A stretch of 64,000 nt of DNA from Pelagomonas calceolata (lineage: Eukaryota > Sar > Pelagophyceae > Pelagomonadales > Pelagomonadaceae), in contig CAKKNE010000004.1 of the NCBI GenBank assembly GCA_918797485.1, positions 3,720,001 through 3,784,000 on the forward strand, given 5' to 3'. Under the pieces are notes generated by a model. The model had not been told where the DNA came from, made no database searches, and worked only from the letters and a program-made list of their open reading frames with translations. This document shows, piece by piece, positions 1 to 64,000 of the stretch (position 1 is the stretch's first letter; every line of letters starts with the position of its first letter). The position numbers and the translations under genes are program-made.

Positions 1-1442
1 CCGCGGGAGCCCAGGATATTGAGAGATGCCTCATCGGTGCGTTACCGGAGCCGATCTACGGCCCGCCCGAAGCCATTGTGGAGCGAGCTAGAACCGTCGC
101 CGATCTGCAGCCCGGGCTCGACGCGGCGCAGTTCGCGGCGTTACTGCGCGGCCTGGAGACGTGGGAATCGGTACGACGCGAGTTCGCCGAGGATAACGAC
201 GACGACCACGATGTCAGTGTCGAGGAGTTTTTGTTGGGGGCTTCCAGTGTCCCGCTGGAGATGTCCGACGACGATGCCCGATTGCTCTTCGAGCGCATCG
301 GAAGCACGGATTCTTCGAGGGCGCCTTTGTCGCGATTGTGCGCTGCTTTAGCGCGGCGGGCCGCGCGCTTGGATGCGTCCGAGACGAGACCGACCACGGC
401 CGCCGCGGTCGGCGAGTCCGGCGTCTCCAAAAGGTTGTCGCGGTCGCCGCCGCCGCCGTCGCCCTCCTTAGATGGACGGCCGCTGGCCCCGACGGCGATC
501 GAGGGGCGCAGCCCCCACAGCACGCGGTCGCCGGCGCCGCCGGCTGTGGTGGAAGAGGAGCACGACGATTTCTTAGATCAATTATCGTTAGAGGGCCACC
601 TCGAGTCCCTGGGTGACGATAATAAGGAGGAGCTCCTGCCGCGGTCGTCGCCGCGGCGCCTCGCGCGCGAGGTCGTGCCTCCCCTGACGGCGGACGTCGT
701 CGAGCCGCCCCTGCCGCCGCCGCCGCCCGTGCAACAACAGCACCGGTCGCCGCCCCGAAACCGGCCGCCCCTGTCCATGTGCTATCATGGGGTCGAGGTC
801 TCGGTGCCCATGTGCGAGGAGGCGCGCCTCGACGTCAAGCCTGATGGTTCATTGCGGTTACGCTTGACGGACTTCTCGGGCGACATCACGCTCACGAAGC
901 TGAGCGGCGCGGCGCTGACGCAGTCCATGGCCGTCGGCGACTCCGTCGCGGCGCACGAGGCGTGGCGGCGCAAGCAGCGCCGCGAGACGCCGCGCGTGCC
1001 TCCTACGCAACCGGAGACGCGCGAGGAGCGCTGGAGCCCCCTGCAGTCGCCGCCGCGGTCGACTTTTGCACAGCAGGAGCGCGTGCGCGCGCCGCCGTCG
1101 CGCGCCGCGGACCCGCTCAACTCGCCGTCGATCTGGAACGCGTCGCCGCCGCCGTCGACGGCGCGCGCGCCGCCCGCGCCGCCGCCCCTCGAGGAGGGGA
1201 GTTTTGGCATTTCCGGCCGGGCCATGGCCGTCGGCCGGGAGCCGGCCGCCGGCTCGCTCAAGGCGCGCACGTACAGCAACAGCCGCCCGACGACGGCGCG
1301 CCCGCGCACGGCGCGGCCGAAGACGTCCGACCTCCCACTGCCGCCGGGCTGGGAGCGGCGCTTCGACCCGCGCAAGCAACGGACGTACTTCATCGACCAC
1401 AACACGCGGACGACGTCGTGGCGCCATCCCCTTCGCGGGTAG
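1..1442 (+). CDS. EF-hand-like and WW-domain protein, 5' partial
   Basis: The reading frame is open to the left edge, so the N-terminus lies outside the window; about 479 codons are present. Near residue 64-75 (counted from the edge) there is a 12-residue EF-hand loop with Asp at positions 1, 3, 5 and 7 and Glu at 12, so calcium binding is plausible. The middle is Pro/Arg/Ser-rich and probably disordered. The last ~33 residues are a clear WW domain ([10 protein letters not shown]...[12 protein letters not shown]), which binds proline-rich ligands. This is one of three WW proteins in the window. The partners are unknown. It is convergent with the channel gene that ends at 1593. Confidence 0.75.
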
Positions 1443-1592
1443 TGCTTTCCTCCCCTTCCCTGATAAACTGCCTGGTTTAGCTCACATCGGCACCGCGACC
1501 GTCGCGTCGTCGCGACGCACCCGTTGCAAACCTGATGATCTCCGCCCGTTTCCCCGTGAGACCACTGGTACTACACAACATGGGTTACTTGC

Positions 1593-3057
1593 TCAGGCCT
1601 TCTCGACCGCGAGGGGGTAGATCGTGCCCTTGCCCTTGAAGCCGCCGAAGGCTGCTCCTCCACTGCTCTTCATCTCGCGCGTCAAATCGCAGCGCCAAAT
1701 TTTTCCCTCAATAGGGTCCATCATCGCGTTCATGCGGCCGCCGCCTTCCTTCCACGTGCGGTGGCTACCCTTCTGCTTCGTGAACGCGCGTACACGCCGC
1801 AAAATATCGATGTGCATGGCCACGAAGGCGGCGAGCGTCGCGCATAGGCATCCTCTGTCCCACGTGCGGATTCTTTTGATATCGACGTAGTCGCACCCGC
1901 CGAGCCTGCCACTGCAGACGACCTGGTTCGTGACCTGTGTGGAAATCAAATTTCGGGCACCCGACGCCATCGACGCGATATTTTCTCCGTAGCTGCGTCT
2001 GCTAGATGGCGTGAAGTTTCCAGGCCATCGACGCGACATCATCGCCGTGACCGCTCGAATAACCTAACTCACTGGTTGATTCCACACAGCTCTCCACGAC
2101 AGAACCCAGGGCCATCATAAACAACGCGAGCAGGCTCGCGAAGATCAGCCGGTCCAGGGCGGTCACGAACGGCACGCGCGGAAGCCGGTCCGTTACGGTC
2201 CACTGAATCGCGAAGGAGCTGAGCATGAGCGCCACGAGAAAATTTAGTCTCTCAGTAAGTTGGGCGTCCACGTCCATCGCAAACTGAAAAAACGCGAAGG
2301 CGACGATGACATAGATCGGCACCGCGCCCTTGAAGATATAGTATGTGGGGTCGCGCTGTACGTGCAAAGACCAAATACAGTCGCGATACACCAAACCCGT
2401 GTTCGGAGAGCTGTGCTTGAAGACGCCGAACGTCACGGCCGTGCACACGAACTCGCCCTGCCGCCGCTGCCCGACCCACTCCATCTGCCGCAGCTCGCCG
2501 CCCTGGCTCTTCACGTTTCGTCTGTCAAAGTCGAGCTCGATGTCGACGTCAGTCTCCAGTTTCACCTCGTCGGACATACAGAACAGCCAGTCGATGCGGG
2601 CGCTGTCGAAGGGGAAGCTTCTGAACCTCTCCTCACCGCCGCCGGCGCTTGAGATGTCGACGTGCGTCGGTTTCGTCTGGCGCCACCACATGAGACGCCC
2701 GGGCGCCAGTGATAGGAACGTCACCGGTGGCTCGTCATCCGCCCAGGCGAAATTCGTCGGGAAGCACGCGGCGGGCCGCCAGATGTCTTTCGGCATCGCG
2801 CTCGGATCGGACGTGTCGATGCCTGCCGCCAGCAGGCGCGGATCCTCCCACTCTAATACAACCCAAAATGTCGCCTGCAGGAACTCTCCGTTGTGCGTGT
2901 CGACCTTGAATTCCTGGACGTTCAGTTCGACACTTACCCGGGTGACGCCGCCGTCCGCCGGGACGGGGCGATCAGACCAGTTCACGGTCGCGGGATCCAG
3001 CGTTTTCGGCACCGCTTGTTCGGCGCCATCGTTGGCGCTGGGTACCACCTTGGTCAT
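1593..3057 (-). CDS. Pentameric ligand-gated ion channel-like protein (2 exons)
   Basis: Exon 1 is 3057-2086 and exon 2 is 1934-1593, giving 437 residues across an introner (1935-2085). The start is the first ATG; an upstream GTG in frame was ignored. Residues 35-235 form a beta-rich ligand-binding region carrying the FPFD signature (~148-151) of Cys-loop family receptors. They are followed by hydrophobic segments at ~239-261, 266-287 and 301-320, with a fourth hydrophobic patch in exon 2. The first membrane segment has the usual proline. Family members are cation or anion channels of the plasma membrane or internal membranes; ligand and ion here cannot be told. Reading through the intron would end the protein early with an element-derived tail. 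Confidence 0.7.
1935..2085 (-). mobile_element. Introner-like element acting as an intron (151 bp)
   Basis: Its ends are inverted repeats CTGTGTGGAA / TTCCACACAG, which supply the splice sites: GTGGAA at the 5' side after TGT, CACAG at the 3' side. Removal joins exon 1 (324 codons, phase 0) to exon 2 in frame. It contains two copies of GTCGCGTCGATGGC, the core shared with the elements at 56.8, 62.2 and 63.4 kb. Introners of this kind are reported from Aureococcus. Confidence 0.75.
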
Positions 3058-3554
3058 TGTCCTCACGCGCGCTCACGCCTTAAGGGCAGCTGGACTGCTC
3101 AGCAGCTACCACTCCACCTCGTCTCCGCTGCCCCTAGCGTGCAAGCACCGTGCTGGAGATGAACTGTGCGCCTATGATGCCTTCCCGAAGAGCTTCGTGC
3201 CCTCACGCGCTGATTAAGCGCTGCCCCGGCAGCGTCCAGACTTGCTGTGATTTCGGAAGCCGCGCACCCTAGTGCGGCGCGCTCTCGTTGACGTATCTGC
3301 GCGCAGGCGACTCTTGACGAAGGCCTCCGTGGTGCCGCAAGATGGATTGGTGCCACCAAGAATACGCTTGGCTAGTGCTCGGCTGGAGTCACGGCGTGAT
3401 CGTCGGTAAAAGGGCTCTGGGACTACACGCCGTAGCCCCCCGCACAACCCAGAGGCGCGGCCCGCTGCGGCCCCACGCCTAAACCAACTTCCCCAGCGCG
3501 CGAACACGGGCGCGCTGGGGCTCGCGACCGAGGATAAGCGTTATCCTCAAGTGT

Positions 3555-4517
3555 ATGGCTTCGGGAGGCTTGAGCCCCGAGGTCGCGGCCCGCTTCGCCG
3601 CGGCCGAAGAAAATGAAGCAGGAGGAACTTGGGAAGTGGCCCCCCACAAGGAGACGCCGACCAAGAGCCTAGGCGCGCAAAAACTATTGAGCCTCTTCGA
3701 CGAGCCCGAGGATCTCAAGGCTGAGCCGGAGCCGGCGATCCCCCTCGAGTTCCAGGGCGAGGACCTCAAGGCGGAGCAGCCGGCGCCGCGGGCGGCGAGC
3801 GCGTACCGCCCGGCGCTCGCGCTCTGGGCGCTCGCGGGTTTCACCGCGCTGACGAGCGCGGCGGCCTTTATGTGCGGCCGCCGCGGCGGCGCCAAGGCCG
3901 TGTGCGGCCAGCGCATGGTCACGGTGCCGCGCGGCCGCGCGCGGCGCCGCGTGCTGCTCGGCGACGACGACGACGCCAAGGGCCTCGTGGTGGCGCCGCC
4001 GCCGGCGCGCGAGCTCTTCTTCCACAAGGTGCTGCGCCACCAGGACCCGGCCATGGACCCCGCCGACGCCGTCGCCGTCGTCGCCGCTTTACAAGCGAGA
4101 GGCGGCCGCCTCGCCGAGGCGGCGTCGGTGCCCGAGGCCGAGCGCGAGGAGGCGCTGGCCTCCTTCGAGAAGGACTACGGCGCGGCGTCGCGCGCGCACG
4201 TGCTGGACGTGCGCGCGCACGTCCTCGGCCGCGTCGCGGGCGCGCTCGACGCGCAGCCGGACCTCGACCTCGTCGACGCCGTCGAGGCGGGCGCGGCCGG
4301 CGGCGCGTACGAGCACGCCTACGAGCGCGCGGACGTGGAAGCCGGGCCCGTCGCGACGGCGGGCGGCTTCCTGCTGAACCTGCGCGCGCACGTCATGCGC
4401 GGCGCCGACGGCCTGCTCCACCAGAACCCGGCCATGGACGTCGAGGACGTCCTGGCCGTCAAGGCCCGCGCCAAGCAGGCCAAGCTCGCGGCGCGCGGCG
4501 TCGGCGTGCGCCGCTGA
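3555..4517 (+). CDS. Unknown single-pass membrane protein with internal repeats
   Basis: 320 residues from an ATG. Residues 1-85 are acidic with a short duplicated EDLKAE motif. One hydrophobic segment (~86-107) is followed by a basic stretch rich in Arg. The C-terminal two thirds is Ala-rich and helical and holds three degenerate repeats built on HQDPAMDPADAVAV, also seen as LLHQNPAMDVEDVLAV near the C-terminus. No family recognised. The basic side after the membrane segment suggests the C-terminal part faces the cytosol, but this is inference. Codon use matches its neighbours. Confidence 0.6.
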   Translation: MASGGLSPEVAARFAAAEENEAGGTWEVAPHKETPTKSLGAQKLLSLFDEPEDLKAEPEPAIPLEFQGEDLKAEQPAPRAASAYRPALALWALAGFTALTSAAAFMCGRRGGAKAVCGQRMVTVPRGRARRRVLLGDDDDAKGLVVAPPPARELFFHKVLRHQDPAMDPADAVAVVAALQARGGRLAEAASVPEAEREEALASFEKDYGAASRAHVLDVRAHVLGRVAGALDAQPDLDLVDAVEAGAAGGAYEHAYERADVEAGPVATAGGFLLNLRAHVMRGADGLLHQNPAMDVEDVLAVKARAKQAKLAARGVGVRR

Positions 4518-5054
4518 GGCCCCGCTCCGCGAGCAGCGGTTCGTGTTTTGTGTTTTCGCGGCCGGAAGACGTCCGGCCCCTTCCCTCGTGCGCTCCGTTT
4601 TAGGACGGCAGCCGCAGCCGAACCGCGTTTCCCCTTCCCCTTCGCCCGAACCCCCACTCCCCACTTGTGTACTACCATCCAAGAAACGTAGTCTCGTTCC
4701 GAGTCAAGGTTCGCGACGGCCGGTGAGCGGACGTCGCAGCGACGGCGTCGAGAGGGCAGCGGGCATGAGGTTGCGGCGTCCGACGTCGCTTCATCTCTAC
4801 GGACCGACGGCGTATGGGGCCAGGTGGCTAGGCGGCCTAGCTCTAAACAAAGCAAATTAAGAATCGAGGACGGAGGAGGCCTCCACCCCGCAACAACATC
4901 ACTCGGCTACGTGGTGTCGTGTCGCGCCGCGAGCACGAGTACGCGCGCGAGCACTAAGCACTAAGTACAACGCCATCGACGCGCGACAACTAACACACGG
5001 CGGGTAGCGGCCGACGAGACGAATCATAGAAGATAATTACACATCATACGTCGG
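4518..5054. other. Intergenic region between convergent genes
   Basis: Holds a short perfect palindrome GCTAGGCGGCCTAGC (4827-4841) followed by CTCTAAACAAAGCAAA; a related CCTAGCTC...AAGCAAAGCAAA string lies at 36093-36123, also downstream of a gene. Nothing else recognised. Confidence 0.5.
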
Positions 5055-6110
5055 TCAGAGCGTCATCTCCGCGCCACCCTCGTCCTCGGGCTGCGTCGCG
5101 TCCAGCGAGAGCAGGTCGGCCACGGGCGTCGCGTCCGGCGGTGGCGGCGGCGGCTCCTCCGCCGCCGCAGCGCCAGCAGATTCAGCCATGGCGAGCGACT
5201 CCTTGATCGCCTGGACCATCATCTCCTCCTCCGTCATGCCCGCGGGCGCGGCGTGGCCCCGCGCCGGCGGCGAGTGGATCGGGTTCGCCGCGGCGCCCGT
5301 CGGCCGGTGCCACTGCGTCCGCTTCGTGTTGTGGTCCACGTAGTAGGGCGTGCCGTCGGCGTTGCGGCCCTCCTCCCAGCCCGGCGGCAGCGGGCCCGGC
5401 GACGTCGTAGGAGGCGGCGGCGGCGCGTAGCTTTGTGACGGCGCGGCGGCCTGGCCGGGCGGCCGGACCTCGACGATCGTCGTCACGATGCAGTCGAAGT
5501 GCGTCTCGGGCCGCGCCCAGGCCGGCACCTTGACGGCGAACTTGCCGGCCGTCGGGGTGGCCACGGACAGGCTGTCGCCGGCCTTGGCGTGGCGCGGGAC
5601 CAGCACTCTGACAGTTTTACGTGTCTCCTGGCGCGTGCCCGCCTGCACCACACTTCTCGGAGGATTCCGACGGTTCTCCTCGGCCTGCAGCCGCGCCGCG
5701 ACCATCATGTCGCGCTGCACGTCCGAGAGCGTGGCCGGGTCGGCGCCCTCGCCGCCCGCTAAACTCGCCGCCAGGGCCGCGTCACGCTCGAGCTGCGACC
5801 CCTCGCTCCGCGCGCGCTCCTCCTCGCGCTCCATCTGCCGCAGGAACTTTTCCTCGTTCTGCTGCTGGCGCCTTAAAGCCACGTCGCTCGCGCGGCGCTC
5901 CCGCAACTCCGGATCCTCCTGGACGGACTCGGCGTTGTCGAGGCGCGCGTAGCCGTCGCCGGCGCCGGTCAGGGTGCCCAGGCCGCCGAGGCGCGGCGGT
6001 CGGAGCGCCGGCGCCGGCCGCTGCTGCGCGACGCCGCCGATGGGCGGCGGCGGTTCTTGGGGAACGAGGTTCGCTGATGCGTCGTCAAATTGTGGGGGGG
6101 CGTAGGCCAT
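5055..6110 (-). CDS. WW-domain and UIM adaptor protein
   Basis: 351 residues starting at an ATG. Order: Pro-rich N-terminus; Glu/Arg-rich coiled coil (~65-110); a UIM-like helix (~107-120, DAALAASL); a beta segment (~165-213) with two VP-x-x-a-x-pG-type half repeats; a WW domain (241-271, LPPGWEEG...YYVDHNTKRTQW); and a clear ubiquitin-interacting motif (293-310, EEEMMVQAIKESLAMAE). Together these suggest a cytosolic adaptor that links ubiquitinated cargo to PPxY-type partners, as in NEDD4-like pathways. That role is inferred from domains only. Confidence 0.75.
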   Translation of the reverse strand: MAYAPPQFDDASANLVPQEPPPPIGGVAQQRPAPALRPPRLGGLGTLTGAGDGYARLDNAESVQEDPELRERRASDVALRRQQQNEEKFLRQMEREEERARSEGSQLERDAALAASLAGGEGADPATLSDVQRDMMVAARLQAEENRRNPPRSVVQAGTRQETRKTVRVLVPRHAKAGDSLSVATPTAGKFAVKVPAWARPETHFDCIVTTIVEVRPPGQAAAPSQSYAPPPPPTTSPGPLPPGWEEGRNADGTPYYVDHNTKRTQWHRPTGAAANPIHSPPARGHAAPAGMTEEEMMVQAIKESLAMAESAGAAAAEEPPPPPPDATPVADLLSLDATQPEDEGGAEMTL

Positions 6111-6595
6111 TTTTTTTGCGTGGTCGAGTCCTGTGGTTTCGAGTCAGCAGCCTGCTTTGTCCAAAGAGAGTCTTGGGACGACCTGTGGGTCGAAATTCCG
6201 GGCGTCGGCAGCGGTCTGACTTCGGAGAAGCACGAGCAAGTTGTTTGCGTTGCGAAGCGGTGAGAAGGATGCCTCCAAGCCTCTGAAAGAAAAAGCTGGC
6301 TTTGGGGGTGCTAGTGTCTTACCGCTAGCTAAATTCGCTCGAGCATTCTTTTTGCGCAGTATCGCCTCTAAGCAAGGCTCCAGCAGCGGGATGGGTCCGT
6401 GGCCTCGCATAATGCGGCTGCGAGAGACATCTTGCAAAGCAGGGCGATCACGACGCTCAAACACAGCCGCACAGTCGCGAGACACCCACGCGCGCTGAGT
6501 AGTAGCACAACTCGACCCCCTGCCGGTGTTCGGGCAAAAAAATTTAACCCTGCGGAGCGGTACAAAGCGGTTCAGCCCAGAGAGCTCTCTAAAAA
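6111..6595. other. Divergent intergenic promoter region
   Basis: Lies between two divergent starts (6110 minus, 6596 plus). It contains one CTAG palindrome (6310-6329). No gene-like sequence seen. Confidence 0.55.
6310..6329 (+). promoter_or_regulatory. CTAG palindrome motif, copy 1
   Basis: GCTAGTGTCTTACCGCTAGC. Member of the recurring GCTAGTGT...CGCTAGC set; it points toward the plus-strand start 267 bp away. Confidence 0.6.
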
Positions 6596-8213
6596 ATGCC
6601 CAGCTGCACGACGAAGCTCGGGCTCGCCGCCCCAACCACGAAGAAAAAGGAGTGCTGCCCGCCCCCACGACAAAAAGGGATGCCTCGCCGCACCGAGGCC
6701 GAAGCACTGGAAGACGTGAGCGCGCGCATGCTCCAGGGCTGGACGATGCTCGGCGACGCCTGCCCCGTCGCGGGCTGCAACACGCCCTTAGTAAGGAGCC
6801 GCCAGGGCGAGGTCTGGTGCGCGCGCTGCGGGGCGGCGGTCGTGAAGGAGGGCGACGCGATGAGCGTGCCGTCTTCACCTCCATCCACGACGGAGGTAGC
6901 CCAAAAGGCGCGCGCCGCGTGGGCCGAGGCCGCGGCTCGTAGTGACGACGAAGAGGAGGACGCGGCGACGGCGTCATCCCCGCGCGCGCGGCCCGGGTGG
7001 GCCGTCGAAGCCGCCGAGGCCGACGGCGAGGATGTTGTGATCACACAACGGAAGCCGCGCGACGCCAAGGCGCGGGACGCGGCGTCGGCGGCCATCGGCC
7101 AGAAGCTGCTGAGCGGCTGGACGCTGCTGGACGAGGCTTGTGGAAGATGCACGGTCGGCGTGCCGCTCATGCGCGATACGAATCAACGGAAGTTCTGCGT
7201 GGCCTGCGACGCCTACGAGGACGACGCCGTCGCGGCGCCAACGCGTGACGACGGAGAGGACTGGCGCAAGTTCATCGTGGACGAGCCGGCCGAGGACCCC
7301 CTCGCACAGCCGCTCTCGGAACACCTCGTGAAGGGCTACGTTTTATTAGGCAAGCAGTGTCCCGCCAAGGACTGCCCCTCGCCGTTGATGCGGGCGCCGG
7401 ACGGGCGCGAGGTCTGCGTCCAGCCGGCGTGCGTCGCCGCGCGTATGATGGAAGAGGACGACGACGACGAGGACGACTTCGTCGTGGACGCGAGAAATGA
7501 TGACGAGGTGCGGCTGCCGCCGCCCGTGCCGGGGGCGTCGGCGCTCGGCGCGCATTTGATCCGGGGCTACGCGATGCTCGAGGACATCTGCCCGAACGCG
7601 GGCTGCAACTCGCCGCTCATGCGGTCGCCGGACGGCGCGGACCGGTGTCTCTTCCTTCGAAGCTCGCGTGGCCCAATGGACACGGCGTCGCCCTCCTAAG
7701 GCGAAGATTGCGGGTTCGAGTCCCGCCGTGAGTAGTACTCACGGTCCGCTTCCCCGCGCAGGTGTTATTGGATGCGTCCAGCCGGAGTGCGGCGGCGACG
7801 GCGACGGGGCGCCCGCGGCGGCTCCACCGAAGCCGAAGCGCCGGCCGCCGCCGGCGTTCGTCGCGGCGCGGCTCGCGCCCGAGCCCCCCGCGGCCGCGAC
7901 CGACGACGTCTTCGGGGCCGCGGCACGGGCGTGCGTCGGCAAGCTCCGGGACCAGGCCCGGGGCCTGGCGGCGGCGCGCGCGGCCGACGTGGCCGCGGCG
8001 GCGGCGGCGGTCGGCGCCTGCGCCCGGGCGCTCGCGTCCATGCGCGGCGACGCGCGCGCGGCGGCCGCCGAGGCGCGCGCCGCCGTGCGCCGGCGCGTCG
8101 GCGAGGCCACGGCCGCGCTCGGCGCGGCGTCGGGCTTCGGCGAGACGCGCGCGGCCGCCGAGGCGCTCGAGGCGCTCGCCCTGGCCGACCAGGCGCTTTC
8201 TGCTTTAATTTGA
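6596..8213 (+). CDS. Protein with four SSA1/p27-type zinc ribbons (2 exons)
   Basis: Exon 1 is 6596-7646 and exon 2 is 7762-8213, about 500 residues. Four repeats at ~45-79, 170-203, 243-278 and 320-355 share the pattern LLxGWxMLxxxCPxxxCxxPLxRxxDGxxxCxxC, the zinc-ribbon of the Sjogren autoantigen p27 (ZNRD2) family; repeat 2 has a shortened first knuckle. Acidic linkers separate them. The fourth ribbon is cut by a 115-bp intron, and splicing restores its second Cys pair (DRCVIGCVQPEC). Exon 2 then adds a ~120-residue Ala-rich helical tail. Tandem duplication to four copies is unusual for a family that normally has one. The cellular role is not known. Confidence 0.75.
7647..7761 (+). other. 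Intron hosting a tRNA gene
   Basis: 115 bp, GTCTCT at the 5' end and CCGCGCAG at the 3' end. Removal keeps the frame (exon 1 leaves one base) and completes zinc ribbon four. The same-strand tRNA occupies 73 of its 115 bases. Confidence 0.65.
7662..7734 (+). tRNA. tRNA-Arg (anticodon CCT)
   Basis: All arms are visible: 7-bp acceptor stem (7662-7668 with 7727-7733, two G-T pairs), D-arm with AATGGA loop, anticodon stem TCGCC/GGCGA with loop CTCCTAA, and T-arm GCGGG-TTCGAGT-CCCGC with a consensus B box. Discriminator base A. No intron. It sits inside a protein-gene intron in the same orientation. Confidence 0.93.
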
Positions 8214-8227
8214 CCATTATCCGTAGC

Positions 8228-8434
8228 CTAGGGACAGCATGGGCACCAGCAGCAGTCGAAGCAGCAGGGCCCGTCGCCGCCGCGCCGGCCGAAACAGATC
8301 CCCCACTCGAGGAGGCATCCGCACATGCTGCAGACGCAGCACTTGTATCCGCACACGCACCGGAACGGGTTGCAGTAGCAATCGCCCTCGTCCTCGAAGA
8401 ACTGGTAGTCGATGAGGAGTAGCGCGGCAGCCAT
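8228..8434 (-). CDS. Cysteine-rich microprotein (68 aa)
   Basis: Start at an ATG (8434), reading MAAALLLIDYQFF then a dense run of Cys pairs: CxC, CxCxxxCCxC, CxC, CC, CCxCxCC. At least 17 of 68 residues are Cys, far above background in this GC-rich DNA, and the stop falls only 14 bp from the stop of the convergent zinc-ribbon gene. It could be a metal-binding or membrane-associated Cys-rich protein. No family is recognised. It might extend upstream in frame from a GTG at 8500, but I prefer the ATG. Confidence 0.55.
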   Translation of the reverse strand: MAAALLLIDYQFFEDEGDCYCNPFRCVCGYKCCVCSMCGCLLEWGICFGRRGGDGPCCFDCCWCPCCP

Positions 8435-8604
8435 CGCCGCTTTCAGTCGCTGGACCTTTGGGCACCAATCTGAGGCTCGGGCGGTTCGGGAGGCCAGCAC
8501 ACGAGCTTTATTAGTGCGTCAGCTATACTGGATATCGCGCCAGCGCCTGAAACCGCCGGGTTTATTTGGGGCGCGCTGTAAAACCCGTTTTGATTGGCGG
8601 AGCA

Positions 8605-8629
8605 CCTCGCGAGGCCTCGCGAGGCCTCG
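8605..8629. repeat. CCTCGCGAGG short palindromic tandem repeat
   Basis: Two and a half copies of the self-complementary unit CCTCGCGAGG in the gap between two minus-strand genes. A related CCTCGCGG tandem lies at 49.65-49.69 kb. Confidence 0.6.
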
Positions 8630-8651
8630 TAAAACAAATGCTACACGAAAG

Positions 8652-9983
8652 TTATGACAGCATAGTCGTATCCTGATGGGCCCGTTTCTGGTAGGGCACG
8701 CGCCCGTCACGCCCTACATTGCGCATGTCCTTGCGCGCTATATCCCATCCAGCCGCTAAAGCCTCGTCTCCGCGGTCCGCGAAGGGGCTCGCGAAGGCTA
8801 AGTCCGGATCAAACGGCGCCATGGGATCGCCGCGGAACTGGGGCACGTCCGGGTACTCGTAGACTCTGCGCCGGCCGTCGACCGCATCGGTGCCCGGCCG
8901 CAGCGGCCGCTTCGCGTTCATCGGCGGGAACGCGCGGCCCGGGAGCGGGCGGTCGCCGCTCGTCCTGTCGAAGGCTTTCATCTCCGCGACGCCGAAGCTT
9001 CTGCCGGATCTGTCTTCCGCGCCCCAGGACCGGGTCGGCGCGCGCCGATGCTCCGCACTACCATAATCCGTCTCGACGCGGCGCTGCTTGGCGGGCGGCG
9101 CCTCGGGCCGGCCGCGGACCGCGGGGTCGATCGAGTCGGGCACCCTCTCGTTGCCCCACGCCTGCTCGGGCTGACCGCGGGGCGATTGTTGCGGGTTGAC
9201 GGCGCGCCGCGGGTCGAAGCCACCCGGCGCGAGGTCGGACGGCGTCAGCAGCGGCGGCTGCGGCTCCGAGTGCACGGCGCGCCGCGCGTTGAAGCCGCCG
9301 CTCGGCGGCGAGGCCCGCGGCGGTGCCGGCGTGAAGCCTCCCTGCGGCGGCGGCGGCGGCGCGGCCCAGCCCGTCGGCATCTGCGCCGGACCGCCCCACT
9401 GCTGCGGCGGCGGGCCGCCCCACGATTGTTGCTGGGGTGGATAGCTGCCCGGCGGCGCCGGCGTGTAGCCCTGCTGCGGCGGCGCGGGCGCGTAGCCCTG
9501 CCGCCGGTCCGGCGACCGCGACCGCTTCCGCGGCGGCTGGCCGTAGACGTCGGCGCCGTCGCCGCGCGTCCGCTGGATCACCGCGACCGACTCGAAGTCC
9601 ACGCCCTCGAAGAGCCGCATCTTGACCCAGTTCTCGACGAGCTTGACGAGGCGCTGGCGGTCCTCGAGGTCGGCGTCGTCCAACGCGCTGATCGTCGCGA
9701 GAATACTCGTGGAGAAGCGCGGCGTGAAGACGTCGTTCTGGCTCTGGTCCTTGCTCCGGCGGCAGACCGCGTCGATGACGTAGACGCCCGCCAGCCGGCA
9801 GTGCGCCGGCGCCGTCTTCACAAATTGCTCGACCTGGTGCACGGCAAGCTTATACTCGTCGCGCGCTTCGAAGCAGGCTTTTGCTACTGCTCGCACCTTG
9901 GTCTGGCTCACGGACCTGCCACGCTCGAGCTGGGTCAGCGTGTTGAGCGCCTCGTGCAGCGCTCGCAGCTCGGGGGTCGACAT
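8652..9983 (-). CDS. RNA polymerase II CTD-interacting domain (CID) protein
   Basis: 443 residues from the ATG at 9983. Residues 1-130 form an all-helical CID as in SCAF4/8, Nrd1 and Pcf11, including the helix LAGVYVIDAVCRRSK and the helix LEDRQRLVKLVENWVKMRLF. Such domains bind phosphorylated Pol II tails in transcription termination and 3' processing. A Pro/Gln/Gly-rich low-complexity middle follows. From ~276 to the end is a module (NERVPDSIDPAVRG...GRDGRVPYQKR) that is also the C-terminus of the next gene upstream. Nuclear role inferred. Confidence 0.8.
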   Translation of the reverse strand: MSTPELRALHEALNTLTQLERGRSVSQTKVRAVAKACFEARDEYKLAVHQVEQFVKTAPAHCRLAGVYVIDAVCRRSKDQSQNDVFTPRFSTSILATISALDDADLEDRQRLVKLVENWVKMRLFEGVDFESVAVIQRTRGDGADVYGQPPRKRSRSPDRRQGYAPAPPQQGYTPAPPGSYPPQQQSWGGPPPQQWGGPAQMPTGWAAPPPPPQGGFTPAPPRASPPSGGFNARRAVHSEPQPPLLTPSDLAPGGFDPRRAVNPQQSPRGQPEQAWGNERVPDSIDPAVRGRPEAPPAKQRRVETDYGSAEHRRAPTRSWGAEDRSGRSFGVAEMKAFDRTSGDRPLPGRAFPPMNAKRPLRPGTDAVDGRRRVYEYPDVPQFRGDPMAPFDPDLAFASPFADRGDEALAAGWDIARKDMRNVGRDGRVPYQKRAHQDTTMLS

Positions 9984-10380
9984 CTTTGCACGGTTTCGAT
10001 TGGTTTCAGCACGATTCGATTGGTTTATCGCCGCGGCGACGGCTTGCGGCGGCTGGAGTTTGTTTAGCTGCTGCTGGATGGAGAGCCTCTTGCACGGCAC
10101 ACGCGTGCACACGGGGCGCGGAGCGTTGCTGTACGCTATCCCACTGCTCGTGACAGCGCGCTGCAAGCGCCACACGGATCTATAAGCCGCCTGGGAGGTG
10201 GAGCTCGAGCCGGCTTGCTTTGCTCCTAGGTGTGACACACTAGGCCGCGCGGGATTCCTCAGCGCGGGAGCCCTAGAACCCGCCGGTCTCCTGTTGAGTG
10301 CGGATTTTCGCGGTTTCTCTCTTGTTTTGTACGTGTGGTACGTCCTGGTTTATGTATAGAAAAGTAATCACACATATCAG
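9984..10380. other. Intergenic region between two minus-strand paralogue-ended genes
   Basis: Promoter side of the CID gene; contains one CTAG palindrome (10225-10244). Nothing else recognised. Confidence 0.5.
10225..10244 (-). promoter_or_regulatory. CTAG palindrome motif, variant copy
   Basis: CCTAGGTGTGACACACTAGG. More symmetric than other copies; points to the CID gene start 242 bp away. Confidence 0.5.
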
Positions 10381-13300
10381 TTACCCGTTCATATCGCTGT
10401 GCGGCCGCTTCTGGTAGGGCACGCGCCCGTCGCGTCCAAGGTTGCGCACGTCCTTGCGCGCGATTTCCCAGCCCGCCGCCGCGCGCTCGTCGCCCCAGTC
10501 GACCGCGGGCCCCACGAGCGCCGCGGGGTCGAACGGCGCCATCGGGTCGGGGTCGATGTTCGGGCCCGGTCCGTACTCGTAGACGCGCCTTCTGCCGTCC
10601 GCCGTGTCCGGAAGCGTCCTGAGGGGGCGTTTAACGTTCATCGGCGCGAACTTGGTCCCATCCCCGCGACTTGGCAAGTTGATGTCGCGGCGGTCGTCCG
10701 ACACCGCGTCAAACTTCTTCATCTCCTCGACGCCGAAGCTTCGGCCGGCCCGCGGCGGCGGCGCGCCCCAGGCCTTGCCCTCCGACCGCCGGACCGTGGC
10801 GCTGCCCGCGTCCGTCTCGACGCGGCGTTGCTTCGCCGGCGGCGCCTCGGGCCGGCCGCGGACCGCGGGGTCGGTCGAGTCGGGCACCCGCTCGTTGCGC
10901 GATGGCGGCCGATCCGGAACGCCGCGGGGCGACGGCGCCCGCGGCGCGGCGGGCGGCGCCGGAGCCGGCGGTGGTGCCGCAGGAGCCGCGACCCAGGAGC
11001 TCCGCGTGGGGCCGCGCTCCTCCACCGTCGGTGCCGTCGGCGCGGGCGGCGCCGGCGGTGGCGCCGTCGCCTCCGTCGGCTCCGCGACGCGGACGTCGCC
11101 CCGCTCCGTCGCGAGGTCGGACGGCGTCAGTGAAGCGGGCGCGTCGCCCTTGGTCATCCAGGAAGGCAGCGTGCTGCCGCGGCCGCGGCCGCCGGGACCA
11201 GGCGACGCCCGATCCGGCGCTTGCGGTGCGGCCGGCGCCGCCACAGGCATCTCCTTAAGCACGGCGCGCCGCGCGTTGAAGCCGCCGCTCGGCGTCGAGG
11301 ACGGCGGCGGCGCGGGCTTGAAACCACCCCGAGGCGGCGGCGGCGGCGCTGCCCAGCCCGCTGCCCCGAGGCTCGACGGCGGCGAGGCAGCCCGCGGTGG
11401 TGCCGGCGTGAAGCCGCCCTGCGGCGGTGGCGGCGCTGCGGCCCAGCCCGTCGGCGTCTGCGCCGGACCGCCGCTGCTCGACGGCGAGGCCGCCCGCGGC
11501 GGTGCGGGCGTGAAGCCGCCCTGGGGCGGCGGCGCGGCCCAGCCCGTCGCCGCCGGCGCCGGAGGCGAGCCCCAGCCTCCCGTCGGCGACTGTGCCGGGG
11601 GCGAGCCCCAGCCCCCCGTCGTCGGTCCTGGAGGTGAGCCCCAACCCGGCGCCGTCGCCGCGCCCGCGGCCGGGTTCCACGGCGGTGCGATTGGGAAGGA
11701 CTGAGGCGACGCGATGGGCTGCAGCACGCCGCCGTTCGCGGGCGCGATGGCCCGGGGACTCACTGGGAAGCCGCCGGCCAATTTGCTTTCTATTTCGCTC
11801 GCGGCCGCGGCCACAGCCTCGTCGGTCGGGCCGGTGATCGTGATCGTCCGCTGCGACGGGTCGCCCGCGTCCGCCTCGCTGGGGATCTTGACGAGCACAC
11901 CAAACCCCTCCTGGATGCCCTTGTGCGTCTGGCCGCCCTTCCCAATAATCAGGCCGACCTTCGAATTATCGACAACCACCGTCTTGCTGCAGGCGCGGCC
12001 GAGGCCGTGCGGGTTCCAGGGCGGCGCGACCTTCATCGGCGGCGCGGCGCCCGTGCGCGCGACGGGCAGCTTCTCCGCTGCCTCATTCAATATAAATTCG
12101 ATGTCGCGCGCGGCCGCGCCCACGGCCTCTTCACTCGGACCGCGGATGGTGATCGTGCGCACGGGCTTCGTCGGGTCGGGCCTTTTCGGGTCGAACGGGT
12201 CCGGCGCGTTCGGAATGCTGACGTGCGCGCCGGAGCGATCCTGGATGCCCTTGTGCGTGGCGCCGCCCTTGCCGATGAGGAACTTGACCTTGTTGTTGTC
12301 CACAACTATCATCCGCTTGGCGAGGGGGGCGCTCGCGACGAAGCCAGCGGGGGACGGCTGGCCGGGCGCGCCCCAGCCGCCGGCCGCCACCTGGCTCCCT
12401 GCGACCACCCTGCGGGCTTCGTCGAAGGTCAGGGGCGGCTGCGCGGCCCAGCCGCCCGCCGCCGCCGCGTGCGGCGACCCGCTCGTCGCGACGGTCAGGG
12501 GCGGTTGCGCGGCCCAGCCGCCCGCCGCCGCCGTTGGGCTCGTCGCGACCGTGAGGGGCGGCTGCGCGGCCCAGCCGCCCGCCGCCGGCCCGGGCGGGCA
12601 CGGCGCGACCGGCTCCCAGCCCGGCTTGCCGTCTCTACATAACAGGGCCAGCCGCGTGCGCTCGGCCTCGGAGACGTGCGACCAGTTCCGCCCGTAGGCC
12701 TCGCGCACGCGGCGGTAGGCGCCCATGAAATCACCCGTCGGGGCCTCGGCCGACGCCTTCCGGGCCTTCTTCGCGATGCGGCCCGGCCGCGCCGGCTCGG
12801 GCGCGGGCTCTTTGGGCGCCTCGGACGCGGCCTCGAGCGCCTCGGCGACGTGGCGGTGCAGCGCCTCGGACGTCGCCGACGAGACGCCGCCCTTGAAGCG
12901 CGGGCCGCCCGCGGGCGGCGCCGGCGGCTCCTCCCCGGCCTCCTCCTCGGCTTCGTCGTTCTCGTCGTCGTAGAGGTCGTCGCCCTCGTCCGACGGCGGG
13001 CTCGCCGGCGGCGGCGCGGGCGGCGCCTCGTCGTCGTCGGAGTCGTCCTCGGACTCGACGACCGTCCGCCGCTTCCTGGCCTTGGGCTTCGGCCGCTGCG
13101 CCGCCGCGCCCAGCCTCCGCGCTAGCTCTTCGTCGCCCGACGTGTCCGGGGGCGCCTTCTTCTTTTTCTTCTTGGGCGGCGCCGCGGCGGCCGGCGGCGC
13201 GGCCGGCGGCGCCGGCGCGCGCTGAGTGAACTTCTCGTCGAAGTCGTCCTCGTCGGAGGACTGTTGGGCCAGAGGCGCCGGCGCCGGCGCGGGCGGCTTC

Positions 13301-14226
13301 TTCTTCGGCTTGGCCGCGGGCTTGGCGGCCGGCGCCTTGGGCCGCGCGTCGCGCGCGGCCGCGAAGCGCCGCGCTAGCGCCTCGTCGCCGGACGTGTCGG
13401 GCCGCGGGCTGCTCGGCGTCGCCACGGCGGCATCACCGCCGGCCAAGAACTCGGGGTAGGCCGCGCGCGCCACCTCGAGCGGGGACCGCAGCTTCCTGCC
13501 GCCGCCGGGCGGGACGTAGTACTTGTCGACATGTCCAGGCTTGCCCGCCCGCGGTTTCTCCTCCTTGGTCCACCCGTCGGCGGCCATGCGCGCCTCGAGG
13601 GCCGCCTTGTCGAGCTTGACGGCGCCGCGGCGCTTCGGCGGCGCCTTGGGCGCGGCCTTGCCGCGCTTCTTCGGCGGCGGCTCCGGGGCCTCGGGCTCCT
13701 CCTCGGGCTCCTGCTTCTTCGGCGCGGGCTTCTTCTTCGCGGGCTTGGCGGCCGGCGCCTTGCGCTTCTTCGACGGCGCGGACGCCTTGTCGAGCCCGAG
13801 AAGCTTCTCGTACTTCGTCCGTCGGCTCCGCTCCGAGCCCATCGCGATGGCGAGAGCGCCAGAAGAGTCCACCTTCTCGGCCAGTAAAGCCAGCGCGGAC
13901 TCATGCGCGGCGTCCCAGTTCTTCGCCTTGATCTCCCACTCCGACGACTTCGCGACGCGCGCATAACCACCTTCGAAGGCGAGCAGCCGGTCGTCCGGCA
14001 CACTGTCTTGCGAGGGGTGATCCAGGTAGTCGCATTCATAACTACGGACGCCGTCGACTTGTGCCGGCGGCCAGGCCACGCTGTTGCCATCCGTGTCAAC
14101 GTCTCTTACTATTGCGGGCCAGGGCTTCTCCAAGGCTTCGCCGCCGAGGCCGAGGACCCAGACGAGGTCGCCTACTGCCGGGCTTGGCGCGGCCGTCGGC
14201 GCTGGTGCGGACTTGCGTTTCGGCAT
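10381..14226 (-). CDS. PWWP, MBD-like and double-KH nuclear protein
   Basis: 1281 residues from the ATG at 14226. A PWWP domain (~18-90, GDLVWV...KPWPAIV) suggests binding to methylated histone tails and DNA. Residues ~205-262 (DGWTKEEK...DKYYVPPGGGRKLRSPLEVA) look like a methyl-CpG/TAM-type domain. Lys/Ala/Glu-rich linkers follow, then two KH RNA-binding domains (~635-712 and 745-812), each with an intact GKGG loop. A Gly-Trp-rich repeat (GGWAAQPPLT, three copies) precedes the KH pair, and Pro-rich sequence follows it. The last ~170 residues (from ~1109) are homologous to the C-terminus of the neighbouring CID protein. It probably couples chromatin to RNA processing; this is inference. Confidence 0.8.
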   Translation of the reverse strand: MPKRKSAPAPTAAPSPAVGDLVWVLGLGGEALEKPWPAIVRDVDTDGNSVAWPPAQVDGVRSYECDYLDHPSQDSVPDDRLLAFEGGYARVAKSSEWEIKAKNWDAAHESALALLAEKVDSSGALAIAMGSERSRRTKYEKLLGLDKASAPSKKRKAPAAKPAKKKPAPKKQEPEEEPEAPEPPPKKRGKAAPKAPPKRRGAVKLDKAALEARMAADGWTKEEKPRAGKPGHVDKYYVPPGGGRKLRSPLEVARAAYPEFLAGGDAAVATPSSPRPDTSGDEALARRFAAARDARPKAPAAKPAAKPKKKPPAPAPAPLAQQSSDEDDFDEKFTQRAPAPPAAPPAAAAPPKKKKKKAPPDTSGDEELARRLGAAAQRPKPKARKRRTVVESEDDSDDDEAPPAPPPASPPSDEGDDLYDDENDEAEEEAGEEPPAPPAGGPRFKGGVSSATSEALHRHVAEALEAASEAPKEPAPEPARPGRIAKKARKASAEAPTGDFMGAYRRVREAYGRNWSHVSEAERTRLALLCRDGKPGWEPVAPCPPGPAAGGWAAQPPLTVATSPTAAAGGWAAQPPLTVATSGSPHAAAAGGWAAQPPLTFDEARRVVAGSQVAAGGWGAPGQPSPAGFVASAPLAKRMIVVDNNKVKFLIGKGGATHKGIQDRSGAHVSIPNAPDPFDPKRPDPTKPVRTITIRGPSEEAVGAAARDIEFILNEAAEKLPVARTGAAPPMKVAPPWNPHGLGRACSKTVVVDNSKVGLIIGKGGQTHKGIQEGFGVLVKIPSEADAGDPSQRTITITGPTDEAVAAAASEIESKLAGGFPVSPRAIAPANGGVLQPIASPQSFPIAPPWNPAAGAATAPGWGSPPGPTTGGWGSPPAQSPTGGWGSPPAPAATGWAAPPPQGGFTPAPPRAASPSSSGGPAQTPTGWAAAPPPPQGGFTPAPPRAASPPSSLGAAGWAAPPPPPRGGFKPAPPPSSTPSGGFNARRAVLKEMPVAAPAAPQAPDRASPGPGGRGRGSTLPSWMTKGDAPASLTPSDLATERGDVRVAEPTEATAPPPAPPAPTAPTVEERGPTRSSWVAAPAAPPPAPAPPAAPRAPSPRGVPDRPPSRNERVPDSTDPAVRGRPEAPPAKQRRVETDAGSATVRRSEGKAWGAPPPRAGRSFGVEEMKKFDAVSDDRRDINLPSRGDGTKFAPMNVKRPLRTLPDTADGRRRVYEYGPGPNIDPDPMAPFDPAALVGPAVDWGDERAAAGWEIARKDVRNLGRDGRVPYQKRPHSDMNG

Positions 14227-14591
14227 TTCTTCTTGCTGTCCACGATTTGTGCTGTCGCGAGAGCGATCCGCAGGCTGGCAGTTTTTTGAATTAGTTGCGC
14301 TCACGCTTCGCGCTGTCCACGGAGAGCGATCGCAGGCTGGCGGATTTGGGTGCCTAGCGGTGGCAACCAGCGGTTTCGGCGGTTGTAGCTCGCAGCGCTG
14401 GTCGCTTGGGCCTGCTGGCTGCTGCTGGCGCTGTGAGAGGCTTGCTGGCGCGCCGGGCAGACAGACGATCCGGAAAAATATAGTCCTAGCGTGATGAGAG
14501 CCACTAGCGAGACTCGCGCGCGTCTTCTCGCCCTAAGTATCAGGGGAACATCATCTTAGAACGACAACAGGAGGGGGAAAGGACAAGAGAG
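14227..14591. other. Intergenic and 5' leader of the PWWP/KH gene
   Basis: Contains two copies of GAGAGCGATC(C)GCAGGCTGGC (14259-14279 and 14322-14342) close to the start codon, and one CTAG motif (14485-14508). A similar CGATCCGCAGG lies just before the start of the GYF gene at 44152. Confidence 0.5.
14485..14508 (-). promoter_or_regulatory. CTAG palindrome motif, copy
   Basis: CCTAGCG...CCACTAGC, 24 bp, 259 bp before the PWWP/KH start and pointing to it. It is preceded by AGT, so it overlaps an AGTCCTAGC string resembling the companion motif. Confidence 0.5.
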
Positions 14592-15590
14592 TCACCCGAA
14601 GCGCGCGACCCGGCGGCGGCGGACCTCGTCCGCGTCCCGGTTGGCCGGCGGGATGGGCTGGTCTTCGGCGGGCGGCGGCGCGGGGCGTCTCGGCGCGCCG
14701 GCGGTGCCCCGCCCGTCCGTGAAGCGGTTGCGCGCAGGCGCCGGCGCCTTGAAGGTATTGATGAGCGCGTGCAAGAGCGGTAGCTGGAGCCAGCACATGC
14801 CGGCGAGAGCCCCGCATGCATGGCCGACCAAGGACGAGCGCGGCGACAGGTAGCCACTCACGAGTATTTCCAGCCAGTGCGCGTGGCGCGACGCGACGCG
14901 GACGCCCCATACGCTCGACGTGGCGTCCGAGCCGGCCGCGTGGTCGCCGTAGTTCAACACGACCTTCATCGCGAATAGGACGCCGGAGAAGCCTACGGCA
15001 CAACCACAGTCGTAGCCAAAAGCCCGTGCCAGGAAGGGGGCGACCACGAGCTGAATGCCTGACGACGCGACGATCGAGAACGCCACGAACACAGCCAAAG
15101 CTTCCGACCCGAGCCGGTCCTCGAGCAAGACGCCCTTCACCAACAAGGAGCCCATGTTCCAGTACAAGTGCATGTCGTCGGCGTGCGTGAAGACGGACCC
15201 AAAGGTCCGCACCGCGACCTCGACCAAGTCCCGCGCGCACCACGCGGCCCAGAACGCGCCGGTTGAAAAGCACACCTGTCCTAATGAGAACGGCATGGCG
15301 ATTGCGGGGTAGACGTGGGCGGCTATGTTGTAGGCCGCGAGGGCGAACGTGACCTGCGCGCGTCGACGGCGTTGCGACCCGTTGCTCTCGAGAGTACCTC
15401 TAGCCCACCAGCACGCCATCGCCGCGGAAAGATCCTGGACACTGCTTTTGACCGGCGGCTTCACGGGTGAGTCTTGGTACGCCTGCCAGACCTTCATGCA
15501 GAGCATGATGACCATGGGGCTGATGTTGGCGCCCTGGTCGTTGCGGCCTCGGCGGCGATGATGATAGTGTGGGCGCGGCGCGTGAAACAT
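14592..15590 (-). CDS. Rhomboid family intramembrane serine protease
   Basis: 332 residues from an ATG. Several hydrophobic segments cover ~78-275. The catalytic Ser lies in GFSG (Ser202) and the catalytic His in LVGHACGALAG (His257), so both residues of the dyad are present; an HxxxxHxxxN-like stretch (HADDMHLYWNMG, ~136-147) matches the second helix of rhomboids. The C-terminal ~50 residues are Pro/Arg-rich and cytosolic-looking. It cleaves membrane-protein substrates within the bilayer; the order resembles RHBDD1-type enzymes. The compartment is not clear from the sequence. Confidence 0.85.
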   Translation of the reverse strand: MFHAPRPHYHHRRRGRNDQGANISPMVIMLCMKVWQAYQDSPVKPPVKSSVQDLSAAMACWWARGTLESNGSQRRRRAQVTFALAAYNIAAHVYPAIAMPFSLGQVCFSTGAFWAAWCARDLVEVAVRTFGSVFTHADDMHLYWNMGSLLVKGVLLEDRLGSEALAVFVAFSIVASSGIQLVVAPFLARAFGYDCGCAVGFSGVLFAMKVVLNYGDHAAGSDATSSVWGVRVASRHAHWLEILVSGYLSPRSSLVGHACGALAGMCWLQLPLLHALINTFKAPAPARNRFTDGRGTAGAPRRPAPPPAEDQPIPPANRDADEVRRRRVARFG

Positions 15591-15979
15591 TGTCTTTCTT
15601 GTCTGCAGTGGCCTTACGAGTGCTAACTGCGAGCTTCGCGCGCGCGTCGACGACGCGTAAGGGCGTCGCTGCTGAGTTGTGCTCGGTGAGCCTCCTGGTG
15701 GCCTAGCGGCGTATGCGATGTACGATGCGGCAAATGGCTAGCGCGCGCGCAGTCGTGGAGAGTCTACCGGTCTGAGTGCCCTGTCGACCTCAAAATAAGC
15801 GTATAGGTGGCAGGCGCTTTGCAATGCCCTGGACACTTGGAGCTCAAAATCTGCTTCTATCGTGCGGGGCGCGTCGACGCGTCTAACGGATAGGAACCAG
15901 TTCCCAGGACACCGCAACAGAATAATCTGGACAAAGGAGTGACATGCGTATGGATAAACGACATTTACCCCAAGCTAAG
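15591..15979. other. Intergenic region
   Basis: Contains a lone half motif GCTAGCG near 15739 and a GC palindrome GCGTCGACGC near 15872. No gene or RNA recognised. Confidence 0.45.
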
Positions 15980-16699
15980 TCACGCCTCCGCCTCAGGCTT
16001 CGGCTTCTTGAAGAAGCTCGCGATGGACGGCTGGTTCGCCGGCGCCGCGGGGCCCTTCTTCGGGCCCGCCTCCTTCGGCTTGTAGTCGACCTTGGGGAAC
16101 TCGACCCGCAGGAACGCGAAGTCCGGCCGGTCGCGGACGGCCTGCGCGACGTGGTCCGCCCGCAGCGTTCTGGTGGAAGCGACGGCGTGCGTCGCCACGG
16201 CCAGGTTCTGCACGAAGATCTCGGCGGCCTTGGCCATGACCACCGTAGCCTCCTTGGCCATCGATCTCACTTCGGGGTCGGCCCGGCAGATCTTTTTGAC
16301 GCGCGCGACGGGGATGATCGTCTCGTGGGGCTCGGCGTCCTTCTTCGCCGGCTTGGGCACGTCGCCCCCTCGCTCCTTCTTCTCGGCGTCGTATCTCCTC
16401 TTGTCGGCGGCGGCCATCTCATTATACCTAGCTTTGGCGTCGCCATCTAACGCCTTCCACCGCTGCCCTAAAATTTTGGTGATCTCGCCTGCTTTGCCCG
16501 TGATCTCGGGGTTCTCCGCTTTCACGGCCTCGCGCTGCTCGGCGCAGAAGTGGAGGAACGCGCTCACGTTCTTCTTGATGGGCTTGGGGTATTGTTTTGG
16601 TGCGTCGTCGCCGGGCGCGGCGCGCTTGACGCCCTCCTCCTTGATTTCTGGTGGCGGCGGCGGCGCTTCGGCGGGCGTGTCCGCCATGGTGGCTGCCAT
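15980..16699 (-). CDS. HMG-box plus NF-YC/DPB3-type histone-fold protein with PIP box
   Basis: 239 residues from an ATG (a second ATG is four codons in). Residues 37-108 form an HMG box (PIKKNVSAFLHFC...LGQRWKALDGDAKARY). Residues 126-190 are a histone fold of the NF-YC/POLE4/CHRAC1 type (IPVARVKKICRADPEVRSM...). The C-terminus carries a canonical PCNA-interacting motif, QPSIASFF (223-230), followed by basic residues. This combination suggests a replication- or chromatin-assembly factor, perhaps a DNA polymerase epsilon or remodeller histone-fold subunit with its own DNA-binding domain. The fusion is unusual; the role is inferred from the parts. Confidence 0.85.
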   Translation of the reverse strand: MAATMADTPAEAPPPPPEIKEEGVKRAAPGDDAPKQYPKPIKKNVSAFLHFCAEQREAVKAENPEITGKAGEITKILGQRWKALDGDAKARYNEMAAADKRRYDAEKKERGGDVPKPAKKDAEPHETIIPVARVKKICRADPEVRSMAKEATVVMAKAAEIFVQNLAVATHAVASTRTLRADHVAQAVRDRPDFAFLRVEFPKVDYKPKEAGPKKGPAAPANQPSIASFFKKPKPEAEA

Positions 16700-16899
16700 G
16701 CGTGCGAAATTGAGCGGGGGGAGCGCGTTTTCTTGCGCTGCTGCGCGCCGCCTCTCTCAAGCAAGGCCGCAGAATTGGCCGCGTTTCTTGCCTCGCAGCT
16801 GTTGGCGCAGCAGTCACGCAGTAAATTTAGACACAAAATAGGCCTTCTTTCCAATCTTGGGCTGGCTGCGGGCGCTTTTTAGTCCCGCCGGTGTTTGAA

Positions 16900-16924
16900 G
16901 CTAGCGGCATGTAAGACACTAGGC
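16900..16924 (-). promoter_or_regulatory. CTAG palindrome motif, copy
   Basis: GCTAGCGGCATGTAAGACACTAGGC is split as GCTAGCG and ACACTAGGC around TAAG; 201 bp before the HMG/histone-fold start. Confidence 0.6.
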
Positions 16925-16966
16925 AAATTCGATGGGTCCGGAAGGCGGGTTTAAGGGGCTCCGCTT

Positions 16967-16986
16967 ACTAGTCCTAGCACCGTAAC
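16967..16986 (-). promoter_or_regulatory. Companion motif ACTAGTCCTAGCACCGTAAC
   Basis: Identical 20-mer occurs at 52107-52126, and 19 of its 20 bases occur inverted at 27537-27555. In all cases it lies 20-45 bp further from the gene than the CTAG palindrome. Confidence 0.6.
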
Positions 16987-17015
16987 ATGATTCACAGACG
17001 GCTTTAAGTACGTCC

Positions 17016-20000
17016 TTACTCGCCGATACTGCTCGTCCGCCCGCTACCGCTCGACGTCGTCGACGCACCGTCCTCGACATAGGGCTTGTACGGCGCGTCG
17101 GGCTTGTGCCACAGGCTGTCGCCCGTCTCCATGTTGAAATAGTACATGCGCTGGTAGGTCTCGTCGTAGCCCTCCCGCCAGATGACCTTCGCCTTCTTGG
17201 CGGGCGCCGGCGCCGGCGCGGCCGCGCGGGGCGACCGCGGCGACCCGAAGGCGGCGTCGTGGCGCGCGGCGGACGTAGCCGACGTCGCGCGCGAGGGGAC
17301 GGCCGGCGAGGCCGCCGGCGCCTCCGCCACCGCGGCCGGGGCGTCGAACGCGCTCGCGGCCTGGGGCGCCGCCGCCGCGCCGAAGGCGTCGGCGAGGTCT
17401 CCGGACGCTTTCGGCGACGGCGCGGCCCCGAACGCGTCGTCGAGCTGGTGCGCCTTGGCGTCCTTGAACCCGTCGCTCGTCGCGATGCGGTCGAGGAGGT
17501 ACGCTTTCTTGGGCGTGGGCTCGGCCGGCGCCGCCCCGAACGCGCCGTCGAGCTCGGCACTCGCCTGGGGCGCCGACGCCGCCCCAAAGGCATCGGCCAG
17601 GTCGCCCGACGCCTTCGGCGACGGCGCCGGCTCGGCGGATGCCTTCGGCGACGGCGCCGCGCCGAAGGCGGCGGCGAGGTTCTCCGATGACTCCGAGAAG
17701 GCCGCGTCGACGTCCTGGCGCGACGCCGCGAGCGCGCGCTCTAACTGTTCCTGTTCCTCCGCCGCCGACGTCGGCGCGGCGTCCTCAAACAACGCGTCCG
17801 CGCCCCCCGCGTCCGGCATGGCGCTGGTCAGAAAGTCCGCGGCGTCCGGCGTCGGCAGCGCCGCCTCGCGCGCCGAGAGCGTCGTGCCCGGCGACGCGTT
17901 GTCCGTCGACGGCGTGCCATTCACGTCGTCCGCGGCGGCCTGGGGCGCCCCGAACGCGCTGTCGAGCTCAGTCGACGCCTTGGGCGACGGCGCGGCACTC
18001 GCCTGGGGCGCCGCCGCCGCGCCGAACGCGTCGGCGAGGTCAGCCGCGGCCGGCGCCGGCGCCTCGTCCGCCGCCGACAGTTCAGAAGGAGACGCCGGCG
18101 CCGCGGCCTCATCTTCGACAGGCTTGGACGCTGACTCGCCCGCATCAAATGAACGGCGCATCTGCGCATGTATGACACCCTCGTCGACGGGCTGGGCCTC
18201 CTGCAGGTCCTTGGCCGTGGACGCCCAGGTTTGTAAAGGCGAAGCTCGGACCGTCGACGGCGTCTTGGGCGCCGCTTTGGGCGTCAAGCCGGAGGCTCCC
18301 AGATCCAGGCCCGCTTCTGGCATTTCATCCACCCCAATTTTCGTGAGTTCCGAGTCCAGTTGTTTGGCGAAAGCAGCCAAGGGATGGGCCGCGATGGGCG
18401 ACGCGGGGTTCCCCTCTACAAAAGCTGGTTCCTCCTTGACCGAGGATGGTGGTGAGGGCGTCGGCGGGTTCGTCGAGGGCGGCGTCGGCTTCTCGACGCG
18501 CTTCGGCGCGTGAACTCCGACCAGTGCTCTAAGTTTGTCGGCGACTTGCGTGGCGCGCTGCCACGCCGCGGCTGCGGCGCGGAGGCGGTCGGGCGCGGCG
18601 ACGCATTGTATTAAGACAGATTCAGGTGGCGGCGTCACATGTAGAACACCAAGATCATCTAAGGTGCCCACAAATGCTGCGGCTCTCGGCCTTAATTTCT
18701 CATCCGCGTACAACCTTTCTACAACATCGATGGCTTTTTTCCCCGTCTGCGTCTGCCCCTCCAGCTCCTCCATCCACTTCTCGAAGTTGTTCTCCGTTTG
18801 CGGGGAGGCCGGGACATTTCCCTGGGAGTCCGTGGACGGCGCCCTCGCTTCTCGCACCTCGACGGGCACGGCGGGCGGTTCGGGAATCGGGGGCCACTGG
18901 CGGAACCCCGTTCTCGTGGAAGACAACGGCGTCTTCTTCGGCTGCGGGAGGGGCTTATCCACCGGCTTCGGCTGGCCGAAGATCGTTTCTACCTTCTCCT
19001 TATACGGGACCTTGCTTCTCCGGTCCTGCGGCCGATGGTCCTCACTCAACCTCCTCATCTTCTTAAGCTGTTCAGAGGAAGATCTTCGCACTTTCGAGCG
19101 GACGGGCCGCGGCTTCTCTCGCGCCTGCCTTAATGTTTTCGCGCCCTCCCGCGATCGGTGGAGGTCCGACGCGCGCTGCGCCCTTAGCTTCTGGCGCCGC
19201 TCTTCCATTACGTCAGGATCGTCCTCTTCTATTGAACGTTGCCTATGAGTCGCGTCCAGCCGCTTCATCTCGCGCGCGTGCTCCTTCTTGACGATCGTCG
19301 GGTGCGCCCGCCCTCTGGGTAAAGGCGCGCCGTCGACGTGTGTTAATTGTGGTAATAACCCAATAACCAAAGCGCGAGAACTGCCAGTCGTTTCGACGGG
19401 GCAGCCCTGGAGTCGTAACGAGCGCAGCAAGGCACATCCCGCGAGGGGCCTCAACCCTTTGCAGGCCCGGACGCGGTTGCCCGCCAAATCCAGGTCCTCC
19501 AGGTTTGAGAGGTGCTCGAGGCCGTCGCACGCACCAATACGGTTGTGGGACAAGAGCAGGATTTTGAGTGAGCTACAGTCCTTGAAGCAGCCTTTCACCG
19601 ACGAGGCGAGGTTCCGCGACGCGTCGACTCGTAGTAGCGACGACGGTAAGGACGAGCCATCGTCCAACGCGAGCTTCCTTAGCAAATTGTACGACACATC
19701 TAACGACTCCAACTGTTCAAGTTGTCCGAAGGCCTCCGCCGGTAAAGCTCGCAGGCGGTTCCGCGAGACGTTCAAGGCTATTAATGTTTGGTAGGCATAG
19801 GCACTCACAGAGGAGGGCAGGTCCAGTTGGAGCAAGCGTCTCGAGCTCAGATCCAACGCGTCGTTCTCTACGACTGGAGGCGCGTCGGACGCGTCCTCGT
19901 CCTCATCGTTATCGTCGGCAGCGGCCTCCTGGTTTTCTTGGAATTTGCCCGGCGTCTCGTGGGCGTGCGCCTCCGCCGCCTCGACGAGCGCGCTCACGTG

Positions 20001-21413
20001 GCTCCGCGCACGCTCCTCATGGGCGCTCCGATCCGCGGGCGGCGGCGCCGGCGGGCTCGCCGTCGCGTCGACGACCTCGGCAGCAGCATCGTCGTCGTCG
20101 CGGATCCAGCTCCGGTCGTCGCGGAAGGACCCCGGCGACGACGCCGGCGACGGCGCCTTCACCACATCCTTGACCTCCGACGCGAGCTCGACGTCGTCCG
20201 ACTTGGACGCCATGAGCGCCTCGACGGACGGCCCCGGCGGCAGCTGCGCGTCGAGCGCCTGTAGTGTTTCATTCAAGGGCGCGCCCGCCGGGACGTAGGG
20301 GACCTCGTCGTCGTCTTCCGAGTCCTCCGTCGGGGCCTTGCTGACGCGCCGCTCGCTCTCGCGCAGCTTCTCCTGGAGCTCCCGGAGCTGCGCCTCCTGC
20401 TCCCGCACCTTACTTGCGAGGTCCTCGTCGACCAGGGCCTGGACGGCGTTCGCCGCCGGCGCCGCCTCCTCCTCCTCACTCTCGACGGAGATGTCGGGCG
20501 TCGGCGTCTTCGGCCGCTGCTGTTGTCTAGGAGAGGGCCCCGGCGGCGGCGGCGGCTTCGGCCGCGGCGACCCTCTACTGACGACGTCCCGCGCGACCGC
20601 GACCATGTCCTTGCCAAGAGGCGCGAGCACACCTTTTTTAGCCTTCACGAGGACCATCTCGCAGTGGTTCTCGAATTTATCTAAAGTAACAGGGTCGGAG
20701 AAGGCGTCGGGCGGCGACGGGCCCTTGACGCCGCTCCGCTCCAGCACTTGGAGTACAGCTTTCCGCGCGGCGTCCCGATCCAGCGCCACCGTTGCACCAC
20801 CTAATGCCCGCGGTCTTCCCAAATCGTCCTGCTCCGTGAATAGTGATTCTCGTAGTGTCAGCTTCGCATTACAATAATCGAGCAGCCTTTCCAGCAATTT
20901 CAGTCGCTGCGCGTGGTGCACGCCTATACTTTTTTCGTCGACCTTGAACCGTCTAATACAAGTATAGCCCTTCCCCTCGCCCAACACACCGTGCAGCCTT
21001 CGACAGGGCGCGGAAGCTTCCAATTGCCGCGCGAGGGGCATCGTCAGCACCAACCGGATCTGGGCCTCGGCCAGCTCCACCAACACTTTGCCCGCCGCCT
21101 CCGTCACCTTACATTTGAGCAGGTTGAGCTTGGAAATGGCCGGGTGCTCCATCAATGCAGCACAGACGTCCTCTACCACTTGATCGGTCCCACAACCCCG
21201 CAGGTCGAGCTCCGCCGGGCCCTTGGACGCTCGCGCGGCGTCGACCGCGTCCCGCACCTTCATGGGCACCGCGCCGTTCCTGGCACGGGCGCGGCGGAGC
21301 CACTCGCGCGCGAACGCGTCGTGCGCGCCCTCGTGCCCTGTTCTATGAGTCAGGCGCTTGCGCCGCTGTTTCAGGCGGTACTTCGCGCCCATGAGCGTGG
21401 CGAGCTTCACCAT
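17016..21413 (-). CDS. Large leucine-rich-repeat protein with AFGAA repeats and C-terminal WW domain
   Basis: 1465 residues from an ATG. The N-terminus is basic with an RI-type LRR fragment (~65-105, LDLRGCGTDQVVED). A Glu-rich region with a coiled coil follows (~325-350). A block of five to six LRRs covers ~521-707 (LIALNVSRNRLRALP, LLLSHNRIG, LEDLDLAGNRVRAC) with an LRR cap, similar to SDS22/dynein-regulator LRRs. Then come basic and Pro-rich linkers. Residues ~1117-1354 hold about ten degenerate copies of DLADAFGAAxxPxAS. Residues ~1411-1441 form a WW-like domain (YYFNMETGDSLW). It is probably a cytoskeletal or ciliary scaffold, but no orthologue is recognised. Confidence 0.7.
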   Translation of the reverse strand: MVKLATLMGAKYRLKQRRKRLTHRTGHEGAHDAFAREWLRRARARNGAVPMKVRDAVDAARASKGPAELDLRGCGTDQVVEDVCAALMEHPAISKLNLLKCKVTEAAGKVLVELAEAQIRLVLTMPLARQLEASAPCRRLHGVLGEGKGYTCIRRFKVDEKSIGVHHAQRLKLLERLLDYCNAKLTLRESLFTEQDDLGRPRALGGATVALDRDAARKAVLQVLERSGVKGPSPPDAFSDPVTLDKFENHCEMVLVKAKKGVLAPLGKDMVAVARDVVSRGSPRPKPPPPPGPSPRQQQRPKTPTPDISVESEEEEAAPAANAVQALVDEDLASKVREQEAQLRELQEKLRESERRVSKAPTEDSEDDDEVPYVPAGAPLNETLQALDAQLPPGPSVEALMASKSDDVELASEVKDVVKAPSPASSPGSFRDDRSWIRDDDDAAAEVVDATASPPAPPPADRSAHEERARSHVSALVEAAEAHAHETPGKFQENQEAAADDNDEDEDASDAPPVVENDALDLSSRRLLQLDLPSSVSAYAYQTLIALNVSRNRLRALPAEAFGQLEQLESLDVSYNLLRKLALDDGSSLPSSLLRVDASRNLASSVKGCFKDCSSLKILLLSHNRIGACDGLEHLSNLEDLDLAGNRVRACKGLRPLAGCALLRSLRLQGCPVETTGSSRALVIGLLPQLTHVDGAPLPRGRAHPTIVKKEHAREMKRLDATHRQRSIEEDDPDVMEERRQKLRAQRASDLHRSREGAKTLRQAREKPRPVRSKVRRSSSEQLKKMRRLSEDHRPQDRRSKVPYKEKVETIFGQPKPVDKPLPQPKKTPLSSTRTGFRQWPPIPEPPAVPVEVREARAPSTDSQGNVPASPQTENNFEKWMEELEGQTQTGKKAIDVVERLYADEKLRPRAAAFVGTLDDLGVLHVTPPPESVLIQCVAAPDRLRAAAAAWQRATQVADKLRALVGVHAPKRVEKPTPPSTNPPTPSPPSSVKEEPAFVEGNPASPIAAHPLAAFAKQLDSELTKIGVDEMPEAGLDLGASGLTPKAAPKTPSTVRASPLQTWASTAKDLQEAQPVDEGVIHAQMRRSFDAGESASKPVEDEAAAPASPSELSAADEAPAPAAADLADAFGAAAAPQASAAPSPKASTELDSAFGAPQAAADDVNGTPSTDNASPGTTLSAREAALPTPDAADFLTSAMPDAGGADALFEDAAPTSAAEEQEQLERALAASRQDVDAAFSESSENLAAAFGAAPSPKASAEPAPSPKASGDLADAFGAASAPQASAELDGAFGAAPAEPTPKKAYLLDRIATSDGFKDAKAHQLDDAFGAAPSPKASGDLADAFGAAAAPQAASAFDAPAAVAEAPAASPAVPSRATSATSAARHDAAFGSPRSPRAAAPAPAPAKKAKVIWREGYDETYQRMYYFNMETGDSLWHKPDAPYKPYVEDGASTTSSGSGRTSSIGE
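17350..18060 (-). repeat. Degenerate in-frame repeats coding DAFGAA units
   Basis: About ten copies of a 14-25-codon unit centred on (L)xxAFGAA(x)PxAS within the LRR/WW gene. Spacing varies, and some copies are near-identical over 30 bases or more, which suggests recent expansion or homogenisation. Confidence 0.65.
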
Positions 21414-21844
21414 CTTTGCTTAGCCTTCTTTTGTGTCCGTTTGCGTGGGGTGGGGCTGGGGTGTTGTTGCGCTGCCCGCGCGCGCGTCCGGTGGACACGC
21501 GAGCTGTTTGGACCAGCCCGGTAGGAGCAGCCGTCGCGCCGCGCCGGTCGTTGCGGCACCAGCCTGCGCTGCGCATTCACAGCGCTTTACCTTTCACAGT
21601 TGATTGATGGCCCGACGAAAGGCGCCGGCCTTTTGGTGCTCGTACGCTTCCTCCGCACCGGCTAGCGCGTAGCCTTTACCTCTGAGACGTCTCGTTTTTC
21701 AAGCTAGTGTGTGTCATCACGCTAGCTTGTCTGCCCTGCACAGCTCTGGCTTGGCTTTTGCTCTATAGCTAACTAGAGATCGAATTGAGGTTAGCAAACT
21801 ACGATCTGAGATCAGTTTGAGCGTGCGCATTCGATTTGAGATCG
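21414..21844. other. Divergent intergenic region
   Basis: Between the LRR/WW start and the VOC start; contains one CTAG palindrome (21703-21726). Another GCTAGCG half site lies at 21661. No gene seen. Confidence 0.5.
21703..21726 (+). promoter_or_regulatory. CTAG palindrome motif, copy
   Basis: GCTAGTGT at the left end and CACGCTAGC at the right, 24 bp; 119 bp before the VOC gene start. Confidence 0.6.
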
Positions 21845-22387
21845 ATGGCAGCCGGACGCCATCGATGCGCGCGATGCACATTGTTGTCTGCCCTGCTTGT
21901 TATGAAAGCAAATGCATTGGCGCCCTTCCACCACGCTGCCATCAAATGCCGGGACATCGAGCGCTCCATGAAGTTCTACTCGCTTTTCGGGCTGGAGGAG
22001 GCGTGCCGCTTCCGCAGCGGCGCGGCGCGCTGCGCGTGGCTTACGGGCGCGGCGACGCGCCTCGAGTTGATCGAAGTACCATCGTACGTGAACGCCACGG
22101 CCGCACCCGACGGCTTGGTGGAGGAGGCCGTCGGCCTGAACCACCTCGCCTTCGACGTGACCGACGAGGCGGGCGGCGCCGACCTCGCGGCGTACCTCAA
22201 ACAGCTCAACGCGCGGTCGGAGGAACGGTTCCGCAAGTCGCTGCGCCTCGCGCTGGCACCACAACAGCTCCTCGCCGGCGGCGCGGCCTACGAGTACGCG
22301 TTTATCGCGGACCCGGACGGCGTGTTGTTGGAGCTCATCCGGCGGCGCAACGCGCTCGGCGTACAGCCCGAGGTCGTGGACTGGTAG
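21845..22387 (+). CDS. VOC (glyoxalase/bleomycin-resistance) superfamily protein
   Basis: 180 residues from the ATG at 21845 (an in-frame TTG lies three codons upstream). A hydrophobic leader ends around ANALAPF, which may be a signal or plastid-targeting peptide. The mature part has the VOC fold pattern: HHAAIKCRDIERSMKFYSLF at the N-terminal beta-alpha unit, a central GLNHLAFDV strand, and a C-terminal FIADPDGVLLELI. His in HHAAI, His in LNHLAF and Glu in LLELI are the expected metal ligands. VOC enzymes include glyoxalase I, dioxygenases and epimerases. The substrate cannot be assigned. Confidence 0.75.
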   Translation: MAAGRHRCARCTLLSALLVMKANALAPFHHAAIKCRDIERSMKFYSLFGLEEACRFRSGAARCAWLTGAATRLELIEVPSYVNATAAPDGLVEEAVGLNHLAFDVTDEAGGADLAAYLKQLNARSEERFRKSLRLALAPQQLLAGGAAYEYAFIADPDGVLLELIRRRNALGVQPEVVDW

Positions 22388-22649
22388 TAATGTTGTCCTG
22401 TTACTCTGCGTGCGCAAAGACCCGAACTCTGCAGCCTCTCGATGACAGCCTTGGCGCGCGCACGCTCCAATTCGGCCATTTGTGCACCTGTGGCTGCCCA
22501 CGCACGCTCACAGGTTCCTCGCGACCTCGCGATCCGGCGCGCACCTTGAAACCGACCGGTGGCGGGCATCAGCTTTCACGCGCATCCCTCTGAGCCAAGA
22601 CCACTGTGGCATTTGAAACCGGCGCGACCGCCGACGACGCGCAGCGCCG

Positions 22650-23939
22650 ATGGAGAACCTCGACCCCGCGCTCCTGGCGAGCTTAGATCCAAGAGCGCTG
22701 GAAGGATTGCTGCAGTCCATGGCGGCGAGCATGCCGACCGGCGAGCAGTCGTACAAGGGTTTTACGCCTTCAGAAGACCTCAAAAAAAAAGAAGCCGCGA
22801 TGCACGAGAGCAAGGCGGCCTACGACGCGCAGCTCGGTGAAGTGATGAAGACCCTGTCCAAGCTCCAGGCCGTGCCGGACAGACAAAAGGCTTCGTTGGC
22901 TGCTGCTCAAGCCGCATCAGCGGAACGCATCCAGAAAACGACGGCGGACGCCATACGCGATGTGGAGGCCAGCGCCGCCGCGGCCGAGGCCCGGGCCCTG
23001 CAAGAGGCCAAGGCTTCTCGACGCAATTTCCAGAAGGAGCGGCGGCGGAACTTCGACGCGGCCTTCGCCACCAGTGATGTGTTGGACCCGTCTATATCAT
23101 TAAAGTTAAATCATGCGCTCGTGAACCAGCAGGCGATCCTGCAGAAATTATTCGCGGGCGGTGATGTGATCGAGACCCTCGAGAGCTTCGGGGAAAAGCG
23201 CCCCTCGGCTCTGAAAGTTGCTGCATCAATAAGAGGAGGCACGTGCGTCGTCCTGAAGACGCGGGACTTGGGGGCAGTGTCTATTGCTTTAGCCAAAAAA
23301 TGCAACAATGTTATAGTAGTGGACCCGGACTCGTCACAACTAGGAACGATTTTAGCGGCGGGTGCCGTCGCCCGCGTTTTATTAACGCCCTGCTGCAAGC
23401 TGGTGTTCGAGTGGCTCGATTCTGCAGAACCCGTCGACGGTTGTTGTATCGATGAAGATCATCCCGACGATTGTATCGAGTTGCTGCGCGAGCTCATTTA
23501 TCGAAATTTGTTGAAATTGGACGCGCGCGTCGTGTATGCGCCTTGTACCGCCTTTACCAAGAGTTGTGGTGAAGTTTTCGAGTTCCTGGAGCGGCATAAG
23601 CGCTTTTCGGACGTGTCCCACGCGGACGGCATCGTATCTGCTAAATATATTGGTGGAGATTCTGTGGTTGCCGTGCCTTTATCTAAGTGCGGGGAGGACG
23701 TGCACATCGAGCCGCCTCCACGAAAAGCGGTGGTCGGGCCGCTGCCGGAGGGCGTCGAGCTGCCGGACACGGACTACGATCCTGGTAAAGAACGGCGCGC
23801 CGCCGTGGCGCACCTGGAAGAGACCTACGAGACGGCCCGGCGCGAACTCGGCGACGACCACGCCGTCGTCGCGCGGGCCGCGGCGGCGCTCGCGGCGGCG
23901 CGCGCGACGGGCGCGGAGCTCGTGCGTCTAGTGCCTTAG
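22650..23939 (+). CDS. Unknown protein: coiled coil plus Rossmann-like domain
   Basis: 429 residues from an ATG. Residues ~45-130 are Ala/Lys/Glu-rich and predicted coiled coil. Residues ~190-340 alternate beta strands and helices (CVVLKTRDLGAVSIALAKKC, NVIVVDPDSSQLGTILAAGA, RVVYAPCTAFTKSCGEVF), which looks like a Rossmann-type fold, though no nucleotide-binding glycine loop is obvious. The last ~60 residues form an Ala/Arg-rich helix pair. No family recognised. Some stretches have lower GC than neighbouring genes (around 23.2-23.7 kb). It is convergent with the ITPase gene, 55 bp from its stop. Confidence 0.6.
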   Translation: MENLDPALLASLDPRALEGLLQSMAASMPTGEQSYKGFTPSEDLKKKEAAMHESKAAYDAQLGEVMKTLSKLQAVPDRQKASLAAAQAASAERIQKTTADAIRDVEASAAAAEARALQEAKASRRNFQKERRRNFDAAFATSDVLDPSISLKLNHALVNQQAILQKLFAGGDVIETLESFGEKRPSALKVAASIRGGTCVVLKTRDLGAVSIALAKKCNNVIVVDPDSSQLGTILAAGAVARVLLTPCCKLVFEWLDSAEPVDGCCIDEDHPDDCIELLRELIYRNLLKLDARVVYAPCTAFTKSCGEVFEFLERHKRFSDVSHADGIVSAKYIGGDSVVAVPLSKCGEDVHIEPPPRKAVVGPLPEGVELPDTDYDPGKERRAAVAHLEETYETARRELGDDHAVVARAAAALAAARATGAELVRLVP

Positions 23940-23994
23940 TATGATACGTGGTGAATTAGGAGTGCCAAAATTGGGGGGATACGCTGTCAACAAC

Positions 23995-24882
23995 TCAGGC
24001 CTCGGTAACGGCGACCGTGTTGCGCAGCGACGCGGCGGGCAGGCCGCGGCTCGCGCGCGGCTCGCGCTCGGTCAGGGCCATGCGGATGGCCTGGATGGTG
24101 TAGTCGCGGCGCGTGACGCGGCCCCGCGTCAGCGCGCCGATGAGGCCGCCCTTCGAGCCGATCGCGCCGTCTTTCGAGTAACCGGCGGCGACCGTGGCTT
24201 CAGACAGGTCCATGGCCTCGTCGCCCATGACCTTGGCGGCGATGGCCGGCGGGATCTGGAAGGCGCAGCTTAAACCGAGCGTCATGTGGCCGCCGTCGTA
24301 GAGAGCCACGACGCACACATCAAAATAACGTGCGAGCTTGTGTTCTGTCGATTCGCGCGGCACCTCGATGAGACCGCTCTCAATCCCAAAGGCTAAGGTC
24401 CTCGAACCGCCGCCCGCCGCCTCGTGGGCGTTCCTAGCCCTCCTGCGGGCGCCACTGACCACAACCGCCAACCCGACGGGCTGCGCCGGCACGCCCGACG
24501 GCACGGTCACACTTTCTAGCACGGTCCCCGGTCTTATGACCTCGGGGTAGTCAGCCACGACGGCCGTGACGGCTCCCACTTTGACCGGGTTCTCGGATCC
24601 AATAACGACGGTGTGGAACTGCGCTTTGGCGCTCGACGCCGGCGGCGCGGTCACGAGCGCTCCCACGGCCTGACCTAAAGCCTTGAAGGCGTCGCCAAAA
24701 GCTACACCCGCCTTCGTTAATTGGACGCCAGCCCGCGAGAAGCGGCCGGGCCCCGCGGTCCGGGCGCCGCGCTTCGTCGGCGAGGCGGCGCCCGGCGTTT
24801 TCGGGGTTCGTGGCGTTTGGGCTTTAGGTCTTGGGGAGAAGGGCGTGTGCTGGGTGGCTCTTTTTTGGGGCGTGGTGGACAT
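23995..24882 (-). CDS. Inosine/xanthosine triphosphatase (YjjX/NTPase_I-T family)
   Basis: 295 residues from the ATG at 24882. After a basic, Pro/Thr-rich extension of ~80 residues comes the full domain: VVIGSENPVKVGAVTAVV (substrate loop), VPSGVPAQPVG, GARRRARNA, FGIESGLIE, DVCVVALYDGG, MGDEAMDLSEA, and IGSKGGLIGALTRGRVTRRDY. These match the conserved blocks of the ITPase/XTPase family that removes non-canonical purine nucleotides. The N-terminal extension is not part of the bacterial enzyme and may be a targeting or nuclear-localisation sequence (TPxK repeats). Confidence 0.85.
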   Translation of the reverse strand: MSTTPQKRATQHTPFSPRPKAQTPRTPKTPGAASPTKRGARTAGPGRFSRAGVQLTKAGVAFGDAFKALGQAVGALVTAPPASSAKAQFHTVVIGSENPVKVGAVTAVVADYPEVIRPGTVLESVTVPSGVPAQPVGLAVVVSGARRRARNAHEAAGGGSRTLAFGIESGLIEVPRESTEHKLARYFDVCVVALYDGGHMTLGLSCAFQIPPAIAAKVMGDEAMDLSEATVAAGYSKDGAIGSKGGLIGALTRGRVTRRDYTIQAIRMALTEREPRASRGLPAASLRNTVAVTEA

Positions 24883-25291
24883 GGTGCCCAGCGAGTTTAA
24901 AGCAGCCAATCTATATTACAGGTGTAGGCGCGTTTCTTGGTCTTCAAGCGCTCCAAGCCCCTACGTATAGGTCTTAGAGAGCTGCGTACGCTACCAGCGT
25001 TGCACTACTGGTGGAGCAGCTCCGGGGGAAGATAAAACTTTGAGCGGGGAAAATAGAGCTAGCGTCGTATCGACACTAGCAAATCAAGGAGACTTGCCCC
25101 AGCTGTAGTTGGTGGGCATTCTGCGTACCTGCGACGCCGGGCGCCGTTCTACAGCGCAGTTATCACATCTGAGTGCCTGCGAGTGCCCGCTGCGTGAAAC
25201 CGCCGCCGCACCTCGAGCGCATCACATTACTGCAGCCGCGTGCGTGAAGAACGCACGCGCGAGACGCCATCGCCGCGACCACAATACAAAA
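24883..25291. other. Divergent intergenic region
   Basis: Between ITPase and carrier starts; contains a CTAG palindrome (25058-25080). Nothing else recognised. Confidence 0.5.
25058..25080 (-). promoter_or_regulatory. CTAG palindrome motif, copy
   Basis: GCTAGCG...CGACACTAGC, 23 bp; points to the ITPase start 176 bp away. Confidence 0.6.
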
Positions 25292-26203
25292 ATGCGCGTC
25301 GCGCTGCTCTGCTGCGCCGCGGCGGCCGAGGCCCTCACGGCCAATAGTGGAGGTGCCGACTGGCGCTACTTCGCGGCGGGCGGCGTGTCCGCGGCCATCT
25401 CCCACGGGTATACGACGCCGTTAGATGTCATTAAAACGAGGATGCAGACGAACCCGGAGTTGTACAAGGGCGACGTGTTTTTTGCGCTGAAGGAGATCAT
25501 CGACGAGGAAGGCTTCGACTTCCTCCTACAAGGTTTGGTCCCTACCTGTTTAGGCTATGGGCTCGAAGGGGCTTTAAAGTTCGGGTGCTACGAGCTGTGC
25601 AAGCCGCTGTTCGGCGAGCTGACTCCAAGTCCTTTCGCGAATGCTATCCTGGCGTCGTGTGTGGCCGGCGGCGTCGCCGCGTTGGTATTGTGCCCGCCGG
25701 AGGACGTGCGGATACGCATGGTCTCGGACCCGGACTACGCCGACAACGCCGTCGACGGCTTCAAGAAAAGAATCAAGGAGGACGGGCCCCTCGCGTCTTT
25801 TGCCGCAGCGCCGGCCATGACCGCAAAACAGGTCCCCTACACCATGGGCAAGCAGGTTTCGTTTGACTACTTCTGCACCATCGCCCACGGTTTTCTGGTC
25901 GCGGTGTGCAGTGCCGAGGTGCTCGAGCGCGTCGACGGCCTGACGCCCGTCTTAGCCGCTTTACCGGCCGCGGTGCTGGCATGTGTCCTGAGTCATCCGG
26001 GCGACGCGGTCCTCACGCAGTTCTTCAAGGAGGGCCCGCAACCGGGCGGCGTCGCGGGGACGTTGCAGAAGATCCGCAAGGAAGGAGCGCTCTTCCGGGG
26101 CCTGAAGGCTCGCCTGCTCCACGTCATCGGCATCATCTGGGTGCAGCTCGTCATCTACGACTACGTGAAGCAGTGGCTCGGGTTGCCGGCGACGGGGCAC
26201 TAG
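25292..26203 (+). CDS. Mitochondrial carrier family protein, phosphate-carrier type
   Basis: 303 residues from the ATG at 25292; in-frame sequence upstream lacks a better start. Three carrier repeats are visible: YTTPLDVIKTRMQ is a canonical PxDxxKxR signature, the second repeat has CPPEDVRIRM, and the third has SHPGDAVLTQFF. AGGVSAAISHG and LQGLVPTCLGYGLEGALKFGCYE match the phosphate carrier (PiC) subgroup. The N-terminus (MRVALLCCAAAAEALTA) looks like a signal peptide rather than a mitochondrial presequence, so plastid or other secretory-route targeting is possible. It is followed by the light-harvesting gene on the same strand. Confidence 0.85.
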   Translation: MRVALLCCAAAAEALTANSGGADWRYFAAGGVSAAISHGYTTPLDVIKTRMQTNPELYKGDVFFALKEIIDEEGFDFLLQGLVPTCLGYGLEGALKFGCYELCKPLFGELTPSPFANAILASCVAGGVAALVLCPPEDVRIRMVSDPDYADNAVDGFKKRIKEDGPLASFAAAPAMTAKQVPYTMGKQVSFDYFCTIAHGFLVAVCSAEVLERVDGLTPVLAALPAAVLACVLSHPGDAVLTQFFKEGPQPGGVAGTLQKIRKEGALFRGLKARLLHVIGIIWVQLVIYDYVKQWLGLPATGH

Positions 26204-26503
26204 TCGCGTCTTCTATCTTTCGCCCTATTAAAGTGAGATTTGTGTCTATCTTAGTTACCTGGTTATCGTCGCCGACGCCGGGTCCGCGCGCCCCTTAATC
26301 GCGCCCGGCCGCTCCCAGCCGTCGGCCATGGGTGCCACCCATCGTCAACCTGATGTATGCGCTCCGATGGCGTGCTTGATGTTCTTACGGCAGAAACTGA
26401 TGCTGGTGGCGGCTGCTGATGCTGGCAGTAAAATCGGCTCCTCGTCATCACACACACAGTTAACAACCATGCAGTGCGCGAGCCGTGCAGAATACATCAT
26501 TGC
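26204..26503. other. Intergenic region upstream of the light-harvesting gene
   Basis: No CTAG palindrome or other recognised motif. Presumed 3' UTR of the carrier and promoter of the light-harvesting gene. Confidence 0.4.
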
Positions 26504-27469
26504 ATGCAGCATGCTTATGCGCAACCGATTCGCAGGTCTGTTATCGTCGCTCTCGCCCTCACTGGTGCTGCCGCTTTTGTGGCGCCGCAGCACCCTGCTA
26601 CGGGCAAGGCGCTGCGCGCGGCCGCCATTGAGGAGGAGCCGGAGGCGCCGAAGTACCCGACGGTGAACGTAATTGCAGCGGCGTCTGATAATGCATCAAC
26701 ATGATAATTCGCGGCGACCGTCTCGGTCAAGTCGCGTTGCACCCACGCCTCACTCGACGTCCCCCAGCGGTTGCACGCGGGTACGCCGTCGACGCGCGGT
26801 GCCGGCCGCGACTCACGAGCCACCGCGCGCGTCGCGGCGACGCCGACTCTCACGAACCACCGCGCGCAGGGCTGGACGGCCGACGAGTCGAAATTCATGG
26901 CGGGCCTCCCGGGCGCGCTGCCGCCCATGGGCAACTTCGACCCCGCGGGCTTCACGGAGGGCAAGTCCGTCGCGGAGCTGAAGATGCTCCGCGAGGCCGA
27001 GGTCACGCACGGCCGCGTGTCGATGCTCGCGTCGCTGGGCTTCCTCGTGCAGGAGTCGTTCCACCCCCTCTTCCGCCTCGGCGACAAGGACATCGGCCCG
27101 GCCATCCGCCACCTCGACGAGGTCCGCGCCGAGGTGCCCATCTTCTTCGAGATCCTCGTGCTTGGCATCGGCTTCGCCGAGATCTCGCGCTCGCTCGCGG
27201 GCTGGACGGCGCCGGCGGGCTCGAACCCGGCGGACGGCCCGCTCGCCAACCTTCCGGATGACACGCCGTTCCGCCGCCTCGAGGACAAGTACTACCCCGG
27301 CGACATCGGCTTCGACCCGGCCGGCCTCAAGCCCTCGGACCCGAAGGAATTCGCCGAGATGGCTACCAAGGAGCTCCAGAACGGCCGCCTCGCCATGATC
27401 GCGGTCGCTGGCTTCTTCCTCCAGGAGCTCGTCAACGGCAAGGGCATCATCGAGAACTTCTCGGCCTAG
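26504..27469 (+). CDS. Light-harvesting chlorophyll a/c-binding (FCP-type) protein, plastid precursor (2 exons)
   Basis: Exon 1 is 26504-26668 and exon 2 is 26870-27469; 254 residues. The start is an ATG; exon 1 encodes a signal peptide plus an ASAFAP-like cleavage motif (AAAFVAPQ), the heterokont plastid bipartite signal. The mature protein begins near KYPTVNGWTADESKF. Helix 1 has the chlorophyll-binding EVTHGRVSMLA motif, helix 2 is VPIFFEILVLGIGFAEI, and helix 3 has KELQNGRLAMIAVAGFF. The protein is a thylakoid antenna subunit passing energy to the photosystems. Splicing fuses the conserved PTVN-GWT sequence exactly in frame. Confidence 0.93.
26669..26869 (+). other. Intron of the light-harvesting gene (201 bp)
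   Basis: GTAATT at the 5' end and GCGCGCAG at the 3' end, phase 0. The 3' part carries a near-duplicate of the acceptor region (CCACCGCGCGCG at ~26820-26831, then CCACCGCGCGCAG). No introner similarity. Confidence 0.8.
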
Positions 27470-27536
27470 ATGTTTTAATTTAAAGGATGTTATATCGTAC
27501 GTACACTCTTGCATGAATACCTAGTCGAGTTCTCAT

Positions 27537-27555
27537 GTTACGGTGCTAGGACTAG
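27537..27555 (+). promoter_or_regulatory. Companion motif GTTACGGTGCTAGGACTAG
   Basis: Inverted relative to the copies at 16967 and 52107; lies 24 bp before the palindrome at 27579, both facing the selenoprotein gene. Confidence 0.6.
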
Positions 27556-27578
27556 GGCGCGGAATACCTATCGCGAAC

Positions 27579-27599
27579 CTAGTACGTCAAGACGCTAGC
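27579..27599 (+). promoter_or_regulatory. CTAG palindrome motif, copy
   Basis: CTAGTACGTCAAGACGCTAGC partly degenerate at the left end; written as CTAGT...GACGCTAGC. 128 bp before the SelM-type start. Confidence 0.5.
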
Positions 27600-27726
27600 T
27601 AGACCTGCTCCGCCGAGCAAAGCTCTCAATACAGTGTACTCCGCGGCTACGTGGCTTGCTCACTGAAGCGTGCTGTCTACTCCCGTCCTGGGAACGCAGC
27701 ATCTCAGCCGCTGCTGCTCACAAAAA

Positions 27727-28282
27727 ATGGTGCTGCTTGCCAGGTGCTGCAGCTACCGCGTCGCAAAACATCGATTACAAGAGGCTAGGGATGCGCAAAA
27801 TCTACATGAGATTACCGACTTACTGCTTGACGAGACCCCGCGCGATACGCGCGAGCGCCTGAAGCCAACACAAAATCAATCGAGTCGTTCGCGCGCATCG
27901 CTGCCGCCGAGAAACCGCGACCGCTCGCAGGCTGCTGCTCGTCGCGGCGTCGGCGCTCGCCGCGAAGGGCCGCATCGAGACGTGTAGTGGCTGAAAGCTC
28001 AACAAATTGAAGGAGGTGAAGCGCTTCGTCAAGGAGCCGGGCCACGCCGACAGCTACGAGGGCCTCGTCATCGACTTCAAGCCCGGGAAAAAGCCACACC
28101 TCATCATCGAGGACGATGCAGGCGAGGAGCTGGAACGCATCGACCTCGCGCCCCTGTCGACGGGCGAGATCCACGAGCTCATGCGGAGCAAGGGCTTCGT
28201 GCCCCGGGTGCCGGACGCGGGCGCCGCCGAGGCGCTTGAAGCGCAAGCGGAGGCCGTCGCCGACGCCGAGGCGACGCTCTAG
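27727..28282 (+). CDS. SELENOM: SelM/Sep15-family selenoprotein with in-frame TGA (2 exons)
   Basis: Exon 1 is 27727-27743 (17 bases) and exon 2 is 27931-28282; 122 residues. Splicing gives a signal peptide (MVLLARLLLVAASALA) followed by C24-S-G-U27, where U is the TGA at 27992-27994. The sequence after it, KLNKLKEVKRFV, aligns with the region that follows CGGU in animal SelM (QLNRLKEVKAFV), and GEELERIDLAPLSTGEIHELMRSKGF matches the rest of the SelM/Sep15 thioredoxin-like domain. A stop at this TGA would remove the whole domain. The protein is predicted to be a secretory-pathway (ER) thiol oxidoreductase. A SECIS-like hairpin follows at 28305-28380. Confidence 0.85.
27744..27930 (+). other. 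Intron of the SelM-type gene (187 bp)
   Basis: Donor AG|GTGCTG, acceptor CGCTCGCAG. It leaves two bases from exon 1, giving an Arg codon at the junction and a continuous signal peptide. No introner similarity. Confidence 0.65.
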
Positions 28283-28304
28283 TGTTTTGTGACCGTGTGA
28301 TTGG

Positions 28305-28380
28305 CACCGCCTCACGTGATGACGGCCGCGCGCGTGTATTCTACGAGACGCGCGTGGCCCGACAGATAGATTTGGCGGTG
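28305..28380 (+). promoter_or_regulatory. SECIS-like element of the SelM-type gene
   Basis: 23 bases after the stop. Lower helix CACCGCC (28305-28311) with GGCGGTG (28374-28380); core quartet ATGA (28319-28322) opposite GA (28361-28362); upper helix of ~12 bp (GGCCGCGCGCGT with ACGCGCGTGGCC, one G-T). The ~12-base apical loop lacks the usual AA pair, so this is a strong but not canonical candidate. Confidence 0.65.
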
Positions 28381-28464
28381 ACAATAACAAGTACAATTTA
28401 TCTCTCGACACTCCGACCCGGGGCTGTCGCGTCGATGGCGTCGGGCACGACTCGCCGCACGAGG

Positions 28465-29079
28465 CTAACCCCCTTCCTTTTTCGACGCCTCGAGTGCACG
28501 CCGAGCTTGTTCGAGGAAGCTGCCGTCGTTCGCAAAGGCCGCGGGAGCGACGGCGTTGGGCGGCGCCGGCGCAGCAGCGACGGCGTGGGGCGCCGGCGGC
28601 GCAGCAGCGACGGCGTGGGCCGGCGGCGGCGCGACGGGTGGCGGCGGCGACGCGTCGGCGGCGGCCTGGCGCTTCTTCGCCTTCTTGCGGCGCCGTTTTT
28701 CGGCGTTCTCGGCCTTGCGCTTCTCGTCGGCGCGCTTGAGGGCGTCCTTCTGCTGGGCCGCGGCCTTGGTCCTTTTCATTTCCTTGTCGGTCGAAGCCCC
28801 AGCCGGCCGCGCGCGCGCGAGGAGGTCCGCGGCGCCGCTCCGCTTCGGCGCATTTGAGGACGCGGGCTTGCAGACGGGGTTGTCGGCGGCCGCCACCCAG
28901 CCGCCGCCGCTGCGCGACTCCTCCTCCTCCTTCTCCTTCTTGATCTCGGCGATGCGCTCTCTTAATGCCGCTTCTTCCTTCTCGGCGCGCTGCTCGGCGA
29001 GCCACGTCTTCTCCTGGTTCCGGAAGCTCGACGGGTGCCAGGGCTTCTTGTTCAGGAAGCCGGCGATGCGGTCGCCCAT
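28465..29079 (-). CDS. Cir_N-domain (CIR/CWF25-like) nuclear protein
   Basis: 204 residues from the ATG at 29079. The first ~50 residues, MGDRIAGFLNKKPWHPSSFR followed by NQEKTWLAEQRAEKEEAA, match the Cir_N domain shared by CBF1-interacting corepressor and splicing factors such as CWC25 and LENG1 (xxLNKKSWHPxxxxNxExVWxAEQK). A Glu/Lys coiled coil follows, then a basic KKAKKR-rich nuclear-localisation-like segment. The C-terminus has three imperfect Ala/Pro repeats (HAVAAAP) encoded by a ~33-base tandem. It is probably a spliceosome or corepressor component. Confidence 0.75.
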   Translation of the reverse strand: MGDRIAGFLNKKPWHPSSFRNQEKTWLAEQRAEKEEAALRERIAEIKKEKEEEESRSGGGWVAAADNPVCKPASSNAPKRSGAADLLARARPAGASTDKEMKRTKAAAQQKDALKRADEKRKAENAEKRRRKKAKKRQAAADASPPPPVAPPPAHAVAAAPPAPHAVAAAPAPPNAVAPAAFANDGSFLEQARRALEASKKEGG

Positions 29080-29458
29080 CTTTTTTTTGTGATTTATGCT
29101 CGCTTCTGCGGTCTCGCTGCTATGACGGTTTTTTGTGCTGGCAACGCGGCGCCGGCGTTGGTGGTGCGGCAGCAGCTTGTGCAGCCAGCCAAGGATGCAG
29201 TGGGATACCGAGCGCAGGCTCGGCTGCTCTGAGGCAGCAGTGATGCGAGTACGAGCGCAGACAGCTGCGCCTGTACTTGCACAAGGTGTAAAGGCCAAAA
29301 AGTAAGTGGGCGTCCGAAGCGAGCTAGCGTGTAGACACACACTAGCTTTCAAAAAAAAGAAGTATCTCCACGCATGTCTGGCACCGTAACAGAAAAACGC
29401 GATGGAAACGTCCACACCACGGCGCCGTCGATTAAAAGAAAGCACAGAAACAACTTAT
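29080..29458. other. Intergenic promoter region of the Cir_N gene
   Basis: Contains a CTAG palindrome (29323-29346) and the string CGAGCGCAGGCTCGG (near 29209-29223), similar to leader motifs at 14.3 and 44.2 kb. No gene seen. Confidence 0.5.
29323..29346 (-). promoter_or_regulatory. CTAG palindrome motif, copy
   Basis: GCTAGCGT...ACACACTAGC, 24 bp; 244 bp before the Cir_N start, pointing to it. Confidence 0.6.
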
Positions 29459-30940
29459 TCACACAAGCGGAGCGCGAGTCGCGGCCTCGAGCAGGTCCTC
29501 GAACGCGAGGTCCTGCGGCGAGAGCGTCCGGCTGACCCAGAAGCCCGCGTCGACGAGGCGTCGCCGCGCCTCGGCCAACGCGTCGGCATCGCTCGGCATG
29601 TTCAGCAGCTCGAGCGGGGGCGTCGCCGCGGACGGCGGAGCGCGGAGCCGCGCCACCACGTCGCCGAGGGTTGCCGAGTGGCAGTAACACGCCGGCGTGC
29701 GAGCGCGGCCGACAGCGCAATGGATGTGCGCCGTGAATGTCCAAGCTCGGTCCGGTTCGGAGTAGAGCGCGTGCTGCCGGTGGAAGTAGATACCGTCCGC
29801 CCGGAGCGCTCGTGCTGCCGCGTGACCGTAAGTGGTACGCACGTGGAGCCTAATGGCCGTTTCGAGCGCTTCAAGTTTTGACGCGTGCTCGGGCCGTAGG
29901 TCGCTATCGTCGTAAAGGTAGGGCACCGCGTCGGCGCTGCTGCCAAGTACGTCCCCGACGTAGACCGGCGACTCGACCAGTTTCGTGGGTGTCTCCTTCG
30001 GCGCCAGCGGTCGGGCGGCGGCCGTCGGCGTCGCCGACGCGTTGCGCGGCGACGGCGCGCGCGGCGACGCCGCCGCGCGCCGGGCCACGAACGACGGCGA
30101 GCCCAGGAGAATCGGCGCCGGCGGCGGGGGCTTCATCGTGTAGTCGTAGGAGCCGGTCCGCGGGCGGCCCGTTGGGGTTGAGGGCGGCGACGGCACGCCC
30201 CGCCGCGGCGACGGCGGCGCGTAGGAGTCGCTTCGCTGGCGGAACGACCCAGGGGAGGGCGGTCGCCGCGGCGACGGCGGCGCCGCCTCGCCGATGAGCC
30301 GCGACGCGACCCGCAAATCCGGGTGGCAGCGGAAGAAGCGCGCGCGCTTCCGCAGCTCGGGGTGCACGTACCAGGCCACGAGCCCAAATCCCAAGCCCTT
30401 GCGGAGCACTTTCCGCGCGTAGCCCGCCGGCGACTCAACAGCTGCGTCGTAGTCGTAGTAGGCCGGGTTCGGCATGAGCAAAAAGTCGCTCTCGAAGTGG
30501 AAGCACTCGGGCCGCGCGAGGAAGAGCCGCGTGGCCGGGCAGTCCGCCAAATCCAGCAAGTTCATCAAAAACGAGGGCACGTAGGCCGCGCGCCCGCCGC
30601 GTCGCAACGCCGCCGATCGTCCCGGTGTTGAGGTGAGCGTCGCCTTGGTGGTCGGTGTACTGTTTCGCCGAGGGGCCCGAAGCAAGACGTGCGGCGCGTC
30701 GAGCTCCCTTAACAACTTCGCGTAGACGGCGCCGGCCTTGCGCTGCCTCAGGTCTTTGCGCGCCTTCTCGACGGCTTTGAGGATGGGGGCGTACGGCGCG
30801 GGCTCGGCGCCGGTCGACGCGGGCCAGGCGGCCCGGGCGGCACGGAGCAGCGCGCAGAGCTCGTCGGCGTTCTTCGGCGAAGAGGGTCGCGCGGCGACGA
30901 GCGGCTGGGGTCGGGCTGGAGCACCGACGTGTGCTGCCAT
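29459..30940 (-). CDS. Unknown protein with conserved core and Pro/Ser-rich middle
   Basis: 493 residues from the ATG at 30940 (frame is open upstream but without a better ATG). Residues ~30-100 are helical. Residues ~120-220 contain a compact, non-repetitive core (YVPSFLMNLLDLADCPATRL, FESDFLLMPNPAYYDYDAA, GLGFGLVAWYVHPELRKRARFFRC). A Ser/Pro/Arg-rich disordered segment (~225-345) follows. The C-terminal ~140 residues form a second folded region (ALETAIRLHVRTTYGHAAARALRADGIYFHR...WTFTAHIHC). No family recognised. Low-complexity segments with SPRR motifs could be phosphorylation sites. Divergent from ALKBH7. Confidence 0.6.
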   Translation of the reverse strand: MAAHVGAPARPQPLVAARPSSPKNADELCALLRAARAAWPASTGAEPAPYAPILKAVEKARKDLRQRKAGAVYAKLLRELDAPHVLLRAPRRNSTPTTKATLTSTPGRSAALRRGGRAAYVPSFLMNLLDLADCPATRLFLARPECFHFESDFLLMPNPAYYDYDAAVESPAGYARKVLRKGLGFGLVAWYVHPELRKRARFFRCHPDLRVASRLIGEAAPPSPRRPPSPGSFRQRSDSYAPPSPRRGVPSPPSTPTGRPRTGSYDYTMKPPPPAPILLGSPSFVARRAAASPRAPSPRNASATPTAAARPLAPKETPTKLVESPVYVGDVLGSSADAVPYLYDDSDLRPEHASKLEALETAIRLHVRTTYGHAAARALRADGIYFHRQHALYSEPDRAWTFTAHIHCAVGRARTPACYCHSATLGDVVARLRAPPSAATPPLELLNMPSDADALAEARRRLVDAGFWVSRTLSPQDLAFEDLLEAATRAPLV

Positions 30941-31084
30941 CTCCTCTTGAGGCCAGAGAGCGGTCTCAGACGTCTCACGAATGGAAAAACGCGACGGCGG
31001 CGTGGACAGCGACCACGTATTGGCGCACTCGCGTGGCCAAACCTTCGCAGCCCCTACTGGTCGGCGGTCAAAACGCCGAGGCGA

Positions 31085-31109
31085 GCTAGCGTCGTGTTGA
31101 CACACTAGC
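31085..31109 (-). promoter_or_regulatory. CTAG palindrome motif, copy
   Basis: GCTAGCG...GACACACTAGC, 25 bp, in the short divergent gap (30941-31159); 145 bp before the minus-strand start. Confidence 0.6.
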
Positions 31110-31159
31110 TTGCTTGCGCATCGACCCTGTCGACCAGCGCAGCCGCAATTGCAGCATTT

Positions 31160-31855
31160 ATGCCATTACGGGCTACAGTGCACTCGTACAGGATGGCCCT
31201 GCGAGTTAGAGCATCGCTTATAGCGAGACAGCTGCGTTCCAGGCCAGCATCACACTGCACCACCAGACACGCGACGCCGTCGCGGAGGCATGCGTTGTCG
31301 CTGCCGCCCGGCTGCAGCTACCACGCCGACTTCCTCACGGTTGACGAGCAGGACGCGCTCGTCGAGGCCATCAAGGCGCGGCTCAAGGGCACCGGCTACG
31401 AACGGGATCACTGGGATGCAGTTATCGACCGCTATAGAGAAAGGGAGATGCTGTCCGTCGACGACGACCTGGCCGAGGCCGCGGTCGAGAAGGTGCGCGC
31501 GTTTTTGAGAAGCGAGCAGGGCGTCACGAGCTTCCTGCCGCCGCACTGCATCGACCTCGCCGCGGACGGCGGCGTCATACGCCCGCACATTGATTCGATC
31601 AAGTTCTCGGGGCGCGTCGTGGCGGGTGTGTCGTTGGTGTCGGCGGCGACGATGGTGCTCGCCGAGGCCGACCCGGCGACGGGCGAGCCGCGGCCCGGCG
31701 CGCGAGAGAGCGAGCTGAGGTTAGAGCCGGGCTCGCTCTACGTCCTCGCGGACGAGAGTCGCTACGATTATGCGCACGCGATCGCGCCCGAGGGAAGAAG
31801 GTTGTCGCTCATTTTGAGGGATGCGCCGGAGGACTTCGAGCAGCGGAGCTTGTAG
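31160..31855 (+). CDS. ALKBH7: ALKBH7-type 2-oxoglutarate/Fe(II) dioxygenase
   Basis: 231 residues from an ATG; a second ATG at codon 12 begins a better mitochondrial-type presequence (MALRVRASLIARQLRSR). The core has DFLTVDEQDALVEAI, the iron-binding HxD in VIRPHIDSIKFSG, VVAGVSLVSAATMVL, LEPGSLYVLADESRYDYAHAI (distal His) and RRLSLILRD (2-oxoglutarate Arg). These match ALKBH7, a mitochondrial member of the AlkB family linked to necrosis signalling and fatty-acid metabolism in animals. Length is near the family norm. It is divergent from the unknown gene at 29459. Confidence 0.85.
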   Translation: MPLRATVHSYRMALRVRASLIARQLRSRPASHCTTRHATPSRRHALSLPPGCSYHADFLTVDEQDALVEAIKARLKGTGYERDHWDAVIDRYREREMLSVDDDLAEAAVEKVRAFLRSEQGVTSFLPPHCIDLAADGGVIRPHIDSIKFSGRVVAGVSLVSAATMVLAEADPATGEPRPGARESELRLEPGSLYVLADESRYDYAHAIAPEGRRLSLILRDAPEDFEQRSL

Positions 31856-31911
31856 TGTTATTTGTGTTTAAGAATCAGTTATACAAGCAGTGTGGGATAG
31901 GTATGAATTTC

Positions 31912-33564
31912 TCAGCGTCGGCGGTACAGGCGTCGCTTCGGGCGTCGCCTGCGGCCGCGGAGGGCCCGCGTCATGCGGTGCCACGCAACAATGACGCGGC
32001 GCCGTGGAGCGGCAGCGACTGCGTTCGCCCCGACCGCCTGGACGATCGTCGAACAGAGCTTCGGGAACAGGCAGACCGCGTTCCAGAGCGCCACGGCGGC
32101 CTTGCCCGGCAGCGCCAGCAGCGACATCCACTCGACCGAGGCGACCGCGTCGGGCACCGCCGCCGCGATGCGAAAACAAGCGTCGGGGAGCGCGAACAGC
32201 TGGAACAGGATGCTCAGAAACACCATGGACGAAAAAACAGCGAACGGAGCTGCATTCTTCGCGTTGAGGACCCAGGGCAGGTTCTCGCCCACGACGAAGC
32301 GCGTCTGCGGGATCACGGCCGCCGTCGACGCCATCATAGCCGGCGTCGGCGTCGGCGCCGGCTCGGGGCGCTTCTTCTTCTTCTTGAACAGCGCCGGGCG
32401 CGCGAGGCGCCGCTTGAGCGTTACGGAAGGCGCCTTCGTCGGGAGCCGAGAAGGTGCTAATGAAGGACCCGCCTCGACGGAGACTTGTAAAGCGCCCGGC
32501 GTCGTCACAGAAGGCTCTAACGCCGTGACGGCGAAGGAGGTCGTGGGGTCCACGGTCACCGACGACAGGAAGAGGCTCTGGCCGAACTCGACTAAGGAAG
32601 TAGGCGCGTGCGCCAAGCCAAAGGCATACCCAGGATTAGCGGCCCAGAGCCACGGCGGCGGCGCCTCGAACGACGGCCGGTCCGGCAGGTAGACGTCCGG
32701 CTCCTTGAAGAGCACGGCGCCGCCCTCGCAGACGAGTCGGAACGACGCCGCAAACCGGAAAGGGGCCGTGCCCGGTGGCGACCGCCTTGCATAGTAGAAG
32801 AACGGCGTCTGCATTATGTTCCTATTTTCTACCACTCGAGCTGCTCCTCTTACTACCACTCTTCCGTCTCTCTCGATCGTGGTCCGGAACTGCATCTGCT
32901 CGTCGTCGGCGATTTCCTTGCCCATGTAACTTGTGAGTACTCTTCTGACAACTCGATCCAATCGAGCTCGGATCCACGCCGAGGCGTCGAGGTCGCGGCC
33001 CGTCATCGTGAGTTGGGCTCTAAATGAACCTCTTCTCCCTCTCGTCAATACCCGACGGTGCATATTGACCAGCTCCGTCTCGAGCTGCGTCGCTTTCAGT
33101 TTCGCGCCGCCGTCAGGTAATTTTTGAAACCCGAGCCACGAGAAGCCCTGCGTGCTTAGTTTAATAACGTCCGGGCAGCGCTGCCGCTGGAGGCCCTCTC
33201 CAATATCACACTCGTCCGGTTCCACAACTTCGAGGCAATCAACAGTATCCAACTCCAAGCAGCCCTTCTTCGTCGTGTCGCGCAGCCAGCCGCGAAAGCA
33301 CTGCTCCGTGATCCAGCTCCGCGCCGTCCGCACGATGCCCTCGTCGAGCTTGCCCAGGCGCCGCTGGGGCGGGAGGTCCACGGGGTCCAGCGTCGCCGCG
33401 CCCAGGCGAAGCCGGGAAGGCGAGACCGGCCTCGCCGGCGCGTACGCGGCGACGGGCAGCAGCTGGAGGGCGAGAAACCCTGCCAACGTCCTACGAGGGC
33501 GCCGTGGGGCCGCGCGGGCGCCTCCTCGGCCGCGGCCCGCGGCGCGGGCCCGCGGCGGGGTCAT
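31912..33564 (-). CDS. Unknown secreted or plastid protein with C-terminal membrane segment
   Basis: 550 residues from an ATG. The N-terminus is Arg-rich then hydrophobic (TLAGFLALQLLPVAAYAPA), which looks like a long signal or plastid-type presequence. A Cys-containing region (~100-130), then beta-rich sequence (~150-360; FRAQLTMTGRDLDASAWIRA, FRFAASFRLVCEGGAVLF) resembles a lipid-binding or DUF1997-like plastid domain, but this is weak. A poly-Lys stretch (~395) is followed by two hydrophobic segments (~445-500). The extreme C-terminus is strongly basic. It ends 56 bp from the ALKBH7 stop (convergent). No family named with confidence. Confidence 0.6.
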   Translation of the reverse strand: MTPPRARAAGRGRGGARAAPRRPRRTLAGFLALQLLPVAAYAPARPVSPSRLRLGAATLDPVDLPPQRRLGKLDEGIVRTARSWITEQCFRGWLRDTTKKGCLELDTVDCLEVVEPDECDIGEGLQRQRCPDVIKLSTQGFSWLGFQKLPDGGAKLKATQLETELVNMHRRVLTRGRRGSFRAQLTMTGRDLDASAWIRARLDRVVRRVLTSYMGKEIADDEQMQFRTTIERDGRVVVRGAARVVENRNIMQTPFFYYARRSPPGTAPFRFAASFRLVCEGGAVLFKEPDVYLPDRPSFEAPPPWLWAANPGYAFGLAHAPTSLVEFGQSLFLSSVTVDPTTSFAVTALEPSVTTPGALQVSVEAGPSLAPSRLPTKAPSVTLKRRLARPALFKKKKKRPEPAPTPTPAMMASTAAVIPQTRFVVGENLPWVLNAKNAAPFAVFSSMVFLSILFQLFALPDACFRIAAAVPDAVASVEWMSLLALPGKAAVALWNAVCLFPKLCSTIVQAVGANAVAAAPRRRVIVAWHRMTRALRGRRRRPKRRLYRRR

Positions 33565-33972
33565 TTGATGGCCCTCAACTCAAATTAGCTCTCAGTCGGC
33601 CTCTGCGAAATTTCAGGCGCTGCGCTCGGCTGTGTGAGCCGAGAGCACTGGGCCGGTCTCAGGGAGGAAGTTAAAAGCTGTGCCCAGGCTCTAGGTTCGT
33701 CGCATGGCCCGTCTTCTTTTAGCAGCAAGCTTGAGCTGCCGGAGCCTCTGCCTAGTTTGAACTTCACTAGCGCAGGAATACCTGTGCGAGGACTCGCGTA
33801 CGTCCTCAACCGGCACGAGGGGGAGAAACCGGAATCACGGCGAAAAGGGGGCAGCAATTGCGTCGGTTTTGGGCTCACCGCGGACGTCACAGCCGCGTTT
33901 CCCAGAAACCCCCCTCAACTTACCCTCAACTAAGCACCAGCCGCGGACTAGAACCCCTAAACGTAAGGTTAC
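33565..33972. other. Intergenic region between two minus-strand genes
   Basis: No recognised motif, RNA or coding exon. Confidence 0.4.
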
Positions 33973-35748
33973 TCAGCTCATACTCATCTTCAGGATGCGC
34001 TGGACGCGCGCCGCCTTGCGCGCGGCTTTTTCAGAAGGCTTTTCAGAAGCTTTCTTGTTCTCCTTCGCAACAATCCGGGCCTTCCGCCGCGCCTTCCGTT
34101 GGTCATCTTCGGCCTTGCGCACGGCCATGAGCTCGTCGTCGTCACTATCGGCCGTGGCGTCGACCACGGCTGTCGGAGCTTCATCGCTATCGGACGCGTC
34201 CTCTTCCGTAGCAGGTGTTTTCGTCACGTCCTCCACAACAAGCTCATCATCACTAGATGCGTAGTCGCGGGGCTTCGGGTCCATGAAGCCTTTTTGCACG
34301 GCAGCTTTCTTTTTGTTTTCCGATCCAGGCTTCTTCCAGCCCCGCGTCATCTCATGCCCTTTTCCGCCCCTTCGAGCGCGTAGTAGGCCCCTCGCAATCC
34401 GAGACGTCCTATCATTCGTGGCCTTGTCCCGATCCAACAGCGCCAGCAGCAAGTCCGCGACGGCGCCCCGCTGCGCGTCTCCGGCCTTTTCGTCGATGAT
34501 GGCTCGCCTTGCACTACGTGCCGCGGATATAGCCTCGCCCAGCCTCTCGTCGCCGAGGGCGGCCAAAGTCTGGGCGAGCCTATATCTAGCTTTCGAGTTG
34601 CGCGGGTCCGCGTCCAACGCCGCGTCGCAGGCCTCCTCCGCTCTTTGCAACCACGCCTTGTTCTTTACATCATCACTCACGTCGCGCGCCGCCAGCTTGA
34701 CCAAACAAGTTGCTCGGTTGCACTGCAGCGTCGACACCGCTGTTTCATTCTCCTCGGTTAATGCCGCGTCGTAGTGCTGAAGGGCCTTCTCGAAGTCGCC
34801 GGCGGCGAAGGCCTGATTTCCGGCTTGTCTAGGTTTCACCTCGATCTTGCGCGGCGGCGGCGGCGGCGGCATCGGCTTTACTGCTTTCTTGGGTTTGGAA
34901 TCGAGGTCGAAGCCTCCACTCATCTCAATCACGTCATCATCAGTGGCCTTGCACAGGACCGTACCGCCGACCCAGCCCGTGCCACTACAAGGGTCGCACC
35001 GCGAGAAGTCGTCGAACAATCGCTTCGCCAGACCCGATTCGTCGGCGTCGCCGCGCCGCTCCGCCCGCAACACCCAGTCGGACAACGCTTCGATTAATAG
35101 TCGAGAGGGATTTAAAACGTGCGTCTCGCAGTGCATCTGCCGCGCCCAGCCCAGCCAGAAGGCGAGCAAGTCGAGGCACGCCTTTTCGCCCCCTGGGTAC
35201 GAGTCGCGCGAATTGGCGACTAAATCAGGGATCATCCGATCCCCCAGATCTAGTAGAGAGCGGTGCATCTTCACCTCGTCGTCGGTCGAGGGTGCCACGT
35301 ACCACTTCAGCGCTTCGTCGCCGGTGACCCTCAAAAAGATCTCGACGGCGTGCGCGCGGACGTGCTGGTCCTCCTCCTGCAGTCTCGACGCGAGGCCTTC
35401 GAGGCCTCCATGCACCGCAAAAACTCTGTGGAAGTCCGACTTGTGGTGGAGCATGAACATGAGGCCGAGCGCGGGCCGCGCGGCGTGGGGCAGTCCGTCG
35501 CGCGGGTGTTTTACTATACACGCGTAGGCCTCCCCATCTTTTTCCTCAGGAAAGAAGAGGATCCTCCTCGCCTCGTCCTCGCTGTCGCATTGTGCGAACG
35601 CTCTTTTCATCGGCTCGAGCGGCGGCGCACTCCACAATTTCGTGAGCGACGCCCGGAGCGCGTCGTTGTCCGGCGCGTGGGCCATGAGCTCGTCGAAGCG
35701 GGCCTGGTCCTTCATAACAGCTGCATCACTCTTCTCCTCGGCGGCCAT
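33973..35748 (-). CDS. TPR-repeat protein with armadillo-like N-terminus
   Basis: 591 residues from an ATG. Residues ~1-230 are helical and include ARPALGLMFMLHHKSDF and FAVHGGLEGLASRL, typical of armadillo-like repeats, followed by a Cys pair (CDPCSGTGW, ~262-270). Residues ~310-430 contain three TPRs (AGNQAFAAGDFEKALQHYDA, NRATCLVKL, ACDAALDADPRNSKARYRLA), as in Hsp70/Hsp90 co-chaperones. The tail is acidic then strongly basic (KKASEKPSEKAARKAARV). Probably a cytosolic co-chaperone or assembly factor; no orthologue is named. Confidence 0.7.
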   Translation of the reverse strand: MAAEEKSDAAVMKDQARFDELMAHAPDNDALRASLTKLWSAPPLEPMKRAFAQCDSEDEARRILFFPEEKDGEAYACIVKHPRDGLPHAARPALGLMFMLHHKSDFHRVFAVHGGLEGLASRLQEEDQHVRAHAVEIFLRVTGDEALKWYVAPSTDDEVKMHRSLLDLGDRMIPDLVANSRDSYPGGEKACLDLLAFWLGWARQMHCETHVLNPSRLLIEALSDWVLRAERRGDADESGLAKRLFDDFSRCDPCSGTGWVGGTVLCKATDDDVIEMSGGFDLDSKPKKAVKPMPPPPPPRKIEVKPRQAGNQAFAAGDFEKALQHYDAALTEENETAVSTLQCNRATCLVKLAARDVSDDVKNKAWLQRAEEACDAALDADPRNSKARYRLAQTLAALGDERLGEAISAARSARRAIIDEKAGDAQRGAVADLLLALLDRDKATNDRTSRIARGLLRARRGGKGHEMTRGWKKPGSENKKKAAVQKGFMDPKPRDYASSDDELVVEDVTKTPATEEDASDSDEAPTAVVDATADSDDDELMAVRKAEDDQRKARRKARIVAKENKKASEKPSEKAARKAARVQRILKMSMS

Positions 35749-36167
35749 CGTCGCGTCGTCTGCGTGCAGCAGTATGGGTGGTGCTGGGCCCAGGAAGGCT
35801 GCCCGCGCGTCCTATCTATGCGCGCGCGCTGTTTAGTGGACGGATCTCGATGAGTGAGCTCGCGTTACGCAGCCCTTTCGCTCTAATAGCGTGCTGTTCG
35901 CGTGTACGGCGCGGGCAGCGTGACAGATTTCTCAGCCCTTGGCAGGCGGGCGGGCGGGCGGGCCGCTAGCCGGGCGCGTCCGGGCGTATCCAGGCCTCGC
36001 CGGACGAGTCCGGAGTCCGTCCGTGGTGGGGCGACGGCGTAGGAGGGCCGGGGGCGCGGTCACGCAGACCCCGCGTCGGTCGCGCTTGGCCGCCTAGCTC
36101 TACTTGAGCTAAGCAAAGCAAAAAAGAAAACCAAATAAAAACGACAACTTACACAACAACAAACTCC
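35749..36167. other. Intergenic region
   Basis: Contains a short (GGGC)n run near 35945-35962 and CCTAGCTC...AAGCAAAGCAAAA (36093-36123) like the one at 4.83 kb. No gene recognised. Confidence 0.4.
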
Positions 36168-37805
36168 TCAGGAGGAGCCGAGGACGGCCTCGACGATCAC
36201 CGCGACCGCGCGGCCCCACGTCCACGCGCGCAGGCGCCCGGCGCCCTCGAGCGCCCGCCGCCGCGCGCCCGCCGCGTCCAGATAAATCGCCTCCAAGGCA
36301 GCCGTCGCCTGCTCGACGTCGACCTCGACGCCGGCCGCGTCCGGCGGCCCGCCCGTCGCGGGCGCGGCCGCCAGCGGCCAGCACCCGCCGCCCGCCAAGT
36401 GGACCGTGTCGCGCTGGCCCGTCCCGTCCGCCAGGATCGTCGGCACGCCCATCGCTAACGCCTCCATCGCGACGAGGTTCGTGCCGCCCTCGCACCGGTT
36501 CGGGAAGAGCGCGGCGTCGACCTTCCTCAGGATCCCGGGCACGTCGCCGTGTTGTAACGGTGGGAACGCAGCAATGGCCTCCCGGCGGACGCCGTTTTCC
36601 ACCAACCAATCCGTCAGCGCGTGGCGCTCGTCCTCGTGGTCCTGATCCGACTTGGGCAGCGGCCCCGGGGTGACCTCCTCGAGCGCCTGCCGCGGCGTCG
36701 CCCGAGGCACGCCGACCGTGTGCGTCGCGTTCAGCATCGTTAGGGTCGTCTGGCGCCACGAGTTGCTCCAGGCACACACTAATTGCGCGTTCGCTCGTGG
36801 ATGCTTATGACTAAACCGCTTGAACGCCTCGACGACAATGTCCTGCCCCTTGCGCCACTCGAGCTTCCCGCCACTGAAGACGCGGAACCTATCCCCTGCA
36901 TGTCTGATGATGGCTGATGACGGCCCGAAGCCGCTTGACACGCCCTGCACGAAGACGCGGATCGGCGGCAGCGGCTCCCCCTTCCGAAGGAGGGCCTCGC
37001 CGAGCCACGTGCTCCCGACCAGCACCTCGTCGTACCGCCGCAACCCCTCCAAATCCGATGAAGGCCAGTGTTCGGTCTCCGCGAAGAGGATGCCCACGTT
37101 TCTCACCGAGGACCAGCAGCCCGCGTCCATGGAGTTGAGCGAGCCGTTGACGCCCCACCTCCCTAGCGCGTGCACCACCGGAAACGGCAACGGGTCTCCG
37201 GTCGAGATGGACTGGTCGTCGTAGCGGTCCGTGGCATTTAACAATGCCGCGGCGTCGAGCGACGGTTTCAATAAAGACCGCTGCGCCTCCGAAGCCTCGA
37301 AGAGGTGCGCCCGCCCGAGCGGCACGGGTAAAATCCTTTCGTCTCCCGCGAGCGCGAGCGCGATGTGCAAGCCCGCGACGCCCCATCCAATACCACCGCC
37401 CCAGTCCCAGGCCAGCCCCACGGGCGTCTTCTCTATGGAGGTAGGCGTTGCCACGTAGACGGCCACCGCGAAGGCCGACCCGGACATCTCGAGCTCGACC
37501 TTGAACCAGTGCCCGCGCGGCCGCAGGACGACCGACGCGCCCGCTTCCAAGATTTTTGTGGTGTTCCCCTCGACCGTGACATCAAAACAGTCGCGAGTCG
37601 TCGATGGATTGTCAACATCTAACTGCTCCGTGCTCAGACACGCGACGCGTTGCGTCGTGTCTGCGCTGGGCCGCAGCGCGAGGGCCACGTCGACGCGCTC
37701 ACTGGTAAGGATGCTGCCCGAGCGCGGCGCGTTGATCCAGGCGTCGTCGTTGTCATTCGTGTAGGCTCGTGCTTGTGCGAGCAGCAGCAGCCCCAATATC
37801 AACAT
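36168..37805 (-). CDS. Secretory GT4-type glycosyltransferase
   Basis: 545 residues from an ATG. A signal peptide (MLILGLLLLAQARA) is followed by a ~110-residue beta-rich region and then a GT-B domain. The C-terminal half carries FRVFSGGKLEWRKGQDIVVEA (donor-binding start) and FPNRCEGGTNLVAMEALAMG, the EX7E motif of family GT4 retaining enzymes, then VPTILADGTGQRD. Several N-glycosylation sites (NAT, NGS) fit a luminal location. The donor and acceptor sugars cannot be deduced. The N-terminal beta domain is unusual for GT4 and may recognise the acceptor. Confidence 0.75.
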   Translation of the reverse strand: MLILGLLLLAQARAYTNDNDDAWINAPRSGSILTSERVDVALALRPSADTTQRVACLSTEQLDVDNPSTTRDCFDVTVEGNTTKILEAGASVVLRPRGHWFKVELEMSGSAFAVAVYVATPTSIEKTPVGLAWDWGGGIGWGVAGLHIALALAGDERILPVPLGRAHLFEASEAQRSLLKPSLDAAALLNATDRYDDQSISTGDPLPFPVVHALGRWGVNGSLNSMDAGCWSSVRNVGILFAETEHWPSSDLEGLRRYDEVLVGSTWLGEALLRKGEPLPPIRVFVQGVSSGFGPSSAIIRHAGDRFRVFSGGKLEWRKGQDIVVEAFKRFSHKHPRANAQLVCAWSNSWRQTTLTMLNATHTVGVPRATPRQALEEVTPGPLPKSDQDHEDERHALTDWLVENGVRREAIAAFPPLQHGDVPGILRKVDAALFPNRCEGGTNLVAMEALAMGVPTILADGTGQRDTVHLAGGGCWPLAAAPATGGPPDAAGVEVDVEQATAALEAIYLDAAGARRRALEGAGRLRAWTWGRAVAVIVEAVLGSS

Positions 37806-38142
37806 CTTGGGTGCGGCAGCCTTAGGGCGTGCGTTTTCGCCTGGACGGCTGCCTGGCGATTGCGGCGGTCCAATGCGCCTTGTGTTGCGCCGCTACGCGG
37901 CCTGCAAAATGCCTCCAGCGCTTGCGCTGCTTGCTTGCTAGTGTCTTACCGGCGCTAGCTACACGCCGAATTCCCTGGGGTGCAGGACTTGGGAACAGAG
38001 CCCCTCGCGGCGAGCGGGGAAAGCCCAGAGCGCGAGGAGACAGGTGAGGATAGACACGCGGGCGCCGGACGCCGGACGCAGAGTCCCAGTGATCCCATGC
38101 GTCGTCGCCGAGATGAAGAGCGATAATACAAAAACCACTCGC
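37806..38142. other. Intergenic region
   Basis: Contains the one CTAG palindrome (37937-37959) whose orientation does not match the nearest gene. Nothing else seen. Confidence 0.45.
37937..37959 (+). promoter_or_regulatory. CTAG palindrome motif, copy (orientation exception)
   Basis: GCTAGTGTCTTACC then GGCGCTAGC, 23 bp; 132 bp before the glycosyltransferase start but facing away from it. Confidence 0.55.
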
Positions 38143-39186
38143 TTACAAATTCCTAGGGTCCACGGACTGCCAGTAGCCCGTCGCCTCGCGCTTCTCGGGC
38201 CGCTGCGCGCCCGGCTGCGCGACGCGCGCGCCGTAGGCCTCGCCGCCCTTACCATCATCATCATCACCATCGGGCACCTTGAGCCCGAGCTCGAAGAACT
38301 TCTCGAAGCCGCCCACAGCTTTCGCCTTCGCGCGCAATTTGGGAGCCGCGCTCAGCATCCCATAAGTTTGTTTTTCACAAATGGGGCACCGCGTATTACG
38401 AGAGCGGAAGTGGTCGCTCGCGCAGTTCGCGCAGAAGTAGTGGCCGCACTGCGTGACCATGGGATCCCTAAAAGGCCCTCGGCAAATATGGCACGCGAAG
38501 GGCAGCTCGTCACCACCATCTTTGATCCTGAACTTATCTCTTTCCCTTTCCTCTTCACTATCCTCCCCATCCAACTTCCCGAGCATCTTCCGCTCCCGCT
38601 CCCTTTCTTTTTGCCTTTGGAACTCCGCCTCGAGCTGCCAGCCCGTCTTGTAGTCGCCCCGGTCGTGCATAAATTTACAAGAGTCGCCGTAGCCGCAAAA
38701 GCCCGTATCTTTATAGTCCTTGCAGACGTCGGGCTGGTAGTCGAAGCGGCACGTGTTTCTGACAAATTGAGGGGCCCTGATAGGTCCTTTGGTGCCCGTG
38801 TACTTGTTCGCGCCGATCTGGGCCTCGTCCTTCTTCACATATGATTTATAACCGGCCTGGCCCCTATAGGTACCGTCTCCCTCCGTTTTTTGGAGCTCCA
38901 GATTCCTTTCTAGTTGTGCTCTAGTGTCTTTATCGGCCTCGGTGTCGACCTCGCCGTACGCAAAGGCGCCTCCTCTATGATCGATTGGTGCGGTCGTTCG
39001 GGAGGACGCGAAGACGGCCGACGCTTGCAGCGCATCCTCGTCGTCCTTGTCGTCGCTTTTCGTCGCGAAGCGCTGGCCGCGCGCCTGCTTCTCGGGCCGT
39101 TTCACGATGTCGGCCTGGGGCTGGTCTCCCGTGGCTTCCGGCGCGGCGCGCTTCGCCTGGCCCTTTTGGGTGCGTTTCTTGAACAT
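38143..39186 (-). CDS. CWC24: CWC24/RNF113 spliceosome-associated CCCH and RING protein
   Basis: 347 residues from an ATG. The order is that of the family: basic N-terminus, KYTGTKGPIRAPQFVRNT..FDYQPDVC, a CCCH zinc finger (~150-174, CKDYKDTGFCGYGDSCKFMH), a charged helix, and a C3HC4 RING (~237-275, CHICRGPF...CGHYFC..C....CPIC). CWC24 joins the activated spliceosome and checks the 5' splice site; animal RNF113A is also an E3 ligase. All zinc ligands are present, and length matches the family. Acts in the nucleus. Confidence 0.93.
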   Translation of the reverse strand: MFKKRTQKGQAKRAAPEATGDQPQADIVKRPEKQARGQRFATKSDDKDDEDALQASAVFASSRTTAPIDHRGGAFAYGEVDTEADKDTRAQLERNLELQKTEGDGTYRGQAGYKSYVKKDEAQIGANKYTGTKGPIRAPQFVRNTCRFDYQPDVCKDYKDTGFCGYGDSCKFMHDRGDYKTGWQLEAEFQRQKERERERKMLGKLDGEDSEEERERDKFRIKDGGDELPFACHICRGPFRDPMVTQCGHYFCANCASDHFRSRNTRCPICEKQTYGMLSAAPKLRAKAKAVGGFEKFFELGLKVPDGDDDDGKGGEAYGARVAQPGAQRPEKREATGYWQSVDPRNL

Positions 39187-39585
39187 TGTCAGCGCTTGTT
39201 TTGCGTTTTTTGTGACTGCTGCGCGATAATTAGGGCTGCAGCTGCAATGCCGCTTTGTGCGTTTTTTTAGAGAAGCGGCGCGATGGCCCGCGGCCTGGCA
39301 GCGCTGCAGCGGTGGCTGGGACGTGCGCAGCTATGGCAGCTCACCCTGGGACGACAGCGGCGCCGTTTTCACGTCGGCTGTTTTGCTATTCCTAGTGTGT
39401 CACGACACGCTAGCATGCTCGGGAGGCAGAGTCTGACAGAAGTACCTGGAGCAGGCCCAAGTTAGCAAAAGAGTCGCAGTGGTCTACCTCTTATCGACGC
39501 GCCCGCTTTTGCGCATCGCTGTTGCGCGCAAAAATACTGGAGCAGCGCTCACCAGGCTGCAGCCGCTGCACAGCGCCATTGCTGG
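39187..39585. other. Divergent intergenic region
   Basis: Between CWC24 and the GFA gene; contains a CTAG palindrome (39391-39414). Nothing else recognised. Confidence 0.5.
39391..39414 (+). promoter_or_regulatory. CTAG palindrome motif, copy
   Basis: CCTAGTGTGTCA then CGACACGCTAGC, 24 bp, highly symmetric; 172-217 bp before the GFA start. Confidence 0.6.
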
Positions 39586-40149
39586 ATGCAGAGCGCCGGC
39601 TGGGCTCTACTCTGCCTCTCCACCACCACCATGGCGCTTCTCAAGCCTCCCACGCCCGGTGAGTGTTTCTGCGGCAAGACGCGGATCTCATTGATCGACG
39701 CCGACGCGATCGTGTCGTCGAGCATCTGCCATTGCTCGGTCTGCCGGCGGCTCTGCGGTGCGCCGTTCTGCGCGAACCTGCTGACGCCGCGCAGCAACGT
39801 GCGCATAGATATCTATGGATCTCCCGCGTCGACCGACGCTCTCGCGGGCCTGCAGACGAGCAAGAACGTCGTGCGCTACCGGTGCACGTCGTGCTCGAGC
39901 CCGACGCTGGCGACGCTCAAGCTCGGCAAGCAGGACCTCTACGCGTTGCCATTAGCAGCGTTCCCGCGACCGCATCCTGCGAAGTGGGCGCCGCAGCACC
40001 ACTTCCATTATTCGGATAGAGTCATGGACGTCCACGACGGCCTCACGAAGTACTCGGGGCGCTACCTGCTCAGCGACGAGTGCGACGACGCCGGGGAGCC
40101 TCTGCCGAAGGGCCGGCTGCCGGGCGTCGGGGAGGAGGGCGTTGGGTAA
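39586..40149 (+). CDS. GFA-domain (CENP-V/GFA family) zinc protein
   Basis: 187 residues from the first ATG; an alternative start at 39631 gives 172 and begins directly before the domain. The zinc-binding cysteines of the GFA family are present: GECFCGKTRISL, SICHCSVCRRLCGAPF and YRCTSCSSP. The family is named after glutathione-dependent formaldehyde-activating enzyme, but many members are carbon-sulfur lyases or have unknown function, so no reaction is assigned. The C-terminus (HFHYSDRVMDVHDGLTKYSG) is typical of the eukaryotic members. Cytosolic unless the 15-residue N-terminus is a signal. Confidence 0.8.
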   Translation: MQSAGWALLCLSTTTMALLKPPTPGECFCGKTRISLIDADAIVSSSICHCSVCRRLCGAPFCANLLTPRSNVRIDIYGSPASTDALAGLQTSKNVVRYRCTSCSSPTLATLKLGKQDLYALPLAAFPRPHPAKWAPQHHFHYSDRVMDVHDGLTKYSGRYLLSDECDDAGEPLPKGRLPGVGEEGVG

Positions 40150-40233
40150 TTGTGTTGAATTCGAAGCATGGCTCGCCGATGAGGCTTGGCGGCCAGCGAA
40201 TAGTATTTTTGAAGCCTGGCAAGCCTGGCCTGG

Positions 40234-40267
40234 TAGGTATCGGTATGGTACCTTATACCTATACCTA
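40234..40267. repeat. Imperfect palindrome TAGGTAT...ATACCTA
   Basis: 34-bp inverted repeat around GGTACC just downstream of the GFA gene; could form a hairpin in the transcript. Confidence 0.55.
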
Positions 40268-40324
40268 GCCAAAAAACCAGTAGCAGCTGAGAAATTGCGC
40301 TGTGCTGCGCGCACGCCGCACTAG

Positions 40325-40672
40325 AGACTCGCCGGAGCGTGCTACTGCATCCTCGCGCTGCGATCTCCAGCGCTCCCTAGAAAAACGGCGGATCGCGAGT
40401 CCAAAAAGCGGCCTGCACCGGAGGCACCGGAGGCCACCACTGAAGACAAAAAAGCAGCCGCCACGACGCAGCTGCTCGCCTCGAACGCGGCCGTGACCGA
40501 CGCGGATCTCGACGCGCTGCTCCCGGACGAGGGCTACGAGACGCTCGCAAAGCCGGAGGCGCCAAAAACGAACGCGGCCGTGACCGACGCGGACCTCGAC
40601 GCAATCCTTCCGAACGAAGGCTACGAAACGCTCACACCACCAAAGAAGAACGATGCTGAGCCAAAAGGCTGA
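40325..40672 (+). CDS. Coding fragment with two tandem NAAVTDADLDA repeats (5' end unresolved)
   Basis: An open frame of 115 codons without an ATG, ending at TGA 40670-40672. It reads KKRPAPEAPEATTEDKKAAA then two copies of NAAVTDADLDA(L/I)LP(D/N)EGYETL, each from an 87-base unit. Third positions differ between the copies while the protein stays the same, which supports real coding. The unit resembles the TDEELDAMFPEGYKVLPPP segment of splicing factor SF3B1, though only over ~18 residues. A splice acceptor (CTCCAG or CCCTAG near 40370-40380) would join it to an upstream exon I cannot place. It overlaps the acyltransferase start by 20 bases in another frame. Confidence 0.5.
   Translation, partial: RLAGACYCILALRSPALPRKTADRESKKRPAPEAPEATTEDKKAAATTQLLASNAAVTDADLDALLPDEGYETLAKPEAPKTNAAVTDADLDAILPNEGYETLTPPKKNDAEPKG
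40484..40657 (+). repeat. 87-bp direct tandem repeat (2 copies)
   Basis: Units 40484-40570 and 40571-40657, beginning AACGCGGCCGTGACCGACGC in both. Differences are mostly at third codon positions. Confidence 0.75.
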
Positions 40673-41528
40673 CCGCGCGCTGGCCGGCCCGGTAGCCTTC
40701 GGCCTGCTGGTGACGCCCGTGTGCCTTGGGATCTACGCGGCGGCGAAGGCGAACCACCTCTGGGGGACGAAGCGCGGCGCGCAGGAGCGGAGCCTGGTGT
40801 CGATGCGGTTTTTGTTAAGGGCGCTCATCCGGAGCTGCTTCTGGCTGAAGGTCGAAGAACCGGAAGAGGAGGACTGGAAGGAGCTCGCCCTCCCGCAAGA
40901 TAAGGGGTGCATCCTCATGTTCAACCACACGTCCATGTTCGACGGGTTCCTCATGGCGGCGATCATGCCATCGGCGCTCTGCCGGCGCTGCAAGTCGCTC
41001 ATGGCGGCCTACACCTTCAAGACGCCCGTGCTCGGCGAGATTTTTAGATTGGTGGGCCACGAGCCCGTCTACTTTTTGAAAGATGACGAGGGCAAGTTCT
41101 CCGTGGACAAGACGCGGCAAGCACCCGTCAACGAGCGCATCCGGGCGCACGTCGCGGGCGGCGGCGTGCTCGCGTTCTGCCCGGAGGGCACCGTGAACCG
41201 TAAAGATCAAACGAAGTGCCTGCCGCTGCGCCGCGGCTCGTTCCAGCTCGCCGTGGACCTGCGCTTGCCGATCTACGGCATCAGCGCGCTGGGCCAGCAC
41301 CGCTTCTGGCCCTGGAAGGGCGCGCCGGGCCACCCCGCGACGATCCGCGTGAAGCTCTACGCCGTCGACGCGTGGAACGACATGCTGGAGGCGGGCGAGG
41401 GCAAAGGCGCGACGGCGACCGACGTCGCGGACCTGGCGCAGGAGGCCATGCAGGCGTCGGTCGACGCGCTCTCGGCGCAGCCGCTGCCGCCGAACGACCC
41501 CGAGTCGCCGGGGAGGAAGGGCCGCTGA
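40653..41528 (+). CDS. 1-acyl-glycerol-3-phosphate acyltransferase-like (PlsC) protein
   Basis: 291 residues from an ATG. The first ~35 residues include a hydrophobic segment (PVAFGLLVTPVCLGIYAAA), probably a membrane anchor. The catalytic HX4D motif is NHTSMFD (His92, Asp97), and the acyl-acceptor EGT motif lies in FCPEGTVNR (178-180), both as in PlsC/LPAAT enzymes that make phosphatidic acid. Conserved spacing (~85 residues) between the motifs fits the family. The tail is Pro-rich. It acts at the ER or plastid envelope; which one is not clear. Confidence 0.82.
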   Translation: MLSQKADRALAGPVAFGLLVTPVCLGIYAAAKANHLWGTKRGAQERSLVSMRFLLRALIRSCFWLKVEEPEEEDWKELALPQDKGCILMFNHTSMFDGFLMAAIMPSALCRRCKSLMAAYTFKTPVLGEIFRLVGHEPVYFLKDDEGKFSVDKTRQAPVNERIRAHVAGGGVLAFCPEGTVNRKDQTKCLPLRRGSFQLAVDLRLPIYGISALGQHRFWPWKGAPGHPATIRVKLYAVDAWNDMLEAGEGKGATATDVADLAQEAMQASVDALSAQPLPPNDPESPGRKGR

Positions 41529-41974
41529 ACAAGCGGCCGGTCGCAAGGAAAAGATAGGCAAGTAGATAGGCACCCCGCCGGCGGCGGGGGCAAGTGACAT
41601 AAGCTCTGATGTGTGAGGAAAAGCCACTGAACGGCCCGGGCCGCCGGGGCCGGCGCGCCCACGTAAGTGCCCACGTGCGCGGCCGGGAGGAGGGGACAAG
41701 GGACATAAGCTAGAAATGTGTGACGAAATGGCAATTACGGGGGCGAGTGCTCCACCCGCGCGCGCGACTGCCGCGTCAGTAAGAAGGGCCGGGCGTTCTG
41801 GGCCTTGTGGGCCTCGACGCCGGCGAGAGGAAATGTCGTTGCAATGGTGTCGTTCTGGGCCTATTCGGGCCTCGACGAGCACCGGGGGGAAGGGGGGCTA
41901 AGCGGAGCGGGCGCGCCGCCGTACTCGGTTCGCGTTCGTAAAGGAAGCGTCACCGAGGGCGGCGCGCCTGCCGC
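41529..41974. other. Intergenic region with short direct repeats
   Basis: Two weak duplications: GGGACATAAGCT/GTGACATAAGCT strings (~41595 and ~41702) and CGTTCTGGGCCT...GGGCCTCGACG (~41797 and ~41849). No gene recognised. Confidence 0.45.
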
Positions 41975-44152
41975 CTATCCCGCCTTGTTCGCGCGTCGGC
42001 CGCGGCGGCGGCCCGTCTTTACGGGCTGCATCGGCTCCTCCTTGCGCTGTTGAGTTTGCACGGCCTGGCGCGGCGCCGTCGAGATGTTGGTCGTCTTCGT
42101 GTCGGCCTTGCCGCTCTTGCGCTGGATGAACTCGTTCGCGAAGGCCGCGACCTGGGGCGTGCTGCCCAGATACAGGGAGAGGTACTGGCGGATCTCGGAC
42201 GAGTCGGCGAGCGTCATGCAGAAATGCACCAACGTCAGGTCGTCGCTACCGGTAATCTTCTTGAGCTGCGTCTTGGACCACGTCTCGAGGGCCTTGGGGT
42301 CCGACGTCGCGACGGGGCCCCCAAAGGCCTTCTGGCCCGTCTGGGCTTTCGGTGGGGCCGCGTTGTACTGGGGCTGCTGGGCCGGGCGCGCGGCCGGGCG
42401 GGCCGCCGCCGGCGGCGCCTGGCGCGCCGCCGGCGCGGCGCGCGCGGGCGCGGGCCGCGCGGCCGGCGGCGGCGGCTGCTGGGCCGCGAGGCGCGCGGCC
42501 ATACTGGCGGGGGGCGCCTGGCGCTGCTGCTGCGACTGGCGCTGGGCCTGCTGCTGCTGGCGCTGCTGGGCCTGCTGGGCCGCGGCCTCCTGGGCCTGGA
42601 TCTCGGCCATGGACTGGCCCTTGCCGCGGCGGTTGCCGCCGGCCTGCTGCCAGACGGGCGGCGCGGGTTGGGGCGGCGGCGCCGCCGGCGGCGCCGGGGC
42701 CGGCGCCGGCGGCGGCGCGCGCGGCGCGGGCCGGGGCTTCGGCGCGGGCGCGGGCGCCGGCGGCGCCGTCCTCAGACCGCCAATACCTAAACCGCCCATG
42801 GCGTAGTCGAGCTGCTGCGGCGGCGCCGGCGGTTGAGGTTGAGCGGGCTGGCCGCCGCCCCACATGAAGTTGAAGCCCTGGTTCTGCGGCGGCGCCGGCT
42901 GGTCGTCTACCACCAGACCGGGGCGGCCGAACATGCCCGGGGCCGCGGGCGGCGGCGCCGGCGCGGGTTTGGGCGGCGGCGGCGCCGAGAGGTCCTTGGG
43001 CTTCGTGACGAAGGCGTCGCCCGGCGGGTTCGTGAAGAGCAGTTTTAATGAGTGGAAGTCGCCGTTCGACCCCTGGCGCAAGGGCAAATCATCGTCGAAG
43101 TAGCCCGCCTGGAACCACTGGCGCATCTGGGTGGCCTCGAAGGGGCCCTGCACCGCGCCCTGCGGGTCGCGGTAGAACCACGGCAGCACGCGCCAGCGGC
43201 CGTCGTCTGCCGGTTGTGCACGTTGGGGCGGCGGCGCGGGCTTGGCTGCCGCCTCCTCCAGAGCTTGGAGCGCCGCCGCGGCCCGAGCTCGTTGTGCTAG
43301 TTCTTCGGCGTCCTCCTGGCCCGTCAAAGCGGGCGCGACGTCCGGCGCTTCGCTGAACGCGGCCCCGAACATGTCCTTGTTGCCCACGGGCTCGCCCGGT
43401 AATTTCCCACCACCGGCTTTCCGCATGGCCTGCATCTCGGCCTCAAAAGCTTTCGCCTGCTCGGCCCAGTTCGACAGGGCCGCGGACCCATCATGGTCCC
43501 CAAAGGTTTCCGCATCTAGATCGTCCCAGAGCTTCTCGCCGCCGGCCTGGCGCTGGGGCACGGACATGCCGCGCTCCCAGGGGCCCTTCTCCTTCTCAGA
43601 TTGAGGCGGCGGCGCCTTCCGGCCTCGTTCCAGGGCTTCGCCGTTCTCGGGCGGCGCGCGCTCCTTCTGCCTCCCGACGGGCTGGGCCCGCGCCCACTGC
43701 TGGCCGATCTGCTCGACGGTCGGGCGTCTATTGATAGACAGCGGGTCGAGGGGGTCGTTCGACGTGATCTCGCGCGGTAAAGCCGCGCGCATGCTCTCGA
43801 GCAACACCGTCCGCTTCCGCAGCTTCAGCAGCGCGGCCTTGTCGAAGGTGACCTGGGGGGCCTTGCGGATGCGCTGGGACGGCGCGTCGGCGCTCGACGC
43901 CGACGCGTTGCTCTGGAGCCGCGGCCGCTGCTCGCGCCGCGGCCTCTGCTCCCTTCTCGGCGCGCCGTTCGTCTGCCAGTCGCTCGTCACGGGCGGCGCG
44001 CCGAAGGGCTGGCGCGGGCTCCCCGGCGGCGCGCCATTCTGCTGCTCCTCCGGTTCTTCTTGCTTCGGCGTCGTGGGCGCGCCGAAGGACCCGCCGTCCT
44101 TGCGCCACGCGGGGCGGAAGCTCCGCTTGGGCTGCGTGCCTGCCTCGGCCAT
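41975..44152 (-). CDS. GYF-domain protein (GIGYF-like translational regulator)
   Basis: 725 residues from an ATG. After a Lys/Pro/Arg-rich N-terminus, a GYF domain spans ~322-377 (WFYRDPQGAVQGPFEATQMR, QWFQAGYFDDDLPLR), the family that binds PPGphi peptides. Pro/Ala/Gln-rich low-complexity sequence follows, with a Gln-rich helix (~545-575). Near the C-terminus, ALETWSKTQLKKITGSDDLT followed by LVHFCMTLADSSEIRQYL matches the conserved GIGYF C-terminal helical region. GIGYF proteins repress translation with 4EHP. The DDX6/4EHP-binding motifs were not identified with confidence. Just upstream of the ATG is CCTGCGGATCG, also found upstream of the PWWP/KH gene. Confidence 0.82.
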   Translation of the reverse strand: MAEAGTQPKRSFRPAWRKDGGSFGAPTTPKQEEPEEQQNGAPPGSPRQPFGAPPVTSDWQTNGAPRREQRPRREQRPRLQSNASASSADAPSQRIRKAPQVTFDKAALLKLRKRTVLLESMRAALPREITSNDPLDPLSINRRPTVEQIGQQWARAQPVGRQKERAPPENGEALERGRKAPPPQSEKEKGPWERGMSVPQRQAGGEKLWDDLDAETFGDHDGSAALSNWAEQAKAFEAEMQAMRKAGGGKLPGEPVGNKDMFGAAFSEAPDVAPALTGQEDAEELAQRARAAAALQALEEAAAKPAPPPQRAQPADDGRWRVLPWFYRDPQGAVQGPFEATQMRQWFQAGYFDDDLPLRQGSNGDFHSLKLLFTNPPGDAFVTKPKDLSAPPPPKPAPAPPPAAPGMFGRPGLVVDDQPAPPQNQGFNFMWGGGQPAQPQPPAPPQQLDYAMGGLGIGGLRTAPPAPAPAPKPRPAPRAPPPAPAPAPPAAPPPQPAPPVWQQAGGNRRGKGQSMAEIQAQEAAAQQAQQRQQQQAQRQSQQQRQAPPASMAARLAAQQPPPPAARPAPARAAPAARQAPPAAARPAARPAQQPQYNAAPPKAQTGQKAFGGPVATSDPKALETWSKTQLKKITGSDDLTLVHFCMTLADSSEIRQYLSLYLGSTPQVAAFANEFIQRKSGKADTKTTNISTAPRQAVQTQQRKEEPMQPVKTGRRRGRRANKAG

Positions 44153-44793
44153 CGCGGCCGATCCGCAGGTTTCGCCGCGCTGCGGGGGCTCTTCCTGTTA
44201 GTATTCGCCGCGGTCCGAGCTTGTGCTCGTCGCAGGCTTTTCCTGTTAAACGCCGCGGTCCGCGCTTGGCGCGCGTCGCAGGCTGCCGCGTGCTCCGGAG
44301 GATCTCTCCCGGGTCGCAGGCTGGCGGCTCTGGGGGGCCGCGGGCAAAATCTAGCTGTTTCGCGACGGAGCGAGCACCCCTTGTTTTCAGCAGGGGACGC
44401 GCCGCGGGGACGAAACAAAGCTGCGCAGGTCCTGGAAATGGTCCAGGCTAGACACTCCTGAACGCAGGGTGTCAATGCGGTGACGGCGCAGGCCCTCCTG
44501 CACGCCTCTATTTGCGAGCCTCTGTCGAAGCTCTCAAGCCCTGAGTGCCAGCTGGCTCCTTGCGGGAAGACTCCTCCCGGCGAGAATCGTCTTCCGACGG
44601 GTGCTGCAACAGAACGGGCGGCCTTTCGGCTGGACGCAAAACCCGTGCTGTAGCACAAAATCGAGCCTCGGCCAGCATACCATCGCACGGCTGTAAATCT
44701 CTGCTAATTCGAGCCGTTTTGAAGGCCTCTCCATCAATGCTGAACTTTTGACAGCGCTCGCGCGTTGAAAAGCCCAGTCACTGGGAGAGCACC
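44153..44793. other. Divergent intergenic region with leader repeats
   Basis: Between the GYF and CSA starts. Holds a ~46-bp tandem repeat (44192-44284) and several CGCAGGCT strings (44231, 44276, 44317), plus a GACAC...GTGTC inverted repeat near 44449-44472. No CTAG palindrome. Confidence 0.5.
44192..44284. repeat. Two-copy ~46-bp tandem repeat
   Basis: Each unit runs TTCCTGTTA...CGCCGCGGTCCG...GTCGCAGGCT. Located in the promoter or leader of the GYF gene. Confidence 0.6.
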
Positions 44794-46038
44794 ATGGCCC
44801 AGCAGCCTCAGTGGACCAGCCGCCCAGAAATCGACACGAACTACGCGTACACCAACCACCGCGCCCAGAACGTGACCTGCCTCGCGACGCATGGCACGAA
44901 ACTGCTCGCCGGATCGGCCGACGGCCGCATCACTATATACGACCTCGAGAAACGCTCGGAGATCGCGACGACGCCGCGGGACCGCAGCGGCCACGACCGA
45001 AGCATTGTGGGGTGCTCCTGGTTCCACGACGGCGGAGTCTTCGTGAGCGCGTGCTGCGCGGGCAATGTCGTGGTGTGGGACGCCAATACAATGAAAGCCG
45101 CGTGCCGCTTCGACCTGCCCGCCCTGGCTTCCGCGGCGCTCTCACCCATGTCGACGGGCCCGACGGCGGCCGTTTGTGCGGTAGGGACGACTGACGGCGC
45201 TTGTAGGCTATGCGACGCGCGGAGCGGAGCGTGCCACTCTTCTCTGAGTCACGGCCGGGGCCCCGTCTCTGCGTTAGCGTGGCACCCTTCCAATGACACG
45301 TTGCTCACGGCGGGCGCCGACGGCGCGGCCCACCTCTGGGACGTCCGCACTTTGAAGAAGCGCGGGTCGCTCGACCGGCACGACCTGAGCGGGGCTCCTG
45401 CTTCCATCAATGATCGGGTCGCGAAGACGGCCCACGACGGCGGGCTGCGGCTCGCGGCCTTCTCTGGCACAAAGTTAATAACGGCGGGCGCCGACGAGAG
45501 ATTAAGGGCCTGGGACGCGGACTCGGGGGCTTTCGTTTCGGACGCGTTCGCGCCCGTGCAAATACGAGGGACGCGGTCACCGGCGCCGCTCCAGGCAGCC
45601 TTCCTCGAGGGCTCGGCTTTGATCCCCGACGGGCGCCACGCGTCTCTTTTATCATTGGATTCGGCGAACGAGGCGTGGCGGACGCCGGAAGCGGGCCACG
45701 CGGGCGGCGTGCGCGCCTGCGCGGTCGCTCCTGGTGTCAATCGTTTCGTCGCGTGCGACGACCGCGGCGGCCTCGTCGTCTGGCGGCCTGCTCTGGTTGT
45801 GGAGCCCGCAGTCGAGGACGACGATACGCCTCAGATCCGCGTCGACGTCGCGCTCGCGGCCGAGGCCGACGACGCCGACGACTTCGATTCCCTGCGGCGC
45901 GAGTTCGAGGAATCGCGCCGGGCGGCCGCCGAGGACCGGCGACGCGCGCGCGAGCGGCCGGAAGAGGAGGAGCCGCGCCGCCGCCGGCGGCGGCGCGTCG
46001 GCGACGTCGTGCGGCGGGCGACGGATCGAGGTGCGTGA
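44794..46038 (+). CDS. ERCC8: CSA/ERCC8-like WD40 DNA-repair protein
   Basis: 414 residues from an ATG. WD40 blades are visible throughout: LLAGSADGRITIYDL, DRSIVGCSWFHDGGVFVSAC followed by CAGNVVVWD, RGPVSALAWHPSNDTLLTAG followed by GAAHLWDVRTLKKRGSLDRH, and LITAGADERLRAWDADSG. The arrangement and the sequence LFWDTNTM/VWDANTM match ERCC8 (CSA), the DCAF subunit of the CUL4-DDB1 ligase in transcription-coupled nucleotide-excision repair. The C-terminus is acidic then Arg-rich (RRRRRRVGDVVRRATD), longer than the human tail. Other WD40 proteins could look similar, but the blade spacing fits CSA. RAD23, another NER factor, lies 7 kb away. Confidence 0.72.
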   Translation: MAQQPQWTSRPEIDTNYAYTNHRAQNVTCLATHGTKLLAGSADGRITIYDLEKRSEIATTPRDRSGHDRSIVGCSWFHDGGVFVSACCAGNVVVWDANTMKAACRFDLPALASAALSPMSTGPTAAVCAVGTTDGACRLCDARSGACHSSLSHGRGPVSALAWHPSNDTLLTAGADGAAHLWDVRTLKKRGSLDRHDLSGAPASINDRVAKTAHDGGLRLAAFSGTKLITAGADERLRAWDADSGAFVSDAFAPVQIRGTRSPAPLQAAFLEGSALIPDGRHASLLSLDSANEAWRTPEAGHAGGVRACAVAPGVNRFVACDDRGGLVVWRPALVVEPAVEDDDTPQIRVDVALAAEADDADDFDSLRREFEESRRAAAEDRRRARERPEEEEPRRRRRRRVGDVVRRATDRGA

Positions 46039-46167
46039 TCTTTCTTTTTTGTGTAAGGATGTTTGTGTTTCTCCTCTACGATCTTCCAGGTTTTGTGCAT
46101 CTCACTAGAGTTCTCGTCGCGCGCCGGACAGCCTACAATCCCTGTGTATGTGGCTTCCGTTCTTCTA

Positions 46168-46181
46168 TACGGTGCTAAGAC
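46168..46181 (+). promoter_or_regulatory. Companion motif, diverged (TACGGTGCTAAGAC)
   Basis: 13 of 14 bases match the ACGGTGCTAGGAC core of the copies at 16.97, 27.54 and 52.11 kb. Confidence 0.5.
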
Positions 46182-46216
46182 ATGTGTGTGGCTCAGGCTA
46201 GACATGAGTGTCTGCG

Positions 46217-46242
46217 GCTAGTGTGTTAAACGATACGCTAGG
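46217..46242 (+). promoter_or_regulatory. CTAG palindrome motif, copy
   Basis: GCTAGTGTGTTAAA then CGATACGCTAGG, 26 bp; 188 bp before the TXNDC9-like start. Confidence 0.55.
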
Positions 46243-46429
46243 TTTATAGGAGGTCGTAAAACCGGCGCCTTAAATCCACCGTGATCACAGGCCTAGGCAG
46301 CCAACGAAGGGTACCGAGTCTCGTGCTTGACCGCATTGGTCCGGACCACAGCCGTGTTGCACGCATAAAGCCGTGCGTAGAGGTCGCAAGCAAAAACCAG
46401 CAGCAGCCCAGAGCTCCAAGAAAGCCAAG

Positions 46430-47419
46430 ATGCCCGCCTCCGGCCAGCACATCACGGGCAGCAAGGCCGACATCTTCACGCCCGTCAATCCTTTAGGCGG
46501 CGCCGCGACGGATGAGGACAAGTCCATCCAGGAGGCGATGACCGAGGAGGTCGACAAGCGCATGCGTAACGCGGTGGAGGATTTACGGGAGAAGTACGCG
46601 ACTGGTGGTTCCAATGTCGAAACTTCGGAACACGGCCCTTCCGGTGCGGCGTACCGGCAGAAGCAGCAGGCCATTGACAATGCGAAAGCCAAGAAGCGCG
46701 CCGAGCGATACCTGAAGGAGCAGGAGCGAGCGGAACAAGTCCGACGGCAGGCCGCGGAGCAAATCATCGAAGAGGAGGGCGTCGGCGAATCGAGTGATGA
46801 TGACGAGTATCTTGATGGGTTGGAGGACGACGGCGACATTTTACAAAATTTAAGGAACAAGCGACTCGCGCAGATGAAGGCCCAGCACCAGGAGAAGATC
46901 GAGAATTTACAAAAGGGCCACGGCCGCTACCACGAGATCTGCCAGGACGACTTTTTAAATGACGTCCTCAAGTCGAAGAACACGCTGGTCCACTTCTACC
47001 ACGCGGACTTTGAGAACTGTAAAGTGATCGATCATCATTTGGCGATCCTCGCGCCGAGACACGTGGAATGTAAGATGATGAAGATGGACGCGGCCAAGTC
47101 GCCCTTCTTCGTGCAGAAGCTGCAGGTGCGGGTCATGCCGACCGTCGTCGTCTTCCGGGACGGCGTCGCGTCTGCGAGGTTGGTCGGCTTCGACGGCCTC
47201 ACGGACGACCTGAAGGCGGGCCACGAGAACGAGTTCAAGACCGAAGTGTTGGAGGGCTGGCTGGCGAAGGCCGGCTGCATCGAGTACGAGGCGACGGCGT
47301 CGGAGGCGGAGCTGGCCAAGTACACGCTCGAGGGCGCGCGGCGCGCGCAGATGATCGGCTACGCGGACGGCATCGACGACGTCGAGCAGGACGCGGAGGC
47401 AATGTCTCTCAACCAATGA
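46430..47419 (+). CDS. TXNDC9: TXNDC9/PhLP3-like thioredoxin-domain co-chaperone
   Basis: 329 residues from the ATG at 46430; the frame extends upstream only from a GTG. The N-terminal half is a charged coiled coil (RQKQQAIDNAKAKKRAERYL and following). The thioredoxin-like domain runs ~180-280 with GHGRYHEICQDDFLNDVLKS, LVHFYHADFENCKVIDHHLA and VRVMPTVVVFRDG, typical of phosducin-like protein 3/TXNDC9, which lacks the CxxC active site and regulates CCT chaperonin folding of actin and tubulin. All these blocks are present. It ends 7 bp from the stop of the convergent minus-strand gene. Confidence 0.85.
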   Translation: MPASGQHITGSKADIFTPVNPLGGAATDEDKSIQEAMTEEVDKRMRNAVEDLREKYATGGSNVETSEHGPSGAAYRQKQQAIDNAKAKKRAERYLKEQERAEQVRRQAAEQIIEEEGVGESSDDDEYLDGLEDDGDILQNLRNKRLAQMKAQHQEKIENLQKGHGRYHEICQDDFLNDVLKSKNTLVHFYHADFENCKVIDHHLAILAPRHVECKMMKMDAAKSPFFVQKLQVRVMPTVVVFRDGVASARLVGFDGLTDDLKAGHENEFKTEVLEGWLAKAGCIEYEATASEAELAKYTLEGARRAQMIGYADGIDDVEQDAEAMSLNQ

Positions 47420-47426
47420 TAGGCTA

Positions 47427-49229
47427 CTAACTCTTCAGGTTTGCGGGGAACCCACGCGTTTGCAGGTACCGCACGAGCTCGGGCGCGACGAGCGAAAGGC
47501 CGGCGGGGTCGATGCTGTCCATATCACTATTGACGACGGCGCGCGCCGCTGCCCGGGCGTCGTCGGCGGTCCGCTGCTCGCTACGTGCTTTAAAGAACAC
47601 TCTTATCTCCCGGACCTAAGACACAGGGAACTGGTGAGGGTGGATCTTCGCGCCGTGCTCCAGGCTCTTGACGAGCTCCCCGAGCTCCTCAAATTCGACC
47701 TCGTCGGTCAGGACGAGGTACTTCTTGCACTTGCGCAGGGCGTTGGCGGGGGGCGCGAGCTTCATGCTCGGATCCAAAGGCAGGCGCCAGCGCGCCGAGG
47801 CGACGGCGTGCCGCTTCCCTTTCCGCGCGGCCTCGGCGACGTTGAAGGCGCGCTCGGCCTCGTCCCAATTCGCCTGGTTAAAGCAAGGGACCTTGAGCTT
47901 GTAGTTCAACGTTTCCGACGCCGCCGCGGCCTTCTGCTCGTTGAAGAGCTCGAGCTCTTCCGTGGGCTTGGGCCTTTGTAAAGCTAACTTGCGGCGGCGA
48001 AAGAGGTCGGCCAGGCGTTCTTCGGGCGGCTGCTCGTCGAGCTCGTCCTCGACGTCTTTCATAATCACGGTGGGCCAGTACTGGTACTTCCCCGATGGCT
48101 GGGTATAACCGGGCCCAGCCTCATCCGCGATCAACTGGCAGCGATGCCAAGAAATCTCGGCTTTTGGGATACACGACAAAGCCAGGGAGCGCTCATAAAC
48201 CTCGACCAGCACCTCCGTGCGCGTCTTCGCCGCCGCGCACCTCGCCGCGAACGCGTCGTGCCCCCCGTCGTAGTTCTCGGCGGCGACCTCCGCGTAGGCC
48301 GCCGCGTAGGCCGTCGTCTCGGCGTTCGCTCGCGCCGCCACCAACCGCAGGCCAAAGTCTTCGAGGCCGTCCCGCGTCACAGTGACTGATGTGATTCTCA
48401 CGCCGACCTTGCCGCACGCGCCGCTCTCCATCTCCGTGCAAGTCGGTGCCACATACCGTTCGTCGATCTGGGCCCTCGTGCGCTTCACCTCTTGGCCCTT
48501 GACGCCCACACCTTCGACATCATCATCTAATACAACACTATATCTATATTTGCCGCCAACGGGGGCCTTGGCCAGCACCCCTGACCCGCCGCCCACTAAT
48601 AAGACCGGGTGGCCCTTCTCCGTCGCCCAGGTCACGCACCGCGCCCGGAAACCAGCTAACTCCGCGTCCGCGGCGTCGAATATCGCGATCTTGGCCTTGC
48701 CCAGCGTCTCGACCTTCTTGAGGTGGGCCTTCGCGTCCTGAAACGCTGTGTCCGCCGCTAATATGCGCAAGCGCCGCTCCTCGCTGTCCATCGCGTCCCA
48801 GACCTTGCCCTCCTCGACATAGAGCTGTTTGCGCTGCCACAGCCAAAAGGTGCCTCTATGGACCGCCGCCGCTAAATAGCCGATACTTCCCCCGATCCCC
48901 GTGAGTCGGAGACGCCTGAACGCGTCAACGATGGCGGACGTTTTGGCCGGCGGCTCCGTCCGCTCCCAGTTCTGCGCCGTGTCCTTGGTGGACGCGCGCG
49001 GCGTGTCCTGGCCCGCTGCAATTAAGGAGGCCTGGAGGTTTTCGACGCAGCCCGCCGCTTCGGGCGTCTCGCTCGACATGAGGACCGCGCCTCGCCGCGC
49101 CGCTTTCACCGCGGCCCGATCGGCGCGCGCCGAGTCGGCCTCGCAGGACTGGACAGGATGCTCCTTGTGCTTCACGCCCTGCCCTCGCGGGGTCAATGGC
49201 GCCTGCGGCAGCTCCTCCGCGTCCGCCAT
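47427..49229 (-). CDS. Unknown protein (2 exons), C-terminal exon reconstructed
   Basis: Exon 1 is 49229-47632 and exon 2 is 47580-47427; about 583 residues. The start is an ATG. A hydrophobic stretch (~110-130, LTGIGGSIGYLAAAVHRGTF) may be a membrane segment or packed helix. A central region (~150-330) mixes helices and strands (HPVLLVGGGSGVLAKAPVGG, KYRYSVVLDDDVEGVG), and the C-terminal part has Glu/Arg helices. Unspliced, the frame stops right after HPHQFPVS. A 51-bp intron joins a further 51 codons ending SLVAPELVRYLQTRGFPANL followed by KS, which read as a real C-terminus. No family recognised. Confidence 0.6.
47581..47631 (-). other. Short intron (51 bp), candidate
   Basis: Donor GTTCCC and acceptor CACGTAG; phase 2 matches on both sides. 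The splice sites are not strong, so an alternative within a few bases is possible. Confidence 0.5.
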
Positions 49230-49796
49230 CAGTACGTGTCTTAATCTTCGCTCGTGTATTTGTGCTGCTGGCAGCGATCGTCCAGCGCTGTGTTACGGAT
49301 CGTACGCGGATCAGGACTGCAAAAAACGCTCAAAGCCGCTTCAGTTTTTCGCTTGCTAGTGTCTTACAGGACGCTAGCTATCACGCCTGCCGCGATCGTC
49401 GCAATTTACATAGTACGCAACTCAACTTCATAATACGGTAAGTAATTATCTCGAAACGACACCGCGTCGCCGCCACCACGCCCCGCCACACAAAGACCAG
49501 GCCTGAGAGCCCTGGACCTGGACCCGTGAAAGCCGCCTCGCCAGCGGCGCGCGACACGGCCGCGCATCCCACACTACTCGAACGAGACCTCTGCGATCGT
49601 AATTGTTCCACGCGCGCGCGCGCACGCGCGCCGCGCCGCGCCCGCGCCTCGCCGCCTCGCGGCCTCGCGGCCTCGCGGCCTCGCGGCCTCGCCGTCGCCC
49701 GCGGGAACCAATCAAGGCCGTCGCGCCACGCACGCAAAATCAGACCTCACAACCGCGCAGGCACATCACTCGAACCAGAAGAAGATCATTATCAAG
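49230..49796. other. Divergent intergenic region
   Basis: Contains a CTAG palindrome (49355-49378) and an 8-bp tandem (CCTCGCGG, about four copies, ~49655-49690) next to an alternating CGCG run. No gene recognised. Confidence 0.5.
49355..49378 (+). promoter_or_regulatory. CTAG palindrome motif, copy
   Basis: GCTAGTGTCTTACAGG then ACGCTAGC, 24 bp; 126 bp from the minus-strand start and 419 bp before the plus-strand start. Confidence 0.6.
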
Positions 49797-50428
49797 ATGC
49801 GGCTCGCCGTGCTGGCCCTCGGCCTAACGGTAGCTTCGAGCCTCGCCCCGAACAAGACGTCCCTGAAGGATGGGTTAGATGCCGAGCGCGACAAGTTCGG
49901 TTCGGTCGGGAGGCCCCGGCCTCTTTTGGCGCCCGAGAACGACGTCCGCGCGCCGCGCCCCGGACATTTACGCGACGCGTTTAACGGCGACGACGGGCCG
50001 GGCGACGACCACGACTGGCGCGGCGGCGACGTGCTGGACCACGGCGTCGAGCGCGACGTGCCGCCCGCCGACGCTTTGCCTAGTCTGGATATTATAGAGG
50101 TCAGAGAGGTGATGTACGACAACCACTTCATGTTTGCGACCGCAGACGCGCACGGCACCGTGAAGGCCGGCGTTTATCCCGTCGATCTGCCCGAGTCCCC
50201 GAAGACCTGGTCCTCGATCCAAACGTACCAGGTCTATGGGCCAGTCGTCGTCTCCGATCCATCACAAGACGACGACGCGGACATGGTTCGGTCGTCCGCG
50301 AAAACATCTTCAAGCTCGTCAACGAGGGCGGCGGCATCGTTCTCGGCGACCGCCGCATCCTCGAGCTCCTCATGTCCGACCCGCACGGGTCGCCCGGATG
50401 GCGCATGGGGCCGACGTACTCTAGCTAG
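49797..50428 (+). CDS. Unknown secreted or plastid-targeted protein with frame change near 50290
   Basis: Start ATG at 49797. A signal-like leader (MRLAVLALGLTVASSLAPNK) is followed by acidic sequence and a conserved-looking core (DIIEVREVMYDNHFMFATAD, KTWSSIQTYQVYG). From ~50230 the original frame turns into Ser/Thr/Arg low complexity, whereas another plus frame reads VRENIFKLVNEGGGIVLGDR then RILELLMSDPHGSPGWRMGP, ending at TAG 50426-50428. The true protein therefore most likely shifts to that frame by a short intron or an indel between 50210 and 50300. No family recognised. Confidence 0.5.
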
Positions 50429-50543
50429 GTAAGGCGACTCGGATGGAGGCGTAATGTCGTATGATTCCAAAGCGTCGAGGTCGATGCGCTTGCACTCTAA
50501 CGAGCGAGACCCCGGAGGCCATGTCCCTGAATCAATAGATGAA

Positions 50544-51839
50544 CTAACTCTTTTTTACACCACTCACGGCGCCGGGCATCCGCGCGAGGGGCCCGAAGGC
50601 CGAGCACGTCTTGAGGTAGCACTGGCTCCCCGCCAGGGTCCAGGCTCGACATGATGGCGTCTTCTGGCACTTGACGCAGCAGTCCGCCGGGTGCGCGCCG
50701 CCACTTACAGCCAGGTCGCACCTTCCTTTGAACGCGTCCACATCATTCCGAACTTCATAAGAAGCGCAGGCCGACGCGTCGGGCACGGCGCCCGGGATGC
50801 TCCTGGCATACGTCTCGTAGTAAAAAGCTGCCAGGTTCGGGAAGCGGTCGTACTGGTGTACCACAGAAACGACGTCGCCGCGCGGATTGGCCACCTTATG
50901 TGAACGCGGGTCTACTGACGCGACTTTAGCCTGGAGGTTCGCAACTAATGCTGTTCGTTGTGAGACAATGACGGCGTGCTTCACCTCGTTCTCATGCATC
51001 AACACGTTGTGCACGCCCTGGTCCACCCCATTTCTTTCACAGGGTGCGAACTGGGCATCAGAAACGACCTCGGCCATCTGCGCCGCATAAAGACGACCCT
51101 CCTCGAACGTCGCGATGGACACGCCGGAACAGACGATGGGTTTTGAGGCGAGCTTCCTTCTTTTCGCCTCTCCAAAACAGTCGCGGATCCAACCGCCGTT
51201 CCAGCCGCACTCGCCGATCGTTCTGGATTCCACTCCATTGAACCCGTAGAAGACTTGTTGGGTAGTGAGCATCGCGCCGAAGGGGTCTGATTGAAAGGCC
51301 GTATCGCGCACGTCCGCAAATAAAACACCTCGGTAGTTCCTTGCTCGTCGTTTGTCGAGCTCGCGCGAGATCAGGGGCCACCGCAACGTCGACGCGTGGA
51401 ACTTGCGGAGTTGCGGCGGTTGCAAGGTGGCGGGGTCGTAGGGAATCAGATCCACAGAAAACCGTTCGACGATCGTATGCAGCGTCCGATCGATCGACGG
51501 CCGATCCACAAAAAGGACGAGGTCGCAGTTTGTGGTGGTCTGTCGTAACGACGCCGCGAAGACGGCCAAATTCTTGGCGTCGATCTCCTTCGCGAGGCCG
51601 ATGACGAGGTCCTTCGTGCCGCTACTCGCAGGCGCCACGACCGGTTGTGCTGGCGTCGCCTCTACCGGCTGGACCGGCGCGCCGTGCTCGGCGAGCAGCG
51701 CGCGCGCCGAATTAATAGTAGCGTAGTACGGCGCGAGGTCCACGGGCGGCGGCGGCGGCGCGCTGAGGTAGTGCGACGTGAGGAGCAGGTAGGGCACGGC
51801 CAACGCGATGACGAGCGCGAGGGAATTGCGGAGGTTCAT
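50544..51839 (-). CDS. Type II membrane glycosyltransferase-like protein with Cys-rich C-terminus
   Basis: 431 residues from an ATG. A short cytosolic tail and one membrane anchor (residues 6-25, SLALVIALAVPYLLLTSHYL) indicate a Golgi type II protein. The luminal region has a nucleotide-sugar-transferase pattern: VLFVDRP, YRGVLFADVRDTAFQSDPF (DxxD-type metal site), and CSGVSIATFEEGRLYAAQMA, similar to plant/algal DUF616-like or nucleotide-diphospho-sugar transferases. The C-terminal ~65 residues contain eight Cys (CDLAVSGGAHPADCCVKCQK followed by TPSCRAWTL..CYLK), a PAN/apple-like module that could bind carbohydrate or protein. Donor unknown. Confidence 0.65.
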   Translation of the reverse strand: MNLRNSLALVIALAVPYLLLTSHYLSAPPPPPVDLAPYYATINSARALLAEHGAPVQPVEATPAQPVVAPASSGTKDLVIGLAKEIDAKNLAVFAASLRQTTTNCDLVLFVDRPSIDRTLHTIVERFSVDLIPYDPATLQPPQLRKFHASTLRWPLISRELDKRRARNYRGVLFADVRDTAFQSDPFGAMLTTQQVFYGFNGVESRTIGECGWNGGWIRDCFGEAKRRKLASKPIVCSGVSIATFEEGRLYAAQMAEVVSDAQFAPCERNGVDQGVHNVLMHENEVKHAVIVSQRTALVANLQAKVASVDPRSHKVANPRGDVVSVVHQYDRFPNLAAFYYETYARSIPGAVPDASACASYEVRNDVDAFKGRCDLAVSGGAHPADCCVKCQKTPSCRAWTLAGSQCYLKTCSAFGPLARMPGAVSGVKKS

Positions 51840-52055
51840 CCTTTTGATCGGTTCCTAGCTTTTCGGCGCCGCGTGGGCCAAACAACCGATGATGTAGTGC
51901 CTCTCCGGCAAATGCCACAGGAGCACGTAACTTCCAAAAGCGATCGATAGAAGCTGAGCGAGGCTGATCGCTGGGCTGTATCCAGTGATTGGCGAGCGCG
52001 GGCAGCGTAGCGCCGAGCAAATGGCTCGAAACGCCCTTGGGGCCAGGGGCAGCGA

Positions 52056-52079
52056 GCTAGCGGTCTGTAAGACACTAGC
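52056..52079 (-). promoter_or_regulatory. CTAG palindrome motif, copy
   Basis: GCTAGCGGTCTGTAAG then ACACTAGC, 24 bp; 217 bp before the glycosyltransferase start. Confidence 0.6.
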
Positions 52080-52106
52080 AAACGCCGTCGAACAACGCGT
52101 CACCCC

Positions 52107-52126
52107 ACTAGTCCTAGCACCGTAAC
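52107..52126 (-). promoter_or_regulatory. Companion motif ACTAGTCCTAGCACCGTAAC
   Basis: Identical over 20 bases to 16967-16986, 35 kb away. Confidence 0.6.
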
Positions 52127-52221
52127 AACAACATCTCGAAGGACGCCGTCGAGCAACCACGGGAACACCGTCGAGTGCATCAGTTAGTCGGATCCCCCAC
52201 ACGCGCCACGAGGGAGATAGC

Positions 52222-53478
52222 TCAGGAGTACATGTCGTCGTCGTCGTCGGGCTTCGGCGCCGGCGCCGGCGCCGCGGCGTCCGACGAAGCCGGCGCGGGC
52301 GCCGCGGCCGCGGGCGCCGGCGCGGCCGCCGCGGGCGAGTCCGGGAAGACGGCCGTCGGGCCGCCGCCCCCAAACCCGTCAAATAATAAGTTGGCCGCGA
52401 GCGACTCGTTCTTGTCGCACGCGAGGTACGCCTGCGCCGCGTCCTCGCGCGAAAAACCGAGCTCGCAGAGCCGGCCGACGGCCTCGGCCTCCTCGCGCGT
52501 CAGGCGCACGACGTTCTGGGGCGGCGCGCCGCCGCCGCCGCCACCGCCAGCTCCCCGGGGCATGCCGCCGCCGCCCAGCGCGCCCAGGAGCTGCCGCAGC
52601 TGCTCGCGCGGCATATTTTGCATCTGCTGCGAAAACTGCTCGAACTGCTCCGGCGTGAGGCCGATGGTCGCCGCCAACTGCGCCCGTTGCTGGGGCGAGA
52701 TCGATTGCATGGCCCGCGCGAACTGCGCCGCATCTAAATCATCACCGCCCGCACCCATCGCCGGCGCCTCCTGCACGGGCTCGTTCATCATGGCCAGGAA
52801 CTCGGCCTGGTTGTCCTTGATCGTTTGGAGGAGTTGCGGGTCCTCCCGGCCTAGACCCTGCAGGACTTGTTGCAAGGACGCCGGGTTCGCCTGGATCGTC
52901 CTTCGTAACTCATCAAACTGCGGGTGCGACCGCAACACGGCTAGCGGCGACGCCGCCTGGGCCTCGGTCATCTCGACGTTCTGCGACGGCTGTTCTTCCG
53001 GAATGCCGTTCATCAGGAACTCGACGGCCATGTCCACGTTGCCCATCGCGGCCCGCAGCGCGGCTCTACTCTGCTCCTCGTGGCCGAAACCCATGGCGTT
53101 CAGCTGGGCCAGGGCCTCGGGCGAGACGAACTCGTCGTTCTGGGGCGTCGCGGCCGGCGCCGGCGCCGGCGCCGCGGCGGCGGGCGCCGGCGCCGGCGCG
53201 GCTGGAGTAGGAGCGGGCGCCGGCGCCGGCGCCGGCGCCGGGCGCGCGCGCTTGGGCTTCGTGACCATGCACACTAAAAAGGACTGCTCCGTGACGCCCT
53301 TGTCGGCGAGCGTCTCGTCGTCCTTGAGCACCTTGCCGCTATGAATTAACTTCATCATCGCGGCCTTGAGCTCGGGCTGGCTCGTCTCGATGATGTCCTT
53401 GACGGCTTTGATGCTCGCCTCGGGCGCGGCCTCGACCTTGAAGAGGCGGCCCTCGAGCGTCTTGACCTGGACGATCAT
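52222..53478 (-). CDS. RAD23: RAD23 ubiquitin receptor / NER factor
   Basis: 418 residues from an ATG. Domain order is canonical: UBL (1-75, MIVQVKTLEGRLFKVEA...LIHSGKVLKDDETL), UBA1 (~118-156, ALAQLNAMGFGHEEQSRAAL), XPC-binding domain (~176-229, HPQFDELRRTIQANPASLQQ), UBA2 (~324-366, VGRLCELGFSREDAAQAYLA). Ala/Pro-rich linkers lie between. RAD23 shuttles polyubiquitinated proteins to the proteasome and stabilises XPC in nucleotide-excision repair. Linker regions are repetitive (GAGAGA-type). All four domains appear intact. Confidence 0.95.
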   Translation of the reverse strand: MIVQVKTLEGRLFKVEAAPEASIKAVKDIIETSQPELKAAMMKLIHSGKVLKDDETLADKGVTEQSFLVCMVTKPKRARPAPAPAPAPAPTPAAPAPAPAAAAPAPAPAATPQNDEFVSPEALAQLNAMGFGHEEQSRAALRAAMGNVDMAVEFLMNGIPEEQPSQNVEMTEAQAASPLAVLRSHPQFDELRRTIQANPASLQQVLQGLGREDPQLLQTIKDNQAEFLAMMNEPVQEAPAMGAGGDDLDAAQFARAMQSISPQQRAQLAATIGLTPEQFEQFSQQMQNMPREQLRQLLGALGGGGMPRGAGGGGGGGAPPQNVVRLTREEAEAVGRLCELGFSREDAAQAYLACDKNESLAANLLFDGFGGGGPTAVFPDSPAAAAPAPAAAAPAPASSDAAAPAPAPKPDDDDDMYS

Positions 53479-54273
53479 CGTCCTCGCTTTTGATGATGGA
53501 CCTGCGGGCGCGGGAGGGGCGTCGATTGTTTGTGGTGGTTGCGGCGACGACGGCTATGGCTTCTTCTCATGCGCGCGGTGCGCGCGGGCGCCCACACGCG
53601 CTGTGACTCGATCCGTGGAAAGAGGGTCACTGCTCAGCGAGGGGCTACGCGCGCGCCGCGCCGCTTCGACCGCAGCGTCGCAAGTGAGTTGTGGGAATGC
53701 GCTCGCGTTGACTGCGCTGGTGCGCACCTCTAAGCGCCGCTATGCACAAAAGGCGGGGCGTCGTCTCTGCCGAGGCCCTAGAGTGTCTTTGCAACTTTTA
53801 CGAAATGGGAGGGTTCGTTAAAGTCCCCGATGGTTCTTCAAGCCTCAATTTAGGAATCCGGCACCTCGCTGCTAAAATCGCACGATCAAAATAGCGTCGA
53901 CTCACCGCCCGCGACGCCGCGTCGCCTACTGCTGCCGGCTTTGAGGTCCTCCTACCCCTCCTGGAGTGCCGTATACCCGTCGACGGGACACGTGACGCGA
54001 CCGACTGCTACTTGAGCCGCCAGGCAGCCGAGATAAATAAATAGGTTTAACATATCCCGTCGACGGGATATGCTATACGGCCGTATAACGGGATATGTTA
54101 TGGGGCTGGGTTGCGTCTTAACGTGGCCACTTCGTACTGCCAGTGGCTGCAAAAGAACGGCAGTTAGATAGTATGGGGGAGGGATCGCCGAAAAGACCAG
54201 GGATGCTGGGACTTGACCCAGGATATGAGGATCATGAGGAGGGTCCCCGACGGGGCGGGGAACGAGGAGAAGA
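53479..54273. other. Long intergenic region with nested palindromes
   Basis: 795 bp without a convincing gene. Contains CCCGTCGACGGG (53976-53987) and a larger nested palindrome (54048-54100). A sequence near 54170-54260 looks faintly like a tRNA T-arm but no complete tRNA folds. Confidence 0.5.
54048..54100. repeat. Nested perfect palindromes
   Basis: Outer 13-bp arms TAACATATCCCGT (54048-54060) and ACGGGATATGTTA (54088-54100) enclose a 22-bp perfect palindrome centred on GTCGAC (54051-54072) and a 14-bp one TATACGGCCGTATA (54074-54087). A third CCCGTCGACGGG occurs 75 bp upstream. AT-richer than surroundings. Confidence 0.8.
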
Positions 54274-55011
54274 CTACGCAGAAAAACCCAGGTCGAGCGT
54301 CACGTCGGCCTTGTCGCAGAGGCCGCCCGCCATCATGTGGGCGAGGTTGTGGGCGCGGTCGCTGACGCCCGACTTCGCCAGCACCCCGTACACGTAGTCG
54401 AACAGGATGTGCGAGTCGGCGATGCCGCTCATCTTGAGGTACACGTTCGTCTCGTCCATCCACCACACCATGTTCATCGAGGGGTCCTTCTTGACCTTGA
54501 AATGGACGACGGAGTTCGCGCAGCAGCACCACGGCTTGCAGTTGAGGGGATTGCACTGGGTGCACGCCTGCTTCGAGTCGACGTCCACCGCAATAATCGT
54601 GTGCTTGGGGATGACGTTCACGTACGTGTGCGAGTAGAGGCCGAAGCAGTCCGTGTCCATGGACTGCGCCTGGATGCCGCCCTCGAAGAGCGTCAACACG
54701 TTCTGCTCGGTACGGCAGCCGCCCGTGATCGACGGGCAGCAGCCCTCCTTCTTTACCTCGCCCTTGAGGGTGTGCACCACGGCGCCGAAGGCCGACGTGT
54801 TCTCGACGATCTCCATGGGCGCGGGCTGCACCCGGTACATCATCTGCCGAAACGGCTGCTGGATCAGGGGCTGCTGCGCCGGCATCGGCACCGGGAGCTG
54901 GGTTCCTGGCGTCGCGCCGGGCGGAACGACGATGTCAACAGGTCCATTGCTTGTCGTGACTCGCAGGGTTGCCCCGGGCGCGGCTCCCTCCGGGACGGTG
55001 ATGGTCGACAT
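54274..55011 (-). CDS. Unknown conserved-looking protein with Cys-rich centre
   Basis: 245 residues from the ATG at 55011. Residues 1-45 hold two VPxGaxPGxxLxV half repeats (ITVPEGAAPGATLRVTT, IVVPPGATPGTQLPVPM), also seen in the WW/UIM protein at 5.06 kb. The rest is a compact domain with several Cys (GCCPSITGGCRTE, CTQCNPLNCKPWCCCA) and beta-rich sequence (YSHTYVNVIPKHTIIAVDVD, SVVHFKVKKDPSMNMVWWMD). It is probably soluble and metal- or lipid-binding, but this is inference. No family recognised. Confidence 0.65.
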   Translation of the reverse strand: MSTITVPEGAAPGATLRVTTSNGPVDIVVPPGATPGTQLPVPMPAQQPLIQQPFRQMMYRVQPAPMEIVENTSAFGAVVHTLKGEVKKEGCCPSITGGCRTEQNVLTLFEGGIQAQSMDTDCFGLYSHTYVNVIPKHTIIAVDVDSKQACTQCNPLNCKPWCCCANSVVHFKVKKDPSMNMVWWMDETNVYLKMSGIADSHILFDYVYGVLAKSGVSDRAHNLAHMMAGGLCDKADVTLDLGFSA

Positions 55012-55229
55012 CGTCACTAATCGCGATCGCGCTGCGCTGAGATGGTATAGTATAGTCTGCGCTGATGATACCAGTTGATACCCGCAAGATTTCAAGATTC
55101 TAGAACCATCCCATGAGCAATCTTGCGAACACGTATGAGATGCTGGGGCGGCTCGAAAAAGAGTCTGCAAATGCGTTCAATGGAGCCGCTGGCGCTAGTA
55201 GGTTAGGTTTAGTTAGGAGCCTACACTCA

Positions 55230-55820
55230 TCAGCCCCCGGGGTTCGGGTTGCCCGCGCCCTGGCGCTCCATCATCGTCTTGAAGCCCGGGCCGTCGCGCG
55301 GCTCCGGCAGGGCGCCCGTGATGACGTAGTCCAGGACGTCGACGACCTGCGACGCGTCCTCGCAGACGGCGAGCGCCGTCGCGTTGACCTCCTTGAGCAT
55401 GTGCGACACGCCCGGCGGGTGCAGCGTCACGAGGGCCTTGCCCTTGGCCGTCGCGTAGCCAGCATCAAAAGCCGCGTTCCACTGGCGGTACTTGTCGCCG
55501 AAGCGCACGACGACGACGTCCGCGTCGTCGATCAGGGTCCGCGTGCGGATCAGGTTCAGGCGCGCGCCTTTGTTGTCGTAGTTCGGTCGCTTCTCCTCGT
55601 CGCCGAGGATGATGGCGCCGCAGTCGTCCGAGTCCTCGTGGCTCGTGTTCGGCGCGTCGATCGTCACGGGCAGGTTGCGCTGGGCCACGCCGTCGCCGAT
55701 GACCTCGCGCCAGTCGCTGTGGATCTCACCACTCAAGTAGACCTTCCACGTCCGGCTGTTCGTCGACGTCGCGAAGCCGCGCGCGGCCGTGCGCCGCGCC
55801 AGGTGTCGGAGAGCGAGCAT
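55230..55820 (-). CDS. YtoQ-family protein, probably mitochondrial or plastid
   Basis: 196 residues from the ATG at 55820. Arg/Ala-rich presequence (MLALRHLARRTAARGFATS) looks mitochondrial. The domain starts with WKVYLSGEIHSDWREVIGDG, the hallmark of the bacterial YtoQ family, then DDCGAIILGDEEKRPNYDNK, ADVVVVRFGDKYRQWNAAFD, GKALVTLHPP. The fold resembles nucleoside 2-deoxyribosyltransferases, but the reaction is unknown. Full family length. The upstream leader has tandem GTGAGAGCA repeats (55850-55935). Confidence 0.85.
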   Translation of the reverse strand: MLALRHLARRTAARGFATSTNSRTWKVYLSGEIHSDWREVIGDGVAQRNLPVTIDAPNTSHEDSDDCGAIILGDEEKRPNYDNKGARLNLIRTRTLIDDADVVVVRFGDKYRQWNAAFDAGYATAKGKALVTLHPPGVSHMLKEVNATALAVCEDASQVVDVLDYVITGALPEPRDGPGFKTMMERQGAGNPNPGG

Positions 55821-56071
55821 GTTGCTTGTGTGTGAATCGGTAGTAGTTGTGAGAGCAGTTGTGAGAGCAGTGATGCCTCGTGCGAGCAATGTGCAGTTGT
55901 GAGAGCGGTGATGTCCGTGAGAGCAATGTGCAGTGACGCAACAATATGTATGCAAGTGGTCAACAATATGCAGCCGCCGCGAGAAAGCACAGCAAAGAGC
56001 TACTACTTTGACGGCTGGAGCACAGGAAAAGCTTCGTTCACCTTGCGGTGCCTGCGTAAGCCTCTTTGTTT

Positions 56072-56095
56072 GCTAGTGTCTTACAGGCCGCTAGC
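56072..56095 (+). promoter_or_regulatory. CTAG palindrome motif, copy
   Basis: GCTAGTGTCTTACAGG then CCGCTAGC, 24 bp; 439 bp before the plus-strand start, or 191 bp if the foldback is subtracted. Confidence 0.6.
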
Positions 56096-56123
56096 TCGCT
56101 TTGCGCGCGGCCACGCAGTGAGG

Positions 56124-56371
56124 TTGCCCCGTACCGTTAACGGTACGGGGTGACACAGGCCCTAGTGAGTTTTGCGCCACTAGCATTTAAGCTGTTTTAC
56201 GCCGCTCGTCAGAACGCTGTTCTTCGCCGCTCGCCCTTTCCGCCCCCGTAAAAAAAAAAAAAATAGCGGCGAAAAACAGCGTTCTGACGAGCGGCGAAAA
56301 ACAGCTTAAATGCTAGTGGCGCAAAACTCACTAGGGCCTGTGTGCCCCGTACCCGTAACGGTACGGGGCAA
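56124..56371. mobile_element. 248-bp near-perfect foldback element
   Basis: Arms of ~105 bp are inverted copies with only a few mismatches; centre contains a run of 14 A. Both ends are themselves palindromes: CCCCGTACC...GGTACGGGG at 56127-56150 (perfect) and 56345-56368. No coding sequence. Resembles a non-autonomous foldback/MITE element; no target-site duplication is certain. Confidence 0.8.
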
Positions 56372-56533
56372 GGTAGGCGTCGCCAATTAGCCAACAGAGA
56401 CGCCGGGGATTGGCGAGACCCGCCTCCAAGCCGCGAGCTACGTCTGAAAGTCGCAAAACTTAGAAAGCTTTCATTGCAATTTTTGACCACTCCTCAGGTG
56501 CTCGCCACCGATCCAAGGTTGGCGGCGTCGGCG

Positions 56534-57150
56534 ATGGCCGTGCTCTCTGTTGTAAACATAGCCGTTTTCACGAATCCGCTCGTGCGGCGCACCGCTCACG
56601 TCCACGGCATCGCGGCGTATTTGTGCCGCTCCGGCGCGAGTATTGCCGGGCTGCTCGCTCTGGTCGCGCACGCGGACGCCGAGCACTCGCAAGCGTCGTC
56701 TGCGCTAGACGACCCCTACGTCCGGGCCAAGAAGCGCGGCGAAAAAGTTCAGCTCGTCTCGCGCATTTTGGTGGCCTTCTACTTCCTCTTTTCAGGCGGC
56801 TTCCTGTGTCCATCGAGCAGACGCCGATGGCGTGGGGGGCAACGCGATCGATCGTCTACGCAGGCGTCTTCGCAAGCTCGAGCACGTGGGCCTTCGTCGT
56901 CGGCATCGGCGGCGCCGCTGCGGTGGCGAGTGGATACAAGTTCACGGTCGCGGCAGGCTTATTGTCCGTCCTCGTCCTGACGCACGGCATCGGCTCCTAC
57001 GCGGCCAAACTCGGCGGACACAAACGCCACCGCGACGCCCTCATGTTCGTGGGCGCGCAGGACCTCTCGGTCCTCGCCGCGCTGCTGCTCCTCGCGGCCA
57101 CGGGCCCGGGAGGTCTATCCGTCGACGCCAAGTACGGGAAAGGCAATTAA
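56534..57150 (+). CDS. Small polytopic membrane protein (2 exons)
   Basis: Exon 1 is 56534-56807 and exon 2 is 56864-57150; 186 residues. The start is the ATG of MAVLSVVNIAVFTNPLV. Four hydrophobic segments are predicted: ~1-12 plus 25-45, ~78-100 (SRILVAFYFLFSGGFL), ~100-135, and ~150-172 (LSVLAALLLLAATG). The two halves lie in different frames; a 56-bp introner-derived intron reconciles them. The pattern is loosely like SURF4/DoxX proteins, but that is not a firm assignment. Convergent with the bestrophin-like gene. Confidence 0.55.
56808..56863 (+). mobile_element. Short, diverged introner-like intron (56 bp)
   Basis: After CTGT, the sequence GTCCATCGAGCAGACG joins CGATGGCGTGG, matching the introner core of the elements at 62.2 and 63.4 kb with a 6-base deletion. 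Acceptor CTACGCAG. Phase fits both exons. Confidence 0.55.
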
Positions 57151-57159
57151 GATTAAAAG

Positions 57160-58158
57160 TTAGTCCCTAGGCAGACTCTTCAGGAGCTCGTCGACCTCCT
57201 CCCGCGCGGACGCGACGCTCCAGGCGCCGCCGAACGGGTCCGACAGGTCCTCGACGAAGGACTCGATGAGCTGAAAAGCAGCCACGAGCGTGGCGAACAG
57301 GACCGCCTCGAAGCGGAGCGAGCCCAAGTCCACCAACAGGAAGACGGCCAGCAGGATCCTCGAAATGATGACGTAGGAGTAGAGCTTGATCGGCGGTATC
57401 GTCGACGCCAGCGCGGACGCCCGCGCCGACCGGGCCGACACCGCGGCGCCGTACGCGTTGACGGCGCGCGCGCAGACCGCGCCGCCGCCGGCCGCGGCGT
57501 CGACCTCGTCCACGGCCCCCAGCAGCCGCGCGAGCGACGCCTGGTCCGCACCGTCGGCGGCCTCGCCGTCCACCGCATCGCGCAGCGTCTCCGCGTGCGC
57601 CCGGATGGCCCGCCGCGCCTCGCCCAGGTCGGTCTTCTTGCTGCTCCTATTGACGATGTCGCAGACCTCGGCGACGTCGCGGACGGCGAACGCCTCCGCG
57701 AAGAGGGAGTCCTGGATCGCGCCCTGCCGGCTCGACAGCTGCGAGTAGATCGAGCCCAGGATCGTCGAGTAGATCAGGGCGAGCAGGGTCACGAACGGGC
57801 CGAACGCGCCGACGCCCTGGCTCCGGTCGATGCCCAGCACCTCGACGATCGCGACGTTCAGGTAGTCGTTGCCCAGCACGTAGCCGCCGAACGCCGCGCC
57901 GGCCGCGACCACGAGCCTCGAAATGCGGTCCAGGCGCACGCCGCCGACGGTGCGGTCGCCGAAGGTCGACGGCGTAACGCGGTCCACGGACGCGTCGTCA
58001 GCTGTGCTGGACCGCGCGATGCCGGCTTTGGCAGCCCGCCGCGCGGGGCGGGCGCTGGGCACAGGCAGACAGACACCTTTCGACACGGCGGTGCGGAGCG
58101 GAGCAGGCGGCAGCAGTGCGCGCGCATGGCACAGGAGAATCGCTGCTAGCAGCCGCAT
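57160..58158 (-). CDS. Bestrophin-like (DUF4239-type) membrane protein, plastid-targeting-like leader
   Basis: 332 residues from an ATG. Leader MRLLAAILLCHARALLPPAP suggests a signal/plastid presequence. Hydrophobic segments at ~82-100 (LVVAAGAAFGGYVLG), ~120-140 (AFGPFVTLLALIYSTILGSI), ~262-285 (YSYVIISRILLAVFLLVDLG) and ~288-310. The arrangement, with FGPFVTLLALIYSTILGSIY and a long helical loop between pairs, matches DUF4239 bestrophin-like proteins, some of which are chloroplast anion channels. Ion selectivity is not deducible. Confidence 0.68.
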   Translation of the reverse strand: MRLLAAILLCHARALLPPAPLRTAVSKGVCLPVPSARPARRAAKAGIARSSTADDASVDRVTPSTFGDRTVGGVRLDRISRLVVAAGAAFGGYVLGNDYLNVAIVEVLGIDRSQGVGAFGPFVTLLALIYSTILGSIYSQLSSRQGAIQDSLFAEAFAVRDVAEVCDIVNRSSKKTDLGEARRAIRAHAETLRDAVDGEAADGADQASLARLLGAVDEVDAAAGGGAVCARAVNAYGAAVSARSARASALASTIPPIKLYSYVIISRILLAVFLLVDLGSLRFEAVLFATLVAAFQLIESFVEDLSDPFGGAWSVASAREEVDELLKSLPRD

Positions 58159-58458
58159 CGTTTTTGGCGCTGCCCGGGCAGCCAGGCGGATGGCAGGCGG
58201 ATCGGAAATCTGATGAAGAGGGCGAATCTAGTGTGTCAATACCCTGGCGCGAGGCGGAAGGATGGCGGGGTTTGCCGAGGCGGTTCTGCTGAGAAGGACG
58301 TATGCTGTTATGAAAGACGCGCCCGGCCCGCCCCCGCCGCCGATGAATGCGACGCGCGGTGTCTCGCCCCCCAGGTGCTCCGCCCACTAGTCCTGGCCGT
58401 ACAGATAACCCACGCGGCGCGCGCCGGAGCGGATCCAACACTACAGGTAAGGTTCTCG
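58159..58458. other. Intergenic region with diverged CTAG-type motifs
   Basis: A half palindrome CTAGTGTGTCA (58228-58238) and a companion-like ACTAGTCCTGGCCGTACAG (58386-58404) are present but degenerate. Confidence 0.4.
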
Positions 58459-60009
58459 TTACACAGGCGCCGGCTCGCGGTCGAGGCTCCAGAAGACGTT
58501 CGCGACGGACGCGCCGAGCGCGGCGTCGTTCAGGAGCTTCGTCACGCCCGCGCCCGCCGCCCGCAGGTCCCCGACGCCCTCGCCCATTTCGGGGGTGGGC
58601 TCGAGGTAGACGTCGAGCTCGCAGGCCAGGCCGTTCGGGTAGCGCACGTGCGTCCGCAGCGCCGCGACGGCCGGCTCGTCCGCCAGCGTGTCGGCGACGC
58701 GGCGCTCGAGGTCGGCCTGCGTCGGCAGCGAGGCGACGACGGGGCAGGTCTTCTCCGCCGGCACGACGCGCACCGTCGCGTCCCCGACGCGCGGCGGGCC
58801 CGCGTCGCCGTGGCCGTGCGAGTGCCCGTGCGAGTGGCCGTGCGAGTGCGAGTGCGCGCCGTGGTCCTCGGCCTCCATGTCAAGTAAAGCGACGCGCGCC
58901 GCCTCGGCCAGCTGGAAGCTGGCAGACGTCGACAGGTCGCTGTCCAGGGGCACGACGTCGACGTCGACGCGCAGCTTCCCCGCGATGCTCCGGCCTCTTA
59001 ATGAAGCGACCTGCGCGACGCCCGGCACGGCGAGCACGGCGAAGCGGAGGCGCTCGAGCGCGTCCTGGTCGACCGCATCGCTCAATTCCTGCAGCGCGCC
59101 CGCCGTGATCTGGAAGCCTGTGGCCGCGAGCATCGCCGCAACCGCCAGACCCGCCGCGGCGTCGGCGTGGCGGAAGATTTTGAGCGAGCATCGCGCCGCC
59201 GCGATCCCGACGAGCGCGACGACGGACGACAGCGCGTCGGACCGGTGGTGCCACGCGTTCGCCTCGAGGACGGGCGACCGCAGGCGCTTGCCGACGCGCG
59301 CCGTCGCGCGGAAGAGGCCCTCCTTGGCGACGATGGACACCAGCGCCGCCACCAGGGCGATCTTGCCCGGCTTGAGGCCGAGCGCGCCGTGCGCGTGCAC
59401 GCCGGCGTCGAGCGCGTGCGACGCCGCGCCGGCGCCGGCGGCCACGAGCATGCCGCCCACGACGAGCGCGCCGACGGTCTCGAAGCGGCCGTGGCCGTAC
59501 GGGTGGTCCTCGTCCGCCGGTAATCTTGCCGCGCGCATGGCCACTAATGTCACAACGTCGCTCGCGAGGTCCGAGGCGGAATGGGCCGCGTCGGAGATCA
59601 TCGCGGCGGACCGCCCGTAGATGCCCGCCGCGAGCTTGCCGAACGTCAGGAGCACGTTGACCAATCCGCCGACGACCGTGATGCGGTCCGCCGCCTTCTG
59701 GTCCGCCGAGACGCCGGCCAAGATCTTCTGCGTCGGCGAGGCGAGCAGGTGGCTCGAGGTCCAGTCCGCCAAGGCGGGGTTCAGCCGCCCCGCGACGTGG
59801 CCGGGGATCTTCCACGGCCTTCTCACGGCGTTGAGTAGCGGCCGCGACGCGGTCGCGTCGGCCGTGGCGACGCGGCCGTGGTTCAAGCGCGTCCTGCTTG
59901 GCCTCGCGCGCTCCACAGGGCTGCGCGCCGCGGGAACGCGCACCGCTGGGACGAGTAGCGCCGCAGCGCACCCCAGAAGGAGCAAGACAGCAGGGCCCCT
60001 ACGCTTCAT
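58459..60009 (-). CDS. Cation diffusion facilitator (CDF/ZnT-type) metal transporter
   Basis: 516 residues from an ATG with a long N-terminal extension (signal-like MKRRGPAVLLLLGCAAALLV) suggesting plastid or endomembrane targeting. The CDF domain begins at ~105 (ADRITVVGGLVNVLLTFGKL). Metal-site motifs are intact: SDAAHSASD in TM2 and HHRSDALSS in TM5. A cytosolic His-rich loop (HSHSHGHSHGHSHGHGD, ~395-412) and C-terminal domain follow. Family members move Zn2+, Fe2+ or Mn2+ by proton antiport out of the cytosol. The metal is not assignable. Spacing matches MamB/FieF-type CDFs. Confidence 0.88.
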   Translation of the reverse strand: MKRRGPAVLLLLGCAAALLVPAVRVPAARSPVERARPSRTRLNHGRVATADATASRPLLNAVRRPWKIPGHVAGRLNPALADWTSSHLLASPTQKILAGVSADQKAADRITVVGGLVNVLLTFGKLAAGIYGRSAAMISDAAHSASDLASDVVTLVAMRAARLPADEDHPYGHGRFETVGALVVGGMLVAAGAGAASHALDAGVHAHGALGLKPGKIALVAALVSIVAKEGLFRATARVGKRLRSPVLEANAWHHRSDALSSVVALVGIAAARCSLKIFRHADAAAGLAVAAMLAATGFQITAGALQELSDAVDQDALERLRFAVLAVPGVAQVASLRGRSIAGKLRVDVDVVPLDSDLSTSASFQLAEAARVALLDMEAEDHGAHSHSHGHSHGHSHGHGDAGPPRVGDATVRVVPAEKTCPVVASLPTQADLERRVADTLADEPAVAALRTHVRYPNGLACELDVYLEPTPEMGEGVGDLRAAGAGVTKLLNDAALGASVANVFWSLDREPAPV

Positions 60010-60404
60010 CCTGGCACCGCAGCGACGGGGTTCGGCACTTATTATTGACGAATATCAACGCAGCGGTGGCGTCAACAAGTGCTGCCGCCGAATACGCGCA
60101 GCGGCCTGCCGCAGTGCCTTCTCTCGATCACCGATCATCGATCACCGCTGATCACCGATAGGTTTGCCAGTCAGGAGGTGTGGAACAGCTCTCTGGACAA
60201 CACGCTTTTTTTAGGGCACGGACGCCCACGTCTGTGCCGCACCGGGCGCGGCAGCACGCACACGCATGGGAACTACAAAAGCAAGGTAATATACACACCT
60301 CCGACGACGTGATAACCGGGACAAGCGTATTTCGCGCGCGCGTCGGGGGATACATTAACCCCATCGCGCGCGGTCACGACGCTCGAATCACGACACCACC
60401 GCAT
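60010..60404. other. Intergenic region holding a SECIS-like element
   Basis: 3' UTR of the DsbA-type gene with the SECIS candidate (60308-60392), then promoter of the CDF gene. GATCACCGATCAT-type direct repeats near 60125-60155. Confidence 0.55.
60308..60392 (-). promoter_or_regulatory. SECIS-like element of the DsbA-type gene
   Basis: On the minus strand 13 bases after the stop. Outer helix CGTGAT/ATCACG; inner helix AGCGT/ACGCT; core GTGA opposite GA; upper helix of eight alternating C-G pairs, then GGGG/CCCC; apical loop TTAATGTAT with the expected AA. Fits the eukaryotic SECIS form, with GTGA instead of ATGA. Confidence 0.75.
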
Positions 60405-61058
60405 TCAGAGGACCTCGCCGAATATCTCAACGAGCTGTGGCGCATCTACGGCTCCAGAGAAGCCGACCGGGCGCGCGTCTTCTCGGCCTTGAACGACGAA
60501 ATACGGCACGCCTCGGACCCCGCGCTGCGACGCCTGTGCACAAGCTCTGCGGACGTCCTGCTGCGCCTCCGGCGTGTCTAGGACCTTCCGGAAGCCTTCA
60601 ACATCAACCCCATTTTCCGAGGCAATGCGACAGATTGTTTCCGGATCCGACACGTTCTCCCCGTTCTCGTAGATCGCCTCGAAACAGGCCTTCTTCAGCT
60701 GCGCTTCCTTCTCGCGCGGCGCGAAGCGCAGGAGCTGGTGCGCGCGTAACGTGTTCGGCCAGATCTTCCAGTCGGCGAACGGCGCGCCGACCTTGCGGCC
60801 CTTGGCTCGCAGCGAATGCGTCCAGCCGTCGCTGCCCCACCGCCGTCGATTGTACGCTAGGTAGTCTTCGCCGTTTTCTTGCGTGCCGGGGTCGATCATG
60901 AACGGTTCCCACGAGACGGTCGCGTCGACGCCCTCGCCCTTGATTTGGTCGATGGCCGCGTCGAGATTCTTCGCGCCCACCCAGCACCAAGGTCAGGCAA
61001 AATCGGAGTATACGGTGACCGTCAGCTGCCGACCACTGCGGGCCACGCCGGCCGACAT
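60405..61058 (-). CDS. DsbA/FrnE-family selenoprotein with UPWC active site
   Basis: 217 residues from the ATG at 61058. TGA at 60995-60993 falls at residue 22 inside VTVYSDFA-U-PWCWVG, exactly where DsbA-family thiol oxidoreductases have the first Cys of CPWC. Downstream sequence is a full DsbA/FrnE-like domain: VSWEPFMIDP, helical insertion (60-150), and the cis-Pro loop RGVPYFVVQG. Translation past the TGA with selenocysteine gives a complete enzyme; termination would leave 21 residues. A SECIS candidate lies directly after the stop. No signal peptide, so cytosolic action is likely, as for FrnE-type enzymes. Confidence 0.88.
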
Positions 61059-61378
61059 GGCTGGCAATGCGAGGAGTAGTGTGTAGAGGATGATTGTGTC
61101 CCCGGCGCACGCCGCTGCGCGGTTTAAGTGGTCTCACGTCGCGTAGAGAGTCCTTGCTCGAAGTGAGCAAGTCCTGCACGTGTTTGAGCGGTCACTCGCA
61201 CCGCTATTTTGCCTGAGCTCTCTTTGGGCTTTGCAAGCTCTGCGGAGGTCTGTTGGGTCTGCGTGCACGCAGAGCTTGTTCTCGCTCCTCAGCACGTTAG
61301 GTTACGTTGGGACACCCCGCGGCAGCGCTAAAGACGTGCCGTTGCCGCTCCCGTGCTCGCACTCGAGTACTCAAAGCC
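61059..61378. other. Divergent intergenic region
   Basis: Between the DsbA-type and GNAT-PUB starts. No CTAG palindrome or other motif recognised. Confidence 0.4.
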
Positions 61379-62423
61379 ATGTCGGCTTGGTCTGGCTCCC
61401 TCCCGCCGCCGGGCGAGGAGCGTTCCGAGTTCATCGAGGACAAGGGCGTGCTGCTGCGCCATGGCTCGTCGCTCGCGCTGATGGCGCTAGTCAGCACCGC
61501 CCTCAATGAGTCAGACGAGTTCGGCGAGGTCGACCCCGAGGACGACTGGAAGAAATGGACCGAGGGAAGGCCCGAACTCAAATTGTACTACGGCGCGCTC
61601 ATCGACCCATCGAGGGACGGCGCGGACGCCGTCGCGTGCATCCTGCGGGCGGTCCTCGACCCGTCCACACCAGGCCGGGCGTCCGGTCGGAATCGCATTA
61701 TTATAGATTATGTGACGACGCGCAAGGCTTTTCGGGGCAAGGGCCTCGCAAGCGCCGCCGTGAGCTTCGTCGAGCAGGCGGCCGCGGCCACGGGCTCGAA
61801 TTGTTACGTGCTCGCGCTCGAAGAGAGCTGCACGTACTGGATGGGCCAAGGCTTCATCCTGGAGCCGTCCAGACGCCTCACCGCCCGCCTGAACGTGTTT
61901 CCGGACACGCACCTGCTCCGGCGCGCGGCGGATCCTCCCGATGAAGGCGAAGCATCAGACGACCAGTTCCTCGAGGCCCGCCGGCAACTGGAAGAAGAAG
62001 GGTCGGATTCGGGCGAGGACGAGGACGAGGACGAGGGCGAGGCGCTCGTGATCGCCCTGTCTTTGCTTGCGTCCCATCCGGACGCCGCCGAGCGCGACGC
62101 GAGCCGCGCGCTCCTACTCAAGGCTGCGACGAACCTGACGAACGACCCGTGGAATCCAGTGTGGAGACCCCCACCACCACGCCATCGAGCAGACGTCGCG
62201 TCGATGGCGTGGAGGTCGACGCGCTGATCCGCACAGGTCCAACCCAAAATACCGGCGCCTCCGCAAGCAGAACGCCATCATCGCCGCCAAGGTCGTCAAA
62301 GTCACTGGCGCCCCGGAGGTCCTCGCGTGCATGGGTTTCGAGGACGCGGGCGACGAGTGGGTCGTCCGCGACGACGACGTGTGGCAGCGCGCCGCTGCCA
62401 CCGCGGCCGCGCTGAAGATGTAG
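61379..62423 (+). CDS. GNAT acetyltransferase fused to PUB-like domain (2 exons)
   Basis: Exon 1 is 61379-62160 and exon 2 is 62237-62423; 322 residues. The start ATG follows an in-frame TTG. Residues ~25-165 form a GNAT domain: RNRIIIDYVTTRKAFRGKGL then ASAAVSFVEQAA contains the acetyl-CoA loop RxxxxGKGLA, and YVLALEESCTYWMGQGFILE is the C-terminal strand pair. An acidic linker (~200-235) follows. The last ~85 residues, completed only after splicing out a 76-bp introner (PWNPV-SNPKYRRLRKQNAII...VTGAPEVLACMGFEDAGDEW), match the PUB/PUG domain that binds p97/VCP. The combination suggests acetylation linked to p97 or ubiquitin processes. Confidence 0.75.
62161..62236 (+). mobile_element. Introner-like element acting as an intron (76 bp)
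   Basis: Donor T|GTGGAG, acceptor CCGCACAG|GT. Core hairpin CCACGCCATCGA...TCGATGGCGTGG. Removal restores the PUB-like domain in frame; unspliced, the protein ends soon after with an element-derived tail. Confidence 0.75.
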
Positions 62424-62456
62424 TCTGTTGTCCTAAGAAATGTTCATGCGCTGTTC

Positions 62457-63465
62457 TTAAGAACTGTTACCATGACAGGCGAGGCGCCGCCCCATGAACG
62501 CCTCGCGCGCCAGCTCGTAGAAGGCCGCGTCGGCCACGTTTGCCGCGACGAACGCGGCCTCGCGCGCGCGGTCGACCTTCGCGGGCGCGCGGCGCCGCGG
62601 GCCGTCGCGGCCGCGGTGGTGCCGCGACAGGCGCAGGAAATGCGACGGCAGCAGACGCTCGAGCTCGGCCGCCGTCGCCGTCGGCCGGTCGCTCAGGCCC
62701 ACCAGCAGGAAGCGCTCCTTCGCCCGCCGCCAGGCGATCTGCGCCGCCTCGGCGCCGCGAACTCCGGCGCACGCATCGCCGCAGAACCACGCGACGTCCG
62801 CGTCGTCGTCGACGTCGAGCACGTTGCGGAAGCACGACGAGGCTTCCGCGGCCAAACAGTCGTCGACCTGATGGAGCACGCGCCGCGGGCGCCCCGCGAC
62901 CTGCTGCGCGTAGCGCTCGTGCGGGTCCCTCGCTATTGCAACGACGAGCGGCGTCCGCCCGAAGCTAAAGTCCGTCGCCGTCGTCGCCAGGACCACCGCG
63001 TACTTGTTCGACTTCAGGAGGCACTTTTGCGTCGCTCGCGCGTCGAGCCAGGCGCAGATCGAGAAGTCGTTCGCGACCGTGAGGGGCTGCATGGCTCGTA
63101 CGAGTCCCTTCGTCGCCGGCGCGGCGTCCGGCGGCGCCGCCAGCACGACGAGCCGGTGCGCGCCCGACTTCACGGGCGGGCAGGCGGACGCCGCACCCGG
63201 TGCGTAGGGCCTCGACGGCACCGCGACGGCCCGCGCCCGGTCGTAGAGTTCGGGCTCGAAGTCGTGCGCGTGGACCACAATACAACCATCCTCCGCGACG
63301 GTCTTGTCCTTCAGCACCGTCGCGCGGCAGTGGCGCACGTTGCGGCCTGTGTGGAAATCAAATTTTACGGCGCGTTCGTCCTGAATCCTCCACGCCATCG
63401 ACGCGACGCCTGCTCGATGGCGTGGTCGTTCTCGTTCCACACAGGTCGCGACAATTATAAGTCAT
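62457..63465 (-). CDS. Sulfotransferase-like protein (2 exons; 5' end uncertain)
   Basis: Exon 2 is 63346-62457; exon 1 ends at 63441 and could begin at the ATG at 63465 or continue upstream in frame (SHGLVAEKLPMTYNCRDL). About 305 residues with the short start. Blocks such as GCIVVHAHDFEPELYDRARA, VVAIARDPHERYAQQVAG and ERFLLVGLSDRPTATAAELE resemble Golgi carbohydrate sulfotransferases (HS2ST/Gal3ST type), where the second block would bind 3'-phosphoadenosine. The N-terminal PAPS loop is not seen, so the gene may be 5' incomplete. Intron 63347-63440 is an introner. Confidence 0.55.
63347..63440 (-). mobile_element. Introner-like element acting as an intron (94 bp)
   Basis: 11-bp terminal inverted repeats CCTGTGTGGAA/TTCCACACAGG with the same core hairpin as the 62.2-kb element (one base different). 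Splice sites GTGGAA and CACAG fit phase 1. Confidence 0.75.
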
Positions 63466-63506
63466 GGGCAATTTCTCCGCGACGAGGCCGTGCGACGCGC
63501 GTTGTG

Positions 63507-63830
63507 GCTGCCTACAACTACGCGGTGTCCCTTAACCATCTAGAGCGATTCGAAGAAGCCAAGGCAGTGCTGCGCAACATGATGCCCGTGGCGCCACGCG
63601 TTCTCGGCGAAAATCATGAACTCATGCTCAGGACGAGGGCGCTTTACGCGGAGGCGCTCTACCTTGACGAGGGCGCCACGCTCGGCGATCTCCGCGAGGC
63701 CGCGACGGCGTTCGAGGACGTCGTACGGATTTCGCGGCGCGTGCTCGGTGGTTCGCATCCGGTCACGACGGAGGTTGAGAACGACCTGCAAAAGGCGCGA
63801 GACGCGCTCTACGCCCGCGGGCTGCCCTGA
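63507..63830 (+). pseudogene. Kinesin-light-chain-type TPR fragment, 5'-truncated
   Basis: About 107 codons read AAYNYAVSLNHLERFEEAKA...RVLGENHELMLRTRALYAEA...VLGGSHPVTTEVENDLQKAR then stop. These are KLC-like TPRs (GxxHxxxxxxxxxYA, GxxHPxT), a family abundant in Aureococcus. The frame has no ATG before MMPVAPRVL, and no upstream exon can be placed because the minus-strand gene occupies that side. It is either a remnant or an exon of a gene with an unrecognised upstream exon. Confidence 0.5.
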
Positions 63831-63953
63831 GAACTCCTAACTACTCAGTATCTTTAAAGAAACACAACATCTTACACGTGAGGGGGATGGACGGCCGAGG
63901 GGAGTCACAACGTCCGCCACGAGATTCGCAGCCGGCTCGCAAGAAAAACTCCA

Positions 63954-64000
63954 CTACTTGCCCGCCGCCTTCTCCCGCGCCTCCCTTAATAGATCCTGCT
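63954..64000 (-). CDS. C-terminus of a gene running off the right edge
   Basis: The last 15 codons, reading QDLLREAREKAAGK then stop, have coding character and follow a ~120-bp gap after the TPR fragment. Too short to identify. Confidence 0.4.
   Translation of the reverse strand, partial: QDLLREAREKAAGK

Follow-up and report, generated by a model that had tools for sequence, protein, structure and literature searches.

A DsbA-like gene in the analysed stretch of 64,000 nucleotides of Pelagomonas calceolata DNA (hereafter, the window) has a TGA codon where its family has the catalytic cysteine, which raises the question of whether this codon ends translation or specifies selenocysteine (Sec). 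On the minus strand, the frame is open from the ATG at 61058 to its TGA stop and holds only this one internal TGA, which sits between VYSDFA and PWCWVG (Table 1). A Pfam search with the read-through protein revealed a DSBA domain over residues 13-211 (E 3.2e-31; 109 bits against a curated cut-off of 25.6), spanning both flanks of the internal TGA. The FrnE structures PDB 5cnw and 5cp1, which we take to be of Deinococcus origin, align across the active site with an E-value of 1.5e-22, and the first Cys of their CPWC motif falls exactly on the TGA codon. FrnE thus shares the domain and the motif position with the window protein, but it has Cys instead of Sec and a longer chain of 260 residues. 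In the homologue alignment, both flanks of the TGA match Cys-type proteins in frame. The characteristic features of the DsbA/FrnE family were found, i.e., a CPWC-type site, present here as UPWC, and a conserved VP loop (V184 and P185 in alignment A4), whose Pro185 presumably corresponds to the cis-Pro loop of thioredoxin folds. The initial annotation had described an in-frame TGA at the Cys of CPWC with a full domain after it, and its coordinates and motif were borne out. The gene very probably encodes a Sec-containing thiol-disulfide oxidoreductase of the DsbA/FrnE family whose UGA would be read as Sec via a SECIS element; read-through and activity are predicted.

Table 1. Features of the DsbA-type gene and of related loci. 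Plain numbers are window positions; C numbers denote contigs of the genome; identity is to the window protein.
Feature	Location	Strand	Details and basis
DsbA/FrnE-type selenoprotein CDS	60405..61058	minus	217 aa + TGA stop (60407-60405); frame, Pfam and PDB matches
In-frame TGA, Sec22, at first Cys of CPWC	60993..60995	minus	translation, FrnE and homologue alignments
Codon of resolving Cys25 (UPWC)	60984..60986	minus	translation; position counted
Pro185 of GVP motif	60504..60506	minus	V184 and P185 invariant in alignment A4; position counted
Predicted SECIS element	60322..60385	minus	helix I 60385-60379/60328-60322; hairpin scans
Predicted SECIS core	GTGAC 60377-60373, CGA 60334-60332	minus	hairpin scans
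Apical-loop AA of predicted SECIS	60356-60355	minus	hairpin scans
Second selenoprotein gene, Sep15/SelM domain	27971-28378	plus	CSGUKL; PF08806, E 2.1e-19
tRNA-Sec pair (L011/L012)	C5:5024950-5025614		tandem cluster Trp-SeC-Val-Trp-SeC; identical scores
DsbA-fold locus L003/L004	C6		UPFC (L003, first matched part only); 34% identity; SECIS core 22 nt past stop
DsbA-fold locus L002	C2		UPNG; 28% identity; Pfam DSBA E 3.2e-15 read through; SECIS core 25 nt past stop
DsbA-fold locus L008/L009	C1, C5		ULWT; 22% identity; Pfam DSBA E 2.3e-9 (L008 read through); SECIS core 9 nt past stop

An in-frame hydrophobic stretch, DTIILYTLLLALPAM, runs into Met1 from upstream (61058-61133, minus strand) and has no ATG of its own. 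Two homologues, P0014 and P0015, have hydrophobic N-terminal extensions. Considering these two observations, an upstream exon may contribute a targeting signal, and the predicted start at Met1 is uncertain.

We searched the genome (32,445,274 bases in 8 contigs) for Sec decoding. The genome paper describes, for strain RCC100, a nuclear assembly in six contigs (32.4 Mb) together with a plastid and a mitochondrial contig, a GC content of 63%, and near-identical duplicates at the ends of contigs 1 and 5 (PMC9481584). The duplicated ends were visible in our search, where a DsbA-fold gene at C1:150049 had an identically scoring twin at C5:150126. Two tRNA-Sec genes with the anticodon TCA were found (62.5 bits each, cut-off 47), together with SepSecS (E 1.6e-111) and SPS/SelD (E 3.1e-83). 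A TGA occupied the usual Sec site in four of five GPx matches, three of three Sep15/SelM matches, two of three Rdx matches and two of 11 MsrA matches, and the motifs NVASEUGKT, CSGUKL, CGGUGYK and GUFW, which we take to be the usual Sec motifs, were read directly. The tRNA-Sec genes, SepSecS, SPS and the TGA codons at these motifs indicate that the genome decodes Sec; in such a genome, a single TGA at the active site of a DsbA protein is expected biology. The second selenoprotein gene in the window, of the Sep15/SelM type, has the stop TAG at 28280-28282 and an ATGAC...CGAC SECIS core at 28320.

Behind the DsbA gene, a SECIS-type hairpin was found that fits the canonical eukaryotic form, with an [A/G]UGA/GA quartet, two helices and an AA or CC loop. 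Its helix I has 7 bp and its helix II 13 bp, the quartet strands are GTGAC and CGAA, and the apical loop contains AA. The GTGA/GA core, the two helices and the apical AA had been recognized in the initial annotation and stand, but the hairpin does not start 13 bases after the stop; we counted 20 nt to helix I and 28 nt to the core. The spacing from the quartet to the AA is 17 nt, longer than the canonical distance of about 11-12 nt and than the spacing typical of animal SECIS elements. Using strict energy cut-offs and requiring an AA or CC loop, this hairpin was the sole element in the window (128 kb over both strands), and when the 150 nt around it were dinucleotide-shuffled 5000 times, one shuffle contained such an element; as the cut-offs were set with the energies already known, these figures are descriptive. 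Looser cut-offs gave four elements in the window: the DsbA hairpin at -34.6 kcal/mol, the SelM element (28320) at -35.8, and weaker ones at 5436 (-26.2) and 5784 (-28.4), the last two presumably due to chance. The plain folding energy of the DsbA hairpin is unexceptional for a sequence of this composition (z -0.58; 47 of 200 shuffles were equally good). No SECIS was called by Rfam cmscan at window positions 58000-64000, nor by a genome-wide search with Rfam SECIS_1 in which 132 of 249 candidates were scored. This is weak counter-evidence, because the other selenoprotein genes of the genome were all missed too. In some green algae, predicted selenoproteins without a called SECIS have been reported, for which the authors cite lineage-specific features or incomplete assembly (PMC6627142).

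Because the Rfam searches found nothing, we used the selenoprotein genes of this genome to define the SECIS form. A first scan of 14 gene ends revealed a shared form, i.e., [AG]TGAC followed by a 10-13 bp helix, a CC or AA loop and CGA; its hairpins were weak or wrong for L002, L028, L029 and L033, and there was none for L024. A second scan, with the core fixed as [AG]TGAC...CGA and any loop permitted, covered 15 TGA loci (L040 was added; L004-L007, L009 and L010, duplicates of the same places, were omitted) and improved all of these except L024. The element was found on the sense strand behind 14 of the 15 TGA-bearing loci and in none of eight control loci hand-chosen among those with a TGA-less match (26.9 kb, both strands; L034, L038 and L039 omitted), counts that describe rather than test the form because the cut-offs were chosen after the first-scan energies, including that of the DsbA gene, were known. 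The exception, L024 (C4:4907501), is a GPx-type gene with TGA in NVASEUGD, behind whose stop neither scan found a common-form SECIS. Two elements were found at L029, and one antisense element in L021. The best sense elements have GTGAC at five of 14 loci (L001, L008, L022, L023 and L033) and ATGAC at the other nine, and in all 12 genes with a placeable stop the core lies 9-51 nt behind it. The GTGA core and the close approach of the SECIS to the stop, both initially singled out as notable, are therefore ordinary in this genome. GUGA cores are also the majority form in some algae: GUGA_AA elements make up most of the SECIS described for Chlamydomonas and two Ostreococcus species (PMC3473315). 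Compared by description, the DsbA element resembles these and a sponge element in its GUGA core and apical AA; a difference is that AUGAC cores occur in the Pelagomonas genome too, as do loops that contain CC or lack both AA and CC.

We built a covariance model, R1, from eight of the elements (L003, L008, L020-L023, L025 and L027), in which the quartet and the first AA or CC in the loop are 12-17 nt apart. Among the left-out loci it scored 34 bits for L033, 26.5 for L040, 24.8 for L028, 23.2 for L002 and 16.5 for the held-out DsbA element, and matches from 14.7 bits down, including the top matches in L024 and L029, were taken for noise. The DsbA match (60316-60392, E 0.24 in 110 kb) is weak, likely because of the longer helix and the 17 nt from quartet to AA.

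A homologue search found 127 proteins, of which 120 were listed. Among those listed, the Sec22 column holds Cys in 67, Trp in two and Val in one (P0114, whose gene model is in another frame there), and the remaining 50 do not extend to this column. These short proteins start within query residues 23-60 in 48 cases and later in two. Twelve of the listed proteins, P0002-P0013, reach the level of 60% identity or more across half the query or more (63-96% identity to the window protein). All of them start past the TGA site, nine at residue 54, which is the first Met past Sec22, and one each at residues 36, 48 and 74. P0002 and P0003 represent 105 and 232 sequences, respectively. As the relatives are known here from proteins, conservation of the TGA was inferred from the protein ends, and the starts of the models suggest, indirectly, that the codon is conserved. 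By tblastn, no relative was found in viral contigs (9 pattern matches) or prokaryote genome contigs (92).

The same gene models could also mean that the TGA is spliced out, or that translation starts downstream at Met54, so that the protein would be shortened and lose its active site. The Met54 starts of P0002 and P0003, the start of P0012 at residue 74 and the other frame of P0114 near the site would agree with this. However, such a product would be without UxxC, yet the residues flanking the TGA align in frame with Cys-type homologues, and gene models from which the Sec part is missing in this way are described for the DsbA genes of Ciona and Branchiostoma (PMC2874816). We consider splicing or a downstream start to have only a slight chance of being correct.

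The two Trp-containing homologues, P0014 and P0015 (46-48% identity), resemble P0025, P0032, P0044 and P0061, whose sequences open with MKNLDAA or MKSLDAA at residue 29, just past the Sec22 site. In our reading, the DNA behind P0014 and P0015 would have a TGA that was miscalled as Trp. Taken literally, the W at this site could instead indicate that the nuclear code of P. calceolata reads TGA as Trp, but the window DsbA gene, L002, L003 and L027 terminate at TGA, a tRNA-Sec with a TCA anticodon is present, and the TGA-holding GPx, Sep15/SelM, Rdx and MsrA matches have just one such codon each, at the Sec motif. A reassigned code is thus the most improbable of the explanations considered here, and Sec remains by far the better reading of the codon.

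Three more DsbA-fold loci, L002, L003 and L008 (twin L009), have a TGA in the Sec22 alignment column. L002 and L008 are without a resolving Cys. In L003/L004, an intron or a change of frame apparently lies between the two matched parts. The additional loci also bear on the possibility that a DsbA gene of the Cys type acquired the window TGA as a nonsense change, in a pseudogene or through a sequencing error. One change from TGC or TGT to TGA would give an identical sequence; however, the remaining frame is intact, a SECIS-type hairpin sits past the stop, the 12 close relatives listed start past the same codon, and the TGA recurs in the same column at three other loci. A pseudogene or error is therefore very unlikely. 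Whether the loci form a small group of Sec-DsbA proteins is, in our judgement, evenly balanced. In such a group, Sec would be kept in one column and the resolving Cys would be optional, from UPWC in the window and UPFC in L003 to UPNG in L002 and ULWT in L008/L009; the last two would depend on a single selenol, which glutathione might resolve, and all would be read through by a compact [AG]UGAC...CGA SECIS 9-51 nt past the stop, missed by the Rfam model.

For the window gene, we propose that UGA codon 22 would be decoded as Sec by tRNA-Sec, recruited via the SECIS hairpin with its core 28 nt past the true stop. The selenol of Sec22 would be the attacking residue, and Cys25 would resolve the selenenylsulfide, as in the Cys-X-X-Cys of DsbA/FrnE. 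The upstream Cys of DsbA is described as exposed, with a low pKa and able to act without the downstream Cys (PMC2874816); Sec in its place should be a stronger nucleophile. The Pelagomonas DsbA almost certainly uses Sec as its catalytic residue. Substrate and compartment are predicted more broadly: the protein would likely work in disulfide exchange, in the cytosol, the plastid or the secretory path. The initial proposal of a functional selenoprotein gains support from the Sec-decoding genome, the Cys in distant relatives, the SECIS form common to the other selenoprotein genes and, indirectly through gene-model starts, the apparent conservation of the TGA.

Sec-containing DsbA proteins are known from Micromonas, Ciona and Branchiostoma (PMC2874816), other marine invertebrates (PMC3473315) and algae (PMC7539508). 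According to these descriptions, they share with the Pelagomonas protein a DsbA-like thioredoxin domain, a SECIS behind the gene and the loss of the Sec part in older models, and in Ciona and Branchiostoma Sec likewise replaces the upstream Cys of UxxC (PMC2874816). Compared by description, the present case differs in the species and in its SECIS, whose GUGAC core is separated from the AA by 17 nt. Enzymes of this kind have been described before in other algae, in marine animals and in bacteria. The Pelagomonas gene itself changes no concept. If our reading is true, a selenium-dependent redox set would tie the growth of Pelagomonas to selenium supply; this set is partly hidden by shortened gene models, and the annotation becomes correctable. 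The main text of the genome paper (PMC9481584) contains no word starting with 'selen', the main text of another Pelagomonas paper (PMC13284251) contains neither 'selen' nor 'DsbA', and our literature search did not find Pelagomonas calceolata together with 'selenoprotein'. 'Pelagomonas' and 'selenocysteine' co-occur, once each, in work listed as being on volatile metabolites.
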